Assembly: GCA_944385395.1 (NCBI GenBank)
Contig: CALWXA010000035.1
Coordinates: 1-41,080, forward strand
From: an uncultured Oscillospiraceae bacterium
GTDB lineage: Bacteria; Bacillota; Clostridia; Oscillospirales; Oscillospiraceae
Length of the DNA stretch: 41,080 nt
Direction: 5' to 3'
The translations under genes were made by a program, and so were the position numbers. Below, one piece after another: positions 1 through 41,080 of the stretch (its first letter is position 1; each line of letters opens with the position of its first letter). The notes beneath the pieces were generated by a model that worked only from the letters and a program-made list of their open reading frames with translations, had not been told where the DNA came from and did no database searches.

Positions 1-159
1 TTGTTTCTGTATGAATCTGCAAGGCAATCCTGTGCGGGACTCATACAGGCTTTCCTGCAAATGGGGCAATTTTACAATGGCGTCTTTTCAAACAATGCAA
101 CCATTCGCTGTGCCAATTTGAAGTCGATATTGAGCCGATTTTGTGCCAATACAACTTTC

Positions 160-165
160 TACAAT
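160..165 (+). promoter_or_regulatory. possible -10 element upstream of the tRNA-binding protein
   Basis: TACAAT at 160-165 lies in an AT-rich stretch upstream of the gene starting at 213. No convincing -35 hexamer is seen at 16-18 bp, so this is a weak call. The rest of 1-212 holds no gene I can support. Confidence 0.3.
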
Positions 166-212
166 TTTTTTACAACTTTTGCCCCGAACCAGACGGCACA
201 GGAGGACATCCT

Positions 213-764
213 ATGGAACCCAAAAAGTTAGAAAAACCTCGTAAAAATGGTGCGTTTTCAACATGTCAGGCCGTGACGAAACCGGATGAAGAGACCGGAG
301 GGGTATTCCCCACGATGAAGCCCCTGGATATGCCCAAGGCCGAGAAGAAGGCTGAGGCTGCTCCGGTGGAGAAGGCGGCGGAGGTCATCGACTTCTCCAA
401 GGTGAAGATCGAGCCCCTGTTCTCCGATTTCGTGGATTTTGATACCTTTGCCAAGTCCGATTTCCGGGCGGTGAAGGTGAAGGAATGCGAAGCTGTAAAG
501 AAGAGCAAGAAGCTTTTGAAGTTCGTGCTGGACGACGGTACCGGCACCGACCGGGTGATCCTCAGCGGCATCCATGAGTACTATGAGCCGGAGGAGCTGG
601 TGGGCAAGACCTGCATCGCCATCACCAATCTGCCGCCCCGGCCCATGATGGGCATGGAGTCCTGCGGCATGCTGATCTCTGCCGTACACCAGGAAGAGGG
701 ACAGGAAAAGCTGCACCTTCTGATGGTGGACGACCATATCCCTGCCGGCGCCAAGCTGTACTGA
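213..764 (+). CDS. tRNA-binding domain (EMAP-II/Trbp111-like) protein
   Basis: This 183-residue protein has a low-complexity Ala/Lys/Glu-rich N-terminal part (about residues 1-70) followed by an OB-fold tRNA-binding domain of the Trbp111/CsaA and MetRS C-terminal type. Visible family motifs are KSDFRAVKVKECEAV, KKLLKFVLDDGT, ILSGIHEYY, NLPPRPMMGMESCGMLISA and the C-terminal IPAGAKLY. Such domains bind the outside corner of tRNA or help methionyl-tRNA synthetase dimerise, so a role in tRNA delivery or chaperoning is likely, not proven. The start at 213 has a strong GGAGG at 201-205. The first 18 codons have low GC at the third position, so ATG at 315 (MKPLDMPKAEKK), with a weaker GGAGGGG about 11 bases upstream, is a real alternative. 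It is monocistronic and ends in a double terminator. Confidence 0.85.
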   Translation: MEPKKLEKPRKNGAFSTCQAVTKPDEETGGVFPTMKPLDMPKAEKKAEAAPVEKAAEVIDFSKVKIEPLFSDFVDFDTFAKSDFRAVKVKECEAVKKSKKLLKFVLDDGTGTDRVILSGIHEYYEPEELVGKTCIAITNLPPRPMMGMESCGMLISAVHQEEGQEKLHLLMVDDHIPAGAKLY

Positions 765-792
765 GCCTTAGGGGAGCAACCAATCACAAAAC

Positions 793-823
793 AAGGACGG
801 GCGGCCGCAGGCTGCCCGTCCTT
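793..823 (+). terminator. intrinsic terminator after the tRNA-binding protein
   Basis: Stem AAGGACGGGCGGCC (793-806), loop GCA, and complementary arm to 823 with one G-U pair. It lies 28 bases after the stop codon. The downstream T-run is short. Confidence 0.75.
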
Positions 824-840
824 TGTCATTGCGGCGGTAA

Positions 841-873
841 AAAAAGGACCCGCCGGAATGGCGGGTCCTTTTT
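841..873. terminator. bidirectional intrinsic terminator
   Basis: Perfect 14-bp stem AAAAAGGACCCGCC / GGCGGGTCCTTTTT with a five-base loop. The A-run on one side and T-run on the other serve the convergent genes on both strands (tRNA-binding protein on plus, APC permease on minus). Confidence 0.9.
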
Positions 874-888
874 ACAGATGAAGTTGGA

Positions 889-2376
889 TTACAGGAAATA
901 ACCGACGATGAACAGCAGCAGAGCGACCACGAACACCGTGATGGCGCCGATCTTCCACTTGTTGAACTGCTTGTCCAGAGCGGCCTTTTCCTCTGCAGTA
1001 GGCTCAGCGGACTGCATGGTCAGCAGCTCCACATCCACAGCTTCCTGAGGAATGGGACGCTTGCGGACGAAGAAGAAGTAATACAGGATGCAGATGGCAT
1101 CAAAGGCCAGGTTGTAAGGCAGGGCGTTCATGTCCAGAGCCAGGAAGGCCAGGATCAGATAAGCCACGATGCTGAACCAGGCGCCGAAGGTGCCGAAGGG
1201 AACCTTGAAGGGACGCTCCAGATTGGGCTCCTTCTTCTTGAGCATCAGGTAGGAGATGTAGCCGATGATGTAGCAGGTCATCTGGCAGAAAGCGCACATG
1301 GTGGCCAGAATGGCGATGGAGCCGGTGGAGATCAGCAGCACACCCAGGACACCCACCACCAGGATGGAGATGTAGGGGGTGTTATACTTGGGATGGAGCT
1401 TGCCGAAGGCCTTGGGCATATTGCCGTCGTTGGCCATAACGTACATGTACCGGGCGGGGCCGGTGACGCAGGGGTTCATGGTGGAGAAGTCGCCGCCGAA
1501 GGTGATGCCCAGGCACAGCACGATCACAGGAATACCCACGATGCCGGCCACTTCCATGCAGTAAGCGAAGGGAGCAGCAGCCTCGGCCAGACCAGCCAGC
1601 TTGTCGGCAGGAGTCAGGCCCACCAGGAACCACTGGAACAGAGCGTTGACGCCGAAGACGATCAGCGGGGACAGGCACAGAGCCCGGGGCAGAGTGACCT
1701 TGGGGAACTTAACCTCGGCACCCATACCAACCACGGTCTCAAAGCCGGCGAAGCACCACCAGACCATCAGAACCACGGTGGCGAAGGAAGTCACATCGCT
1801 GGGGATGCCGGCCACGGGAGAGGTGAAGTTGGAGAAATCCATCTTGTTGAACACGCTGATGAACCAGACGATGGACACGCCCCAGAAGAAGTACATGGAC
1901 ATGTTCTGCCACTTGCCGGCAAACTCAATGCCGAAGTAGTTCACCGCTACAAACAGCACAAACAGAGCGCTGGCGGTGATGCGGACATCCACGTTCCAGG
2001 GAATATTCAGGGCGTTCATCAGGATGCCCCAGTAGTTGGCGAAGGCCAGGGCTTCGGCGCCGCCGATGCCGATCTGCGCCACGGTATAGTTCCAGCTGCA
2101 GAACACCGCTACCGGGTAGTTGATGGCACGCTTGGCGTAGGCGTATGTACCGCCGGCCAGAGGCAGTGCTGCGGCCAGCTCACCATAGATGGCGGCAGGC
2201 CAGAGGACCAGGAAGAATGCGATAATCGTTGCGACGATGATGGAACTGCCCATGATACCCACCTGGGACGAACCGGTGGTGAACAGACCCACACCAATCA
2301 CAGCGCCCGCCGTGATGGTGATGCACTCTGGCAACCCCAATGCACGGGTCAGGACTTTGTTTTTGCTTTCGTTCAT
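889..2376 (-). CDS. APC-superfamily amino acid permease
   Basis: A 495-residue polytopic membrane protein of the amino acid-polyamine-organocation superfamily, expected to have 12 membrane helices. The N-terminal helix carries the diagnostic unwound-helix motif GAVIGVGLF (about residues 24-32), followed by GELAAALPLAGGTYAYAKR typical of the helix 2-3 region. The start is set at MNESKNKV because AGGAGGG (2385-2391) stands eight bases upstream; a longer in-frame reading to 2475 lacks this support. Substrate cannot be read from the sequence. It is divergent from the AraC-type regulator, so the regulator may control it, but the shared region gives no proof. The C-terminal tail has a charged loop before a last helix ending VGYFL. 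Confidence 0.9.
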   Translation of the reverse strand: MNESKNKVLTRALGLPECITITAGAVIGVGLFTTGSSQVGIMGSSIIVATIIAFFLVLWPAAIYGELAAALPLAGGTYAYAKRAINYPVAVFCSWNYTVAQIGIGGAEALAFANYWGILMNALNIPWNVDVRITASALFVLFVAVNYFGIEFAGKWQNMSMYFFWGVSIVWFISVFNKMDFSNFTSPVAGIPSDVTSFATVVLMVWWCFAGFETVVGMGAEVKFPKVTLPRALCLSPLIVFGVNALFQWFLVGLTPADKLAGLAEAAAPFAYCMEVAGIVGIPVIVLCLGITFGGDFSTMNPCVTGPARYMYVMANDGNMPKAFGKLHPKYNTPYISILVVGVLGVLLISTGSIAILATMCAFCQMTCYIIGYISYLMLKKKEPNLERPFKVPFGTFGAWFSIVAYLILAFLALDMNALPYNLAFDAICILYYFFFVRKRPIPQEAVDVELLTMQSAEPTAEEKAALDKQFNKWKIGAITVFVVALLLFIVGYFL

Positions 2377-2750
2377 TTGGTTGACCCTCCTCTTCAGATT
2401 CCTTTTTCCTTTCCTCCTCGGATGACCGGGGGCAAAAGGGAAAAGCGACACGATATCTTGTAACACATTGTTCACAATTTTTTTGGTATAAATCAGACAT
2501 TTTCATAAAAAAGATTTATGCTAAAATGGAAGCATTGCAGAACACCGGTGATGGAGCCAGTATACGTGCGATATATCGAACATGCTGTAGAACATGTGCG
2601 GTCAGGCATCGCAGCTTGCTGGCAAGGGCCGAAATACGCTGCAACAGAGAGAACATATATGCGTCTGCCCCCTGCATCCGTACCCGAGGACCCGACAGGA
2701 GGCCTCGGGCCCGCCGAATTTTGGCGGCGTTTTGCAAAAGGGGATGAGCA
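2377..2750. promoter_or_regulatory. intergenic region between divergent permease and AraC regulator
   Basis: No gene is supported in these 374 bases. They contain a plus-strand extended -10 (TGCTAAAAT, hexamer 2522-2527) with a partial -35 TTTTCA at 2500-2505, a palindrome CGATATATCG at 2569-2578, a palindrome TTGTTCACAA at 2468-2477, and two short hairpins just before the araC-type start (2683-2709 and 2711-2727). If the promoter is right, the regulator mRNA has a leader of more than 200 nt. Confidence 0.5.
2500..2527 (+). promoter_or_regulatory. candidate sigma-A promoter for the AraC-type regulator
   Basis: TTTTCA at 2500-2505 (four of six consensus bases), a 16-bp spacer, and TAAAAT at 2522-2527 preceded by TG one base upstream (extended -10). 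It points toward the regulator. Confidence 0.5.
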
Positions 2751-3620
2751 ATGTCTTTTTTTATCAGCAATAAGCAAGCCGGACGGGACGGGACGGAGCG
2801 CTGCGCCGTACCATTCCTGCTGCCCGCTGCTCCGCTGGAAATGCAGCGCCTGACCATACCCGGCAGCGATGAATTCGGCAGGATCCTGCAGGACATGTTC
2901 CAGATCCATAATCCGGGCAGTGAAGACGATTACTACTATTTCCTGCCCAGCGGCGCCATGATGATGATTTATCTGCTTTGTCCCCACCAGAGCGCTGCAG
3001 TACTGTGCGGCGCCCTGACCACCATGCGACGCCTTTGCATTCCGGCTGGAAGCAGCGCATTCTGCGTTCGGCTGAAGGCGGGATGCGGCGACTGGCTGTG
3101 CGGCAGCGGCGTGTATACCCTGGCAGACCGCAGCGCACCGCTGGCCCAGTATCATCCCGCAGCAGAAAAGCTGCTGCAGGAGCTGATGAGTACCGATTCT
3201 TTCCGGGAACGGGGCCTGGCCTTTTTCCGCTTTCTGTCTGCCCAGGAGGCCGGGGCTTATCAGCCCATGGCGCTGCTGCGCCGGTGCGTGGAACTGATCC
3301 ACAGCCAGTACGGCGTTACCCGGGTGGCGGAGCTGGCCCGGACCATCGGCTGCAGTGAGCGGTATCTCAACCGCATCTTTCAGGAGCGGGTGGGCGTCAG
3401 CACCAAGCTGTACAGCGAAATGGTGCAGCTGCAGGCTTCCCTCAACGGAATCCTGACCACCCATCCCAAGTCTCTTTTGAACATTGCCGTCACCTACGGC
3501 TATTTTGATCAGACCCATATGAACCGTTCGTATCGCAAATTCCTGGGCTGCACCGCCAGCGATATGCGCTACGCCGATTACCGCAGTATCCATACCGACG
3601 AGATCCATATGGACTTTTGA
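2751..3620 (+). CDS. AraC-family transcriptional regulator
   Basis: A 289-residue protein with a unique N-terminal sensing region (about residues 1-180) and a C-terminal double helix-turn-helix of the AraC/XylS type (about 185-280). The first HTH is in VAELARTIGCSERYLNRIFQE and the second in LLNIAVTYGYFDQTHMNRSYRKFLG, which contains the typical GYFDQTHMNRSYRKFLG signature. It probably controls the FGGY kinase gene that begins 24 bases after its stop, and perhaps the divergent permease. The start at 2751 has a weak GGGGA-type site. A 913-residue open frame on the opposite strand is a shadow. The effector is unknown. Confidence 0.9.
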   Translation: MSFFISNKQAGRDGTERCAVPFLLPAAPLEMQRLTIPGSDEFGRILQDMFQIHNPGSEDDYYYFLPSGAMMMIYLLCPHQSAAVLCGALTTMRRLCIPAGSSAFCVRLKAGCGDWLCGSGVYTLADRSAPLAQYHPAAEKLLQELMSTDSFRERGLAFFRFLSAQEAGAYQPMALLRRCVELIHSQYGVTRVAELARTIGCSERYLNRIFQERVGVSTKLYSEMVQLQASLNGILTTHPKSLLNIAVTYGYFDQTHMNRSYRKFLGCTASDMRYADYRSIHTDEIHMDF

Positions 3621-3644
3621 GAAATGAGAGAAGGGGGAAACACC

Positions 3645-5138
3645 ATGAAGAAGTATTTTCTGGGACTGGATCAGGGAACCACAGGCACCACTGCCATCTT
3701 GTTTGATGAGAACTGGAAGCTGGTGTCCCGGGGTTATCAGGAGATCCGTCAAATCTATCCCAAGGCCGGATGGGTGGAGCACGATGCCATCGATATCTGG
3801 CATGCCACTAAGGCCGCTGTGAAATCCGCCATGGTACAGGCAGGCGCACAGCCCAGCGATATTGCCTGCATCGGTCTGGACCACGAAGGCGAGTCTGTGG
3901 TGATGTGGGATAAGCTCAGCGGTGAACCCATCTACAACGCCATCGTCTGGCAGGATCGCCGTACCGCACGGTATGCCGATATCCTGGCAGAAGAGCACGG
4001 TGATCTGATCCGGGAGCGTACCTGCCTGATGGTGGACTCCTACTTCAGTGCCCTGAAGCTCCACTGGCTCATGGAGAATGTGCCTGAGGCCAAGAGCCTG
4101 CTGGCCCAGGACCGGCTGCTGGCCGGCACCATGGACACCTGGCTGGTGTGGAAGATGACCCACGGCAAGCTCCACGTCACCGACGCCTCCACCGCCTCCC
4201 GTACCATGATGCTCAACATGCGCAGCGGCGACTGGGATCAGGATGTGCTGGACATCGTAGGTGTGGACCGCAAGATCCTGCCCACCATCTGTGACAGTGC
4301 CATGCTCTACGGCTACACCGATCCCATTGATTTCTGCGGCATCAACGTGCCCATCGCCGGTATTCTGGTGGACCAGCAGGCAGCCCTCTTCGGCCAGGCC
4401 TGCATCACCCCCGGCACCATCAAGACTACTTACGGAACCGGCTGCTTCATGCTGATGAACACCGGCGACACCCCGGTCTATTCGCCCAACGGCATCCTCA
4501 CCACCGTGGCATGGCAGATCAAGGGCAACCGCAGCTATGCTCTGGACGGCGGCATCTACATCTCCGGTGCGGCTACCCAGTGGCTGCGGGACGGCCTGAA
4601 GATCATCAAGTCCGCTTCCGAGACGGAAGCCATGGCGCTGGCCGCCGGGAACAACGGAGGACTCTACTTCGTACCCGCCTTCACCGGCCTGGCAGCACCC
4701 TACTGGGATTCCTATGCCCGGGGCATGATGATCGGCATTACCGCCGGTACCACCCGGGAGCAGGTGGTGCGGGCCACTCTGGAATCCACGGCTTATCAGG
4801 TATGCGATCTGGTGCAGCTGATGCAGAAGGATTCCAACGTGCCCATCACCGTCATGCGCTGCGACGGCGGCGCTACTGCCAACAATTTCCTGATGCAGTT
4901 CCAGTCGGATATTCTGGGCATCCCCCTGAATGTGCCGGAGATCATCGACACCACCGCTCTGGGCGCCGCCTATATGGCTGCCATCGGTATCGGTGCTTTC
5001 AATTCGCCTGCCGAGCTTACCAGCAAGTGGCGGGTGGATCGGATCTTTGAGCCGAAAATGAGCGTGGATCAGCGGGAATTCCTGCTGGCCGACTGGCACA
5101 GAGCCGTGGAACGGGCCAGAAACTGGGCCCAGAGCTGA
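3645..5138 (+). CDS. FGGY-family kinase, glycerol-kinase-like with altered substrate pocket
   Basis: A 497-residue protein, the usual length for GlpK. It shows the FGGY N-terminal ATPase-fold motif GLDQGTTGTTAILFD, then IYPKAGWVEHD, AIVWQDRRTA, VDQQAALFGQ, TTYGTGCFMLMNTG, GAATQWLRDGLK and VPAFTGLAAPYWD. Compared from memory with E. coli GlpK, the glycerol contacts Glu84, Trp103, Tyr135, Asp245 and Phe270 all have equivalents, but Arg83 (QRET) is Gly82 here (EGES), and the Gly before Asp245 is Val. It therefore phosphorylates a polyol or sugar, perhaps not glycerol. Start chosen at MKKYFLG, with AAGGGGGAAA just upstream; the longer frame from 3624 is unsupported. It forms an operon with the AraC-type gene. 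Confidence 0.85.
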   Translation: MKKYFLGLDQGTTGTTAILFDENWKLVSRGYQEIRQIYPKAGWVEHDAIDIWHATKAAVKSAMVQAGAQPSDIACIGLDHEGESVVMWDKLSGEPIYNAIVWQDRRTARYADILAEEHGDLIRERTCLMVDSYFSALKLHWLMENVPEAKSLLAQDRLLAGTMDTWLVWKMTHGKLHVTDASTASRTMMLNMRSGDWDQDVLDIVGVDRKILPTICDSAMLYGYTDPIDFCGINVPIAGILVDQQAALFGQACITPGTIKTTYGTGCFMLMNTGDTPVYSPNGILTTVAWQIKGNRSYALDGGIYISGAATQWLRDGLKIIKSASETEAMALAAGNNGGLYFVPAFTGLAAPYWDSYARGMMIGITAGTTREQVVRATLESTAYQVCDLVQLMQKDSNVPITVMRCDGGATANNFLMQFQSDILGIPLNVPEIIDTTALGAAYMAAIGIGAFNSPAELTSKWRVDRIFEPKMSVDQREFLLADWHRAVERARNWAQS

Positions 5139-5166
5139 CGGCTGGTTCTGATTTGTACCACCGCTA

Positions 5167-5195
5167 TTGACAGCCCCTCTTTTCGGGCATATGAT
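5167..5195 (+). promoter_or_regulatory. sigma-A promoter of the class V aminotransferase
   Basis: TTGACA at 5167-5172, 17-bp spacer, TATGAT at 5190-5195. It gives the aminotransferase its own transcription start near 5202, separate from the kinase operon. Confidence 0.8.
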
Positions 5196-5287
5196 AAGTT
5201 TGCCGGGGGCATTTACGGACATGTTCCTATCCATATCCTGTCTTTCCGGCTATTTTATGAATGATTGATGTGGGAGGTCCTTTGATT

Positions 5288-6385
5288 ATGAGTATGACAA
5301 AGCTGTTCAGCCCCGGCCCTGTTATGGTAAAGGACAATGTGCGCCGTGCCCTGCTGCACTACGACATTTGCCACCGCAGCCACGAGTTCGAGGAAATGTT
5401 CGTGGATACCCAGGCCAAGATCCTGAAGCTGTTCAACGCCGATGATTCCTACTACAGCGTCATCGTTTCCGGTTCCGGTACTTCCGCCAACGAGACCGTG
5501 CTGTCCTCCCTGTTCCAGGAAGGCGACAAGGTGCTGCTGATCCGCAACGGCGTGTTCGGCGAGCGCCTGCTGGAGATCATCACCAAGTATCAGATCCCCC
5601 TGGTTGACCTGTCCTTCCCCTGGGCTACCGAGCCGGATATGGCCGTGGTGGAGAAGGCTCTGGCCGAGAACCCCGACGTGAAGGTGGTGGCCATGGTGTT
5701 CCATGAGACTTCCACCAGCATGATCAACCCCGTTCATGCCGTGGGCGAGCTGTGCAAGAAGTATGGCAAGATCTTCAGCGTGGACTGCGTGTCCGCTGCC
5801 GGCGGCCAGCACATCGACGTGGTGGACAACAACATCGCCATCTGCACCTCCGTGGGCGGCAAGTGCGTGGGCGCCTTCCCCGGCTCTGCCTATGTCTGCG
5901 CCCGGAAGGACCTGCTGGAGTCCATCACCGCTGAGCAGTGCAAGAACGTGTACCTGAACCTGTACAAGCACTATCACACCGCTGTGGATTCTCACCAGAC
6001 CCCCAACACCCCCAACGTCAACCTGTTCTGGCCCCTGAACGTGGCTCTGACCAACATCATTGACGAGACCCTGGATGCCCGCATCGCCCGGTATCAGCGC
6101 TGCGCCAAGATCATCCGGGACGGCGTGAAGGCTCTGGGCTGCCGCTTCCTCATCGATGAGGACAAGGCCGCCAATACCGTTACCTCCGTGTTCCTGCCCG
6201 CCGGCATCGGCGCTCAGGACTTCATCGATGAGATGGAGAAGCGGGGCTACACCTTCTACATCGGCAAGGGCGACTACGGCAAGCAGGGCATGATCCAGAT
6301 CGCCAACATGGGCGAGATCTACGAGCAGGATTGCCGCAACATGCTGGAAGTGTTTGAGGTCGTTCTCAACAAGATGAAGAAATAA
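5288..6385 (+). CDS. class V aminotransferase, PhnW/alanine-glyoxylate transaminase-like
   Basis: A 365-residue PLP-dependent fold type I aminotransferase. The N-terminus LFSPGPVMVKDNVRRAL and the following CHRSHEFEEMF resemble 2-aminoethylphosphonate:pyruvate transaminase (PhnW), as do SGSGTSANE (PLP-phosphate turn) and NGVFGERLLEI. Asp166 in SVDCVSAAGG should hold the pyridine nitrogen and Lys192 in GGKCVGAFPG should form the Schiff base; the 26-residue spacing matches PhnW. No phosphonate genes are near, so the amino donor is open; serine, alanine or a related amine is possible. Start at MSMTKLFSPGP, with GGGAGG (5272-5277) ten bases upstream. The gene is between its own promoter and a 15-bp hairpin. 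Confidence 0.85.
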   Translation: MSMTKLFSPGPVMVKDNVRRALLHYDICHRSHEFEEMFVDTQAKILKLFNADDSYYSVIVSGSGTSANETVLSSLFQEGDKVLLIRNGVFGERLLEIITKYQIPLVDLSFPWATEPDMAVVEKALAENPDVKVVAMVFHETSTSMINPVHAVGELCKKYGKIFSVDCVSAAGGQHIDVVDNNIAICTSVGGKCVGAFPGSAYVCARKDLLESITAEQCKNVYLNLYKHYHTAVDSHQTPNTPNVNLFWPLNVALTNIIDETLDARIARYQRCAKIIRDGVKALGCRFLIDEDKAANTVTSVFLPAGIGAQDFIDEMEKRGYTFYIGKGDYGKQGMIQIANMGEIYEQDCRNMLEVFEVVLNKMKK

Positions 6386-6395
6386 GCATCTCCCA

Positions 6396-6428
6396 TTCAG
6401 GGCCGCTGCCTATGGCAGCGGCCCTGAA
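6396..6428 (+). terminator. hairpin after the aminotransferase
   Basis: Perfect 15-bp stem TTCAGGGCCGCTGCC, loop TAT, complementary arm to 6428. The tail (CTTGTCGC) is not a good U-run, so it may be a weak terminator or an mRNA-end stabiliser. Confidence 0.65.
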
Positions 6429-6433
6429 CTTGT

Positions 6434-6460
6434 CGCAAAAGGTGACAAGCACCTTTTGCG
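6434..6460. repeat. perfect inverted repeat in structured intergenic region
   Basis: CGCAAAAGGTG (6434-6444), loop ACAAG, CACCTTTTGCG (6450-6460). It is the second of a series of hairpins between the aminotransferase and pyruvate kinase. Confidence 0.7.
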
Positions 6461-6533
6461 ATACGCAGCAGGCCGCTGCATGCATCATGCGCCCGCTGCA
6501 AGCGGACACATGCCACACTTGCGGCCTGAGCGG

Positions 6534-6568
6534 TATTTTCTCCCACGCACATGTCGCGGGAGAAAATA
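6534..6568. repeat. perfect inverted repeat in structured intergenic region
   Basis: TATTTTCTCCC (6534-6544) pairs with GGGAGAAAATA (6558-6568) around a 13-base loop. The function is unknown. Confidence 0.7.
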
Positions 6569-6629
6569 GATTTTACCTGTTTTGTGGCTTGGAGACGCAC
6601 ACACTTTTATAGTTGAACCATGTGTGGAA

Positions 6630-6660
6630 GGCCGCTGCTGCAGGCAGCGGCCCTGTTTTT
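6630..6660 (+). terminator. intrinsic terminator before pyruvate kinase
   Basis: GGCCGCTGC (6630-6638), loop TGCAG, GCAGCGGCC (6644-6652), then CTG and a run of T. This is a classical Rho-independent terminator, but the nearest upstream gene already ends 245 bases earlier. Confidence 0.85.
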
Positions 6661-6673
6661 TACAAGGGAGCTG

Positions 6674-6702
6674 TTGACTTGTGGCCTGTCCCTGTATATA
6701 CT
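6674..6702 (+). promoter_or_regulatory. sigma-A promoter of pyruvate kinase
   Basis: TTGACT at 6674-6679, 17-bp spacer, TATACT at 6697-6702. Transcription would start near 6709, about 44 bases before the start codon. Confidence 0.8.
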
Positions 6703-6752
6703 GAAAGCGCCGCCGCTGTGCGGGATCTTTTCCGAGGAGAGAACATTGTACC

Positions 6753-8168
6753 ATGCGCAAAACAAAAATCATCTGCACCATCGGGCCTGCCTGCAACAAT
6801 GAGGAGATACTGACCGCCATGTGCCGCAGCGGCATGAATGTGGCACGGCTGAACTTCTCCCACGGTTCCCATGCAGAGCACCTGAAAAACATAGACCTCA
6901 TCAAACGCGTCCGGGATAAGCTGAATCTGCCCATTGCCATCATGCTGGACACCAAGGGACCGGAATACCGGATCAAGACGTTCCAAAACGGGAAGATCCA
7001 TCTGGCTCCCGGTGATCCCTTTACCTTTACCACCCAGGATATCGTGGGCGATGAGACCCGTGTGGCGGTAAATTATCCCCACCTGATGGAGGAACTGCAG
7101 CCCGGCGATACTATTTTGCTCAATAACGGCCTCCTTTCCTTCCAGGTAGAAGAGGTCCGTGAAACCGAGGCGCTGTGCCGCGTAGTGGCCGGCGGCGATC
7201 TCTCGGACCGCAAGAGCATGAACTTCCCCAACAAGGTGCTGCGGCATGAGTTCCTCAGTCAGCAGGACCGGGAGGACATCCTCTTCGGCATCGAAAACGG
7301 CGTGGACTTCATTGCCGCATCCTTTGTTTCCACCCGGGAAGACGTGGCGGCCATCCGGCAGCTGCTGGACGAGAATGGCGGCGGGGACATCGGCATCATT
7401 GCCAAGATCGAAAACCGCTCCGGCGTCAATGAGATCGAAGCCATCTGCCAGGTGGCCGACGGTATCATGGTGGCCCGGGGCGATCTGGGCGTGGAGATCC
7501 CCTATGTGGAACTGCCGGCCATCCAGAAGTACCTGATCCGGAAATGCCGGATGCTGGGCAAGCGGGTCATCACCGCCACGGAGATGCTGGAATCCATGAT
7601 CCACAACCCCCGTCCCACCCGGGCGGAGATTTCCGACGTGGCCAACGCCGTGTATGACGGCACCTCTGCTATCATGCTCTCCGGCGAGACGGCGGCGGGC
7701 AAGTATCCGGCGGAGGCGGTGCGGAATATGGCGGAGATCGCCGCCTATACCGAGGAGCACATCGACTATAGGCGCCGGTTCCATAACACGGAGTTCCAGA
7801 TGAAAAACACCCTGGATGCCATCTCCCACGCCACCTGCGCCATGGCCATCGATGTGGGGGCCAAGTGCATCGTGGTCAGCTCCATCACCGGACGCACCGC
7901 CCGGATGGTGAGCCGTTTCCGGTGTCCTATGGACATCATCGGCACCACCACCGACCGGCGGGTCTGGCGGCAGCTGAACCTCAGCTGGGGTGTGACGCCC
8001 ATCCTCAGTGAGAAGTATCCCTCCCTGGATGTGGTGTTTTACCAGGCCATGCGCCAGGCCAAGGAAGTGCTGCAGCTGGAGCAGGGCGACAATGTGGTCC
8101 TCACCGGCGGGCGCATCGACGCAGGCCCCGGCAGCACCAACACCATCAAGGTGGAGACGGTGGACTGA
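6753..8168 (+). CDS. pyk: pyruvate kinase
   Basis: A 471-residue cytoplasmic glycolytic enzyme that transfers phosphate from PEP to ADP. The N-terminus RKTKIICTIGPACNNEEIL and NVARLNFSHGSH are typical. Residues around LDTKGPEYR bind metal and phosphate. IIAKIENRSGVNE carries the catalytic lysine, and ITATEMLESMIHNPRPTRAE with GTSAIMLSGETAAGKYP are the active-site signature. The B domain lies between. It stops after the normal C domain (GSTNTIKVETVD) and lacks the PEP-utiliser-like extension found in Bacillus enzymes. Start at 6753 is supported by GGAGAG upstream and by alignment of the N-terminus. It has its own promoter and terminator. Confidence 0.97.
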   Translation: MRKTKIICTIGPACNNEEILTAMCRSGMNVARLNFSHGSHAEHLKNIDLIKRVRDKLNLPIAIMLDTKGPEYRIKTFQNGKIHLAPGDPFTFTTQDIVGDETRVAVNYPHLMEELQPGDTILLNNGLLSFQVEEVRETEALCRVVAGGDLSDRKSMNFPNKVLRHEFLSQQDREDILFGIENGVDFIAASFVSTREDVAAIRQLLDENGGGDIGIIAKIENRSGVNEIEAICQVADGIMVARGDLGVEIPYVELPAIQKYLIRKCRMLGKRVITATEMLESMIHNPRPTRAEISDVANAVYDGTSAIMLSGETAAGKYPAEAVRNMAEIAAYTEEHIDYRRRFHNTEFQMKNTLDAISHATCAMAIDVGAKCIVVSSITGRTARMVSRFRCPMDIIGTTTDRRVWRQLNLSWGVTPILSEKYPSLDVVFYQAMRQAKEVLQLEQGDNVVLTGGRIDAGPGSTNTIKVETVD

Positions 8169-8183
8169 CAACGACATACAAGG

Positions 8184-8212
8184 ATCCCCCGGACAGCATC
8201 TGTCCGGGGGAT
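8184..8212 (+). terminator. intrinsic terminator after pyk
   Basis: ATCCCCCGGACA (8184-8195), loop GCATC, TGTCCGGGGGAT (8201-8212), followed by TTT. Confidence 0.8.
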
Positions 8213-8241
8213 TTTGGCGTGAAGCAGGGAAGGAAAGACGC

Positions 8242-8270
8242 TTTACAAGTCGCTGGAAAAGCGATATACT
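8242..8270 (+). promoter_or_regulatory. sigma-A promoter of the MATE transporter
   Basis: TTTACA at 8242-8247, 17-bp spacer, TATACT at 8265-8270, about 32 bases before the start codon. Confidence 0.75.
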
Positions 8271-8302
8271 GATAAGGCTTTGGCAAAGGAGGAGGGAAAG
8301 AC

Positions 8303-9673
8303 ATGCGCACCCACACCAACGACCTGGGACGGGACCACGTACCCACCCTGGTGCTGCGTCTGGCCATTCCCACCATGCTGGCACAACTGGTGAATGTGCT
8401 CTACAGCATTGTGGACCGTATCTATATCGGCAACATCCCGGAAGTGGGCAAGCTGGCCTTGGCCGGCGTAGGGGTCTGCGGCCCCATCGTGACGCTGTTG
8501 GGCTCTTTCGCCTCGCTGGTAGGGCTGGGCGGTTCTCCCATCATGGCCATGCGCATGGGCGCCGGGCGAAAAGAAGAGGCCCAGCGGATCCTCAACACTT
8601 GTTTTTTGCTGCTGCTGATGCTGTCGGTGGTGCTTACCGGCGGCTTCCTGCTGGCCAAGGACCATCTGCTGCAGTGGTTCGGCACCAGCCCCAGCACTTT
8701 TGGATATGCCGATACGTATCTCACCATCTACACCGCCGGTACCATATTCGCCCTGATGGCTACCGGTATGAGCAGCTTTCTCATCTGCCAGGGGTTTTCC
8801 GGCCTGGGTATGGCCACGGTGACGTTGGGTGCAGTGCTGAATATCGTGCTGGATCCGGTGTTCATCTTCCTGCTGGACATGGGGGTAGCGGGAGCTGCAG
8901 TGGCTACCGTGATCTCTCAGTTGGCCTCCTGCCTCTTCGTGCTGCTGACTTTGCGGCGCAAGTCCATGCCGGTGCCCCTGGGCATCCATGGATTTGACCG
9001 GCATGTGGTGGGCCGGGTACTGGCATTTGGCCTTTCGCCCTTCCTCATCATTGCCACCGACAGCATTCTGCTGATCGTCCTCAACACCGTGCTGCAGCAC
9101 TACGGCGGACCGGGACTGGGGGATACCCTGGTGACCTGTGCCACCATCGTGCAGAGCTATCTGCTGCTCATCACCATGCCCATGGGCGGTATGACCCTGG
9201 GTACCCAGCCGGTGGTGAGCTTCAACTACGGAGCTGGAAAGCCGGACCGGATCCGGCAGGCTCTGAAAACCATTGTGGGTCTGTGCCTGCTGTTCTGCGC
9301 CATTATGATGATACTGACCCACACCGTGTCCCAGTACTTTGTGGCGCTGTTTACCGATGACGGGGAGATCATTGCCCGCAGCGTGGGGTATATCAAGATC
9401 TTTACCGCCATGATCCTGCCCCTGGCAGTACAGTATCCGCTGGTGGACGAGGCCACGGCCCTGGGAAGGGTGCGGCTGGCCCTGTTCTGTTCACTGTTCC
9501 GCAAGACCATTTACCTGCTGGCCTTGCTGCTGCTGCCGGCGCTGGTGTATGTGGAGGCTACCTTCTGGTCTGAACCCATTGCCGACGTCATTGCCGCCAC
9601 GGTGACCACCATCCTCTTCCTGCGGATGCTGCCCCGCGCCCTGCGGCAATGTGAAGCCGCTCCTACCATATAA
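8303..9673 (+). CDS. MATE-family efflux transporter
   Basis: A 456-residue membrane protein with the two-fold six-helix repeat expected for multidrug and toxic compound extrusion transporters. The N-terminal half has LAIPTMLAQLVNVLYSIVDRIYIGNIP and the G/A-rich LGSFASLVGLGGSPIMAMRMGAGRKEEA. The second half repeats this pattern as MPMGGMTLGTQPVVSFNYGAGKPDRI, both typical of the DinF/NorM fold. It should export cationic or other small compounds by ion exchange; the substrate is unknown. GGAGGAGGG lies just upstream of the start at 8303. It stands alone between a promoter and a strong terminator. Confidence 0.93.
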   Translation: MRTHTNDLGRDHVPTLVLRLAIPTMLAQLVNVLYSIVDRIYIGNIPEVGKLALAGVGVCGPIVTLLGSFASLVGLGGSPIMAMRMGAGRKEEAQRILNTCFLLLLMLSVVLTGGFLLAKDHLLQWFGTSPSTFGYADTYLTIYTAGTIFALMATGMSSFLICQGFSGLGMATVTLGAVLNIVLDPVFIFLLDMGVAGAAVATVISQLASCLFVLLTLRRKSMPVPLGIHGFDRHVVGRVLAFGLSPFLIIATDSILLIVLNTVLQHYGGPGLGDTLVTCATIVQSYLLLITMPMGGMTLGTQPVVSFNYGAGKPDRIRQALKTIVGLCLLFCAIMMILTHTVSQYFVALFTDDGEIIARSVGYIKIFTAMILPLAVQYPLVDEATALGRVRLALFCSLFRKTIYLLALLLLPALVYVEATFWSEPIADVIAATVTTILFLRMLPRALRQCEAAPTI

Positions 9674-9678
9674 CAATA

Positions 9679-9714
9679 GAGCACCCGCCGCTTACTGCGG
9701 CGGGTGCTCGTTTT
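9679..9714. terminator. intrinsic terminator between MATE gene and convergent GntR gene
   Basis: GAGCACCCGCCGC (9679-9691), loop TTACT, GCGGCGGGTGCTC (9697-9709), then GTTTTT. The 13-bp stem is perfect and may also serve the convergent minus-strand gene. Confidence 0.9.
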
Positions 9715-10440
9715 TCAGGACTGTTCCGTAGGATGCTTCAGGGCGGAAGGGGCCAGGATCAGGGTCAGAAGCCCCACGGCCTTCTGGGTATCCTTTCGAT
9801 CCAATGCGTCCACCAGACGCATATGGTTCCGGGCGCTGGTAAGCTGTCCGGTCTCCGTTTCCTGAATGAAGGTGCTGATGTTTTCCCGGATGCATTTGAG
9901 AAACAGGCTCTGGATGCTGGCGTACATCATCTCATAGAGCTTGTTGTTGGTGCATAGGCTCAGCTGGTAGTGAAAGTCATAGTCCCGCTGGACAAATTCG
10001 TCCAGATCGCCCCGGGCGGCGGCTTCACACAAAAGCTCCCCGCACCGCCGCAGCCGGACCAGCTGCTCCGGCGTGGCCCGGACCACCGCCAGGCGGACGC
10101 AGCTGCGCTCCATGTCTGTGCGGAACTCGTGGAGGTCGGCGCCGATGGTATCCCGGGCGGCCAGCACATCCCCCAGATCCGTGAGGTTGGAAAAGCTCAG
10201 CTCCCGGACGAAGCTGCCTTCGCCCACCCGGATCTCCACAATACCCATGTTGCTCAGCCGCTGCAGCGCCGAACGCACCGAGTTGCGGCTGACCCCGTAG
10301 AGCTGGGCAAGCTGATGCTCCGAGGGCAGCTTGTCCCCGGCGGTGAACTCCCCGTCCACCAGGATCCGCCGCTTCAGGTCTCCAAACACCTGCTGTGTCA
10401 CGCTGGATCGCCGGATCTTCTGTACCGTGGAACTGTCCAT
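9715..10440 (-). CDS. GntR-family (FadR/FCD-type) transcriptional regulator
   Basis: A 241-residue regulator with an N-terminal winged helix-turn-helix (about residues 12-75: VFGDLKRRILVDGEFTAGDKLPSEHQLAQLYGVSRNSVRSALQRLSNMG segment, broken here as PSEHQLAQLYGVSRNSVR) and a C-terminal all-helical FCD ligand domain (about 90-220). In FCD proteins a metal and an organic acid effector bind in that domain; here RDYDFHYQLSL supplies the conserved Asp-x-x-x-His pair. It is divergent from the enolase-superfamily gene, whose promoter carries a matching palindrome, so it is probably its repressor. The start at MDSSTVQK is set by AAAGGAG about ten bases upstream; longer in-frame starts run into the shared promoter region. 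Confidence 0.93.
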   Translation of the reverse strand: MDSSTVQKIRRSSVTQQVFGDLKRRILVDGEFTAGDKLPSEHQLAQLYGVSRNSVRSALQRLSNMGIVEIRVGEGSFVRELSFSNLTDLGDVLAARDTIGADLHEFRTDMERSCVRLAVVRATPEQLVRLRRCGELLCEAAARGDLDEFVQRDYDFHYQLSLCTNNKLYEMMYASIQSLFLKCIRENISTFIQETETGQLTSARNHMRLVDALDRKDTQKAVGLLTLILAPSALKHPTEQS

Positions 10441-10528
10441 AGCCCGGTCTCCTTTCCAATGTTTTTCACCATTATAGCACACCTCCTGCCGCCGTGTCAT
10501 CCAATTTCCCGGCGGGAGAAATCCGGCA

Positions 10529-10557
10529 TTGACACAGGGTGGCGGGCTTGCTACAAT
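10529..10557 (+). promoter_or_regulatory. sigma-A promoter of the enolase-superfamily gene
   Basis: TTGACA at 10529-10534 (perfect), 17-bp spacer, TACAAT at 10552-10557. Transcription would start near 10564. Confidence 0.88.
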
Positions 10558-10568
10558 GAGGCTGTAGG

Positions 10569-10579
10569 TTGTCCTACAA
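10569..10579. promoter_or_regulatory. candidate FCD/GntR operator
   Basis: TTGTCCTACAA is a perfect palindrome around its centre base pair and fits the FadR-subfamily pattern TnGT-N3-ACnA. It begins about five bases after the predicted transcription start, where a bound repressor would block initiation. It also overlaps a second inverted repeat, TGTAGG-N4-CCTACA. Confidence 0.7.
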
Positions 10580-10643
10580 CATACGGAATAAAGGAAACAG
10601 TCGCTGCACATACAGCAGCATGGAAAAAGGAAGGAGCGGCGGT

Positions 10644-11843
10644 ATGAAGATCACCAGCGTGGATATCATCAAGCTATTCAAGAAGCCCAGTGAACAGTGT
10701 GAGATCGGCGTGGCGGGGCCCTGGCATCCCATCATTGTGCGAGTCAATACGGATGAGGGGATCTACGGCTACGGCGAGATCGGCCTGGCCTACGGCATCG
10801 CCCAGAACGCCGGGTATGGCATGGGTATTGACTTTGCCAAGTGCATCATCGGCATGGATCCGCTGGGCAGTGAGGCCATCTGGAACAAGCTTCACCGCCA
10901 GACCTTCTGGGGCATGGGCAACGGCGGCGTCATCATGGCGGGCATCTCCGGTATCGACATCGCCCTGTGGGATATCAAGGGCAAGTACTACAACGCACCG
11001 GTATATCAGCTGCTGGGCGGCAAGACCAACAGCCGCCTGCGCACCTATGCCAGCCAGCTGCAGTTTGACTGGGGTCTGGTGGCCCGGAACCTCAGCGATC
11101 CGGCGGATTATGCCGAGGCTACCCGGAAGGCCATGGCCGACGGCTTTGACTGTGTGAAGGTGGACCCCATCGCCTATGATGAGCACGGCGTATGGTACGG
11201 ACGGAACAACCGGGGCATCCTGCAGCGGGATCAGATCAAGATGGCGGTGGATCGTGTGGCGGCCATGCGGGAGGCCGGCGGCCCGGACCTGGACATCATC
11301 ATCGAGCTCCACGCCCTTACCGACACCAATACATCCATCCAGCTGGGCCAGGAGCTGGAGAAGTTCAACTGCTTCTACTATGAGGAGCCTACCTCGCCCA
11401 TGAATCCGGCCCTGTTCCGGGAGATCTCCGCCAAGGTGAAGATCCCCCTGGCCACCGGTGAGCGGGTCTACAGCCGCTGGGGCTACCGGCCCTTCCTGGA
11501 GGACCGTTCCATTCAGGTGATCCAGCCGGATCTGTGCAACACCGGCGGCATCACCGAGGGCAAGAAGATCTGCGACATGGCCCATGTCTACGACATCGGC
11601 GTGCAGGGGCACTGCTGCGGCTCTCCCATCTCCACCGCTGCCACGCTGCAGCTGGAGGCGGTGATCCCCAACTTCGTAATCCATGAGCTCCACGCCAGCG
11701 CCCTGCTGCCGGACAATATCGCCACCTGCAAGTACAACTATGTGCCCAAGGACGGCTACTATGAGATCCCGGAACTGCCGGGCATCGGTCAGGAACTGAC
11801 AGAGGAAGCCCTGGCCAACAGCGACATCATCACCATTCGATAA
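10644..11843 (+). CDS. mandelate racemase/muconate lactonizing enzyme family protein, galactonate-dehydratase-like
   Basis: A 399-residue enolase-superfamily protein: an N-terminal capping domain (about 1-125) and a TIM barrel. Metal ligands can be assigned as Glu in IIIELHALTD, Glu in YYEEPTSP and Glu in LATGERVYSR; the His in IELHA and the later His in GVQGHCCGSPIS match the general acid/base pattern of D-galactonate dehydratase (DgoD). It probably abstracts the proton alpha to a sugar-acid carboxylate and eliminates water, but the substrate is not fixed by sequence; other acid-sugar dehydratases are possible. Start at MKITSVDI with AAGGAGCGG upstream. It is a single-gene unit divergent from the GntR repressor, with no aldolase or kinase beside it. 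Confidence 0.88.
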   Translation: MKITSVDIIKLFKKPSEQCEIGVAGPWHPIIVRVNTDEGIYGYGEIGLAYGIAQNAGYGMGIDFAKCIIGMDPLGSEAIWNKLHRQTFWGMGNGGVIMAGISGIDIALWDIKGKYYNAPVYQLLGGKTNSRLRTYASQLQFDWGLVARNLSDPADYAEATRKAMADGFDCVKVDPIAYDEHGVWYGRNNRGILQRDQIKMAVDRVAAMREAGGPDLDIIIELHALTDTNTSIQLGQELEKFNCFYYEEPTSPMNPALFREISAKVKIPLATGERVYSRWGYRPFLEDRSIQVIQPDLCNTGGITEGKKICDMAHVYDIGVQGHCCGSPISTAATLQLEAVIPNFVIHELHASALLPDNIATCKYNYVPKDGYYEIPELPGIGQELTEEALANSDIITIR

Positions 11844-11854
11844 AGCATGCGGAG

Positions 11855-11889
11855 ACTGCCCGGCGGGAGAATTTTTCTCGCCGGGCAGT
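11855..11889 (+). terminator. hairpin after the enolase-superfamily gene
   Basis: ACTGCCCGGC pairs with GCCGGGCAGT, with an inner AGAA/TTCT extension and a two-base bulge. There is no U-run after the stem, so it is a weak terminator candidate. Confidence 0.6.
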
Positions 11890-11902
11890 ATCACATTCCT
11901 GC

Positions 11903-11931
11903 TTGCGGAGAGGGGAGCTTTTCCGTATAAT
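11903..11931 (+). promoter_or_regulatory. sigma-A promoter of the sigma-54 activator gene
   Basis: TTGCGG at 11903-11908, 17-bp spacer, perfect TATAAT at 11926-11931, giving a leader of about 30 bases. Confidence 0.75.
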
Positions 11932-11967
11932 AGGGGCAAGATTTGCGGCAGAAGGAGAAGCGGGCCT

Positions 11968-13395
11968 ATGTCAAAAGATACCTTTTGGAGTCCCTCAGGC
12001 GGAAAAAACAACCGGATCTTCACCAGCCTGCAGGAGGCCTATGATAAGCTGCAATGCATCGTGGACAATTCCTACGACGGCATATATATCACCGATGGCA
12101 ATGCCAACACCCAATGGGTGAATCCTGCGTATCTGTCCATCAGCGGCCTGACGGAAGAGGATGTACTGGGCAAGAACATGTGGGATCTGGAGCGGGAAGG
12201 GATCATCAGCCGCTCCGGCACCCTGCTGGCCATCGCTCAGCGTAAGGCGGTGACCCTGCAGCAGACTTTCCGGACCGGAAAGCGGGCTCTCATCACCAGC
12301 ACCCCCAGCTTTGATGACTACGGTGATATCATGATGGTGGTCACCAATGTCCGGGATATGACGGAATTCTACGCCCTTCAGGAAAAGTACCAGGAGGCCC
12401 AGGAGCGCTACAGCACCGAGATCGAGCTGGCCCGCAAGCAGGTGCTGGAAGGGGCCGACCTCATTGCTGCCGATCCCAATACCCTGTCGGTGCTGCGTCT
12501 GGTGGAGCGGGTGGCCATTCTGGATACCACCGTACTGCTTACCGGCGAGACCGGCGTGGGCAAGGAAAAATTCGCCCGCTACATCTATAAAAACAGCGCC
12601 CGGCGGGAAGAGCGGTTCATCACCGTCAACTGCGGGGCGATTCCCCCCAACCTGGTGGAAAGCGAACTGTTCGGCTATGAAAAAGGTGCCTTTACCGGCG
12701 CCGTCCGGGACAAGATGGGCCTTTTTGAGCTGGCCCACCGGGGCACCATCTTTCTCGATGAGATCGGCGAGCTGCCTCTGGAGATGCAGGTGAAGCTGCT
12801 GCGGGTGCTGCAGGAGCGCCAGATCCAGCGGGTAGGCGGCACCAAGCCGGTGCCGGTGGACGTGCGGGTCATCGCCGCCACCAACCGGGATCTGGGAGAG
12901 ATGGTCCGCAGCAAGAATTTCCGGGAGGATCTATTCTACCGTCTCAATGTGGTGCCCATCACCATCCCGCCCCTGCGGGAGCGCCGGGGGGATATCGTTC
13001 CCTTTGCCGACGCTTTCCTGGAAGAGCTGAACAGGAAGTACGGCTTCAAAAAGGAATTCACCACCTCCGCCCTTCAGGCTATGGAGGAATACAACTGGCC
13101 CGGCAACGTTCGGGAACTGAAAAACGTGGTGGAGCGGGTGGTGATCCTGTCCACGGAGGACAAGATCTGCGCCACGGATCTGCCCTTCTGCTCCCAATGG
13201 TCCCCCATTGGCCATCCTGTCCTGCGGGATGAGCCCATCGACCTGAAGCTGGAAGTGGCCCGGTTTGAGGACCACTACATCCGCCAGGCCTATGAAAAGT
13301 ATGGCAACGTCCGGGACGCTGCTGCCAGCCTGGGGATGGACTCCTCCACCTTCGTCCGCAAACGGCAGAAATACCAACAGTTGCTGCAAAAATGA
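11968..13395 (+). CDS. sigma-54-dependent transcriptional activator (PAS-AAA+-HTH)
   Basis: A 475-residue enhancer-binding protein. Residues about 28-135 form a PAS sensor (IVDNSYDGIYITDGNANTQW, then VNPAYLSISG). A coiled linker follows, then the AAA+ domain (about 165-400) with Walker A GETGVGKEK near 193, the GAFTGA loop at 240-245 that contacts sigma-54, Walker B TIFLDEIGELP, and the arginine-containing ReDLFYRLNV region. The C-terminus has a Fis-type HTH (VRDAAASLGMDSSTFVRKRQKY). The activator most likely binds the palindromes just downstream of its own gene and drives the -24/-12 promoter at 13565. No receiver domain is present, so a small molecule bound by PAS is the likely signal. AGAAGGAGA precedes the start. 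Confidence 0.96.
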   Translation: MSKDTFWSPSGGKNNRIFTSLQEAYDKLQCIVDNSYDGIYITDGNANTQWVNPAYLSISGLTEEDVLGKNMWDLEREGIISRSGTLLAIAQRKAVTLQQTFRTGKRALITSTPSFDDYGDIMMVVTNVRDMTEFYALQEKYQEAQERYSTEIELARKQVLEGADLIAADPNTLSVLRLVERVAILDTTVLLTGETGVGKEKFARYIYKNSARREERFITVNCGAIPPNLVESELFGYEKGAFTGAVRDKMGLFELAHRGTIFLDEIGELPLEMQVKLLRVLQERQIQRVGGTKPVPVDVRVIAATNRDLGEMVRSKNFREDLFYRLNVVPITIPPLRERRGDIVPFADAFLEELNRKYGFKKEFTTSALQAMEEYNWPGNVRELKNVVERVVILSTEDKICATDLPFCSQWSPIGHPVLRDEPIDLKLEVARFEDHYIRQAYEKYGNVRDAAASLGMDSSTFVRKRQKYQQLLQK

Positions 13396-13398
13396 AAC
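13383..13398. promoter_or_regulatory. candidate activator half-site A
   Basis: GCTGCA-N4-TGAAAC: the left half equals the two palindromes downstream; the right half matches at four of six bases. It overlaps the activator stop codon, 18 bp from site B. Confidence 0.45.
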
Positions 13399-13400
13399 AT

Positions 13401-13416
13401 GCTGCAAAATTGCAGC
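13401..13416. promoter_or_regulatory. candidate sigma-54 activator site B
   Basis: Perfect dyad GCTGCA-N4-TGCAGC centred at 13408.5, about 183 bp upstream of the predicted start at the sigma-54 promoter. Confidence 0.7.
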
Positions 13417-13465
13417 GATTGTCAATTTTTTACCAAATAAAGCGCATCAGAAAAATGCCTGGCCT

Positions 13466-13517
13466 GCATCCCCCTGGGATATTGCTGCAAAAATGCAGCA
13501 ATATCCCAGGGGGATGC
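13466..13517. repeat. 52-bp inverted repeat with perfect 24-bp arms
   Basis: The left arm (13466-13489, starting GCATCCCCCTGGG) is an exact reverse complement of the right arm (13494-13517), with a four-base AAAA centre. Its core is activator site C. There is no T-run after it, so it is not a standard terminator, though an RNA copy would fold strongly. Confidence 0.85.
13484..13499. promoter_or_regulatory. candidate sigma-54 activator site C
   Basis: Perfect dyad GCTGCA-N4-TGCAGC centred at 13491.5, 83 bp (about eight helical turns) from site B and about 100 bp upstream of the predicted start. This is the normal distance for an enhancer-binding protein. Confidence 0.72.
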
Positions 13518-13564
13518 CCCATAAGAAGGGCCGAAAGAAGGGGAAAAAGCGGGAATATCGAAAG

Positions 13565-13581
13565 TTGGCACGGGTCTTGCA
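13565..13581 (+). promoter_or_regulatory. sigma-54 (-24/-12) promoter of the 4-hydroxybutyrate operon
   Basis: TTGGCACG at 13565-13572, four bases, TTGCA at 13577-13581: this matches the consensus TTGGCACG-N4-TTGCW at all fixed positions, with the GG and GC pairs ten bases apart. Transcription should begin near 13592. The activator gene and rpoN are both in the window. Confidence 0.92.
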
Positions 13582-13683
13582 TTATAAAAGGGGCAGAGAA
13601 CCTGAGTTTCGGAAGGAGGCCTGTAGGGCGGTTTCCGGATGGAGACAGGGGATCAGAGGAAAATCAGAGAGAGAGGTGTCATC

Positions 13684-15801
13684 ATGGATCAAATGACGAA
13701 AAACACCGGAAAAGTGCGGGTCAGCGCCATTGTATTGGTGGTGTGCCTGCTGGCCATGATCGTTTCGTCCGTCATCGGACAGCAGATCCAGACCAGCGGC
13801 GGCAGCGTCCGCACCGAAGAAATCACCTTTACCACCGACGTGGGAGCAACCAGCCATGCCAAGCTGTACATCCCGGAGACGGCTACTGCTGAAAATCCTG
13901 CTCCGGCTGTGCTGCTGTGCCACGGCTACACCGCATCCCTGGATGCCATGGAACCCAACGCCATTGAGCTTTCCCGCCGGGGCTATGTGGTCATGGCGCT
14001 GGATATGTACGGCCACGGCGAGTCCACCCTGCCGCCTGACGGCTACAGCCAGGTGGAGATGGGCAGCGTGGAGAACTATGCCCCCGACCTGGGCTCCTAC
14101 TCTGCCCTGCAGGAGTTTGCCAAGTATGACTTCGTGGACCTGACCAAGATCGGCATGCTGGGCCACTCCATGGGTACCGCTGCCATTCAGGAAGGCGCTT
14201 ACCTGGCCTATGCCAAGTGGACCAACATCTATAACGCTGCTCTGGCTGAGTACACGGCTTCCGGTATGGATGCTGCTACCGCTGCCGGCGCCGCTTACAT
14301 GGATGCCATGAACGCCGGCATCGTGCTGCCTTCTTCCATGGTTCTGACCGGCTACAACTACAATGTGCGTAACCGAAACGACCTGACCTACATCGGCGTT
14401 ACCGCAGAGAACGGCGTGTTCCCCCTGTATGCCGCTCCTGTGAATATGTGCACCATCCAGGCTACTTACGATGAGTTCTCCGGCTTCCTGTGGGGCGTGG
14501 AGGATTCCAGCCAGTACACCACCAGCTTCAAGTTCGCCTACGGCACCGGCGGCGCCACCAACGTGCCCTCCGGAACTTACTTCATGTACGGCGATGCCAG
14601 CGCTACGCCCCTGACCCGTGAGGAAGCCGTAACTGCCGCTGCCTCCGCCGCCCTGACCATGGTGCCCATCCGGGCTGCCTTCTCCTTCGAGGGCACCCAC
14701 TCCGACACCTACTACGATGAGACGGCCATCAGCTACGGCATCGACTTCCTGGACATCACCCTCCGGGGCGGTGAGAGCACCATCGATCCCACCGATCAGG
14801 TGTGGCACGACCGTGCCGCCTGCGGTCTTGTGGGCCTCATTGCTACCCTGGTAAGCTTCGGGGCTCTGGCTCTCACCCTGCTGAAGGTGCCCTTCTTTGC
14901 CACCATCGTCAAGGCTGAGCCCAAGTCCATCAGCACCTGCGACAAGGGCAGCCATGTGGTGCGCTATGCCATTATCTTCCTCATCTGCCTGGTGGTGGCG
15001 CCCCTGCTGTACTACTTGCTCATCGGTTATCCTTACTACATGCAGCCCCAGTGGTTCATGTTCCAGACCAAGTTCATGCCCAATGAGTTCTTCAACATGG
15101 CGCCCATGAACTCCCTGATGCTGTTCAACCTGGTGGTGGGCGGCATTCTGCTGGTGATCTATGTGGTGGTGTTCCTGATCCAGGGCAGAAAGGACGGCTA
15201 CGGCTGGGAAAATACCGGCCTGAAGCTGCCTGTGGTGCAGGTGCTCAAGAGCCTGCTGCTGGCTGCCATCTCCTTCGGCGTCATCTACGCCGTGGTGTAT
15301 GCCTGCTATGCCTTCTCCGGTACTTACTTCTCCTTCTTCAAGTTCAACATCATGCCTATGGATGCTGCACACTGGGAGGCCTTCTTCAAGTATCTGCCGG
15401 TATGGCTGCTGTTCTTCCTGCTGGTGAGTGTGATCTACAACACCTTCACCCGCATCAACAACGCCCCCGCCTGGGTGAACTATGTGCTCATCGCCATCGC
15501 CTCCTGCGGCGGCCTGGCCATCATGTTCGCCTATGACTACGGTACCCTGTTCGCCACCGGCGTCCGGGGCATCCTGACCATCCCCGGCACCACCTCCGAA
15601 GAGTGGCTGGCTACCGTGGGTATGTCCTTCCCCCCTGCACTGGCTGGCATTATGTGCTTCGGCCTGCTGTTCATCCTGCCCCTGTCTGCCATCGGCAGCC
15701 GGGTGCTGTTCAAGAAGACCGGCTCTGCCTGGTTGGGCGGCTTCCTGACGGCTTTCGTGGTGCTGACCTTCACCATTTCCCACATGGTCATCTCCATCTG
15801 A
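13684..15801 (+). CDS. membrane-bound alpha/beta hydrolase with C-terminal polytopic domain
   Basis: A 705-residue two-part protein. One N-terminal membrane segment (VSAIVLVVCLLAMIVSSVIG) is followed by an outward- or inward-facing serine hydrolase domain (about 40-360): oxyanion region LLCHGYTASLDAM, ALDMYGHGES, nucleophile Ser162 in LGHSMGTAA, and a likely catalytic His339 in EGTHSD. From about residue 380 to the end are roughly seven or eight hydrophobic helices. It is the first gene after the sigma-54 promoter and is followed by 4-hydroxybutyryl-CoA enzymes, which suggests it frees 4-hydroxybutyrate or a related acid from an ester, lactone or amide; this is inference. Start chosen at MDQMTKN with GAGAGAGG upstream; an in-frame ATG at 13639 has little support. 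Confidence 0.85.
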   Translation: MDQMTKNTGKVRVSAIVLVVCLLAMIVSSVIGQQIQTSGGSVRTEEITFTTDVGATSHAKLYIPETATAENPAPAVLLCHGYTASLDAMEPNAIELSRRGYVVMALDMYGHGESTLPPDGYSQVEMGSVENYAPDLGSYSALQEFAKYDFVDLTKIGMLGHSMGTAAIQEGAYLAYAKWTNIYNAALAEYTASGMDAATAAGAAYMDAMNAGIVLPSSMVLTGYNYNVRNRNDLTYIGVTAENGVFPLYAAPVNMCTIQATYDEFSGFLWGVEDSSQYTTSFKFAYGTGGATNVPSGTYFMYGDASATPLTREEAVTAAASAALTMVPIRAAFSFEGTHSDTYYDETAISYGIDFLDITLRGGESTIDPTDQVWHDRAACGLVGLIATLVSFGALALTLLKVPFFATIVKAEPKSISTCDKGSHVVRYAIIFLICLVVAPLLYYLLIGYPYYMQPQWFMFQTKFMPNEFFNMAPMNSLMLFNLVVGGILLVIYVVVFLIQGRKDGYGWENTGLKLPVVQVLKSLLLAAISFGVIYAVVYACYAFSGTYFSFFKFNIMPMDAAHWEAFFKYLPVWLLFFLLVSVIYNTFTRINNAPAWVNYVLIAIASCGGLAIMFAYDYGTLFATGVRGILTIPGTTSEEWLATVGMSFPPALAGIMCFGLLFILPLSAIGSRVLFKKTGSAWLGGFLTAFVVLTFTISHMVISI

Positions 15802-15842
15802 CAGAATAACCAGCATTGAGAACAAAAAAGATGTAACCCTTC

Positions 15843-15871
15843 CCGGGGACGGGCCCCAGGCCCGTCCCCGG
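15843..15871 (+). other. intercistronic GC-rich hairpin
   Basis: CCGGGGACGGGCC (15843-15855), loop CCA, GGCCCGTCCCCGG (15859-15871), a perfect 13-bp stem between the hydrolase and abfD. No U-run follows. It may act as partial terminator, RNA-processing site or 3'/5' stabiliser, setting different levels for the two genes. Confidence 0.7.
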
Positions 15872-15903
15872 CGCAGCAGAACAAAGAAGAAAGGAAGATC
15901 GTT

Positions 15904-17355
15904 ATGGCATTAATGACCGGCGAACAATATATTGAATCCATCCGCAAAATGAACATGCAGGTTTACATGTTCGGCAAAAAGGTGGAGTGTCCCGTGGATG
16001 ACCCCATTCTGCGCCCGTCCCTGAACTCCGTGCGCATGACCTATGATCTGGCCCAGATGCCCGAGTATGAGGACCTGATGACCGCCGTGTCTCCCTACAC
16101 CGGCAAGAAGGTGAACCGATTCACCCATATCCATCAGTCCACCGGCGACCTCATCAAGAAGGTGAAGATGCAGCGTCTGCTGGGTCAGAAGACCGCTGCC
16201 TGCTTCCAGCGCTGCGTGGGCATGGATGCCTTCAACGCCGTGTTCTCCACCACCTATGAGATCGACAAGAAGTACGGCACTTCCTATTTCCAGAACTTCC
16301 AGAAGTTCATGACCTACGTACAGGACAAGGACCTCACCGTGGACGGCGCCATGACCGACGTCAAGGGCGACCGTTCCAAGGCCCCCCATGCTCAGGAGGA
16401 TCCGGATCTGTTCCTGCATGTGGTGGAGCGCCGTCCCGACGGTATCGTGGTCCGGGGCGCCAAGGCCCACCAGACCGGTATCCTCAACTCCCACGAGGTG
16501 CTGGTAATGCCTACCATCTCCATGGGTCCCGACGATAAGGACTATGCTGTGTCCTTTGCTGTCCCCGTGGATACCAAGGGTATCTTCATGATCATCGGCC
16601 GTCAGTCCTGCGACACCCGGAAGCAGGAGAACACCCAGCTGGATGTGGGCAATGCCCAGTTCGGCGGCGTGGAGGCCCTGACCGTGTTTGACGATGTGTT
16701 CGTTCCCAATGACCGCATCTTCCTCAACGGCGAGACCGAGTTCGCCGGCATGATGGTGGAGCGTTTCGCCGGCTATCACCGCCAGAGCTACGGCGGCTGC
16801 AAGGTGGGTGTGGGCGACGTGCTCATCGGTGCCGCTGCCGTGGCTGCCGACTACAACGGCGCTGCCAAGGCCAGCCACATCAAGGATAAGCTCATCGAGA
16901 TGACCCATCTCAACGAGACCCTGTACTGCTGCGGCATTGCCTGCTCCGCTGAGGGCCATCCCACCGAGAGCGGCAACTACATCATCGACCTGCTGCTGGC
17001 CAACGTGTGCAAGCAGAATATCACCCGCTTCCCCTATGAGATCGTGCGTCTGGCTGAGGACATTGCCGGCGGATTGATGGTCACCGCTCCCTCTGAGGCT
17101 GACTTCCGGGATCCCAAGCTGGGCCCGGTCATCGACAAGTATCTCAAGGGCGTGGGCAACGTCTCCACCGAAAACCGTCTGCGCATCATGCGTCTCATTG
17201 AGAACCTGGCTCTGGGTACTGCCGCTGTGGGCTATCGTACCGAGTCCATGCACGGCGCCGGCTCTCCTCAGGCGCAGCGCATCATGATCGCCCGCCAGAG
17301 CAATCTGGAGCACAAGAAGCAGCTGGCCAAGTCCCTGGCCCAGATCAAGGACTAA
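15904..17355 (+). CDS. abfD: 4-hydroxybutyryl-CoA dehydratase / vinylacetyl-CoA delta-isomerase
   Basis: A 483-residue [4Fe-4S]- and FAD-containing enzyme that converts 4-hydroxybutyryl-CoA to crotonyl-CoA by a ketyl-radical mechanism. It matches the Clostridium aminobutyricum enzyme closely over its full length. Cluster ligands are Cys100 and Cys104 (CFQRCVGMDAF), His292 and Cys299 (HRQSYGGCKVG); Tyr296 and Lys300, proposed catalytic residues, are also present. FAD-contact stretches such as VERFAGYHRQ and TESMHGAGSPQAQR are intact. The enzyme is oxygen sensitive, supporting an anaerobic host. AAAGGAAG lies upstream of the start. It follows the hydrolase by 102 bases and precedes nifU by 27. 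The same reaction links GABA or succinate fermentation to butyrate. Confidence 0.97.
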   Translation: MALMTGEQYIESIRKMNMQVYMFGKKVECPVDDPILRPSLNSVRMTYDLAQMPEYEDLMTAVSPYTGKKVNRFTHIHQSTGDLIKKVKMQRLLGQKTAACFQRCVGMDAFNAVFSTTYEIDKKYGTSYFQNFQKFMTYVQDKDLTVDGAMTDVKGDRSKAPHAQEDPDLFLHVVERRPDGIVVRGAKAHQTGILNSHEVLVMPTISMGPDDKDYAVSFAVPVDTKGIFMIIGRQSCDTRKQENTQLDVGNAQFGGVEALTVFDDVFVPNDRIFLNGETEFAGMMVERFAGYHRQSYGGCKVGVGDVLIGAAAVAADYNGAAKASHIKDKLIEMTHLNETLYCCGIACSAEGHPTESGNYIIDLLLANVCKQNITRFPYEIVRLAEDIAGGLMVTAPSEADFRDPKLGPVIDKYLKGVGNVSTENRLRIMRLIENLALGTAAVGYRTESMHGAGSPQAQRIMIARQSNLEHKKQLAKSLAQIKD

Positions 17356-17382
17356 TAAACTCTTTCAAGCGAGGTACTTGTT

Positions 17383-17664
17383 ATGATCCAGGAGATCGAA
17401 AAAGTCATCCACCAACAGATCCGCCCCCAGCTGGCTACCCATGGCGGCAACATACGGGTGCTGAGCTTTGAAGACGGCGTAGTTCGCTTTGAACTGCTGG
17501 GCCGCTGCTCCGGCTGTCCGGCTGCCAACATCACCACGGAAGAGCTGATCCGGGAAACGCTCCGGCAAGAGGTAGCTGCCGTACAAGACGTGGTGCTGGT
17601 GGAAGAGGTGGATGAGGACCTGGTAGCCCAGGCCCGGGCCATCCTCCGCAGGCCCCGGTGCTGA
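17383..17664 (+). CDS. NifU C-terminal-domain iron-sulfur scaffold protein
   Basis: A 93-residue protein made only of the NifU C-terminal domain. Features are IEKVIHQQIRPQLATHGGNI, the strand VVRFELLGRC, and the CxxC pair Cys42/Cys45 in CSGCPAANIT, which bridges a [4Fe-4S] cluster in a dimer. It can assemble or carry clusters to client enzymes. Being directly after abfD, its likely client is the dehydratase cluster, an inference from context. Start at 17383, GAGG upstream. Its TGA overlaps the next ATG by one base (TGATG). Confidence 0.92.
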   Translation: MIQEIEKVIHQQIRPQLATHGGNIRVLSFEDGVVRFELLGRCSGCPAANITTEELIRETLRQEVAAVQDVVLVEEVDEDLVAQARAILRRPRC

Positions 17665-17945
17665 TGACGGCAGGCATCAAATACTGCGGCGGCTGCAACC
17701 CGCGATATGACCGGGGAGCAGCCGCCCGGCAGTTCCAGACTCAGTTTCCGGAGCTGTCCTGTTCTCCCGCCCGGACGGGAGAGCACTATGATCTGCTGCT
17801 GGTGCTGTGCGGCTGTACGGCACGGTGTGCAGATATTGCCGGCCTGGAGGCCTCCAAGGTCTGCTGGGTCTGCAGGCAAGAAGAAATACCCACAGCCGTG
17901 GAGGCGCTGGAGGCCTTGGCACGGCATTCGAATCGCAAGGAGTGA
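17664..17945 (+). CDS. small eight-cysteine protein, function unknown
   Basis: A 93-residue protein I do not recognise. It has eight cysteines at residues 8, 11, 33, 49, 51, 55, 67 and 70. The N-terminal pair is in the motif GIKYCGGCNPRYDRG; the others form CGCTARC and CWVC groups. A hydrophobic strand (YDLLLVLCGC) and a C-terminal helix follow. No signal peptide or membrane helix is seen. It overlaps nifU by one base and abfT by one base (TGATG at both ends), so it is co-translated with them. The cysteine pattern suggests a metal- or cluster-binding accessory or small redox protein for abfD, which is inference. A GTG at 17658 is an alternative start. Confidence 0.8.
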   Translation: MTAGIKYCGGCNPRYDRGAAARQFQTQFPELSCSPARTGEHYDLLLVLCGCTARCADIAGLEASKVCWVCRQEEIPTAVEALEALARHSNRKE

Positions 17946-19240
17946 TGGTTTTGGATTGGAAAGCATATTATGAGGCCCATATTACCGACGCAGCGCAGGC
18001 AGTGCAGCACATCAAATCCGGTGACCGGGTGGTGCTGGGCCATGCGGTAGGCGAGCCTCCCTATCTGGTGGACGCCATGGTGGCCAACGCCGCCGCCTAT
18101 GAAAACGTGGAGATCGTCCACATGGTGGCCAAGGGCAAGGCTGAATACTGCAAGCCGGAGTACGCAAAGAACTTCCGGCACAACGCTATGTTTGTGGGTC
18201 CCACCACCAAGGAGGCCATCGCTCAGGGCAGAGGTGATTTCACCCCCTGCTTCTTCTCAGAGGTGCCCCAGCTGTTTGCCACGGATCTACCTCTGGATGT
18301 GGCCCTGGTACAGGTAACGCCGCCCAATGCGGAGGGCAAGTGCTCCCTGGGCGTATCCGTGGACTACACCCTGCCTGCCATCCGCTGCGCCAAGACCGTC
18401 ATTGCCCAGGTCAATGCCTGCATGCCCTGGACAGAAGGGGAGAGCCTGGTGGATGTGACGGACATTGACTGGTTCGTGCGTCACGATGAACCCATTATCG
18501 CCAACCAGCCTCCCAAAATCGGACCGGTGGAAGAGGCCATCGGCCGGAATGTGGCCTCCCTGGTACCCGACGGCGCCACGCTGCAGCTGGGTATCGGCGC
18601 CATTCCTGACGCTGTGCTGCTGTTCCTGAAACATAAGAAGGATCTGGGCATTCACTCTGAGATGTTCTCCGACGGCGTGGTGGAGCTGGCAGAGGCCGGG
18701 GTCATCACCAACGCCAAGAAGACCCTGCATCCCGGCAAGTATGTGGCCACCTTCCTGATGGGCTCCCAGCGTCTGTATGACTTCGCCAACAACAACCCTG
18801 ACGTCTATATGGCGCCGGTGGACTACGTCAACGATCCCTTTGTCATTGCTCAGAATGACAACATGATCTCCATCAACTCCTGTGTGCAGGTGGATTTCAT
18901 GGGCCAGGTGGCCTCTGAGACCATCGGTCAGACCCAGATCTCCGGTACCGGCGGCCAGGTGGACTTCATCCGGGGCGCTGCCCGCAGCAAGGGCGGCAAG
19001 GCCATCATCGCCATGCCCTCCACCGTAAAGGGAAAGATCTCCAAGATCGTGCCTCAGCTGGACAACGGAGCTGCCGTCACCACTTCCCGCAACGATGTGG
19101 ACTATGTGGTCACCGAATACGGCGTGGCCAAACTGAAAGGCCGTACCCTGCGCCAGCGGGCCCAGGCCCTCATCGCCATTGCCCACCCGGATTTCCGGGA
19201 AGAACTGATGGAAGAGTTCCATCGCCGCTTTCCCGGCTGA
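17945..19240 (+). CDS. abfT: 4-hydroxybutyrate CoA-transferase
   Basis: A 431-residue family I CoA-transferase of the acetyl-CoA hydrolase/transferase type, near the 438 residues known for Clostridium aminobutyricum AbfT (Cat2). It moves CoA from acetyl-CoA or butyryl-CoA to 4-hydroxybutyrate. Glu239 in GIHSEMFSDGVVEL sits where the catalytic glutamate forms the acyl anhydride and CoA thioester. GIGAIPDAVL, ISGTGGQVDFIRGA and the C-terminal VTEYGVAKLKGRTLRQRA are further family motifs. Start at MVLDWKAYY is fixed by the one-base overlap with the preceding stop. With abfD it makes crotonyl-CoA from 4-hydroxybutyrate. No 4-hydroxybutyrate dehydrogenase is in this operon. Confidence 0.94.
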   Translation: MVLDWKAYYEAHITDAAQAVQHIKSGDRVVLGHAVGEPPYLVDAMVANAAAYENVEIVHMVAKGKAEYCKPEYAKNFRHNAMFVGPTTKEAIAQGRGDFTPCFFSEVPQLFATDLPLDVALVQVTPPNAEGKCSLGVSVDYTLPAIRCAKTVIAQVNACMPWTEGESLVDVTDIDWFVRHDEPIIANQPPKIGPVEEAIGRNVASLVPDGATLQLGIGAIPDAVLLFLKHKKDLGIHSEMFSDGVVELAEAGVITNAKKTLHPGKYVATFLMGSQRLYDFANNNPDVYMAPVDYVNDPFVIAQNDNMISINSCVQVDFMGQVASETIGQTQISGTGGQVDFIRGAARSKGGKAIIAMPSTVKGKISKIVPQLDNGAAVTTSRNDVDYVVTEYGVAKLKGRTLRQRAQALIAIAHPDFREELMEEFHRRFPG

Positions 19241-19256
19241 GCCCCAATAAACAACA

Positions 19257-19296
19257 AGAACGTATATGGGACACACCGTCCCATATACGTTCTTTC
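19257..19296 (+). terminator. intrinsic terminator of the 4-hydroxybutyrate operon
   Basis: AGAACGTATATGGGAC (19257-19272), loop ACACC, complementary arm to 19293, then TTTC. The 16-bp stem is perfect. A smaller dyad CCTTAT-TT-ATAAGG follows before the next gene. Confidence 0.88.
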
Positions 19297-19351
19297 TGCG
19301 GCTATTACCCTTATTTATAAGGAACTTTGAACAAAGAAGGAAGAAACAGCT

Positions 19352-20062
19352 ATGTACCCAGCCAAAACCGTGGCCCTGTCTGCCGGAGGAAAGACAGGGA
19401 AGATCCCGTTCCGTGGAGAACTGGCCCTGTGCATTGTAGCGGTGCTCAACAGCTTCGCCGTGGAGCTGATGCTCTACAGCGGAGCCGGAACCTCCTCCAT
19501 CTCCGCAACGCCCTATGCCCTGTCCCTGATCCTTCCGGGACTGAGCCTGGGCACCTGGACGTATATTTTCCAGACGACTCTCGTGGCGGTGCTGATGCTG
19601 CTGCGGAAACGATTCGTACCGGAATATCTGCTGGCCTTTGCGGTGGGGATGGCCTTTAGCAAAATGCTGGATGTACACGCCCTGTGGATGACCCAGCTGC
19701 CTCTGACGCCGCTGCTGCGGTGCGTGTATTTCGCCGTCAGCTTTGCAGCCCTGACGGTAGGCATCGCCCTTTCCAACCACTGTAAGCTGCCCATCATTCC
19801 CACGGACCTTTTTCCCCGGGAACTGGCCCAGATCCTCCGCTGCCCCTATCAGCGGGTGAAGACCCTGTTCGACCTGGGCTGCCTGACGGTGACGGTGGTG
19901 CTGATGGCAGTGTTTGTCCATCATCTGGCAGGCATCGGCGTGGGTACGGTGCTGTGCGCTTTGGCCATGGGCCGCTCCATCGCCTGGATGGGCCGGCAGC
20001 TGGACCGGTATTTCGTATTCCACTCCTTCCTGGAGCGGTCTGCTTCCCGGCAGGCGCTCTGA
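19352..20062 (+). CDS. YczE/YitT-like integral membrane protein
   Basis: A 236-residue membrane protein with about five or six hydrophobic helices: GELALCIVAVLNSFAVELMLY, WTYIFQTTLVAVLMLL, LLAFAVGMAFSKMLD, CVYFAVSFAALTVGIALSN, LFDLGCLTVTVVLMAVFVHH and VGTVLCALAMG. The motif IPTDLFPRELA after the fourth helix resembles the YczE family of unknown function. AAGAAGGAAG stands upstream of the start. It follows the operon terminator by under 60 bases and meets rpoN tail to tail with a seven-base gap. A link to 4-hydroxybutyrate metabolism is possible only from position; substrate and function are unknown. Confidence 0.75.
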   Translation: MYPAKTVALSAGGKTGKIPFRGELALCIVAVLNSFAVELMLYSGAGTSSISATPYALSLILPGLSLGTWTYIFQTTLVAVLMLLRKRFVPEYLLAFAVGMAFSKMLDVHALWMTQLPLTPLLRCVYFAVSFAALTVGIALSNHCKLPIIPTDLFPRELAQILRCPYQRVKTLFDLGCLTVTVVLMAVFVHHLAGIGVGTVLCALAMGRSIAWMGRQLDRYFVFHSFLERSASRQAL

Positions 20063-20069
20063 CAGACCT

Positions 20070-21407
20070 TCAGTGCTTCCGGCCGGAAGCGCTGGGGATC
20101 TGCAGCTGACTGCGGTATTTGGCCACAGTCCTGCGGGAGACCGGATATCCGGCGGCGGTGAGCTGCCGGCTCAGGGCCTCGTCGGACAGTGGCTGTTCCT
20201 CTGCTGCGATCAGTTGCCGCAAGGCCTCCTTTACCTCCTGGGCGGAGGTGTCGCTGTCCTGATTGGCCTCCAGACGGCGGGGGAAGAAAAAGCTCAGGGG
20301 ATAGAGCCCCCGGCTGCACTGGAGATATTTATCCTTCAAAGCACGGCTCACCGTGGATTCATGGACCCCCAGATGTTCCGCTACAGCCGCCATGGTCAGC
20401 GGCTGGGGATGAGGCTGGTCCAGCAGGAAAAAGGCCTTCTGCCGCTGGGCAATATACCGGGCGCAGCGAAGGATGGTGTCGCTGCGCTGGCAGATGGTCT
20501 GCTGCAGCCAGGTGGCCTGCTTGAGCCGGTCATTGAGATAGGCTTTCACTTCCGGCCCGTGATCTTCCTGCAGCAGACCCAGATAGTAGGAGTTGAAGTG
20601 CAGGGAGGGGGCCGGGTCCCGATACAGCTGTACCGCAAGCTCGCTGCCCTCCCGGGTAATGAGAATGTCGGGCACCACATAGGCAGTGGCGGAGCCTCCG
20701 GCAAAGGCCAGTCCCGGCCGGGGATTCAGGGCCCGGATCCGCTGACAGCTCTGACGCACCTGGTCTTCCGTACACTGGAGGGCCTTGGCAATGTGGTGGT
20801 AGTGGTGCCGGGACAGATGCTCCAGATACTCTCCTGCGATGGTCACCGCCAGGGTGTCCACCGGCTCCTGAGCGAGCAGCTGCAGCTGCAGGCAATGGGC
20901 AAAACCCCGGGCGCCTACGCCCACAGGGTCCAGAGACTGGATGATCTCCAGCGCCTGCTCCAGCAGGGGCAGGGGGAAGGCGGAGGCCCGGGCCAGTTCC
21001 GGCAGCGGTTCATCCAGCCAGCCGCTGGGGCACAGGCTGGAGATCAGGAAGATGCAGGCGGCATACAGCGGCGCAGACATGGAGGATTCGTCCAGCTGTC
21101 CCAGCAGGTGGCGGTACAGAGACTCCTGTTCCCACTGCTGGTCAGGGATCATGCGTTCCTTTTCCTCGCTCTCATGCTGATAGCTGCGGTTCTGGGGATC
21201 GCTGGCGTACAGCCACTGCAGCCGCTCCGCCAGCTCCGGCTCCGGAGCCGGGCCCTGGGGCTCGTCCCGGTCCAGAAGAGGGTTTTCCGCCAGGACATTG
21301 TCCAGATATTCAGAAAGCTCCTGAGCGTTCATCTGCAGAAGCTCCATGGACTGGATCATCTGGGGTGCAATGGTCTGTATTTGCTTTTGGGTGATCTGCA
21401 GATCCAT
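20070..21407 (-). CDS. rpoN: RNA polymerase sigma-54 factor
   Basis: A 445-residue sigma-54. Region I is the Gln/Leu-rich N-terminus (MDLQITQKQIQTIAPQM, then QSMELLQMNAQELSEYL). Region II is acidic (about 45-110). Region III has core-binding helices with LDPVGVGARGF, and the HTH MAAVAEHLGVHESTVSRALK. The C-terminal RpoN box is SRRTVAKYRSQLQIP, which reads the -24 GG element; the canonical form is ARRTVAKYR. It recognises the promoter at 13565 and needs an AAA+ activator such as that at 11968. Start at MDLQITQ with AAAGGAGGG upstream. rpoN being this close to one of its target operons and activators is unusual and suggests a self-contained module, though it may serve other promoters. Confidence 0.96.
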   Translation of the reverse strand: MDLQITQKQIQTIAPQMIQSMELLQMNAQELSEYLDNVLAENPLLDRDEPQGPAPEPELAERLQWLYASDPQNRSYQHESEEKERMIPDQQWEQESLYRHLLGQLDESSMSAPLYAACIFLISSLCPSGWLDEPLPELARASAFPLPLLEQALEIIQSLDPVGVGARGFAHCLQLQLLAQEPVDTLAVTIAGEYLEHLSRHHYHHIAKALQCTEDQVRQSCQRIRALNPRPGLAFAGGSATAYVVPDILITREGSELAVQLYRDPAPSLHFNSYYLGLLQEDHGPEVKAYLNDRLKQATWLQQTICQRSDTILRCARYIAQRQKAFFLLDQPHPQPLTMAAVAEHLGVHESTVSRALKDKYLQCSRGLYPLSFFFPRRLEANQDSDTSAQEVKEALRQLIAAEEQPLSDEALSRQLTAAGYPVSRRTVAKYRSQLQIPSASGRKH

Positions 21408-21454
21408 CCGGCAGTTTCCCTCCTTTCCCGACAGGTGCTGCGCTGGTGGAACCC

Positions 21455-21483
21455 ATTATACCGTTTTTCTGCCGGATTGTACA
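21455..21483 (-). promoter_or_regulatory. sigma-A promoter of rpoN
   Basis: Read on the minus strand: TGTACA (21478-21483), 17-bp spacer, perfect TATAAT (21455-21460), about 50 bases before the start codon. Confidence 0.7.
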
Positions 21484-21500
21484 GGAAAACCATGCGGCAG

Positions 21501-21530
21501 GCGCCGCCCGAAATGGGCAGGCGCTTTTTT
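21501..21530 (+). terminator. plus-strand terminator-like hairpin upstream of rpoN
   Basis: GCGCCGCCC (21501-21509), loop GAAAT, GGGCAGGCGC (21515-21524, one bulged A), then six T. It has the form of an intrinsic plus-strand terminator but no plus-strand gene ends nearby. Confidence 0.65.
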
Positions 21531-21607
21531 GCTGTCCACACGGCGGGCGCTGCACAGGAAATGGGCGATTTTCAAATACCTCTGCGGATACCTATACTAT
21601 TTAACGC

Positions 21608-21636
21608 TTGACTTTCTGTCATACGATAAATATAAT
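21608..21636 (+). promoter_or_regulatory. sigma-A promoter of the RHH-spoU-dprA-topA block
   Basis: TTGACT at 21608-21613, 17-bp spacer, perfect TATAAT at 21631-21636; the start codon of the first gene is 25 bases later. Confidence 0.88.
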
Positions 21637-21661
21637 AGGCACACACGGAGGTGGCAGGAAG

Positions 21662-21829
21662 ATGAAAATGGGCAGACCCAAAGCGGACAACGCAAAGCGG
21701 AAGGCCGTCACCGTCCGGCTGTCCGAGAGTACATATAATCGTCTGGCGGCCCATGCCGCCCAGCGCAAGGCCACTATGACGGATGTGGTACTGCGCAGTC
21801 TGGAAGAATATCTGGCCAGACAGAAGTAA
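21662..21829 (+). CDS. small ribbon-helix-helix DNA-binding protein
   Basis: A 55-residue protein of the Arc/CopG/MetJ ribbon-helix-helix type. A basic N-terminal arm (GRPKADNAKRKA) leads into the DNA-contacting strand VTVRLSES, helix YNRLAAHAAQRK and helix MTDVVLRSLEEYLARQ. Such proteins dimerise and bind palindromic operators. It has no toxin partner beside it, so it is not clearly an antitoxin. GGAGGTGGCAGGAAG precedes ATG at 21662; a longer frame from 21608 is inside the promoter. It is the first gene of a plus-strand block, and autorepression of its consensus promoter is a reasonable guess. Confidence 0.85.
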   Translation: MKMGRPKADNAKRKAVTVRLSESTYNRLAAHAAQRKATMTDVVLRSLEEYLARQK

Positions 21830-21850
21830 GAAGAGGAAGGAGGCAGCGCC

Positions 21851-22606
21851 ATGACAGAGATCACCAGCCGTACCAATCCGCGCCTGGTCCATATCAGGAA
21901 GCTGGCAGGCTCTGCCGGGCTGCGGCGCAGCAGCGGAACCTTTTTGTGCGACAGCCGCAAGCTGCTTTCCGAGGCCATACAGGCAGGATGGGAGATTGTG
22001 CAGGTGGTCAGCACCCATGAGGTGACTTTGCCGCCGCTGCCTGCGGGTACGGAGGAGATCCGGGTACCCCGGGATGTGATGGAATCCATTTCCCCCATGA
22101 AGACCCCCCAGGGGGTATTGTGCATCTGCCGTCTGCCGGATCAGACCCTGCCCCGGCAGCTGACGGGGCAGCGCTACGTGGTGCTGGATGGGGTGCAGGA
22201 TCCCGGGAATGTGGGCACCGTACTGCGTACGGCGGATGCTTTTGGCTGCAGCGGTCTGATTTTGCTGCCGGGCTGCGCCGATCCCTTTGGACCCAAAACC
22301 GTGCGGGCCTCCATGGGGGCGGTGTTCCGCTGCCCGGTGTGGACCGCCGGACCGGAGGAGCTGGAAAGGACCCTGGAAAAAAGCGGGATCCCGCTGTATG
22401 GCGCCGCCCTGCGGCAGGACACACTGGATGTGCGGCAGGTGGATCTCAAGCGTGGGGCCCTGGCCATCGGCAGTGAGGGACGGGGCTTGTCGGAAGATGT
22501 GCTGCGCCGCTGCCACGCCACCATCCGGATCCCCATGGAACCCAAATGCGAATCCCTGAATGCGGCGGTTGCCGCCGCCATACTGCTGTGGGAGGCATAT
22601 CGCTGA
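21851..22606 (+). CDS. SpoU/TrmH-family RNA 2'-O-methyltransferase
   Basis: A 251-residue SPOUT-class methyltransferase. An N-terminal L30e-like substrate-binding part (about 1-95) begins ITSRTNPRLVHIRKLAGSAGLR, typical of rRNA ribose methylases. The trefoil-knot catalytic domain has the three SpoU motifs: motif 1 LDGVQDPGNVGTVLRTADAFG (here LDGVQDPGNVGTVLRT), motif 2 ALAIGSEGRGLS, motif 3 RIPMEPKCESLNAAVAAAI. It should transfer a methyl group from S-adenosylmethionine to a ribose in rRNA or tRNA; RlmB-like action on 23S rRNA is likely but not certain. AGGAAGGAGG precedes the start, and dprA begins 11 bases after its stop. Confidence 0.93.
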   Translation: MTEITSRTNPRLVHIRKLAGSAGLRRSSGTFLCDSRKLLSEAIQAGWEIVQVVSTHEVTLPPLPAGTEEIRVPRDVMESISPMKTPQGVLCICRLPDQTLPRQLTGQRYVVLDGVQDPGNVGTVLRTADAFGCSGLILLPGCADPFGPKTVRASMGAVFRCPVWTAGPEELERTLEKSGIPLYGAALRQDTLDVRQVDLKRGALAIGSEGRGLSEDVLRRCHATIRIPMEPKCESLNAAVAAAILLWEAYR

Positions 22607-22617
22607 AAGGAGGCGCC

Positions 22618-23817
22618 ATGTCGGCTTTGAAATATTGGGTCTGGCTGGCGGAAGTGCCGGGCCTGGCCCATGCCAATCGCTGGCAGCTGCTGGCTCATTT
22701 CCACAGCCCTGAGGAGATCTATTGCGCCGACCGGCAGCAGCTGCTGCTGTGTCCCGGCATAACCGAAGCCCAGGCAGACCTGCTGGATAAGCGGGATCTG
22801 GACCAGGCGGAGGAGATCCTCAGCCGCTGTGCCCAAAAGGATATTTTCATTGTCACGGCGCAGGATGCTGCCTATCCCCACCGTCTGCGGGAGATCTACG
22901 ATGCTCCCTTGCTGCTGTACGGAAAGGGCTCCATGCCTCTGTTTGATGAAGAGGCGGCCATTGCCGTGGTGGGTACCCGGCACAATACGCCTTACGGACT
23001 TCAGTGTGCCGGAAAGCTGGGCTATCAGCTGGCCCGGCAGGGTGCTGTGGTGGTATCGGGCCTGGCCCACGGCATCGATGCGGCGGCCCATGAAGGGGCG
23101 CTGCGTGCCGGCGGTTTTGTAGCCGGTGTCCTGGGCTGCGGCGTGGATGTGGTGTATCCTGCCAGCAGCCGCAGATTGTATGAAGATGTAGCGGCTGCCG
23201 GTGTGCTGCTGTCGGAGTATCCGCCGGGTACCCGGCCTCTGGGCTGGCATTTTCCCGCCCGGAACCGGATCATCAGCGGCCTGAGCATTGCCGCCGTAGT
23301 GGTGGAAGCGCCCCAGGGCAGCGGTGCACTGATCACCGCCGACCTGGCGCTGCAGCAGGGCAGGGATGTGTTCGCCGTCCCCGGGCCCATTGATGCACCC
23401 GAGAGCTGGGGCTGCAACCGCCTGATCCGGGACGGCGCCGGGCTGGCTGCGGAGGCCTGGGATATTCTGGAGCCCTACTGCGGACGGTTTCCCCATCGCC
23501 TGCACCGGAACTCATCCCCGGTGCCCCACCGGCCTTTTGTCCAGCCGCAGGAGGAAGAACCGGCCGCTGTGGTGGAAGAGGAAGTGCTGCCGCAGGTGCA
23601 GCGTGCAGATTTGTCCCCGGACCAGCAGTGCCTGCTGCAGGCGCTGGAGCGGGAAGGCGGTAAGCTGGCCGATGAGCTGGCGGAGGAGACGGAGCTGGCC
23701 ATCCGGCAGGTGCTCTCGGCGCTGACGCTGCTGGAGATTGACGGCTATGTCCGTCAGGAAGGACCCGGCCGCTTTGTGCGGACCGTGGAGATCATAGACG
23801 GGAAGAAGGAAGGATAG
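22618..23817 (+). CDS. dprA: DNA-processing protein DprA (Smf)
   Basis: A 399-residue protein that loads RecA onto incoming single-stranded DNA. An N-terminal helical region includes helix-hairpin-helix-like LLLCPGITEAQADLLD. The Rossmann-fold DprA domain carries VVGTRHNTPYGLQ, VVSGLAHGIDAAAHEGAL, LGCGVDVVYPASSRRLYE, HFPARNRIISGLS and SGALITADLALQQGRDVFAVPG. A linker rich in Pro/Glu leads to a C-terminal winged helix (LSPDQQCLLQALEREG). AAAGGAGG precedes ATG at 22618. topA follows after one base, a common DprA-TopA arrangement. Its presence fits natural DNA uptake but does not prove competence. Confidence 0.96.
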   Translation: MSALKYWVWLAEVPGLAHANRWQLLAHFHSPEEIYCADRQQLLLCPGITEAQADLLDKRDLDQAEEILSRCAQKDIFIVTAQDAAYPHRLREIYDAPLLLYGKGSMPLFDEEAAIAVVGTRHNTPYGLQCAGKLGYQLARQGAVVVSGLAHGIDAAAHEGALRAGGFVAGVLGCGVDVVYPASSRRLYEDVAAAGVLLSEYPPGTRPLGWHFPARNRIISGLSIAAVVVEAPQGSGALITADLALQQGRDVFAVPGPIDAPESWGCNRLIRDGAGLAAEAWDILEPYCGRFPHRLHRNSSPVPHRPFVQPQEEEPAAVVEEEVLPQVQRADLSPDQQCLLQALEREGGKLADELAEETELAIRQVLSALTLLEIDGYVRQEGPGRFVRTVEIIDGKKEG

Positions 23818-23818
23818 T

Positions 23819-26122
23819 ATGACGAAAAAGGCTGCAAAAGACCTGGTGATCGTGGAGTCCCCGGCCAAGGCAAAGACCATCGGCAAATATCTGGGGAAGG
23901 ATTACGAGGTCAAGGCCTGTATGGGACATCTCCGTGACCTGCCCAAAAGCGTGATGGGCGTGGACGTGGAGCATGATTTTGAACCGAATTATCGGCCTAT
24001 CAAGGGCAAGGAAGATATCATCAAGGACCTGAAAACCTCTGCCAAGAACGCCGGCATCGTATACCTGGCCACCGACCCTGACCGGGAAGGCGAAGCCATC
24101 AGCTGGCACCTCAAGCAGCTGCTGGATCTGGACGATGACAAGGCCCGGCGTGTCACCTTCAACGAGATCACCAACAAGGTGGTCAACGACAGCATCCGCC
24201 ATCCCCGGGCCATTGACCAGGATCTGGTGGATGCCCAGCAGGCCCGTCGGATTCTGGACCGGATCGTGGGCTATCAGCTCTCGCCGCTGCTGTGGAAGAA
24301 GATCCGCCGTGGTCTTTCCGCCGGACGGGTCCAGTCCGTGGCCATGCGATTGGTGGCGGACCGGGAAAAGGAGATCAAGGATTTTGTGCCCCAGGAATAC
24401 TGGTCTTTGGACGCTCTGCTGCAGAAGGACGGCGGCGCAGCGTTCAAGGCCCATTACTACGGCCGGGACGGCAAAAAGTATGAGCCCGCTTCCGCCGATG
24501 AGGTGGAGGCCCTGCGCCAGCAGCTTTTGACCCTGCCCTTCGCCGTTAAATCGGTGAAACGGGCTGACAAGCAGCGTTCCCCCTCGCCTCCCTTTACCAC
24601 CTCTACCCTGCAGCAGGAGGCCAGCCGGAAGCTGAACATGACCCCCCGGCGCACCATGGCCATCGCCCAGCAGCTCTATGAGGGCGTGGACCTCACCGAT
24701 CAGGGCACCGTGGGTCTCATCACCTATATGCGTACCGACTCGCTGCGGATCTCCGACGAGGCCCAGCAGGCCGCCCGGCAGATGATCGACAGCCGTTACG
24801 GTCAGGCCTACCGGCCCGACACCTACCGGCAGTACAAGACCAAGGCCGGCGCCCAGGATGCCCACGAAGCCATCCGGCCCAGCGACGTGACTTTGACGCC
24901 GGAAGTGGTGAAGGGGGATCTGACGTCGGAGCAGTACCGGCTCTACCGCCTGATCTGGAGCCGCTTCCTGGCCAGCCAGATGTCCAATGCGGTGTACGAC
25001 AGCGTCAGCGTGGAGATCGCCGCCGGGGAGCATGCCTTCCGCTGCAGTGCCAGCCAGCTGAAGTTTTCCGGCTATACCGCCGTCTATGAGGAGAGCCGGG
25101 ACGACGAGAAGGAGGAGAAGGAGCCCACCCTGCCGCCTCTGGAGGAGGGGGAAGCCCTGACGCTCCAGGATCTCCAGGGACAGCAGCACTTCACCCAGCC
25201 CCCCGCCCGGTATACCGACGCCACCCTGATCCGCACCATGGAGGAAAACGGCATCGGCCGTCCTTCCACCTATGCCCCCACGGTATCCACCATTCTGGAC
25301 CGTGAGTATGTGGTGAAAGAGGGCAAGTACCTGCGCATTACACCCCTGGGCCAGGTGGTGACGGACCTGATGTGCCAGCAGTTCAAGGACATCGTGGATG
25401 TAAAGTTCACCGCCCGTATGGAGCAGGAACTGGACGAAGTGGAGTCCGGCGACAAGAAATGGAAGGAACTGCTGGGCGAATTCTATGGCGATTTCGCTTC
25501 CAATCTGGCCCGTGTGGAGAAAGAGATGGACGGCGTCTATCTCAAGGTACCCGATGAGGTCAGCGAGGAAAAATGCGACCTGTGCGGCCGGAATATGGTC
25601 ATCAAGTCCGGCCGGTTCGGCCGCTTCCTGGCCTGCCCCGGGTATCCCGAGTGCAAGTTCACCAAGCCTTTGGTGGTGGAGATGCCCGGCCGCTGCCCCA
25701 AGTGCGGCGGACGGATCCTGAAAAAGACCTCCCGCAACGGCTATACCTACTACGGGTGCGAGAAGTTCCCCACCTGCGATTTCATGACCTGGGATGTGCC
25801 GGTGAAGGAAGACTGCCCGGTGTGCGGCCAGACCATGTTCAAAAAGTCCGGCCGGGGCTTCAAGAAGCCCTTCTGCATCAATCCCGCCTGCAGCAATTTC
25901 CTGCCGGAGGACCAGCGTGGCTATCCCCGGAAAAAGACGGCGGAAACCAGTGACGCCTCTGCGGCGGAGGAGAAGTCTGAGACCAAAAAGGCAGAGACCA
26001 AGAAGGCGGCGCCCAAGAAGACCGCCAAGACCACTGCCAAAAAGACTACCAAGAAGGCGGCCACCGGCAAGACGGCTGCCAAAAAGACCACCAAGAAGAA
26101 AGAGACAGAGGAAGAAGCATGA
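23819..26122 (+). CDS. topA: DNA topoisomerase I
   Basis: A 767-residue type IA topoisomerase that relaxes negative supercoils through a 5'-phosphotyrosine. The TOPRIM domain starts LVIVESPAKAKTIGKYLG, with acidic residues in LATDPDREGEAISW binding magnesium. The catalytic tyrosine is Tyr303 in GLITYMRTDSLRIS. ARFTA-like EENGIGRPSTYAPT is in place. After about residue 585 come three four-cysteine zinc ribbons (CDLCGRN...; CPKCGGR...; CPVCGQT...). The last ~60 residues form a Lys/Ala/Thr-rich tail (for example KKTAKTTAKKTTKKAATGK) that looks like histone H1 and should bind DNA without sequence preference. The TGA overlaps the trmFO start by ATGA. Confidence 0.97.
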   Translation: MTKKAAKDLVIVESPAKAKTIGKYLGKDYEVKACMGHLRDLPKSVMGVDVEHDFEPNYRPIKGKEDIIKDLKTSAKNAGIVYLATDPDREGEAISWHLKQLLDLDDDKARRVTFNEITNKVVNDSIRHPRAIDQDLVDAQQARRILDRIVGYQLSPLLWKKIRRGLSAGRVQSVAMRLVADREKEIKDFVPQEYWSLDALLQKDGGAAFKAHYYGRDGKKYEPASADEVEALRQQLLTLPFAVKSVKRADKQRSPSPPFTTSTLQQEASRKLNMTPRRTMAIAQQLYEGVDLTDQGTVGLITYMRTDSLRISDEAQQAARQMIDSRYGQAYRPDTYRQYKTKAGAQDAHEAIRPSDVTLTPEVVKGDLTSEQYRLYRLIWSRFLASQMSNAVYDSVSVEIAAGEHAFRCSASQLKFSGYTAVYEESRDDEKEEKEPTLPPLEEGEALTLQDLQGQQHFTQPPARYTDATLIRTMEENGIGRPSTYAPTVSTILDREYVVKEGKYLRITPLGQVVTDLMCQQFKDIVDVKFTARMEQELDEVESGDKKWKELLGEFYGDFASNLARVEKEMDGVYLKVPDEVSEEKCDLCGRNMVIKSGRFGRFLACPGYPECKFTKPLVVEMPGRCPKCGGRILKKTSRNGYTYYGCEKFPTCDFMTWDVPVKEDCPVCGQTMFKKSGRGFKKPFCINPACSNFLPEDQRGYPRKKTAETSDASAAEEKSETKKAETKKAAPKKTAKTTAKKTTKKAATGKTAAKKTTKKKETEEEA

Positions 26123-27426
26123 GAGTAACGGTGATCGGCGCCGGACTGGCAGGCTGTGAAGCGGCCTGGCAGCTGGCGCAGCGGGGCGTGGAGGTGACGC
26201 TCCGGGAAATGAAGCCGGAAAAGAGGATCCCGGCCCACGAGACGGACTATTTTGCCGAGCTGTGCTGCTCCAATTCCCTGCGGTCCGACCAGCTGGAAAA
26301 TGCGGTGGGCCTTTTGAAAGAGGAGCTGCGGCGTCTGGGGAGCCTGATCATCCGCTGCGCCGACGTCACCCGTGTCCCCGCCGGGGGCGCCCTGGCGGTG
26401 GATCGCCACGGCTTTGCCCGGATGGTGACGGAGTCCATCGCCCATCATCCTTTGATCACGGTGGTGCCGGGTGAGGTGACGGAGATCCCGGAAGGGGAGG
26501 TGCTCATCGCCTCCGGTCCCCTGACCTCCGACGCCCTGGCCCAGGCCATCGCTCCGCTGCTGGGGGAGGAGGCTACGCTGAATTTCTACGACGCCGCCGC
26601 CCCGCTGGTGAGCTTTGAGAGCGTGGATATGGACAGCGCCTATTTTGCCTCCCGGTACGATAAGGGCACCCCGGACTATATCAACTGCCCCATGAGCCGG
26701 GAAGAGTATCTGGCTTTCCATGAGGCCCTGGTGTCCGCCCAGGAGGCGGAAGTCCACGGCTTTGAGGATAAACAGGTTTTTGAAGGCTGCATGCCCGTAG
26801 AGGTCATGGCCCGACGGGGGGAGGATACCCTGCGGTACGGCCCCCTGAAACCCAAGGGCCTGCCGGACCCCAAAACCGGACGGGAGCCCTATGCGGTGGT
26901 GCAGCTGCGCAAGGATAATGCCGACGGCACCATCTATAATCTGGTGGGCTTCCAGACCCACCTGCGCTTCCCGGAGCAGAAGCGGGTGTTCTCCATGATC
27001 CCGGCGCTCCATGACGCCCAGTACCTGCGGTATGGGGTGATGCACCGCAACACCTATCTGGATTCCCCCCGGCTGCTGGACCGGTATTACCGCCTGCGCC
27101 GTCTGCCCCGGATTACTTTCGCCGGACAGATGACCGGCGTGGAGGGCTATGTGGAGTCCTGCGCCTCCGGCTTCCTGGCGGGGCTGGAACTGGCCCGGCG
27201 GCTCCGTGGCCTGCCGCCTGTGGATTTCCCTCAGGAGACCGCCATCGGCGCACTGGGCCTGTACGTCAGCAATGAGACTGTGGGCTCGTTCCAGCCCATG
27301 AACATCAATTTCGGCATTATGCCGCCTTTGGGCCACAAGGTCAAGGGCAAACGCAATAAAAATGCAGAGCTGTCCGCCCGCTCCCTGGCGCTGGTGGATG
27401 GGCTGCGGGAGGAGGCAGCAAAATGA
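26119..27426 (+). CDS. trmFO: methylenetetrahydrofolate-tRNA-(uracil-5-)-methyltransferase
   Basis: A 435-residue FAD protein that makes ribothymidine-54 in tRNA using methylene-tetrahydrofolate. The N-terminal Rossmann motif is VIGAGLAGCEAAWQLAQRG. The catalytic-cysteine region is AELCCSNSLRSDQ, and the second conserved cysteine is in FEGCMPVEVMARRG. The C-terminal FAD contact is FAGQMTGVEGYVESCASG, and SNETVGSFQPMNINFGIMPP is the family tail signature. It overlaps topA by four bases (ATGA) and plsX by four bases at its end, so the three are translationally coupled. Confidence 0.97.
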   Translation: MRVTVIGAGLAGCEAAWQLAQRGVEVTLREMKPEKRIPAHETDYFAELCCSNSLRSDQLENAVGLLKEELRRLGSLIIRCADVTRVPAGGALAVDRHGFARMVTESIAHHPLITVVPGEVTEIPEGEVLIASGPLTSDALAQAIAPLLGEEATLNFYDAAAPLVSFESVDMDSAYFASRYDKGTPDYINCPMSREEYLAFHEALVSAQEAEVHGFEDKQVFEGCMPVEVMARRGEDTLRYGPLKPKGLPDPKTGREPYAVVQLRKDNADGTIYNLVGFQTHLRFPEQKRVFSMIPALHDAQYLRYGVMHRNTYLDSPRLLDRYYRLRRLPRITFAGQMTGVEGYVESCASGFLAGLELARRLRGLPPVDFPQETAIGALGLYVSNETVGSFQPMNINFGIMPPLGHKVKGKRNKNAELSARSLALVDGLREEAAK

Positions 27427-28445
27427 AAATCATCATTGACGCCATGGGCGGCGATCATGCGCCGCTGGAGATCGTCAAGGGCGCCCTGGCAGGCCAGAAG
27501 CGCTGGGGCGTGGATATCATCCTCACCGGCGACACTACGGAGATCCTCAAGGCGGTGGAGGCCTGCGGGGAGAAGACCCTGCCCCATGGGGTGGAGATCG
27601 CCCACGCCACGGAGGTGGTGGAGATGAGCGACGATCCCGCCACGGTGTTCCGCCGCAAGAAGAATACCTCCATGGGCCTGGGACTGCAGATGGTGCGGGA
27701 TGGCAAGGGAGATGCCTTTATCTCTGCCGGTTCCACCGGCGCCCTGCTTACCGGCGCTACCCTTATCACCAAGCGCATCCGGGGCATCCGCCGGGCGGCT
27801 ATGGCACCCCTGATCCCCACCAGCACCGGCAAGGCGGTGCTCATCGACTGCGGCGCCAATGCCGAGTGCACCCCGGAATATCTGGTGCAGTTCGCCTATC
27901 TGGGCAGCTTCTATGCCCAGCGCACCCTGGGACTGGACAAGCCCCGGGTGGGCCTTCTGAATATCGGTACCGAGGACGAGAAGGGTACCGACCTCCGACG
28001 TCAGACCCTGGCACTGCTGCGCACGGCGGCGGAGGCGGGACACCTGAACTTCATCGGCAACATTGAGGCCAAGGAGGCCATCAAGGGCGGCTGCGACGTC
28101 ATCGTCACCGATGGGTTCTCCGGCAACATCCTGCTGAAAACCATGGAGGGCGTAGGCTCCATTGCCGGACAGGCGATCTCCGGTATCTTCCGGAAGAACC
28201 TGCTGACCAAGCTGGCGGCGGCTGCGGTGATGCCGGGCCTCAAGAGCTTCAAGGCCATGATGGACCCCAATAAGGTGGGCGGCACCGCCTTCATCGGCAT
28301 TGCCAAGCCCGTCATCAAGGCCCACGGCGCTTCCAATGCCGAGGCCGTGGAAAATGCCGTGGGACAGGCGGTGGCCTTTGCCTCCAGCGGCATCATTGCC
28401 GACATTGAAAGCAACATCCACCTGATGACGATTCACGGGGAATAA
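27423..28445 (+). CDS. plsX: phosphate acyltransferase PlsX
   Basis: A 340-residue enzyme that converts acyl-ACP plus phosphate to acyl phosphate for phosphatidic acid synthesis. Motifs: IIIDAMGGDHAPLEIVKGAL at the N-terminus, SMGLGLQMVRDG, FISAGSTGALL, LIDCGANAECTPEYL, LLNIGTEDEKGT and VTDGFSGNILLKTMEG. It is a peripheral membrane enzyme of the Pta-like fold. Its usual partner PlsY is not in the window. The start overlaps the trmFO stop (ATGA). Downstream, acpP has a separate promoter. Confidence 0.97.
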   Translation: MKIIIDAMGGDHAPLEIVKGALAGQKRWGVDIILTGDTTEILKAVEACGEKTLPHGVEIAHATEVVEMSDDPATVFRRKKNTSMGLGLQMVRDGKGDAFISAGSTGALLTGATLITKRIRGIRRAAMAPLIPTSTGKAVLIDCGANAECTPEYLVQFAYLGSFYAQRTLGLDKPRVGLLNIGTEDEKGTDLRRQTLALLRTAAEAGHLNFIGNIEAKEAIKGGCDVIVTDGFSGNILLKTMEGVGSIAGQAISGIFRKNLLTKLAAAAVMPGLKSFKAMMDPNKVGGTAFIGIAKPVIKAHGASNAEAVENAVGQAVAFASSGIIADIESNIHLMTIHGE

Positions 28446-28458
28446 ATAGAAAAAGGTA

Positions 28459-28487
28459 TTGACAGAGATAACCAATTGCCGTATGAT
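28459..28487 (+). promoter_or_regulatory. sigma-A promoter of acpP
   Basis: Perfect TTGACA at 28459-28464, 17-bp spacer, TATGAT at 28482-28487. It allows stronger transcription of acpP than of the upstream operon. Confidence 0.87.
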
Positions 28488-28522
28488 TTGTCAAGACAAA
28501 GCCGGAAAGGAGGGACTACCGC

Positions 28523-28768
28523 ATGACGATGGAAGCGATTTTCAAAACGATGCAGGACCTGATTGCCGAGCAGTTCGCACTGGACGCCGATGAGATTACC
28601 ATGGAAAGCTCTTTTGCCGATGATCTGGGGGCGGATTCCGTTGACCTGGTGGAGCTGGTTATGGCCATGGAAGAGGAGTTTGATATCGGCGAGATCGATG
28701 AGGAGGAGCTGACGGGCCTGAAGACCGTAGGCGACTGTGTCCGGTTCCTCAACAGCAAATTGAACTGA
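28523..28768 (+). CDS. acpP: acyl carrier protein
   Basis: An 81-residue acidic four-helix carrier. Ser39 in [19 protein letters not shown] accepts the phosphopantetheine arm; Val stands where Leu of the classic DSL motif is, a common variant. It carries growing acyl chains in fatty acid synthesis and supplies acyl-ACP to PlsX next to it. GGAAAGGAGGG lies about nine bases before ATG at 28523; ATG at 28529 is possible but too far from that site. Confidence 0.95.
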
Positions 28769-28783
28769 TTGCAGCTGAAAAAA

Positions 28784-28818
28784 GAGGCCCCGCCCGTTAT
28801 GTGCGGGGTTTCCTTTTT
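28784..28818 (+). terminator. intrinsic terminator after acpP
   Basis: GAGGCCCCGC (28784-28793) pairs with GCGGGGTTTC (28803-28812) using two G-U pairs; a T-rich tail follows. An A-run on the 5' side can lengthen the stem. Confidence 0.78.
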
Positions 28819-28842
28819 CCGCTGCCGTAGGGAGGTGCGCAC

Positions 28843-29526
28843 ATGAAAACCTTAGAGGACAAGCTGGGCTACGCCTTTACCCGCAAGGAGCTGCTGGAGG
28901 CTGCCCTGTACCACAGCTCCTATGCCAACGAGCACCGGGGCAGCGGCATCCAGAGCAATGAGCGCCTGGAATTCCTGGGGGACGCCGTGCTGGGCCTGGT
29001 GACGGCGGATTATCTTTACCGCAAGCATCCCCATCTCCCGGAAGGTGACCTGACCCGGATCCGGGCGGCCCTGGTGTGCGAGGAGAGCCTGCATGAAGCG
29101 GCCCAGAGCCTGGGGCTGGGTGAATACCTGCACCTGGGCCGTGGCGAGGAAAGCGGCGGCGGCCGGCGCCGGCCCTCCATCCTGGCCGACGCCATGGAGT
29201 CTGTGTTTGCAGCCGTGTATCTGGACGGCGGTATGGAACAGGCCCGGGCCATCATCCACCGGGTATTGCTGGACCGGGAACAGGAAGAGGTGGTGGAGGA
29301 ACGCCGCCGTGACTATAAGACGGAACTGCAGGAGCTGGTGCAGCGCCGCAGCGACCAGGTGCTGCGCTACCGCATGGTGGGCTCCGACGGACCGGACCAC
29401 GCCAAGGTCTTTGAGGCCTGCGTTACCATCAACGATACGGTGGTAGGTACCGGCACCGGCCACAGCAAAAAGGAGGCCGAGCAGTTTGCTGCCCGCAGCG
29501 CCCTGGAAAAACTCAGCAAGAAATAA
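28843..29526 (+). CDS. rnc: ribonuclease III
   Basis: A 227-residue double-strand-specific endoribonuclease for rRNA and mRNA processing. The catalytic signature NERLEFLGDAVLGLV is at about 39-53, with Glu and Asp residues binding magnesium. LADAMESVFAAVYLDGG holds the second acidic pair. The C-terminal dsRNA-binding domain (about 155-227) begins DYKTELQELVQRR and ends GTGHSKKEAEQFAARSALEKL. GGAGGTGCGCAC precedes the start. It has its own terminator, and ACP-RNase III order is common in Firmicutes. Confidence 0.97.
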   Translation: MKTLEDKLGYAFTRKELLEAALYHSSYANEHRGSGIQSNERLEFLGDAVLGLVTADYLYRKHPHLPEGDLTRIRAALVCEESLHEAAQSLGLGEYLHLGRGEESGGGRRRPSILADAMESVFAAVYLDGGMEQARAIIHRVLLDREQEEVVEERRRDYKTELQELVQRRSDQVLRYRMVGSDGPDHAKVFEACVTINDTVVGTGTGHSKKEAEQFAARSALEKLSKK

Positions 29527-29532
29527 TGTTTG

Positions 29533-29571
29533 ATCGGGCCGTTCCCGCTGGAAACGGCCCGATGTTTTTTC
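29533..29571 (+). terminator. intrinsic terminator after rnc
   Basis: ATCGGGCCGTT (29533-29543) pairs with AACGGCCCGAT (29553-29563), then G and six T. Confidence 0.9.
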
Positions 29572-29619
29572 TTGGGTCATACCTTGCGGCAACAAAGGGT
29601 GGTATTTTTACGCCGGTTA

Positions 29620-29628
29620 TGGTATACT
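29620..29628 (+). promoter_or_regulatory. extended -10 promoter of uppP
   Basis: TGG followed by TATACT (hexamer 29623-29628) forms an extended -10; no good -35 is seen. The leader of about 90 bases contains an interrupted hairpin CCTGT-ATTCC / GGAAT-ACAGG at about 29663-29691. Confidence 0.6.
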
Positions 29629-29722
29629 CATCATGTTTGAGAGAGAAAAGTAACAGTACGTCCTGTGATATTCCGACGGAATTCTACAGGAAGTAATCTG
29701 ATTTGACGGAGGTTATGGGAAT

Positions 29723-30556
29723 ATGACATACATCACGGCGATCCTGCTGGGACTGATCCAGGGCGTGGCGGAGTTCCTGCCCATTTCCAGCTCAGGGCAC
29801 CTGGCCATTGTACAGAACCTGCTGGGCATGAAGGAAGCCGGCGAAGTGCCGGAGTTTTTTGACGTGCTGCTGCATCTGGGCACACTGCTGGCGGTGTTCG
29901 TTGCCTATTGGCGGGATATCTGCGACATGGTGGTGGAGTTCTTCCGTGGCGCCGGGGATCTGATCCACGGTACCACTCCCACGCCGGTGCCTCCTGCCCG
30001 GCGGCTGATTTTGCTGATCATTGTAGGTACGCTGCCGCTGGTGGCGGTGCTGCCCATCCGCAAGCTGGTGCAGGGCCTCAGCGCCAATATGGTGTTTATC
30101 GGCTGCGCCCTCATTGTCACGGGCTTCCTGCTCTTTGGCAGCGACCTGATGCGCAAGGGCCGCAAGACGGAGAAAAATGCCACCTGGCTGGATGTGCTGT
30201 TTGTAGGTGTGGGCCAGGCCATCGCCACCATGCCCGGCATCTCCCGGTCCGGCATGACCATCACCGCCGGCTGTTTCGTAGGCTTTGAGCGGAAGTTTGC
30301 CGTGCGCTTTTCCTTCCTGATGTCTATCCCCGCCATCCTGGGCGCCAACATCCTCAGCATCGGCGATGCCATTGGCGAAGGGGTCAACTGGGCGGAGCTG
30401 CCCATGTATCTGGCCGGCGTGGTCACTGCCGCTGTGGTGGGCTATCTGTGCATCCGCCTTCTGAAGATGATCGCCGATAAGGGCCGCTTCGGATTCTTTG
30501 CCTATTACTGCTGGGCCGTGGGCGTTCTGACCCTGGTGCTCAACGCCGTACTGTAA
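29723..30556 (+). CDS. uppP: undecaprenyl-diphosphatase (BacA/UppP)
   Basis: A 277-residue membrane enzyme that dephosphorylates undecaprenyl pyrophosphate, recycling the lipid carrier for peptidoglycan and giving bacitracin tolerance. The conserved active-site stretch GVAEFLPISSSGHL lies at about residues 13-26 and the second, PGISRSGMTITAG, near 170-182. About eight hydrophobic helices are visible. GGAGG stands upstream of the start. It precedes the FtsK-type gene by 53 bases and may be cotranscribed with it. Confidence 0.96.
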   Translation: MTYITAILLGLIQGVAEFLPISSSGHLAIVQNLLGMKEAGEVPEFFDVLLHLGTLLAVFVAYWRDICDMVVEFFRGAGDLIHGTTPTPVPPARRLILLIIVGTLPLVAVLPIRKLVQGLSANMVFIGCALIVTGFLLFGSDLMRKGRKTEKNATWLDVLFVGVGQAIATMPGISRSGMTITAGCFVGFERKFAVRFSFLMSIPAILGANILSIGDAIGEGVNWAELPMYLAGVVTAAVVGYLCIRLLKMIADKGRFGFFAYYCWAVGVLTLVLNAVL

Positions 30557-30609
30557 CCGAAATCCCAAAAGAAATTCAGTGATGCAGCGGCATCCGGAAA
30601 GGAGCATCT

Positions 30610-33066
30610 ATGGCCGCTTCACAAAAGAAGAAAACCAATCAAGGACGCTCCGCTGCCCGTAAGCCGGAGCCTCCGGTACGCACCTACCGCCGGGAAACGG
30701 CATCGGTGATCTGCCTGCTGCTGGCTCTGTGTGTCGTGGTCAGCTATTTCGGGACGGAGGCGTATTTCCTCAAAATGTTCCGCTGGCTGTTCCGGGGCCT
30801 TCTGGGCAGCGGCTGGTGGGCCGTGGGCCCGGCGCTGGCGGTGGCCGGCGTGAACCTGCTGCGTCACCGGGACCGTCCGGTGGTGCTGCGTACCGTGTGT
30901 ACACTGCTGCTGCCGCTGCTGCTGGGGGTGCTGATCCACCTGCTGGCCTGCCGCACCGACTATACCCTCTCCCTTGGACTGCCTGGACAGCTGTGGAAGG
31001 ACGGCCAGACCATGCTGTGCGGCGGCGCCGCCTCGGGCCTGCTGGCCGTAGCGGTAAAGACGGGCTTCGGCACGGTGGTGGCGGTGATCGTATTTTTGAT
31101 CCTGCTGTTTGCCGCCGTATTCGGCGCATTCCATCTCTCACCCGTGCAGATGGCCGGAAAGCTCCGGGAGCATCATGCCCTGCGGCAGCAGGAGCGTGCT
31201 GCCCGGGAGGATGAGGAAGAAGAGGACGAACCTCTGCCTGTGGTAAAGGAAACGGCCCGTCCGGTTTCCCGTCGCCGCCAGTCCATCGATATTCCGCTGG
31301 ATGACGAGCAGCCTGCTGCTGTGCCGGATCTGCCGGAGAGCAAGAAGAGCTTTTTCACCCGCAAGAGCGACGATGTCCGCACCCCGGACCAGGTGCTCCA
31401 GCCGGAGCAGCCGGTGGAAGAAAAGCAGCGCCGCACCAAGGCTCAGAAGGAGCAGCAGCGCCAGGAAGTGGCCCAGGCCGCCCAGGAGGTGGAGCAGGCC
31501 ATCGAGCAGGAGCTCACCGGGGAAGAGGAGCAGTACCGTTACCCTCCCATCACGCTGCTGGACGAGAACCGGTCGGGCAATTATACGGAGGTGGGTGCCG
31601 AGCTGCGCAACAACTCCCGGCGCCTGTCGGAGACCCTGCGCAGCTTCGGCGTGGACGCCAAGGCCGGCGAGGTGGTGCACGGCCCCAGCGTCACCCGGTA
31701 TGAGTTCACCCTGGATCAGGGCGTCAAGCTCAGTAAGATCACCAATCTGGCGGACGATATCGCCCTGGCCCTGGGTGCCAGCGGCGTGCGCATCGCCCCC
31801 ATTCCCAATAAAAATTCCGTGGTGGGCATCGAGGTGCCCAACCGTGCCGTGACGCCGGTGCGGATCCGGGACGTCATCGAGTCCCGTACCTTCACCGAGC
31901 ACCCCTCCTCCGTGGCCTTCGCCGTGGGTAAAGACATCGGCGGCAACCAGATCGTAGGGGATATTGCCGCCCTGCCCCATGTGCTCATCGCCGGTACCAC
32001 CGGTTCCGGTAAATCCGTGTGTACCAACTCCCTCATCGTCAGCCTCCTCTATAAATCCACGCCGGAGGATGTACGGTTCATCATGGTGGATCCCAAGATG
32101 GTGGAGCTGGCCCCCTATAACGGCATCCCCCATCTGCTGATCCCGGTGGTCACCGACCCGAAAAAAGCCGCCGGCGCCCTGCAGTGGGCGGTGTATGAGA
32201 TGATGAAGCGCTATAAGCTCTTCTCGGAAAAGGGCGTCAAGAAACTTTCGGAGTATAACGCACTGACCCAGAACGACCCGGAGCTGAAGAAGTTGCCCAC
32301 GGTGGTGGTGGTCATCGACGAGCTGGCGGATCTGATGCTGGTGGCCGCCAAGGAGGTGGAGGAATCCATCTGCCGTGTGGCCCAGATGGGCCGTGCCGCC
32401 GGAATGCACCTGGTGATTGCCACCCAGCGACCCTCTTCCGACGTCATTACCGGCCTGATGAAGGCCAATATCCCAAGCCGCATCGCCTTCGCCGTGGCCT
32501 CCTCACTGGAGTCCCGGATCATCCTGGATACCCAGGGTGCCGAGAAGCTGGTGGGTAAGGGGGATATGCTTTACTTCCCCCTGGGCTCCGGCAAGCCCCA
32601 GCGGGTACAGGGCTGCTTCATTACTCCCGAGGAGATCGAACGGGTGGTGGCCTTTGTGAAGGAAAGCGGCGAGGCGGAATACTCCAACGAGGTGCTGGAA
32701 AAGATCGAGGAAGCCGTCCGGAAGGACGACAAGGGCAAGCAGAGTACCCCGGATGCCGGCGCCTCCGGCGACGACGGCGACGAACTGCTGCCTGCCGCCG
32801 TGGAGGTGGTGCTGGAAACCGGCCAGGCTTCCGTGTCCATGCTGCAGCGCCGCCTGAAGCTGGGCTACTCCCGGGCCGCCCGTCTGGTGGACCAGATGGA
32901 GGAGCGGGGCATCGTAGGACCCTTTGAAGGCTCCAAGCCCCGGCAGCTGCTGATCGACCGTGCCAAATGGCAGGAACTGCAGATGGCCTCCGCTGCCCCG
33001 GAGCCTGCCTTCGACCGCAGCGGCAGCATCCGAGATGTGTTCGAAAGCCACGACGCTCTGGAATGA
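30610..33066 (+). CDS. ftsK: DNA translocase FtsK/SpoIIIE
   Basis: An 818-residue DNA pump for chromosome segregation. The N-terminus has about four membrane helices (about 35-180), a shorter set than E. coli FtsK and like SpoIIIE. A charged, Gln/Glu-rich linker spans about 190-310. The motor part has SVTRYEFTLDQGVKLSKI, Walker A IAGTTGSGKSVCTNSL near 461, Walker B VVVVIDELADLMLVA, and IATQRPSSDVITGLMKANIPSR. The C-terminal gamma winged helix (VSMLQRRLKLGYSRAARLVDQMEERGIVG segment; YSRAARLVDQMEE) reads polarity sequences. AAAGGAGC precedes the start. Whether it works in sporulation or in vegetative division cannot be told here. Confidence 0.96.
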   Translation: MAASQKKKTNQGRSAARKPEPPVRTYRRETASVICLLLALCVVVSYFGTEAYFLKMFRWLFRGLLGSGWWAVGPALAVAGVNLLRHRDRPVVLRTVCTLLLPLLLGVLIHLLACRTDYTLSLGLPGQLWKDGQTMLCGGAASGLLAVAVKTGFGTVVAVIVFLILLFAAVFGAFHLSPVQMAGKLREHHALRQQERAAREDEEEEDEPLPVVKETARPVSRRRQSIDIPLDDEQPAAVPDLPESKKSFFTRKSDDVRTPDQVLQPEQPVEEKQRRTKAQKEQQRQEVAQAAQEVEQAIEQELTGEEEQYRYPPITLLDENRSGNYTEVGAELRNNSRRLSETLRSFGVDAKAGEVVHGPSVTRYEFTLDQGVKLSKITNLADDIALALGASGVRIAPIPNKNSVVGIEVPNRAVTPVRIRDVIESRTFTEHPSSVAFAVGKDIGGNQIVGDIAALPHVLIAGTTGSGKSVCTNSLIVSLLYKSTPEDVRFIMVDPKMVELAPYNGIPHLLIPVVTDPKKAAGALQWAVYEMMKRYKLFSEKGVKKLSEYNALTQNDPELKKLPTVVVVIDELADLMLVAAKEVEESICRVAQMGRAAGMHLVIATQRPSSDVITGLMKANIPSRIAFAVASSLESRIILDTQGAEKLVGKGDMLYFPLGSGKPQRVQGCFITPEEIERVVAFVKESGEAEYSNEVLEKIEEAVRKDDKGKQSTPDAGASGDDGDELLPAAVEVVLETGQASVSMLQRRLKLGYSRAARLVDQMEERGIVGPFEGSKPRQLLIDRAKWQELQMASAAPEPAFDRSGSIRDVFESHDALE

Positions 33067-33070
33067 CAAA

Positions 33071-33108
33071 AAAGCCCCCTGATGCAGAAAACTGCATCAG
33101 GGGGCTTT
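33071..33108. terminator. intrinsic terminator between ftsK and convergent gene
   Basis: AAAGCCCCCTGATGCAG (33071-33087), loop AAAA, exact complement 33092-33108. The A- and T-ends make it usable in both directions. Confidence 0.9.
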
Positions 33109-33138
33109 CCTTATGCATGCGTAACCCGACAGAGTCCG

Positions 33139-33573
33139 TTATTGGTCGGTGAGCGAAAAGTATGCGTACAGCATCTGATCTTCCTCTTCCACGATCACCG
33201 GCAGGGCGATGCGGTATTGTCCCACCTTCTCCATAGGGGAGTATACGCCCACGGTAAAGGAAATCTCCCGCCGGCCCAGAGGCCACAGCTCCAGCTGACC
33301 CAGCTGGAAGTTGATGACGTAATCCCGCTCATTCACCCGCTGCCAGTCCTGGCCGCTTTGGCGTTCCAGATAGAAGGTCTCGCCGTACTTTACCATGCCC
33401 AGAGTGGGATTTACCAGCCGGCAGAGAACCTGCTGACTGCCCACAGGCACTGTCTCCTGGGCAAGTTCCAGCCGCACCTCCTGCCGGCTCAGCACCAGCA
33501 CGGCCGCACAGACCAGTACGGCTACCCCGCATACCACCGCTACCGGCAGCCATACTTTCTTTCTCTTTTTCAT
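33139..33573 (-). CDS. membrane-anchored protein with Ig-like domain
   Basis: A 144-residue protein. A basic N-terminus (MKKRKK) and a hydrophobic helix (VWLPVAVVCGVAVLVCAAVLVL) act as an uncleaved signal anchor or signal peptide. The outside part is a small beta-rich domain resembling the bacterial Ig-like type found in Firmicute surface proteins (VGSQQVLCRLVNPTLGMVKYGETFYLERQSG; short cue YGETFYLE). No catalytic motif is seen. GAGGTGAT precedes the start. It lies 54 bases after the LtaS-like gene on the same strand, so the two are likely cotranscribed; a cell-envelope role is inferred only from that. Confidence 0.75.
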   Translation of the reverse strand: MKKRKKVWLPVAVVCGVAVLVCAAVLVLSRQEVRLELAQETVPVGSQQVLCRLVNPTLGMVKYGETFYLERQSGQDWQRVNERDYVINFQLGQLELWPLGRREISFTVGVYSPMEKVGQYRIALPVIVEEEDQMLYAYFSLTDQ

Positions 33574-33627
33574 AGCATCACCTCATGCATTAAATAGCAG
33601 GATGTTGCGGACCTTTGCAGTTCTTAT

Positions 33628-35454
33628 TTAAGGTTGGGCGTAGTAATCCGTGTCCAGAATGGCATCATTGATCTCCTGGAAGCGGTAGGCATAGGCGGTC
33701 ATTTCCTCGATCTCCTCCTGCGTCATGCCCTGGTTCCATACGATCTCGCCGTTTTCCACATAGGTGGTGCCGTTGAGCCAGCTGCCGTCAGGGAAGATGG
33801 CATAGCCTGTATAGGCGGGATCAAAGGCGTCCCGGCCCATGGTTTTGGGAACTTCCAGCCCAAAGAGATTGGCCAGGGTAGGCAGCAGATCCACCGTCTG
33901 CAGCGTTTTGTTTACTTCCTGAGGGGTGCAGCCTGCATACCACAGGAAGCAGGGCGTCCGCTCCAGCAGCCGTCCGCCGGCGGCCTGGGAGTATTCCTCC
34001 AATACCTCCCGGTCGGTGAGGCCGTAGGCGTAGTGATCGTCATACACGCAGATCACGGTATCCTCCAGCAATCCGTCCTCCTCCAGCCGCTGCAGAAGCC
34101 GGGCCACCATTTCGTCGGTGAGCCGCGCCTTGGCGAAAAGTCCGTTGATCTCATAGGGGCGGCTGGGATCGTCGTATTCCGGGAAAGCCTCCAGGGCGTA
34201 GGTGGTGAGTTCATCGACCTCATCATAGCCCAGATGACCGCTGTAGGTGATGAGGAAATCCAGGAACGGTTCCTGGGCGGTCATGGCGTCGTACAGCGCA
34301 TCACAGTCCACCAGGAAACGGTCGTCACCTGCCTGCAGTTCGTCCTGGGCATAGTCCAGGGCGGAATGGTACTGGACATAGCCGAAGGCCTGATGCATGG
34401 AGCCACGGTTGTAGAAGTTGGCCTCACTTTTATGGAAGGAGTTGGCGGTATAGTCGGCAAACAGATTCCCCATGGCGTAGGGGAAGGCGCTGCGGCTTAA
34501 GGTATAGGCCACGTTGCCGTTGGCGTAGGGATAGAGCCCGGTCTGGGCCGCAAACTCCGTGTTGAAGGTGTAGCCGTTGGAATATTGGGGGGTGTAGAAC
34601 TCCGTAAAGGAGATGCCCTCCTGCTGCAGCCGGAACAGGGTGGGGGTGTTTTCATCGTTGAGAACGAAGTCGTCCACACTCTCCAGCTGAATGAGGATCA
34701 GATTCTTTCCCGCCAGCAATCCGGTCATGGCATTGTCCTCGTGTTGGGGCCGCTGGGCAAAGAAATCGTCGATCTTTGCAGTCAGGGATTCCTCATCGGC
34801 CTGGGGCCGAAGGGACAGCCAGGCGTCCCGCATCACCAACTGATACGGTCCGGTGAGGGCCATATCGTATTCCGAGGAGGAGAAGCGCTGGTACTCATAG
34901 GCACCGGACTGCCAGGTATCCCAGTCCTCTGTCTCCGGCACGGGGCCGTAGAGCAGGGGGACCAGGGCCTGGGTCAGGGCAAAAAATAGGGCCAGTCCAG
35001 GACAGACTTTCCGCCGGGGCAGGTCCCGGGGCAGATGCCGTACCCCCATGACGCCCCAGAGGATCAGCAGCAGGAGCACCAGCACAAAGGGAAGGTCGAT
35101 GAGCTGCCCCAGATAGTCCAGGAAATCCAACCCTTCCCCCGCCAGCAGGAAGTCCGACAGGAACAAAAAGCGGTGGAAGATGATCCAGATGCTGTACTGC
35201 ACCATGGCGTAAATGGCCCAAAGGGCATAGAAAAAGGCATACAATACCTGCCCCGTCCTGCGCCGTCTTGGCAGCAGACATACGGCGGTAAAGAGTGCCC
35301 CGAAGCCCAGGGAAAAGAGATGGGGCGCCGGGGCATACAGGGGATACCAGGCGCCGCAGTCCGTTGCGATGCGTAATGTGAGATCCAATAGCCAAAACGG
35401 CAGCACTGCCGTGGCAGTACTGCCGCATAGCCGCAGAAATTGCTGTTTGGTCAT
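33628..35454 (-). CDS. LtaS-like sulfatase-fold phosphotransferase, membrane-bound
   Basis: About 608 residues with four or five N-terminal membrane helices (about 1-175) and an extracellular sulfatase-fold domain. The fold matches lipoteichoic acid synthase: metal-binding Glu in LILIQLESVDDF, a likely catalytic Thr in NGYTFNTEFAAQTGLYP (GKT-[ST]-x-x-EF in LtaS), YSGHLGYDE, and the metal site VYDDHYAYG. It probably moves a glycerophosphate or similar group from lipid to a surface glycolipid or glycan; GKT being GYT suggests a non-standard acceptor or donor. Start at MTKQQFLRL (35454) is chosen because AAGGA lies about eleven bases upstream; ATG at 35466 has no room for that site. Confidence 0.85.
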   Translation of the reverse strand: MTKQQFLRLCGSTATAVLPFWLLDLTLRIATDCGAWYPLYAPAPHLFSLGFGALFTAVCLLPRRRRTGQVLYAFFYALWAIYAMVQYSIWIIFHRFLFLSDFLLAGEGLDFLDYLGQLIDLPFVLVLLLLILWGVMGVRHLPRDLPRRKVCPGLALFFALTQALVPLLYGPVPETEDWDTWQSGAYEYQRFSSSEYDMALTGPYQLVMRDAWLSLRPQADEESLTAKIDDFFAQRPQHEDNAMTGLLAGKNLILIQLESVDDFVLNDENTPTLFRLQQEGISFTEFYTPQYSNGYTFNTEFAAQTGLYPYANGNVAYTLSRSAFPYAMGNLFADYTANSFHKSEANFYNRGSMHQAFGYVQYHSALDYAQDELQAGDDRFLVDCDALYDAMTAQEPFLDFLITYSGHLGYDEVDELTTYALEAFPEYDDPSRPYEINGLFAKARLTDEMVARLLQRLEEDGLLEDTVICVYDDHYAYGLTDREVLEEYSQAAGGRLLERTPCFLWYAGCTPQEVNKTLQTVDLLPTLANLFGLEVPKTMGRDAFDPAYTGYAIFPDGSWLNGTTYVENGEIVWNQGMTQEEIEEMTAYAYRFQEINDAILDTDYYAQP

Positions 35455-35475
35455 GTGAAAAGCCATCCTTATCGT

Positions 35476-35528
35476 TTTTTGCAGTATACACCGGATCCGA
35501 GGAAAAGAAACCGGGTATACCGCAAAAA
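35476..35528. repeat. imperfect inverted repeat between LtaS-like gene and coiled-coil gene
   Basis: TTTTTGCAGTATACACCGG (35476-35494) and CCGGGTATACCGCAAAAA (35511-35528) pair over about 18 bp with one mismatch and one bulge. The T-run is on the 5' side on plus, so it is not a normal terminator in either direction. It overlaps the likely promoter/leader of the LtaS-like gene. Confidence 0.6.
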
Positions 35529-35529
35529 C

Positions 35530-35910
35530 TCAGTCATCAGGGCCGAAGCCCTCCGGCTCCTCCACATCCTCCTCCGGCGCCGGGGCCGGGGGGATCTGCC
35601 GGGCGAAGAGGGCGTCGATGCGCTGGGAAAGACTGTCCCAATAGTATTCCGACTTCACCCGGGCGGATTCCTCTATCTCCCGGGCTTCTCGCCGTGCCCG
35701 TTCCAGCAGCTCCTCCGCCTCCCGCCGGGCCTGGGCAAGACAGGCGTCGGCCTGGGACACGGCGGCAAGATATTCGTCGGCAGCCTGCCGTGCTTTCCGG
35801 ATCAGGGCCGCCAGCTCACCGGTATCACGGGTTTCCACCGCCGCCTGAAGCTGCTGGTGCAGCTGCTCCGGCGGCTCCGGATCCTTTGTGCAGACGGGAT
35901 GCTCGTTCAT
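35530..35910 (-). CDS. small coiled-coil protein, function unknown
   Basis: A 126-residue protein not recognised as any family. The centre (about residues 10-95) is a long charged helix of heptad type, rich in Ala, Arg, Glu and Gln (ARREAEELLERARREAREIE), and the C-terminus is Pro/Glu-rich (PPAPAPEEDVEEPEGFG). No signal or membrane segment. The start at MNEHPVC is supported by GGGAG about eight bases upstream; an in-frame start at 35940 is possible. It lies 36 bases after the AlsT-type gene on the same strand. The shape resembles scaffold or DivIVA-like helices, but that is only composition. Confidence 0.6.
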   Translation of the reverse strand: MNEHPVCTKDPEPPEQLHQQLQAAVETRDTGELAALIRKARQAADEYLAAVSQADACLAQARREAEELLERARREAREIEESARVKSEYYWDSLSQRIDALFARQIPPAPAPEEDVEEPEGFGPDD

Positions 35911-35946
35911 GTGCTCCACTCCCTTGGGTCTTGGCGGCAAAGGCCG

Positions 35947-37365
35947 TCAGTTCCAGTAATCGGTGTGCTCTTTCAGTCCAACGTCCCGGGCCTTGTAGAT
36001 GGGATTGTGTCCTGCCCGGCGCTGGGTGGTGTAATCCTTCAGGGCGTTCAGGGCGGGCTTTGCCAGAATGACGATCACCGGCACGTTGATGATGACCATG
36101 ATGGCCTGGAAGAGATCCGCCGTATCCCAGGCCAGCTTGGCGTTGAGGAGCGCACCGGCAAAGACGATGGCGGTGGCTACAAGACGGAATACGGTCATGA
36201 AAGCCCGGGAGGGGCTGCGCCGCAGGATATACTTGATGCAGCCCTCGCAGTAGTAATAGTTGCCGATGAGGGTGGTAAAGGCGAACAGGCACATGGACAG
36301 TGCAATGAAGATGGGGCCGAACTCGCCCAGAGACACGGCCATAGCCTGCTGGACGTAGGGGGCGCCCTCCAGTTCCGCTGTGGGAGCGATGCCGCTGCTG
36401 AGGCACATCAGCGCCGTAGCCGAGCAGATCAGCAGCGTGTCGATGAACACCGACAGCATCTGTACCAGACCCTGTTTGGCCGGATGGGATACATCCGCCG
36501 TAGCGGCGGCGTTGGGAGCCGAGCCCATACCGGCCTCGTTGGAGTAAAGACCCCGCTTGAGACCCTGCATCAGAGCCGAACCGGCGAAGCCGCCGAAGAT
36601 GGCCCGGAAATCAAAGGCTTCCCGGAAGATGCTGGCAAAGACATTGGGGATGAACCGGGCGTTGATGATGATGACCACCACCGCCACCAGAATGTAGATG
36701 ACGCCCATGATGGGTACCAGTACGCCGGTGATCTGAGTCAGGCGCTTGCCGCCGCCCAGAATGCAGAAGGCGAACAGCACCGCCAGCACGCCGCCGATGA
36801 GGTAGGGCGTGGCGGTTCCGTAGAAGGAGAACCCGGCGAAGGTGGACTGCAGGTTGTAGGAGGCCAGCATGTTGTAGCCCACGGCGTAGGTGCAGATCAG
36901 CACCACGGCGAAGATCACGCCCAGCCAGCGCTGGCCCAGAGCGGACTCCATGTAATAGGCGGGGCCGCCGTAGCTGCTGCCGTCCCGATCCCGCTTCTTG
37001 TAGATCTGGGCCAGGGTGGACTCAATGAAGGCAGAGGCACCGCCCAGCAGGGCCGTGACCCACATCCAGAACACGGCGCCGTAGCCCCCCAGACAGATGG
37101 CGGAGGACACGCCTACGATGTTGCCCGTTCCCACCCGGGAGGCGGTGGACACCATCAGGGCGCCGAAGGAGGAGATGCCGTTTTCCCCATGGGGCTTTTC
37201 CGATACCACCCGGATGGATTCTCCCAGCAGCCGGAACTGAATGAGTCCCGTGCGGATGGTGAAGTAGACACCGGCGCACAGCAGGAACAGGGGCACCCAG
37301 GGGTTGTACAAAAAGCCGCTGACGGTGTTGACCAGCGTGCTGACGGCGTTGGCAATAGCCTGCAT
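35947..37365 (-). CDS. sodium:alanine/glycine symporter (AlsT/AgcS family)
   Basis: A 472-residue membrane transporter of the alanine or glycine:cation symporter family with about eleven helices. Typical stretches are TIRTGLIQFRLLGE, SSFGALMVSTASRVGTGNIVGV (here ALMVSTASRVGTGNIVGV), SYGGPAYYMESALG, and GLYSNEAGMGSAPNAAATADVSHPAKQG, the family signature (short cue NEAGMGSAPNAAA). It imports small neutral amino acids with sodium. ATG at 37365 is preferred; a GTG nine bases upstream (37374) could also be used, and neither has a strong ribosome site. It is divergent from the MutS-like gene. Confidence 0.94.
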   Translation of the reverse strand: MQAIANAVSTLVNTVSGFLYNPWVPLFLLCAGVYFTIRTGLIQFRLLGESIRVVSEKPHGENGISSFGALMVSTASRVGTGNIVGVSSAICLGGYGAVFWMWVTALLGGASAFIESTLAQIYKKRDRDGSSYGGPAYYMESALGQRWLGVIFAVVLICTYAVGYNMLASYNLQSTFAGFSFYGTATPYLIGGVLAVLFAFCILGGGKRLTQITGVLVPIMGVIYILVAVVVIIINARFIPNVFASIFREAFDFRAIFGGFAGSALMQGLKRGLYSNEAGMGSAPNAAATADVSHPAKQGLVQMLSVFIDTLLICSATALMCLSSGIAPTAELEGAPYVQQAMAVSLGEFGPIFIALSMCLFAFTTLIGNYYYCEGCIKYILRRSPSRAFMTVFRLVATAIVFAGALLNAKLAWDTADLFQAIMVIINVPVIVILAKPALNALKDYTTQRRAGHNPIYKARDVGLKEHTDYWN

Positions 37366-37398
37366 GGTTTTCACTCTTTCTTTTGCAAAATATATTTC

Positions 37399-37427
37399 AT
37401 TATACAGAATTTACAGTAAGAAAGCAA
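37399..37427 (-). promoter_or_regulatory. sigma-A promoter of the AlsT-type symporter
   Basis: On the minus strand: TTGCTT (37422-37427), 17-bp spacer, perfect TATAAT (37399-37404). Confidence 0.82.
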
Positions 37428-37453
37428 CCGTTTCCGGGGTAAAGGCGGTGGAA

Positions 37454-37482
37454 TTGACAGGGGAAAGCGGGTGTGCTATCCT
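37454..37482 (+). promoter_or_regulatory. sigma-A promoter of the MutS-like gene
   Basis: Perfect TTGACA at 37454-37459, 17-bp spacer, TATCCT at 37477-37482. Confidence 0.72.
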
Positions 37483-37513
37483 GAACCCACCAAAAAAAGG
37501 AGGGCTGAGGCCC

Positions 37514-39088
37514 ATGAACAAGCGCACACTGCGCCGCCGGCTCCGTGCCGGCTTCGGCGCCGTACCCCAGGTACGCTATGAGGCCGGGGATATGGATCAT
37601 ATCCGGGAATACTGGGATTTCCGGCGTGAGACGGAGACCTTCGGCCTGGACGAGATCACCTGGAACGACCTGGACCTGGAGGACGTGTTCCGGCGCATCA
37701 ATCCGGGACTGTCCCTCTCCGGCGAGCAGTATCTCTACTATATGCTGCGCACCCCCGCCCAGGACCGGGAGAGCTACGAAAAGCGCCGCCGGCTGGTGGA
37801 GCTGATGGAAGAGGAGGATCTGCGGCTGGATCTGCAGACGATCCTTTACCGCCTGGGCTGCCGCCGCCGGGCCCGGCTGTGCCGTGCCTTTGTGCCGGAA
37901 TCCCACAGCCCGCTGTGGCTGGTGATCTATCTCATGCTGCTGGCATTTACGTTGGCAGCGGCGGTGACCACCGCTTTTTCCCTGCAGACGGGCCTGACGC
38001 TGCTTCTTTTGAGCTGCACCGCCAACGGCATCATCCATGAACTGCGGATCCGTCAGGTGCAGTCGGATTTCGATACGGTGAACTACACCGTGGGTATGGT
38101 TTTCGCCCTGCGCCGCATCCGAAAGCTGCATAACCGCTGGCTGGATGAGGAACTGCAGGAGGCATACCAGGCCCTGGACGGTCTGAAAACCGTGATCCGC
38201 ACCGGCGGTGTGTCCCGGGCCCCGGATGACGGCATCAGCGCATTGGTGATGATGCTGACCCTGGTGGACCTCATCGCCTATGAGGTGCTGAAAAACAAGC
38301 TGGGCCGCTGTCACCGGCAGGTGTTTGCGGTGCATGAAGCTCTGGGCCGCCTGGACGCTGCCATCGCCGTGGCCTCCTGGCGGGCGGGGATGGAGGTATG
38401 GTGCCTGCCGGAGCTGGACTTCGGCGCCGCCGGATTGCAGCTGCAGGGTGTGGTGCATCCCCTGCTGGAAGAGCCGGTGCCCAATGACCTGACGGCGCAG
38501 CGCTGCGTGCTCATCACCGGCTCCAATGCCTCCGGTAAATCTACCTTCTTAAAATCCGCCGCCCTGTGTGCCGTGCTGAGCCAGAGCCTGTGCACCGCAC
38601 CGGCAGAGGGCTACCGTTCCGGCGCTTTCCGGATCTATTCCTCCATGGCCCTGCAGGACGATTTGCTGGGCGGTGAGAGCTATTATATCGTGGAGACCCG
38701 TTCCCTCAAGCGGATCCTGGATGCCGCCGGGGAGGAGGGGCTGCCGGTGCTGTGCGTCATTGATGAGGTGCTCCGGGGTACCAATACCGTGGAGCGCATC
38801 GCAGCCTCCAGCCAGGTGCTGGAGACCCTGGCCCGTTCCGGGGCGCTGTGCCTGGCCGCCACCCACGATCTGGAGCTGTGCGGCCTGCTGGAAGGGTGCT
38901 ATGACCTCTACCACTTCAGCGAATATATCCAGGACGACGAGATGTGGTTCGACTACCGGCTGCAGCCGGGGATGGCCACCTCCCGCAACGCCATCAATCT
39001 GCTGCGTCTGCTGGGCTTCGATGAAGAGCTGGTGGCCAAGGCCCACCACCGGGCGGATGCCTATACCCGTACCGGCGTGTGGCAGTAA
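37514..39088 (+). CDS. MutS-family ATPase with membrane segments
   Basis: A 524-residue protein with the MutS clamp and ATPase parts but no mismatch-recognition domain. An N-terminal helical part (about 1-130) is followed by two hydrophobic helices (about 133-153 and 158-175), further lever helices, and the C-terminal ABC-type MutS ATPase: Walker A ITGSNASGKSTFLKSAAL (about 333-350), the SSMALQDDLLGGESYY region, Walker B VLCVIDEVLRGTNTVER and the ATHDLELCGLL histidine switch. It therefore belongs to MutS-related ATPases distinct from MutS1 and MutS2; a role in mismatch repair is doubtful. AAGGAGG precedes ATG at 37514. The single gene lies between divergent and convergent minus-strand genes. 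Confidence 0.85.
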   Translation: MNKRTLRRRLRAGFGAVPQVRYEAGDMDHIREYWDFRRETETFGLDEITWNDLDLEDVFRRINPGLSLSGEQYLYYMLRTPAQDRESYEKRRRLVELMEEEDLRLDLQTILYRLGCRRRARLCRAFVPESHSPLWLVIYLMLLAFTLAAAVTTAFSLQTGLTLLLLSCTANGIIHELRIRQVQSDFDTVNYTVGMVFALRRIRKLHNRWLDEELQEAYQALDGLKTVIRTGGVSRAPDDGISALVMMLTLVDLIAYEVLKNKLGRCHRQVFAVHEALGRLDAAIAVASWRAGMEVWCLPELDFGAAGLQLQGVVHPLLEEPVPNDLTAQRCVLITGSNASGKSTFLKSAALCAVLSQSLCTAPAEGYRSGAFRIYSSMALQDDLLGGESYYIVETRSLKRILDAAGEEGLPVLCVIDEVLRGTNTVERIAASSQVLETLARSGALCLAATHDLELCGLLEGCYDLYHFSEYIQDDEMWFDYRLQPGMATSRNAINLLRLLGFDEELVAKAHHRADAYTRTGVWQ

Positions 39089-39092
39089 CAAA

Positions 39093-39136
39093 TGCAAAAA
39101 AAGAAGCAGGAGCTTGGCTCCTGCTTCTTTTTTGCA
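39093..39136. terminator. bidirectional terminator between MutS-like and M20 genes
   Basis: TGCAAAAAAAGAAGCAGGAGC, loop TTG, and a complementary arm ending TTTTTTGCA; one A is unpaired. It serves convergent genes on both strands. Confidence 0.88.
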
Positions 39137-39137
39137 A

Positions 39138-40580
39138 TCAATACTTGCCGATGGGGGGCATCACATATTCCGGCAGGGGGCAGACATACCGCCCGCCGTT
39201 CTTCTTGAGAAGCTCCGCCCGTGCCTTTTCCAGCACTTCCGGCTGCTCCATGGTGCGGATGGCCGCCAGTACCAGCACTTCCGCCGCCCGGAGCATGCCC
39301 TTCATGCCGATCTGAGAGCAGGAAAAGGCGGTATTCTGCCAGGAGTGCCCTACGTTGCCCAGACACGCCGTGGCCATGGACAGCATCACTGTGGGAGTGG
39401 CATAGCCCACATCGCCCACATCGGTGGAGCCGGAGCTGTAGCCGGTTTCCTTGGGATCGAAGGGGAAGATTTTGCTGTGCAGCGGCTTTTCCAGGGCTGC
39501 ATCCAGCTCTTCCGGATCGAAATAGGCCTCCAGCTTTTCCCGGATGCCCTGAAGGGTGGAGCGGCTGTAGGTCCGCAGGAACTGATCGGCCAGACGGTAG
39601 TCGTCCTCCGTCCAGTCCGGAGCCCCCAGCTCCTGCATGCACTGATCCACCAGTACCCCCAGGGTCTTGCTGGGCACGTAGTCGGAGAAGGCCATGGTGA
39701 TCTCATACTGCATCTTGGTGCCGGTCATCAGGGCCGCGCCCTTGGCCACATCCACCACACGGGTGAACAGCTCCTGCACCTGACCGATCTTGGGGGCCCG
39801 TACCTCGTACTTGATGACGGCGTGGCTCTGCACCACGTTGGGTGCGGTGCCGCCGGGATCGGAATAGGCGTAGTGGATCCGGGCGGCGTCGATCATGTGT
39901 TCCCGGAGGTAGTTGGTGCCCACGTTCATCAGCTCCACGGCATCCAGGGCGCTGCGGCCCAGATGGGGCTCGCCGCCGGCATGGGCCGCCACGCCATCGA
40001 AGATGAAGTTGGCGCCCATGATGGCCACGCTGCCCTTGGAGCCCACCTCGTTAACGGTGTCGGGATGCCAGGTGTAGGCGAAATCCACGTTGTCAAAGTA
40101 CCCGGCCCGGGCGATGAACTGCTTGGAGCCGGCGCCCTCCTCGGCGGGACAGCCAAAGAGGATCACGGTACCGTCCTTGTTCTGCTGCTTGAGATAGTCC
40201 TTCAAAGCCACAGCGGCGGCGTAGCAGCCGGCGCCGATGAGGTTGTGGCCACAGCCGTGGCCGGGGCCGCCGGCCTCCACCGGGCGGCACTGGGGGCATC
40301 CGGCGGCCTGGCTGAGACCGGCCAGAGCGTCGTATTCTGCCAGCAGGCCCATCACCGGCTTGCCGCTGCCGGAGACAAAGGTGGCGGTAAAGGCGGTAGG
40401 GATGTCGGCGATCCCCATTTCAATGGTAAAGCCCTGGGCCTCCAGCGCCTGGGCCAGGGCGGCGGCGGAGCGCTTCTCCTCATAGGACAGCTCCGCATAG
40501 CCCCAGATCTCCCGGGCCAGCTTTTCGGCGGTGTCGGCGGTGTTCGCCACCAGGGTCTTGCAGATTTCCACTTGATTCAT
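39138..40580 (-). CDS. M20-family amidohydrolase (AbgB-like)
   Basis: A 480-residue zinc-dependent peptidase/amidohydrolase of the M20 family. LLAEYDAL and PGHGCGHNLIGAG hold metal-binding Asp/His residues. CPAEEGAGSK has the catalytic Glu pair, and WHPDTVNEVGSKGS is near the dimerisation lid. The pattern YSSGSTDVGDVGYATPTV is typical of AbgB, which cleaves p-aminobenzoyl-glutamate, and of aminoacyl-amide hydrolases. The substrate is not fixed. GAGGAGGAAG precedes the start. It begins 15 bases after the GlnQ-type ATPase gene, so imported amino-acyl compounds may be its substrate. Confidence 0.92.
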   Translation of the reverse strand: MNQVEICKTLVANTADTAEKLAREIWGYAELSYEEKRSAAALAQALEAQGFTIEMGIADIPTAFTATFVSGSGKPVMGLLAEYDALAGLSQAAGCPQCRPVEAGGPGHGCGHNLIGAGCYAAAVALKDYLKQQNKDGTVILFGCPAEEGAGSKQFIARAGYFDNVDFAYTWHPDTVNEVGSKGSVAIMGANFIFDGVAAHAGGEPHLGRSALDAVELMNVGTNYLREHMIDAARIHYAYSDPGGTAPNVVQSHAVIKYEVRAPKIGQVQELFTRVVDVAKGAALMTGTKMQYEITMAFSDYVPSKTLGVLVDQCMQELGAPDWTEDDYRLADQFLRTYSRSTLQGIREKLEAYFDPEELDAALEKPLHSKIFPFDPKETGYSSGSTDVGDVGYATPTVMLSMATACLGNVGHSWQNTAFSCSQIGMKGMLRAAEVLVLAAIRTMEQPEVLEKARAELLKKNGGRYVCPLPEYVMPPIGKY

Positions 40581-40595
40581 GGTTTCTTCCTCCTC

Positions 40596-41080
40596 TTACA
40601 GTACCATGCTGAGGAATTTGATGGTGCTGGGGTCCCGGGGACAGGTAAAGATCTGGTCGGGACTGCCCTGCTCCTTGATGATGCCGTCGCAGATGAACAG
40701 TACCCGGTCTGAGACCTCCCGGGCAAAGCCCATCTCGTGGGTGACGATGAGGATGGTCATGCCGCTGTGGGTCAGCTCGCCGATGACCTGCAGCACTTCC
40801 TTCACCATCTCCGGGTCCAGGGCGCTGGTGGGCTCGTCAAAGAGCATGACCTCCGGCTCCATGGCCAGGGCCCGGACGATGGCCAGACGCTGCTTCTGTC
40901 CGCCGGAGAGCTTCCGGGGATATTCTGCAGCCTTGTCGCCCAATCCCACCCGCGGCAGCAGGGCCATGGCCTGTTGCCGCGCCTGCTGCTTGGGGCCTCT
41001 CTTTTCCACTACAGGTGCCAGCGTCACGTTGTCCAGCACCGTCATGTTGGGGAATACGTTGAAATTCTGGAATACCATGC
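40596..41080 (-). CDS. polar amino acid ABC transporter ATP-binding protein, 5' part outside window
   Basis: Only the C-terminal ~161 residues are present; the gene continues beyond base 41080, so the Walker A motif is not seen. Visible parts are the Q-loop [18 protein letters not shown], the signature [16 protein letters not shown], Walker [17 protein letters not shown], and the H-switch [18 protein letters not shown]. The sequence most resembles GlnQ/HisP-type importers of glutamine or other polar amino acids. Its permease and binding protein are expected upstream, outside the window. It is the first visible gene of an operon with the M20 amidohydrolase. Confidence 0.94.

Follow-up and report, generated by a model that had tools for sequence, protein, structure and literature searches.

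The locus described here is probably a self-contained, one-operon sigma-54 switch for 4-hydroxybutyrate (4HB). Between positions 11968 and 21407 of the 41,080-nucleotide stretch of DNA that was analysed (hereafter the window) lie a sigma-54 enhancer-binding protein (EBP), two exact dyads, an exact -24/-12 promoter, the genes hydrolase-abfD-nifU-small ORF-abfT, a DUF6198 gene and rpoN. The original prediction had listed most of these elements and read them as a self-contained sigma-54 module. Re-examination confirmed every one of them, and the activator, its sites, the promoter, the operon and rpoN itself all fall inside 9.5 kb.

The activator (11968-13395, plus strand) showed domain matches to Sigma54_activat (1e-71), PAS, the AAA lid and a Fis-type HTH, and it possesses the AAA+ domain with Walker A motif and GAFTGA loop and the C-terminal HTH of sigma-54 enhancer-binding proteins; it is kin to the activators linked to abfD elsewhere and is XanR-like by gene order. 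The dyad GCTGCAN4TGCAGC is present exactly at 13401-13416 (GCTGCAAAATTGCAGC) and at 13484-13499 (TTGCTGCAAAAATGCAGCAA). The former, together with a degenerate copy at 13383, makes up predicted upstream activator sites (13381-13416), and a perfect inverted repeat (13466-13517), with 24-nt arms and a 4-nt gap, is centred on the latter. With up to 2 mismatches, the pattern was found at 13 places in the window (shuffle mean 4.8). Outside the window, the assembly contained just two exact dyads, identical in sequence and 111 bp apart on contig C73. Because the pattern is common in the whole assembly at up to 1 mismatch (33 places vs 1 for the reversed control), only exact A/T-rich sites were counted.

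The promoter TTGGCACGGGTCTTGCA (13565-13581, plus strand), which lies 5' of the operon, fits TTGGCAC-N5-TTGCW exactly and is kept in relatives. Three exact matches to this pattern exist in the genome, of which this one is intergenic and two lie inside open frames that we recognised by eye as, presumably, an ABC permease and ClpC. Loose matches alone showed no enrichment: the window had 7 with up to 2 mismatches where 7.3 were expected, and the genome had 9+10 with up to 1 mismatch against 6+6 for the reversed pattern. Nevertheless, the exactness, position and conservation of the promoter rule out a chance occurrence. Among further candidate sigma-54 sites in the genome, those read in context, one near-promoter (contig C15) and two near-dyads (contigs C15 and C72), all fell in open frames and were rejected, the reading of promoters departing from the exact consensus covering one place, on C15.

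The operon behind this promoter runs on the plus strand and begins with a membrane alpha/beta-hydrolase (13684-15801), which has an N-terminal TM-like helix, a hydrolase domain and about nine hydrophobic segments, and whose start is probably 13684 rather than the mechanical ORF start at 13639. The next gene encodes an AbfD-like 4-hydroxybutyryl-CoA dehydratase (15904-17355), which was recognised by domain search, matched 1U8V almost end to end (3.8e-239, 797 bits) and carries C100, C104, H292 and C299. We take C99, C103, H292 and C299 of AbfD to be the ligands of its [4Fe-4S] cluster; these residues are also present in a 60% paralogue in genome G074, so they do not tell substrates apart. A NifU-like domain protein (17383-17664, domain search) is followed by a small Cys-rich ORF (17673-17945), which had no match in Pfam or NCBIfam and corresponds by gene order to hyp of the abfD-nifU-hyp-abfT block. 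The AbfT-like 4-hydroxybutyrate CoA-transferase (17951-19240) was found by domain search and matched 3EH7 and 3GK7; its Glu237 lies within GIHSEM, the Glu of this motif presumably being the catalytic residue, and it scored 325 bits against the NCBIfam butyryl-CoA:acetate model, below the cut-off of 675. Homology bears out the predicted route from 4HB to crotonyl-CoA through AbfT and AbfD, by which the operon should convert 4HB to a butyrate precursor. A strong stem-loop 3' of abfT (19256-19294, 18-bp stem) is a possible terminator; since the T-run criterion of the scan was satisfied on the minus strand only, we infer its role at the end of the operon. The gene of a DUF6198 membrane protein (19352-20062, plus strand; domain search) is probably outside the operon, and rpoN (20070-21407, minus strand) is convergent and lies outside the operon.

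The host is a relative of gut Oscillospiraceae, and its genome is represented by a draft assembly of 1.99 Mb in 104 contigs that is 92.8% complete. In most descriptions, sigma-54 is a factor shared among several activators. This assembly yielded one RpoN, one EBP (at 1e-30) and one exact promoter that is intergenic, and the same 9.5 kb contain all three. The RpoN scored 373.8 bits against TIGR02395 (cut-off 277), with the AID, core-binding and DNA-binding domains all present. From the sole activator and the sole intergenic exact promoter we infer that this operon is essentially all that sigma-54 serves in the organism, and the factor looks captive to it; other sigma-54 targets would then be absent, including from the unassembled part of the genome. 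The possibility that rpoN is an old neighbour of rlmB-dprA-topA was rejected, as none of nine rpoN loci from the same genus showed this arrangement (in L103, rpoN lies at the contig start).

To place the locus among its relatives, we compared 80 named abfD loci with flanks of up to 10 kb, many of them shorter. A same-strand activator was located upstream of abfD in 35 loci, and rpoN was near abfD in only 7; thus, of the expected linkage of both genes to abfD in relatives, the part concerning the activator stood and the part concerning rpoN did not. A sigma-54 promoter followed the activator in the window and in 29 of the 35 other loci with an upstream activator, and over 53.9 kb the promoter pattern gave 30 matches vs 0 when reversed. 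Activator and promoter occur together at abfD in Oscillospiraceae, Christensenella, Eubacterium, C. tetanomorphum, Sedimentibacter and Treponema. In addition, of 30 gaps between activator and promoter, 19 contained the upstream activator motif TTGYTGC-N6-GCARCAA with no more than 3 mismatches (shuffles gave a mean of 1.9 and a maximum of 4), and C. tetanomorphum has an exact site together with activator and promoter at abfD (L069). At six abfD loci where no promoter was found, the activator has lost the GAFTGA loop. Repeated loss was not supported, as the six loop-less activators form one clade (support 86, not starred), and the loss therefore counts as one event. In one genome (G108, locus L019), abfD is accompanied by a promoter and by an activator that bears the loop, yet no RpoN was found there.

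Dedicated sigma-54 control of abfD, which the original prediction had taken to be new, proved to be published for Clostridium. Operons of this kind are predicted to be under sigma-54 control in the available part of Nie et al. 2019 (PMC6615313), where Table 1 assigns abfD-nifU-hyp-ach-golB to the XanR regulon. The window shares with that regulon the abfD-nifU-hyp-ach order, a sigma-54 promoter and an EBP, here at abfD-nifU-hyp-abfT, the identity of the activator as XanR resting on gene order; it differs from the regulon as given there in that the hydrolase comes first, a DUF6198 gene takes the place of golB after abfT, the EBP is the only one of the assembly and rpoN belongs to the cluster. 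The locus might be an ordinary XanR regulon, one more butyrate-branch operon under sigma-54, in which chance or local history has placed rpoN nearby and sigma-54 has more targets outside the assembly. The published gene order, the many abfD loci without a nearby rpoN and the 92.8% completeness of the assembly are consistent with this explanation, which we consider unlikely in view of the single EBP in 1.99 Mb and of a linkage between rpoN and EBP that is far above expectation and scattered over the RpoN tree.

This linkage was evaluated across genomes. Among the 11 genomes having RpoN and one EBP, RpoN was within 20 kb of that EBP in eight (expected 0.2), six of which also have abfD nearby; in three one-EBP genomes (G031, G034 and G060), rpoN is on a different contig from the EBP. 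In genomes with 1-5 EBPs, 17 of 30 RpoNs were within 20 kb of an EBP (expected 1.15). The 60-genome set also included five genomes in which an EBP but no RpoN was found (G001, G007, G021, G025 and G029) and one with RpoN but no EBP found (G009). Genome G074 carries two RpoN copies, and each is accompanied by an EBP and an abfD-family gene of its own. At L047 and L063, the linked activator comes from another clade than the EBP of the window, so the architecture recurs rather than representing one orthologous set. A common origin of the EBP-linked RpoNs was rejected, since the tree required 14 changes and starred branches forced at least 8 of them. The EBP-linked RpoNs clustered no better than shuffles (167/500 as low), where linkage was scored from EBPs among the matches listed and some RpoNs labelled unlinked may be linked. 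The packing of the sigma factor with the abfD operon recurs in several lineages and seems new; no report of rpoN-abfD linkage was named in the open-access literature searched, including the available parts of PMC6615313, PMC3162934 and PMC12316311.

The first gene after the promoter bears on the source of 4HB. In other loci this position is occupied by an AHL-type lactonase (two Eubacterium loci, L022 and L025), a PurT-like permease (seven loci) or an SSS symporter (G005). A hydrolase, lactonase or permease thus often stands first, which suggests that preformed 4HB is the substrate of the operon. The membrane hydrolase itself is uncommon (3 of 80 abfD loci); a search of 59 other genomes gave no full-length match and one 38% partial match (G035). 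The order EBP-hydrolase-abfD is kept in two further Oscillospiraceae MAGs, L016 and L024, in the latter with 2.8 kb and an extra ORF between activator and hydrolase and with rpoN next after abfD, and a homologue lies 3' of abfD in a Treponema. Residues H80, S162 (GHSMG) and H339 are common to four homologues. Structure models of the hydrolase were poor (mean pLDDT 45 and 58); the domain model matched esterases and dienelactone hydrolases at TM ~0.3, and the whole model was too poor for a fold search. The comparisons place the protein among alpha/beta-hydrolases, nearest to esterases, with lactonase as a candidate role. In the Agrobacterium blcABC gamma-butyrolactone operon, which is controlled by a repressor, a lactonase provides entry to 4HB, which is oxidised aerobically via succinic semialdehyde. 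The likeness lies in a lactonase-type hydrolase as 4HB entry, as in the two Eubacterium loci, whereas the window hydrolase has another fold.

Alternatively, the operon may mainly use intracellular 4HB formed from GABA or succinate, as in the textbook pathway for C. aminobutyricum and C. kluyveri, with the dehydrogenase encoded elsewhere and the hydrolase an unrelated envelope enzyme. The AbfD, AbfT and key residues of the window are those of C. aminobutyricum GABA fermentation (1U8V, 3GK7); however, the locus combines a sigma-54 switch and a membrane hydrolase with the absence of a 4HB dehydrogenase, an absence that had been predicted and that we observed. An Fe-ADH is near abfD in 18 of 80 loci, Christensenella included, and is termed the 4HB-dehydrogenase type from its position, the one enzyme scanned falling below every NCBIfam cut-off. 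The window genome has one strong Fe-ADH match, on contig C2, which outscored that abfD-linked enzyme on the NCBIfam 4HB-dehydrogenase model (183 vs 107 bits, cut-off 500). Yet the C2 enzyme is not near abfD, is 28% identical to the abfD-linked enzyme and is closest to the AdhE and FucO models (414 and 299 bits, both below cut-offs), and the frame holding a second, weak match reads as AroB; none of the Fe-ADH matches of this genome is of the abfD-linked type. Given also the retention of the hydrolase with activator and abfD in two genomes and 3' of abfD in the Treponema, an intracellular source appears doubtful.

It is less probable still that AbfD is mainly a vinylacetyl-CoA isomerase or acts on another hydroxyacyl-CoA, the substrate being other than 4HB: the family includes the solved isomerase 6VJR (626 bits vs 797 for 1U8V) and the second abfD-family gene of G074 is grouped with a type III CoA-transferase and a short-chain fatty acid transporter, but the closest solved relatives of AbfD and AbfT are named as 4HB/GABA-pathway enzymes, the cluster residues are kept (as they are in the G074 paralogue) and an abfT-like gene is near abfD in 46 of 80 loci.

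In the one-operon switch that we favour, the PAS activator would sense a small ligand (4HB or one of its products being the likeliest), bind TTGYTGC-N6-GCARCAA sites ~65-185 bp upstream of the promoter and open RNA polymerase-sigma-54 at this one -24/-12 promoter, so that hydrolase-abfD-nifU-hyp-abfT is switched on. Outside the membrane, the hydrolase might cleave an ester or lactone to release 4HB or a different short hydroxyacid. AbfT would add CoA to 4HB, and AbfD, an Fe-S/FAD enzyme perhaps matured by NifU, would make crotonyl-CoA, leading to butyrate if flux runs in this direction.

Rrp2 of Borrelia represents a one-EBP sigma-54 system. Chlamydia trachomatis and Lactobacillus plantarum do so as well, according to the accessible text of PMC3162934, and all three resemble the window in having one sigma-54 activator per genome; in the window, by comparison, 9.5 kb hold the activator with its sites, the operon and rpoN, and the genes under control belong to acid fermentation. 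In Cereibacter sphaeroides, the available part of PMC11999139 describes the pairs RpoN1-NifA, RpoN2-FleQ and RpoN3-AprX, that is, one RpoN copy per activator and gene set, comparable to the two modules of G074; those are proteobacterial paralogues in one genome, whereas the Clostridia here mostly have a single RpoN beside one operon. A wider reading, to which we give slightly less than even credence, is that sigma-54 in many small-genome Clostridia is captive in catabolic cassettes, each uniting rpoN with a single activator, the sites of that activator and one operon for acid fermentation, above all 4HB operons and also an abfD-paralogue/CoA-transferase operon and others. Such cassettes would have been assembled or transferred repeatedly and could be present twice in one genome, the promoter would disappear once the activator has lost its sigma-54-contacting loop, and captive RpoNs would diverge faster because they read one promoter.

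A lineage in which one sigma-54, one activator and one promoter lie together is a minimal natural system for the cost, loss and transfer of a sigma factor, and the abfD loci offer a natural series (loop and promoter, neither, rpoN near or far) for testing exit from sigma-54 control. The findings also suggest that preformed 4-hydroxybutyrate, or esters of it, would serve some such bacteria as a source of butyrate precursors. According to the available part of PMC5715108, abfD recruits more metagenome reads than other genes of the 4-aminobutyrate pathway, and use of preformed 4HB could bear on that surplus.

Domain and profile searches, together with reading of the sequence, confirmed the sigma-54/abfD module in the window, and all of the features listed in the original prediction of a self-contained sigma-54 module for 4-hydroxybutyrate (4HB) were found. 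The sigma-54 activator (enhancer-binding protein, EBP; 11968-13395) possesses PAS, Sigma54_activat, lid and Fis-type HTH domains, and its GAFTGA loop is intact. Two exact GCTGCAN4TGCAGC dyads (13401 and 13484) occupy the gap between the EBP and the next gene, with a degenerate dyad (13383) in the same EBP-to-hydrolase stretch, and the sigma-54 promoter TTGGCACGGGTCTTGCA (13565-13581) also lies between the two genes. Centred on the second exact dyad is a perfect inverted repeat whose arms measure 24 nt (13466-13517), which exceeds the length an activator dyad needs; perfect palindromes of 16-19 nt were present in the corresponding region of the fetched loci (L numbers) L004, L007 and L016, and none was present in that of L024. 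The first gene behind the promoter encodes a membrane hydrolase (13684-15801) and is followed 3' by abfD, a NifU-domain gene, a small Cys-rich ORF and abfT, in this order, after which a strong stem-loop (19256-19294) closes the series; a DUF6198 gene and then rpoN (minus strand) lie beyond it. AbfD aligned nearly end to end with 1U8V and has kept C100, C104, H292 and C299, which we take to be the cluster residues, while AbfT aligned with 3EH7 and 3GK7 and has kept the Glu of GIHSEM, presumably the catalytic residue. Directly 5' of the module, a GntR/FCD regulator is divergent from a mandelate-racemase/galactonate-dehydratase-like gene (9715-11843), and this pair seems unrelated to the module.

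To place the module among its relatives, the best 80 of at least 550 confirmed abfD relatives were sampled. An activator-like gene was found upstream of abfD, on the same strand and within 6.5 kb, in 35 of these 80 loci, and in 29 of the 35, as in the window, the promoter TTGGCACN5TTGCW with at most one mismatch lay between activator and abfD; the 53.9 kb of activator-abfD sequence gave 30 matches, compared with 0 for the reversed pattern. Such loci span Oscillospiraceae, Christensenella, Eubacterium, C. tetanomorphum, a Peptoniphilaceae MAG, Sedimentibacter and Treponema, and the activators of the 35 loci are not all close orthologues, those of L017, L019, L029, L030 and L033 falling outside the window's group in the tree. 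The motif TTGYTGCN6GCARCAA, with up to three mismatches, was present between activator and promoter in 19 of 30 loci (shuffles gave 1.9 on average and 4 at most) and missing from the other 11, including that of L024, where a related site is visible in the alignment. The module predicted originally stands, whereas the novelty claimed for its dedicated sigma-54 control of abfD does not, because such control is already published: PMC6615313 places the Clostridium abfD-nifU-hyp-ach-golB operon under XanR and groups it with butyrate/butanol synthesis, and PMC12316311 describes COG2368, with 4-hydroxybutyryl-CoA dehydratase among its members, as sigma-54-regulated primarily in Clostridia.

In the six loci where no promoter was found (L020, L026, L028, L035, L040 and L077), the activator lacks the GAFTGA loop. 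In the 29 loci with a promoter the loop, GAFTGA or GSFTGA, was legible in 28 (all but L010). The six formed one clade (support 86) and so count as one loss event, and they are likely sigma-70-type regulators. In the genomes of three of the six loci, RpoN was not found in two and was present in two copies in one. In the opposite case, G108 (the genome of L019), loop and promoter are present at abfD, yet RpoN was not found. Loss of the loop along with sigma-54 contact is described for TyrR, DhaR and HupR (PMC3162934).

A separate matter is whether rpoN itself is packed with one activator, its sites and one operon, a "captive" sigma-54. Among 60 genomes (the own genome and 59 relatives), RpoN was found in 11, an EBP (1e-30) in 15 and a gene of the abfD type in 12, including a 42% relative; among 50 abfD genomes picked from the 80 best of at least 550 loci, 41 had RpoN and 42 an EBP (1e-45). 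The two sets gave 54 RpoNs, or 52 once two duplicates were removed, and the linkage test left out 22 of the 52, namely that of G009 (EBP absent) and 21 in genomes with at least five EBPs. An EBP lay within 20 kb of RpoN in 17 of the 30 tested, with 1.15 expected, and in genomes with a single EBP in 8 of 11, with 0.2 expected, although independent events are fewer than these counts since three of the eight are close kin (two species of Christensenella and a near relative of theirs). In six of the eight abfD was nearby: the window, three Christensenella (C. hongkongensis and C. intestinihominis among them), a Peptoniphilaceae MAG (L037) and the Eubacterium MAG RUI314 (L063). The EBP-linked RpoNs were dispersed on the RpoN tree, where linkage changed 14 times and no fewer than 8 of the changes were forced. 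Against captivity, rpoN lay in the fetched flanks, many of them short, of 7 of the best 80 of at least 550 abfD loci, so that the proposed check of linkage to abfD in relatives had a split outcome (upstream activator in 35 of 80, rpoN in 7); L002, whose abfD (92%) is the closest relative among the best 80, had neither activator nor hydrolase in its flanks; three genomes with a single EBP (G031, G034 and G060) have rpoN on a different contig, and RpoN was not found in five EBP-bearing genomes among the 60. For its 57 genomes, PMC6615313 reports one sigL each and 1 to 35 EBPs.

The own assembly (G000) is a 1.985 Mb draft of 104 contigs, 92.8% complete. It contains one Sigma54_DBD match; of its four Sigma54_activat matches, one reaches EBP strength and the rest are weak (25-30 bits). 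Exact TTGGCACN5TTGCW occurs in three places, the window's included, and the other two were rejected as sigma-54 sites, being inside open frames (by eye, an ABC permease and ClpC). With one EBP, one RpoN and the other exact promoters inside frames, sigma-54 has one visible client within the assembled sequence and exact matches. At one mismatch, the promoter pattern was hardly enriched (19 places vs 12 for the reversed control), and the dyad was common (33 places vs 1 for the control). A near-promoter and a near-dyad on contig C15 and a near-dyad on C72 were rejected as regulatory sites because all lie within open frames. Besides the two exact dyads in the window, two identical in sequence are on C73; these remaining exact matches fall at 10165-10405, where three near-identical GCTGCATACCTGCAGC-type sites are spaced 111-114 bp, an array that looks like a tandem repeat.

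Several other modules may be of the captive type. Two RpoNs occur in genome G074 (that of L024), and the EBP belonging to each is about 7 kb away; one of these modules carries hydrolase and abfD, and the other (L191, G074:C14, 6585-15064) an EBP, a CoA-transferase III, an abfD-family gene in which all four cluster residues are kept, a short-chain fatty acid transporter, an SDR-like gene and rpoN. In L063, the promoter is followed by abfD and, about 25 bp further on, by the start of rpoN, an arrangement in which sigma-54 may control its own expression. In G005, of the same genus, 9.8 kb hold RpoN, EBP, promoter, SSS symporter, AbfT, DUF169 (the name we presume for the gene between AbfT and AbfD), AbfD and acyl-CoA dehydrogenase, in this order; its activator and the window's are only 45% alike. 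Locus L189 (G086:C34, 3292-11579), perhaps a further captive cassette, has an EBP divergent from a series of MFS, X-Pro-peptidase-like hydrolase, amidohydrolase-like and BKACE-like genes (the last two names recognised by eye), with rpoN last. The only RpoN and only EBP of same-genus genome G002 are 2.5 kb apart (L102, G002:C11, 3132-11788) beside proline-racemase-like, Na+/H+-antiporter and lyase genes, and abfD had no match in that genome.

The first genes behind the promoter varied. The hydrolase occurred in three of the best 80 of at least 550 abfD loci (L016, 77%; L024, 76-77%; Treponema L049, 34-36%), and no full-length copy was found in the 59 other genomes of the relatives' set. Its hydrolase domain covers residues 36-363, its likely catalytic residues are kept in all four homologues, and its profile and fold matches are esterase-type hydrolases, including PET hydrolases and dienelactone hydrolases, the structure model being poor. 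In E. barkeri (L022, 2900-3712; scanned) and E. aggregans (L025, 9140-9952; by clustering), an AhlS/AiiA-type (AHL) lactonase, which may be a gamma-butyrolactonase, comes first after the promoter and ahead of abfD. By clustering, a PurT-like permease is first in L004, L007, L013, L018, L037, L051 and L052, that of L037 being related to PurT by comparison with 7TAK; elsewhere the SSS symporter (G005) or abfD itself is first. This permease cluster (L004 8355-9860, L037 8337-9863 and 11 further loci) is a frequent abfD neighbour, and its scanned members had no Pfam or NCBIfam match over the cut-off. An Fe-ADH lies near abfD in 18 of the best 80 of at least 550 loci, and this abfD-linked type was not found among the Fe-ADH matches of the own genome, whose single Fe-ADH (contig C2) is closest to AdhE and FucO models and also matches the NCBIfam 4HB-dehydrogenase model below the cut-off. 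These entry genes and the Fe-ADH pattern would fit 4HB that is taken up or released preformed.

What looks new is a sigma-54 captive to one operon with rpoN packed alongside, and the interest lies in this captive sigma-54 rather than in sigma-54 control of abfD. RpoN DBD score and the number of EBPs were positively correlated (Spearman 0.75 for 47 values, with kin counted individually and two E-value cut-offs pooled), a trend that is the expectation if one-client sigma factors diverge.
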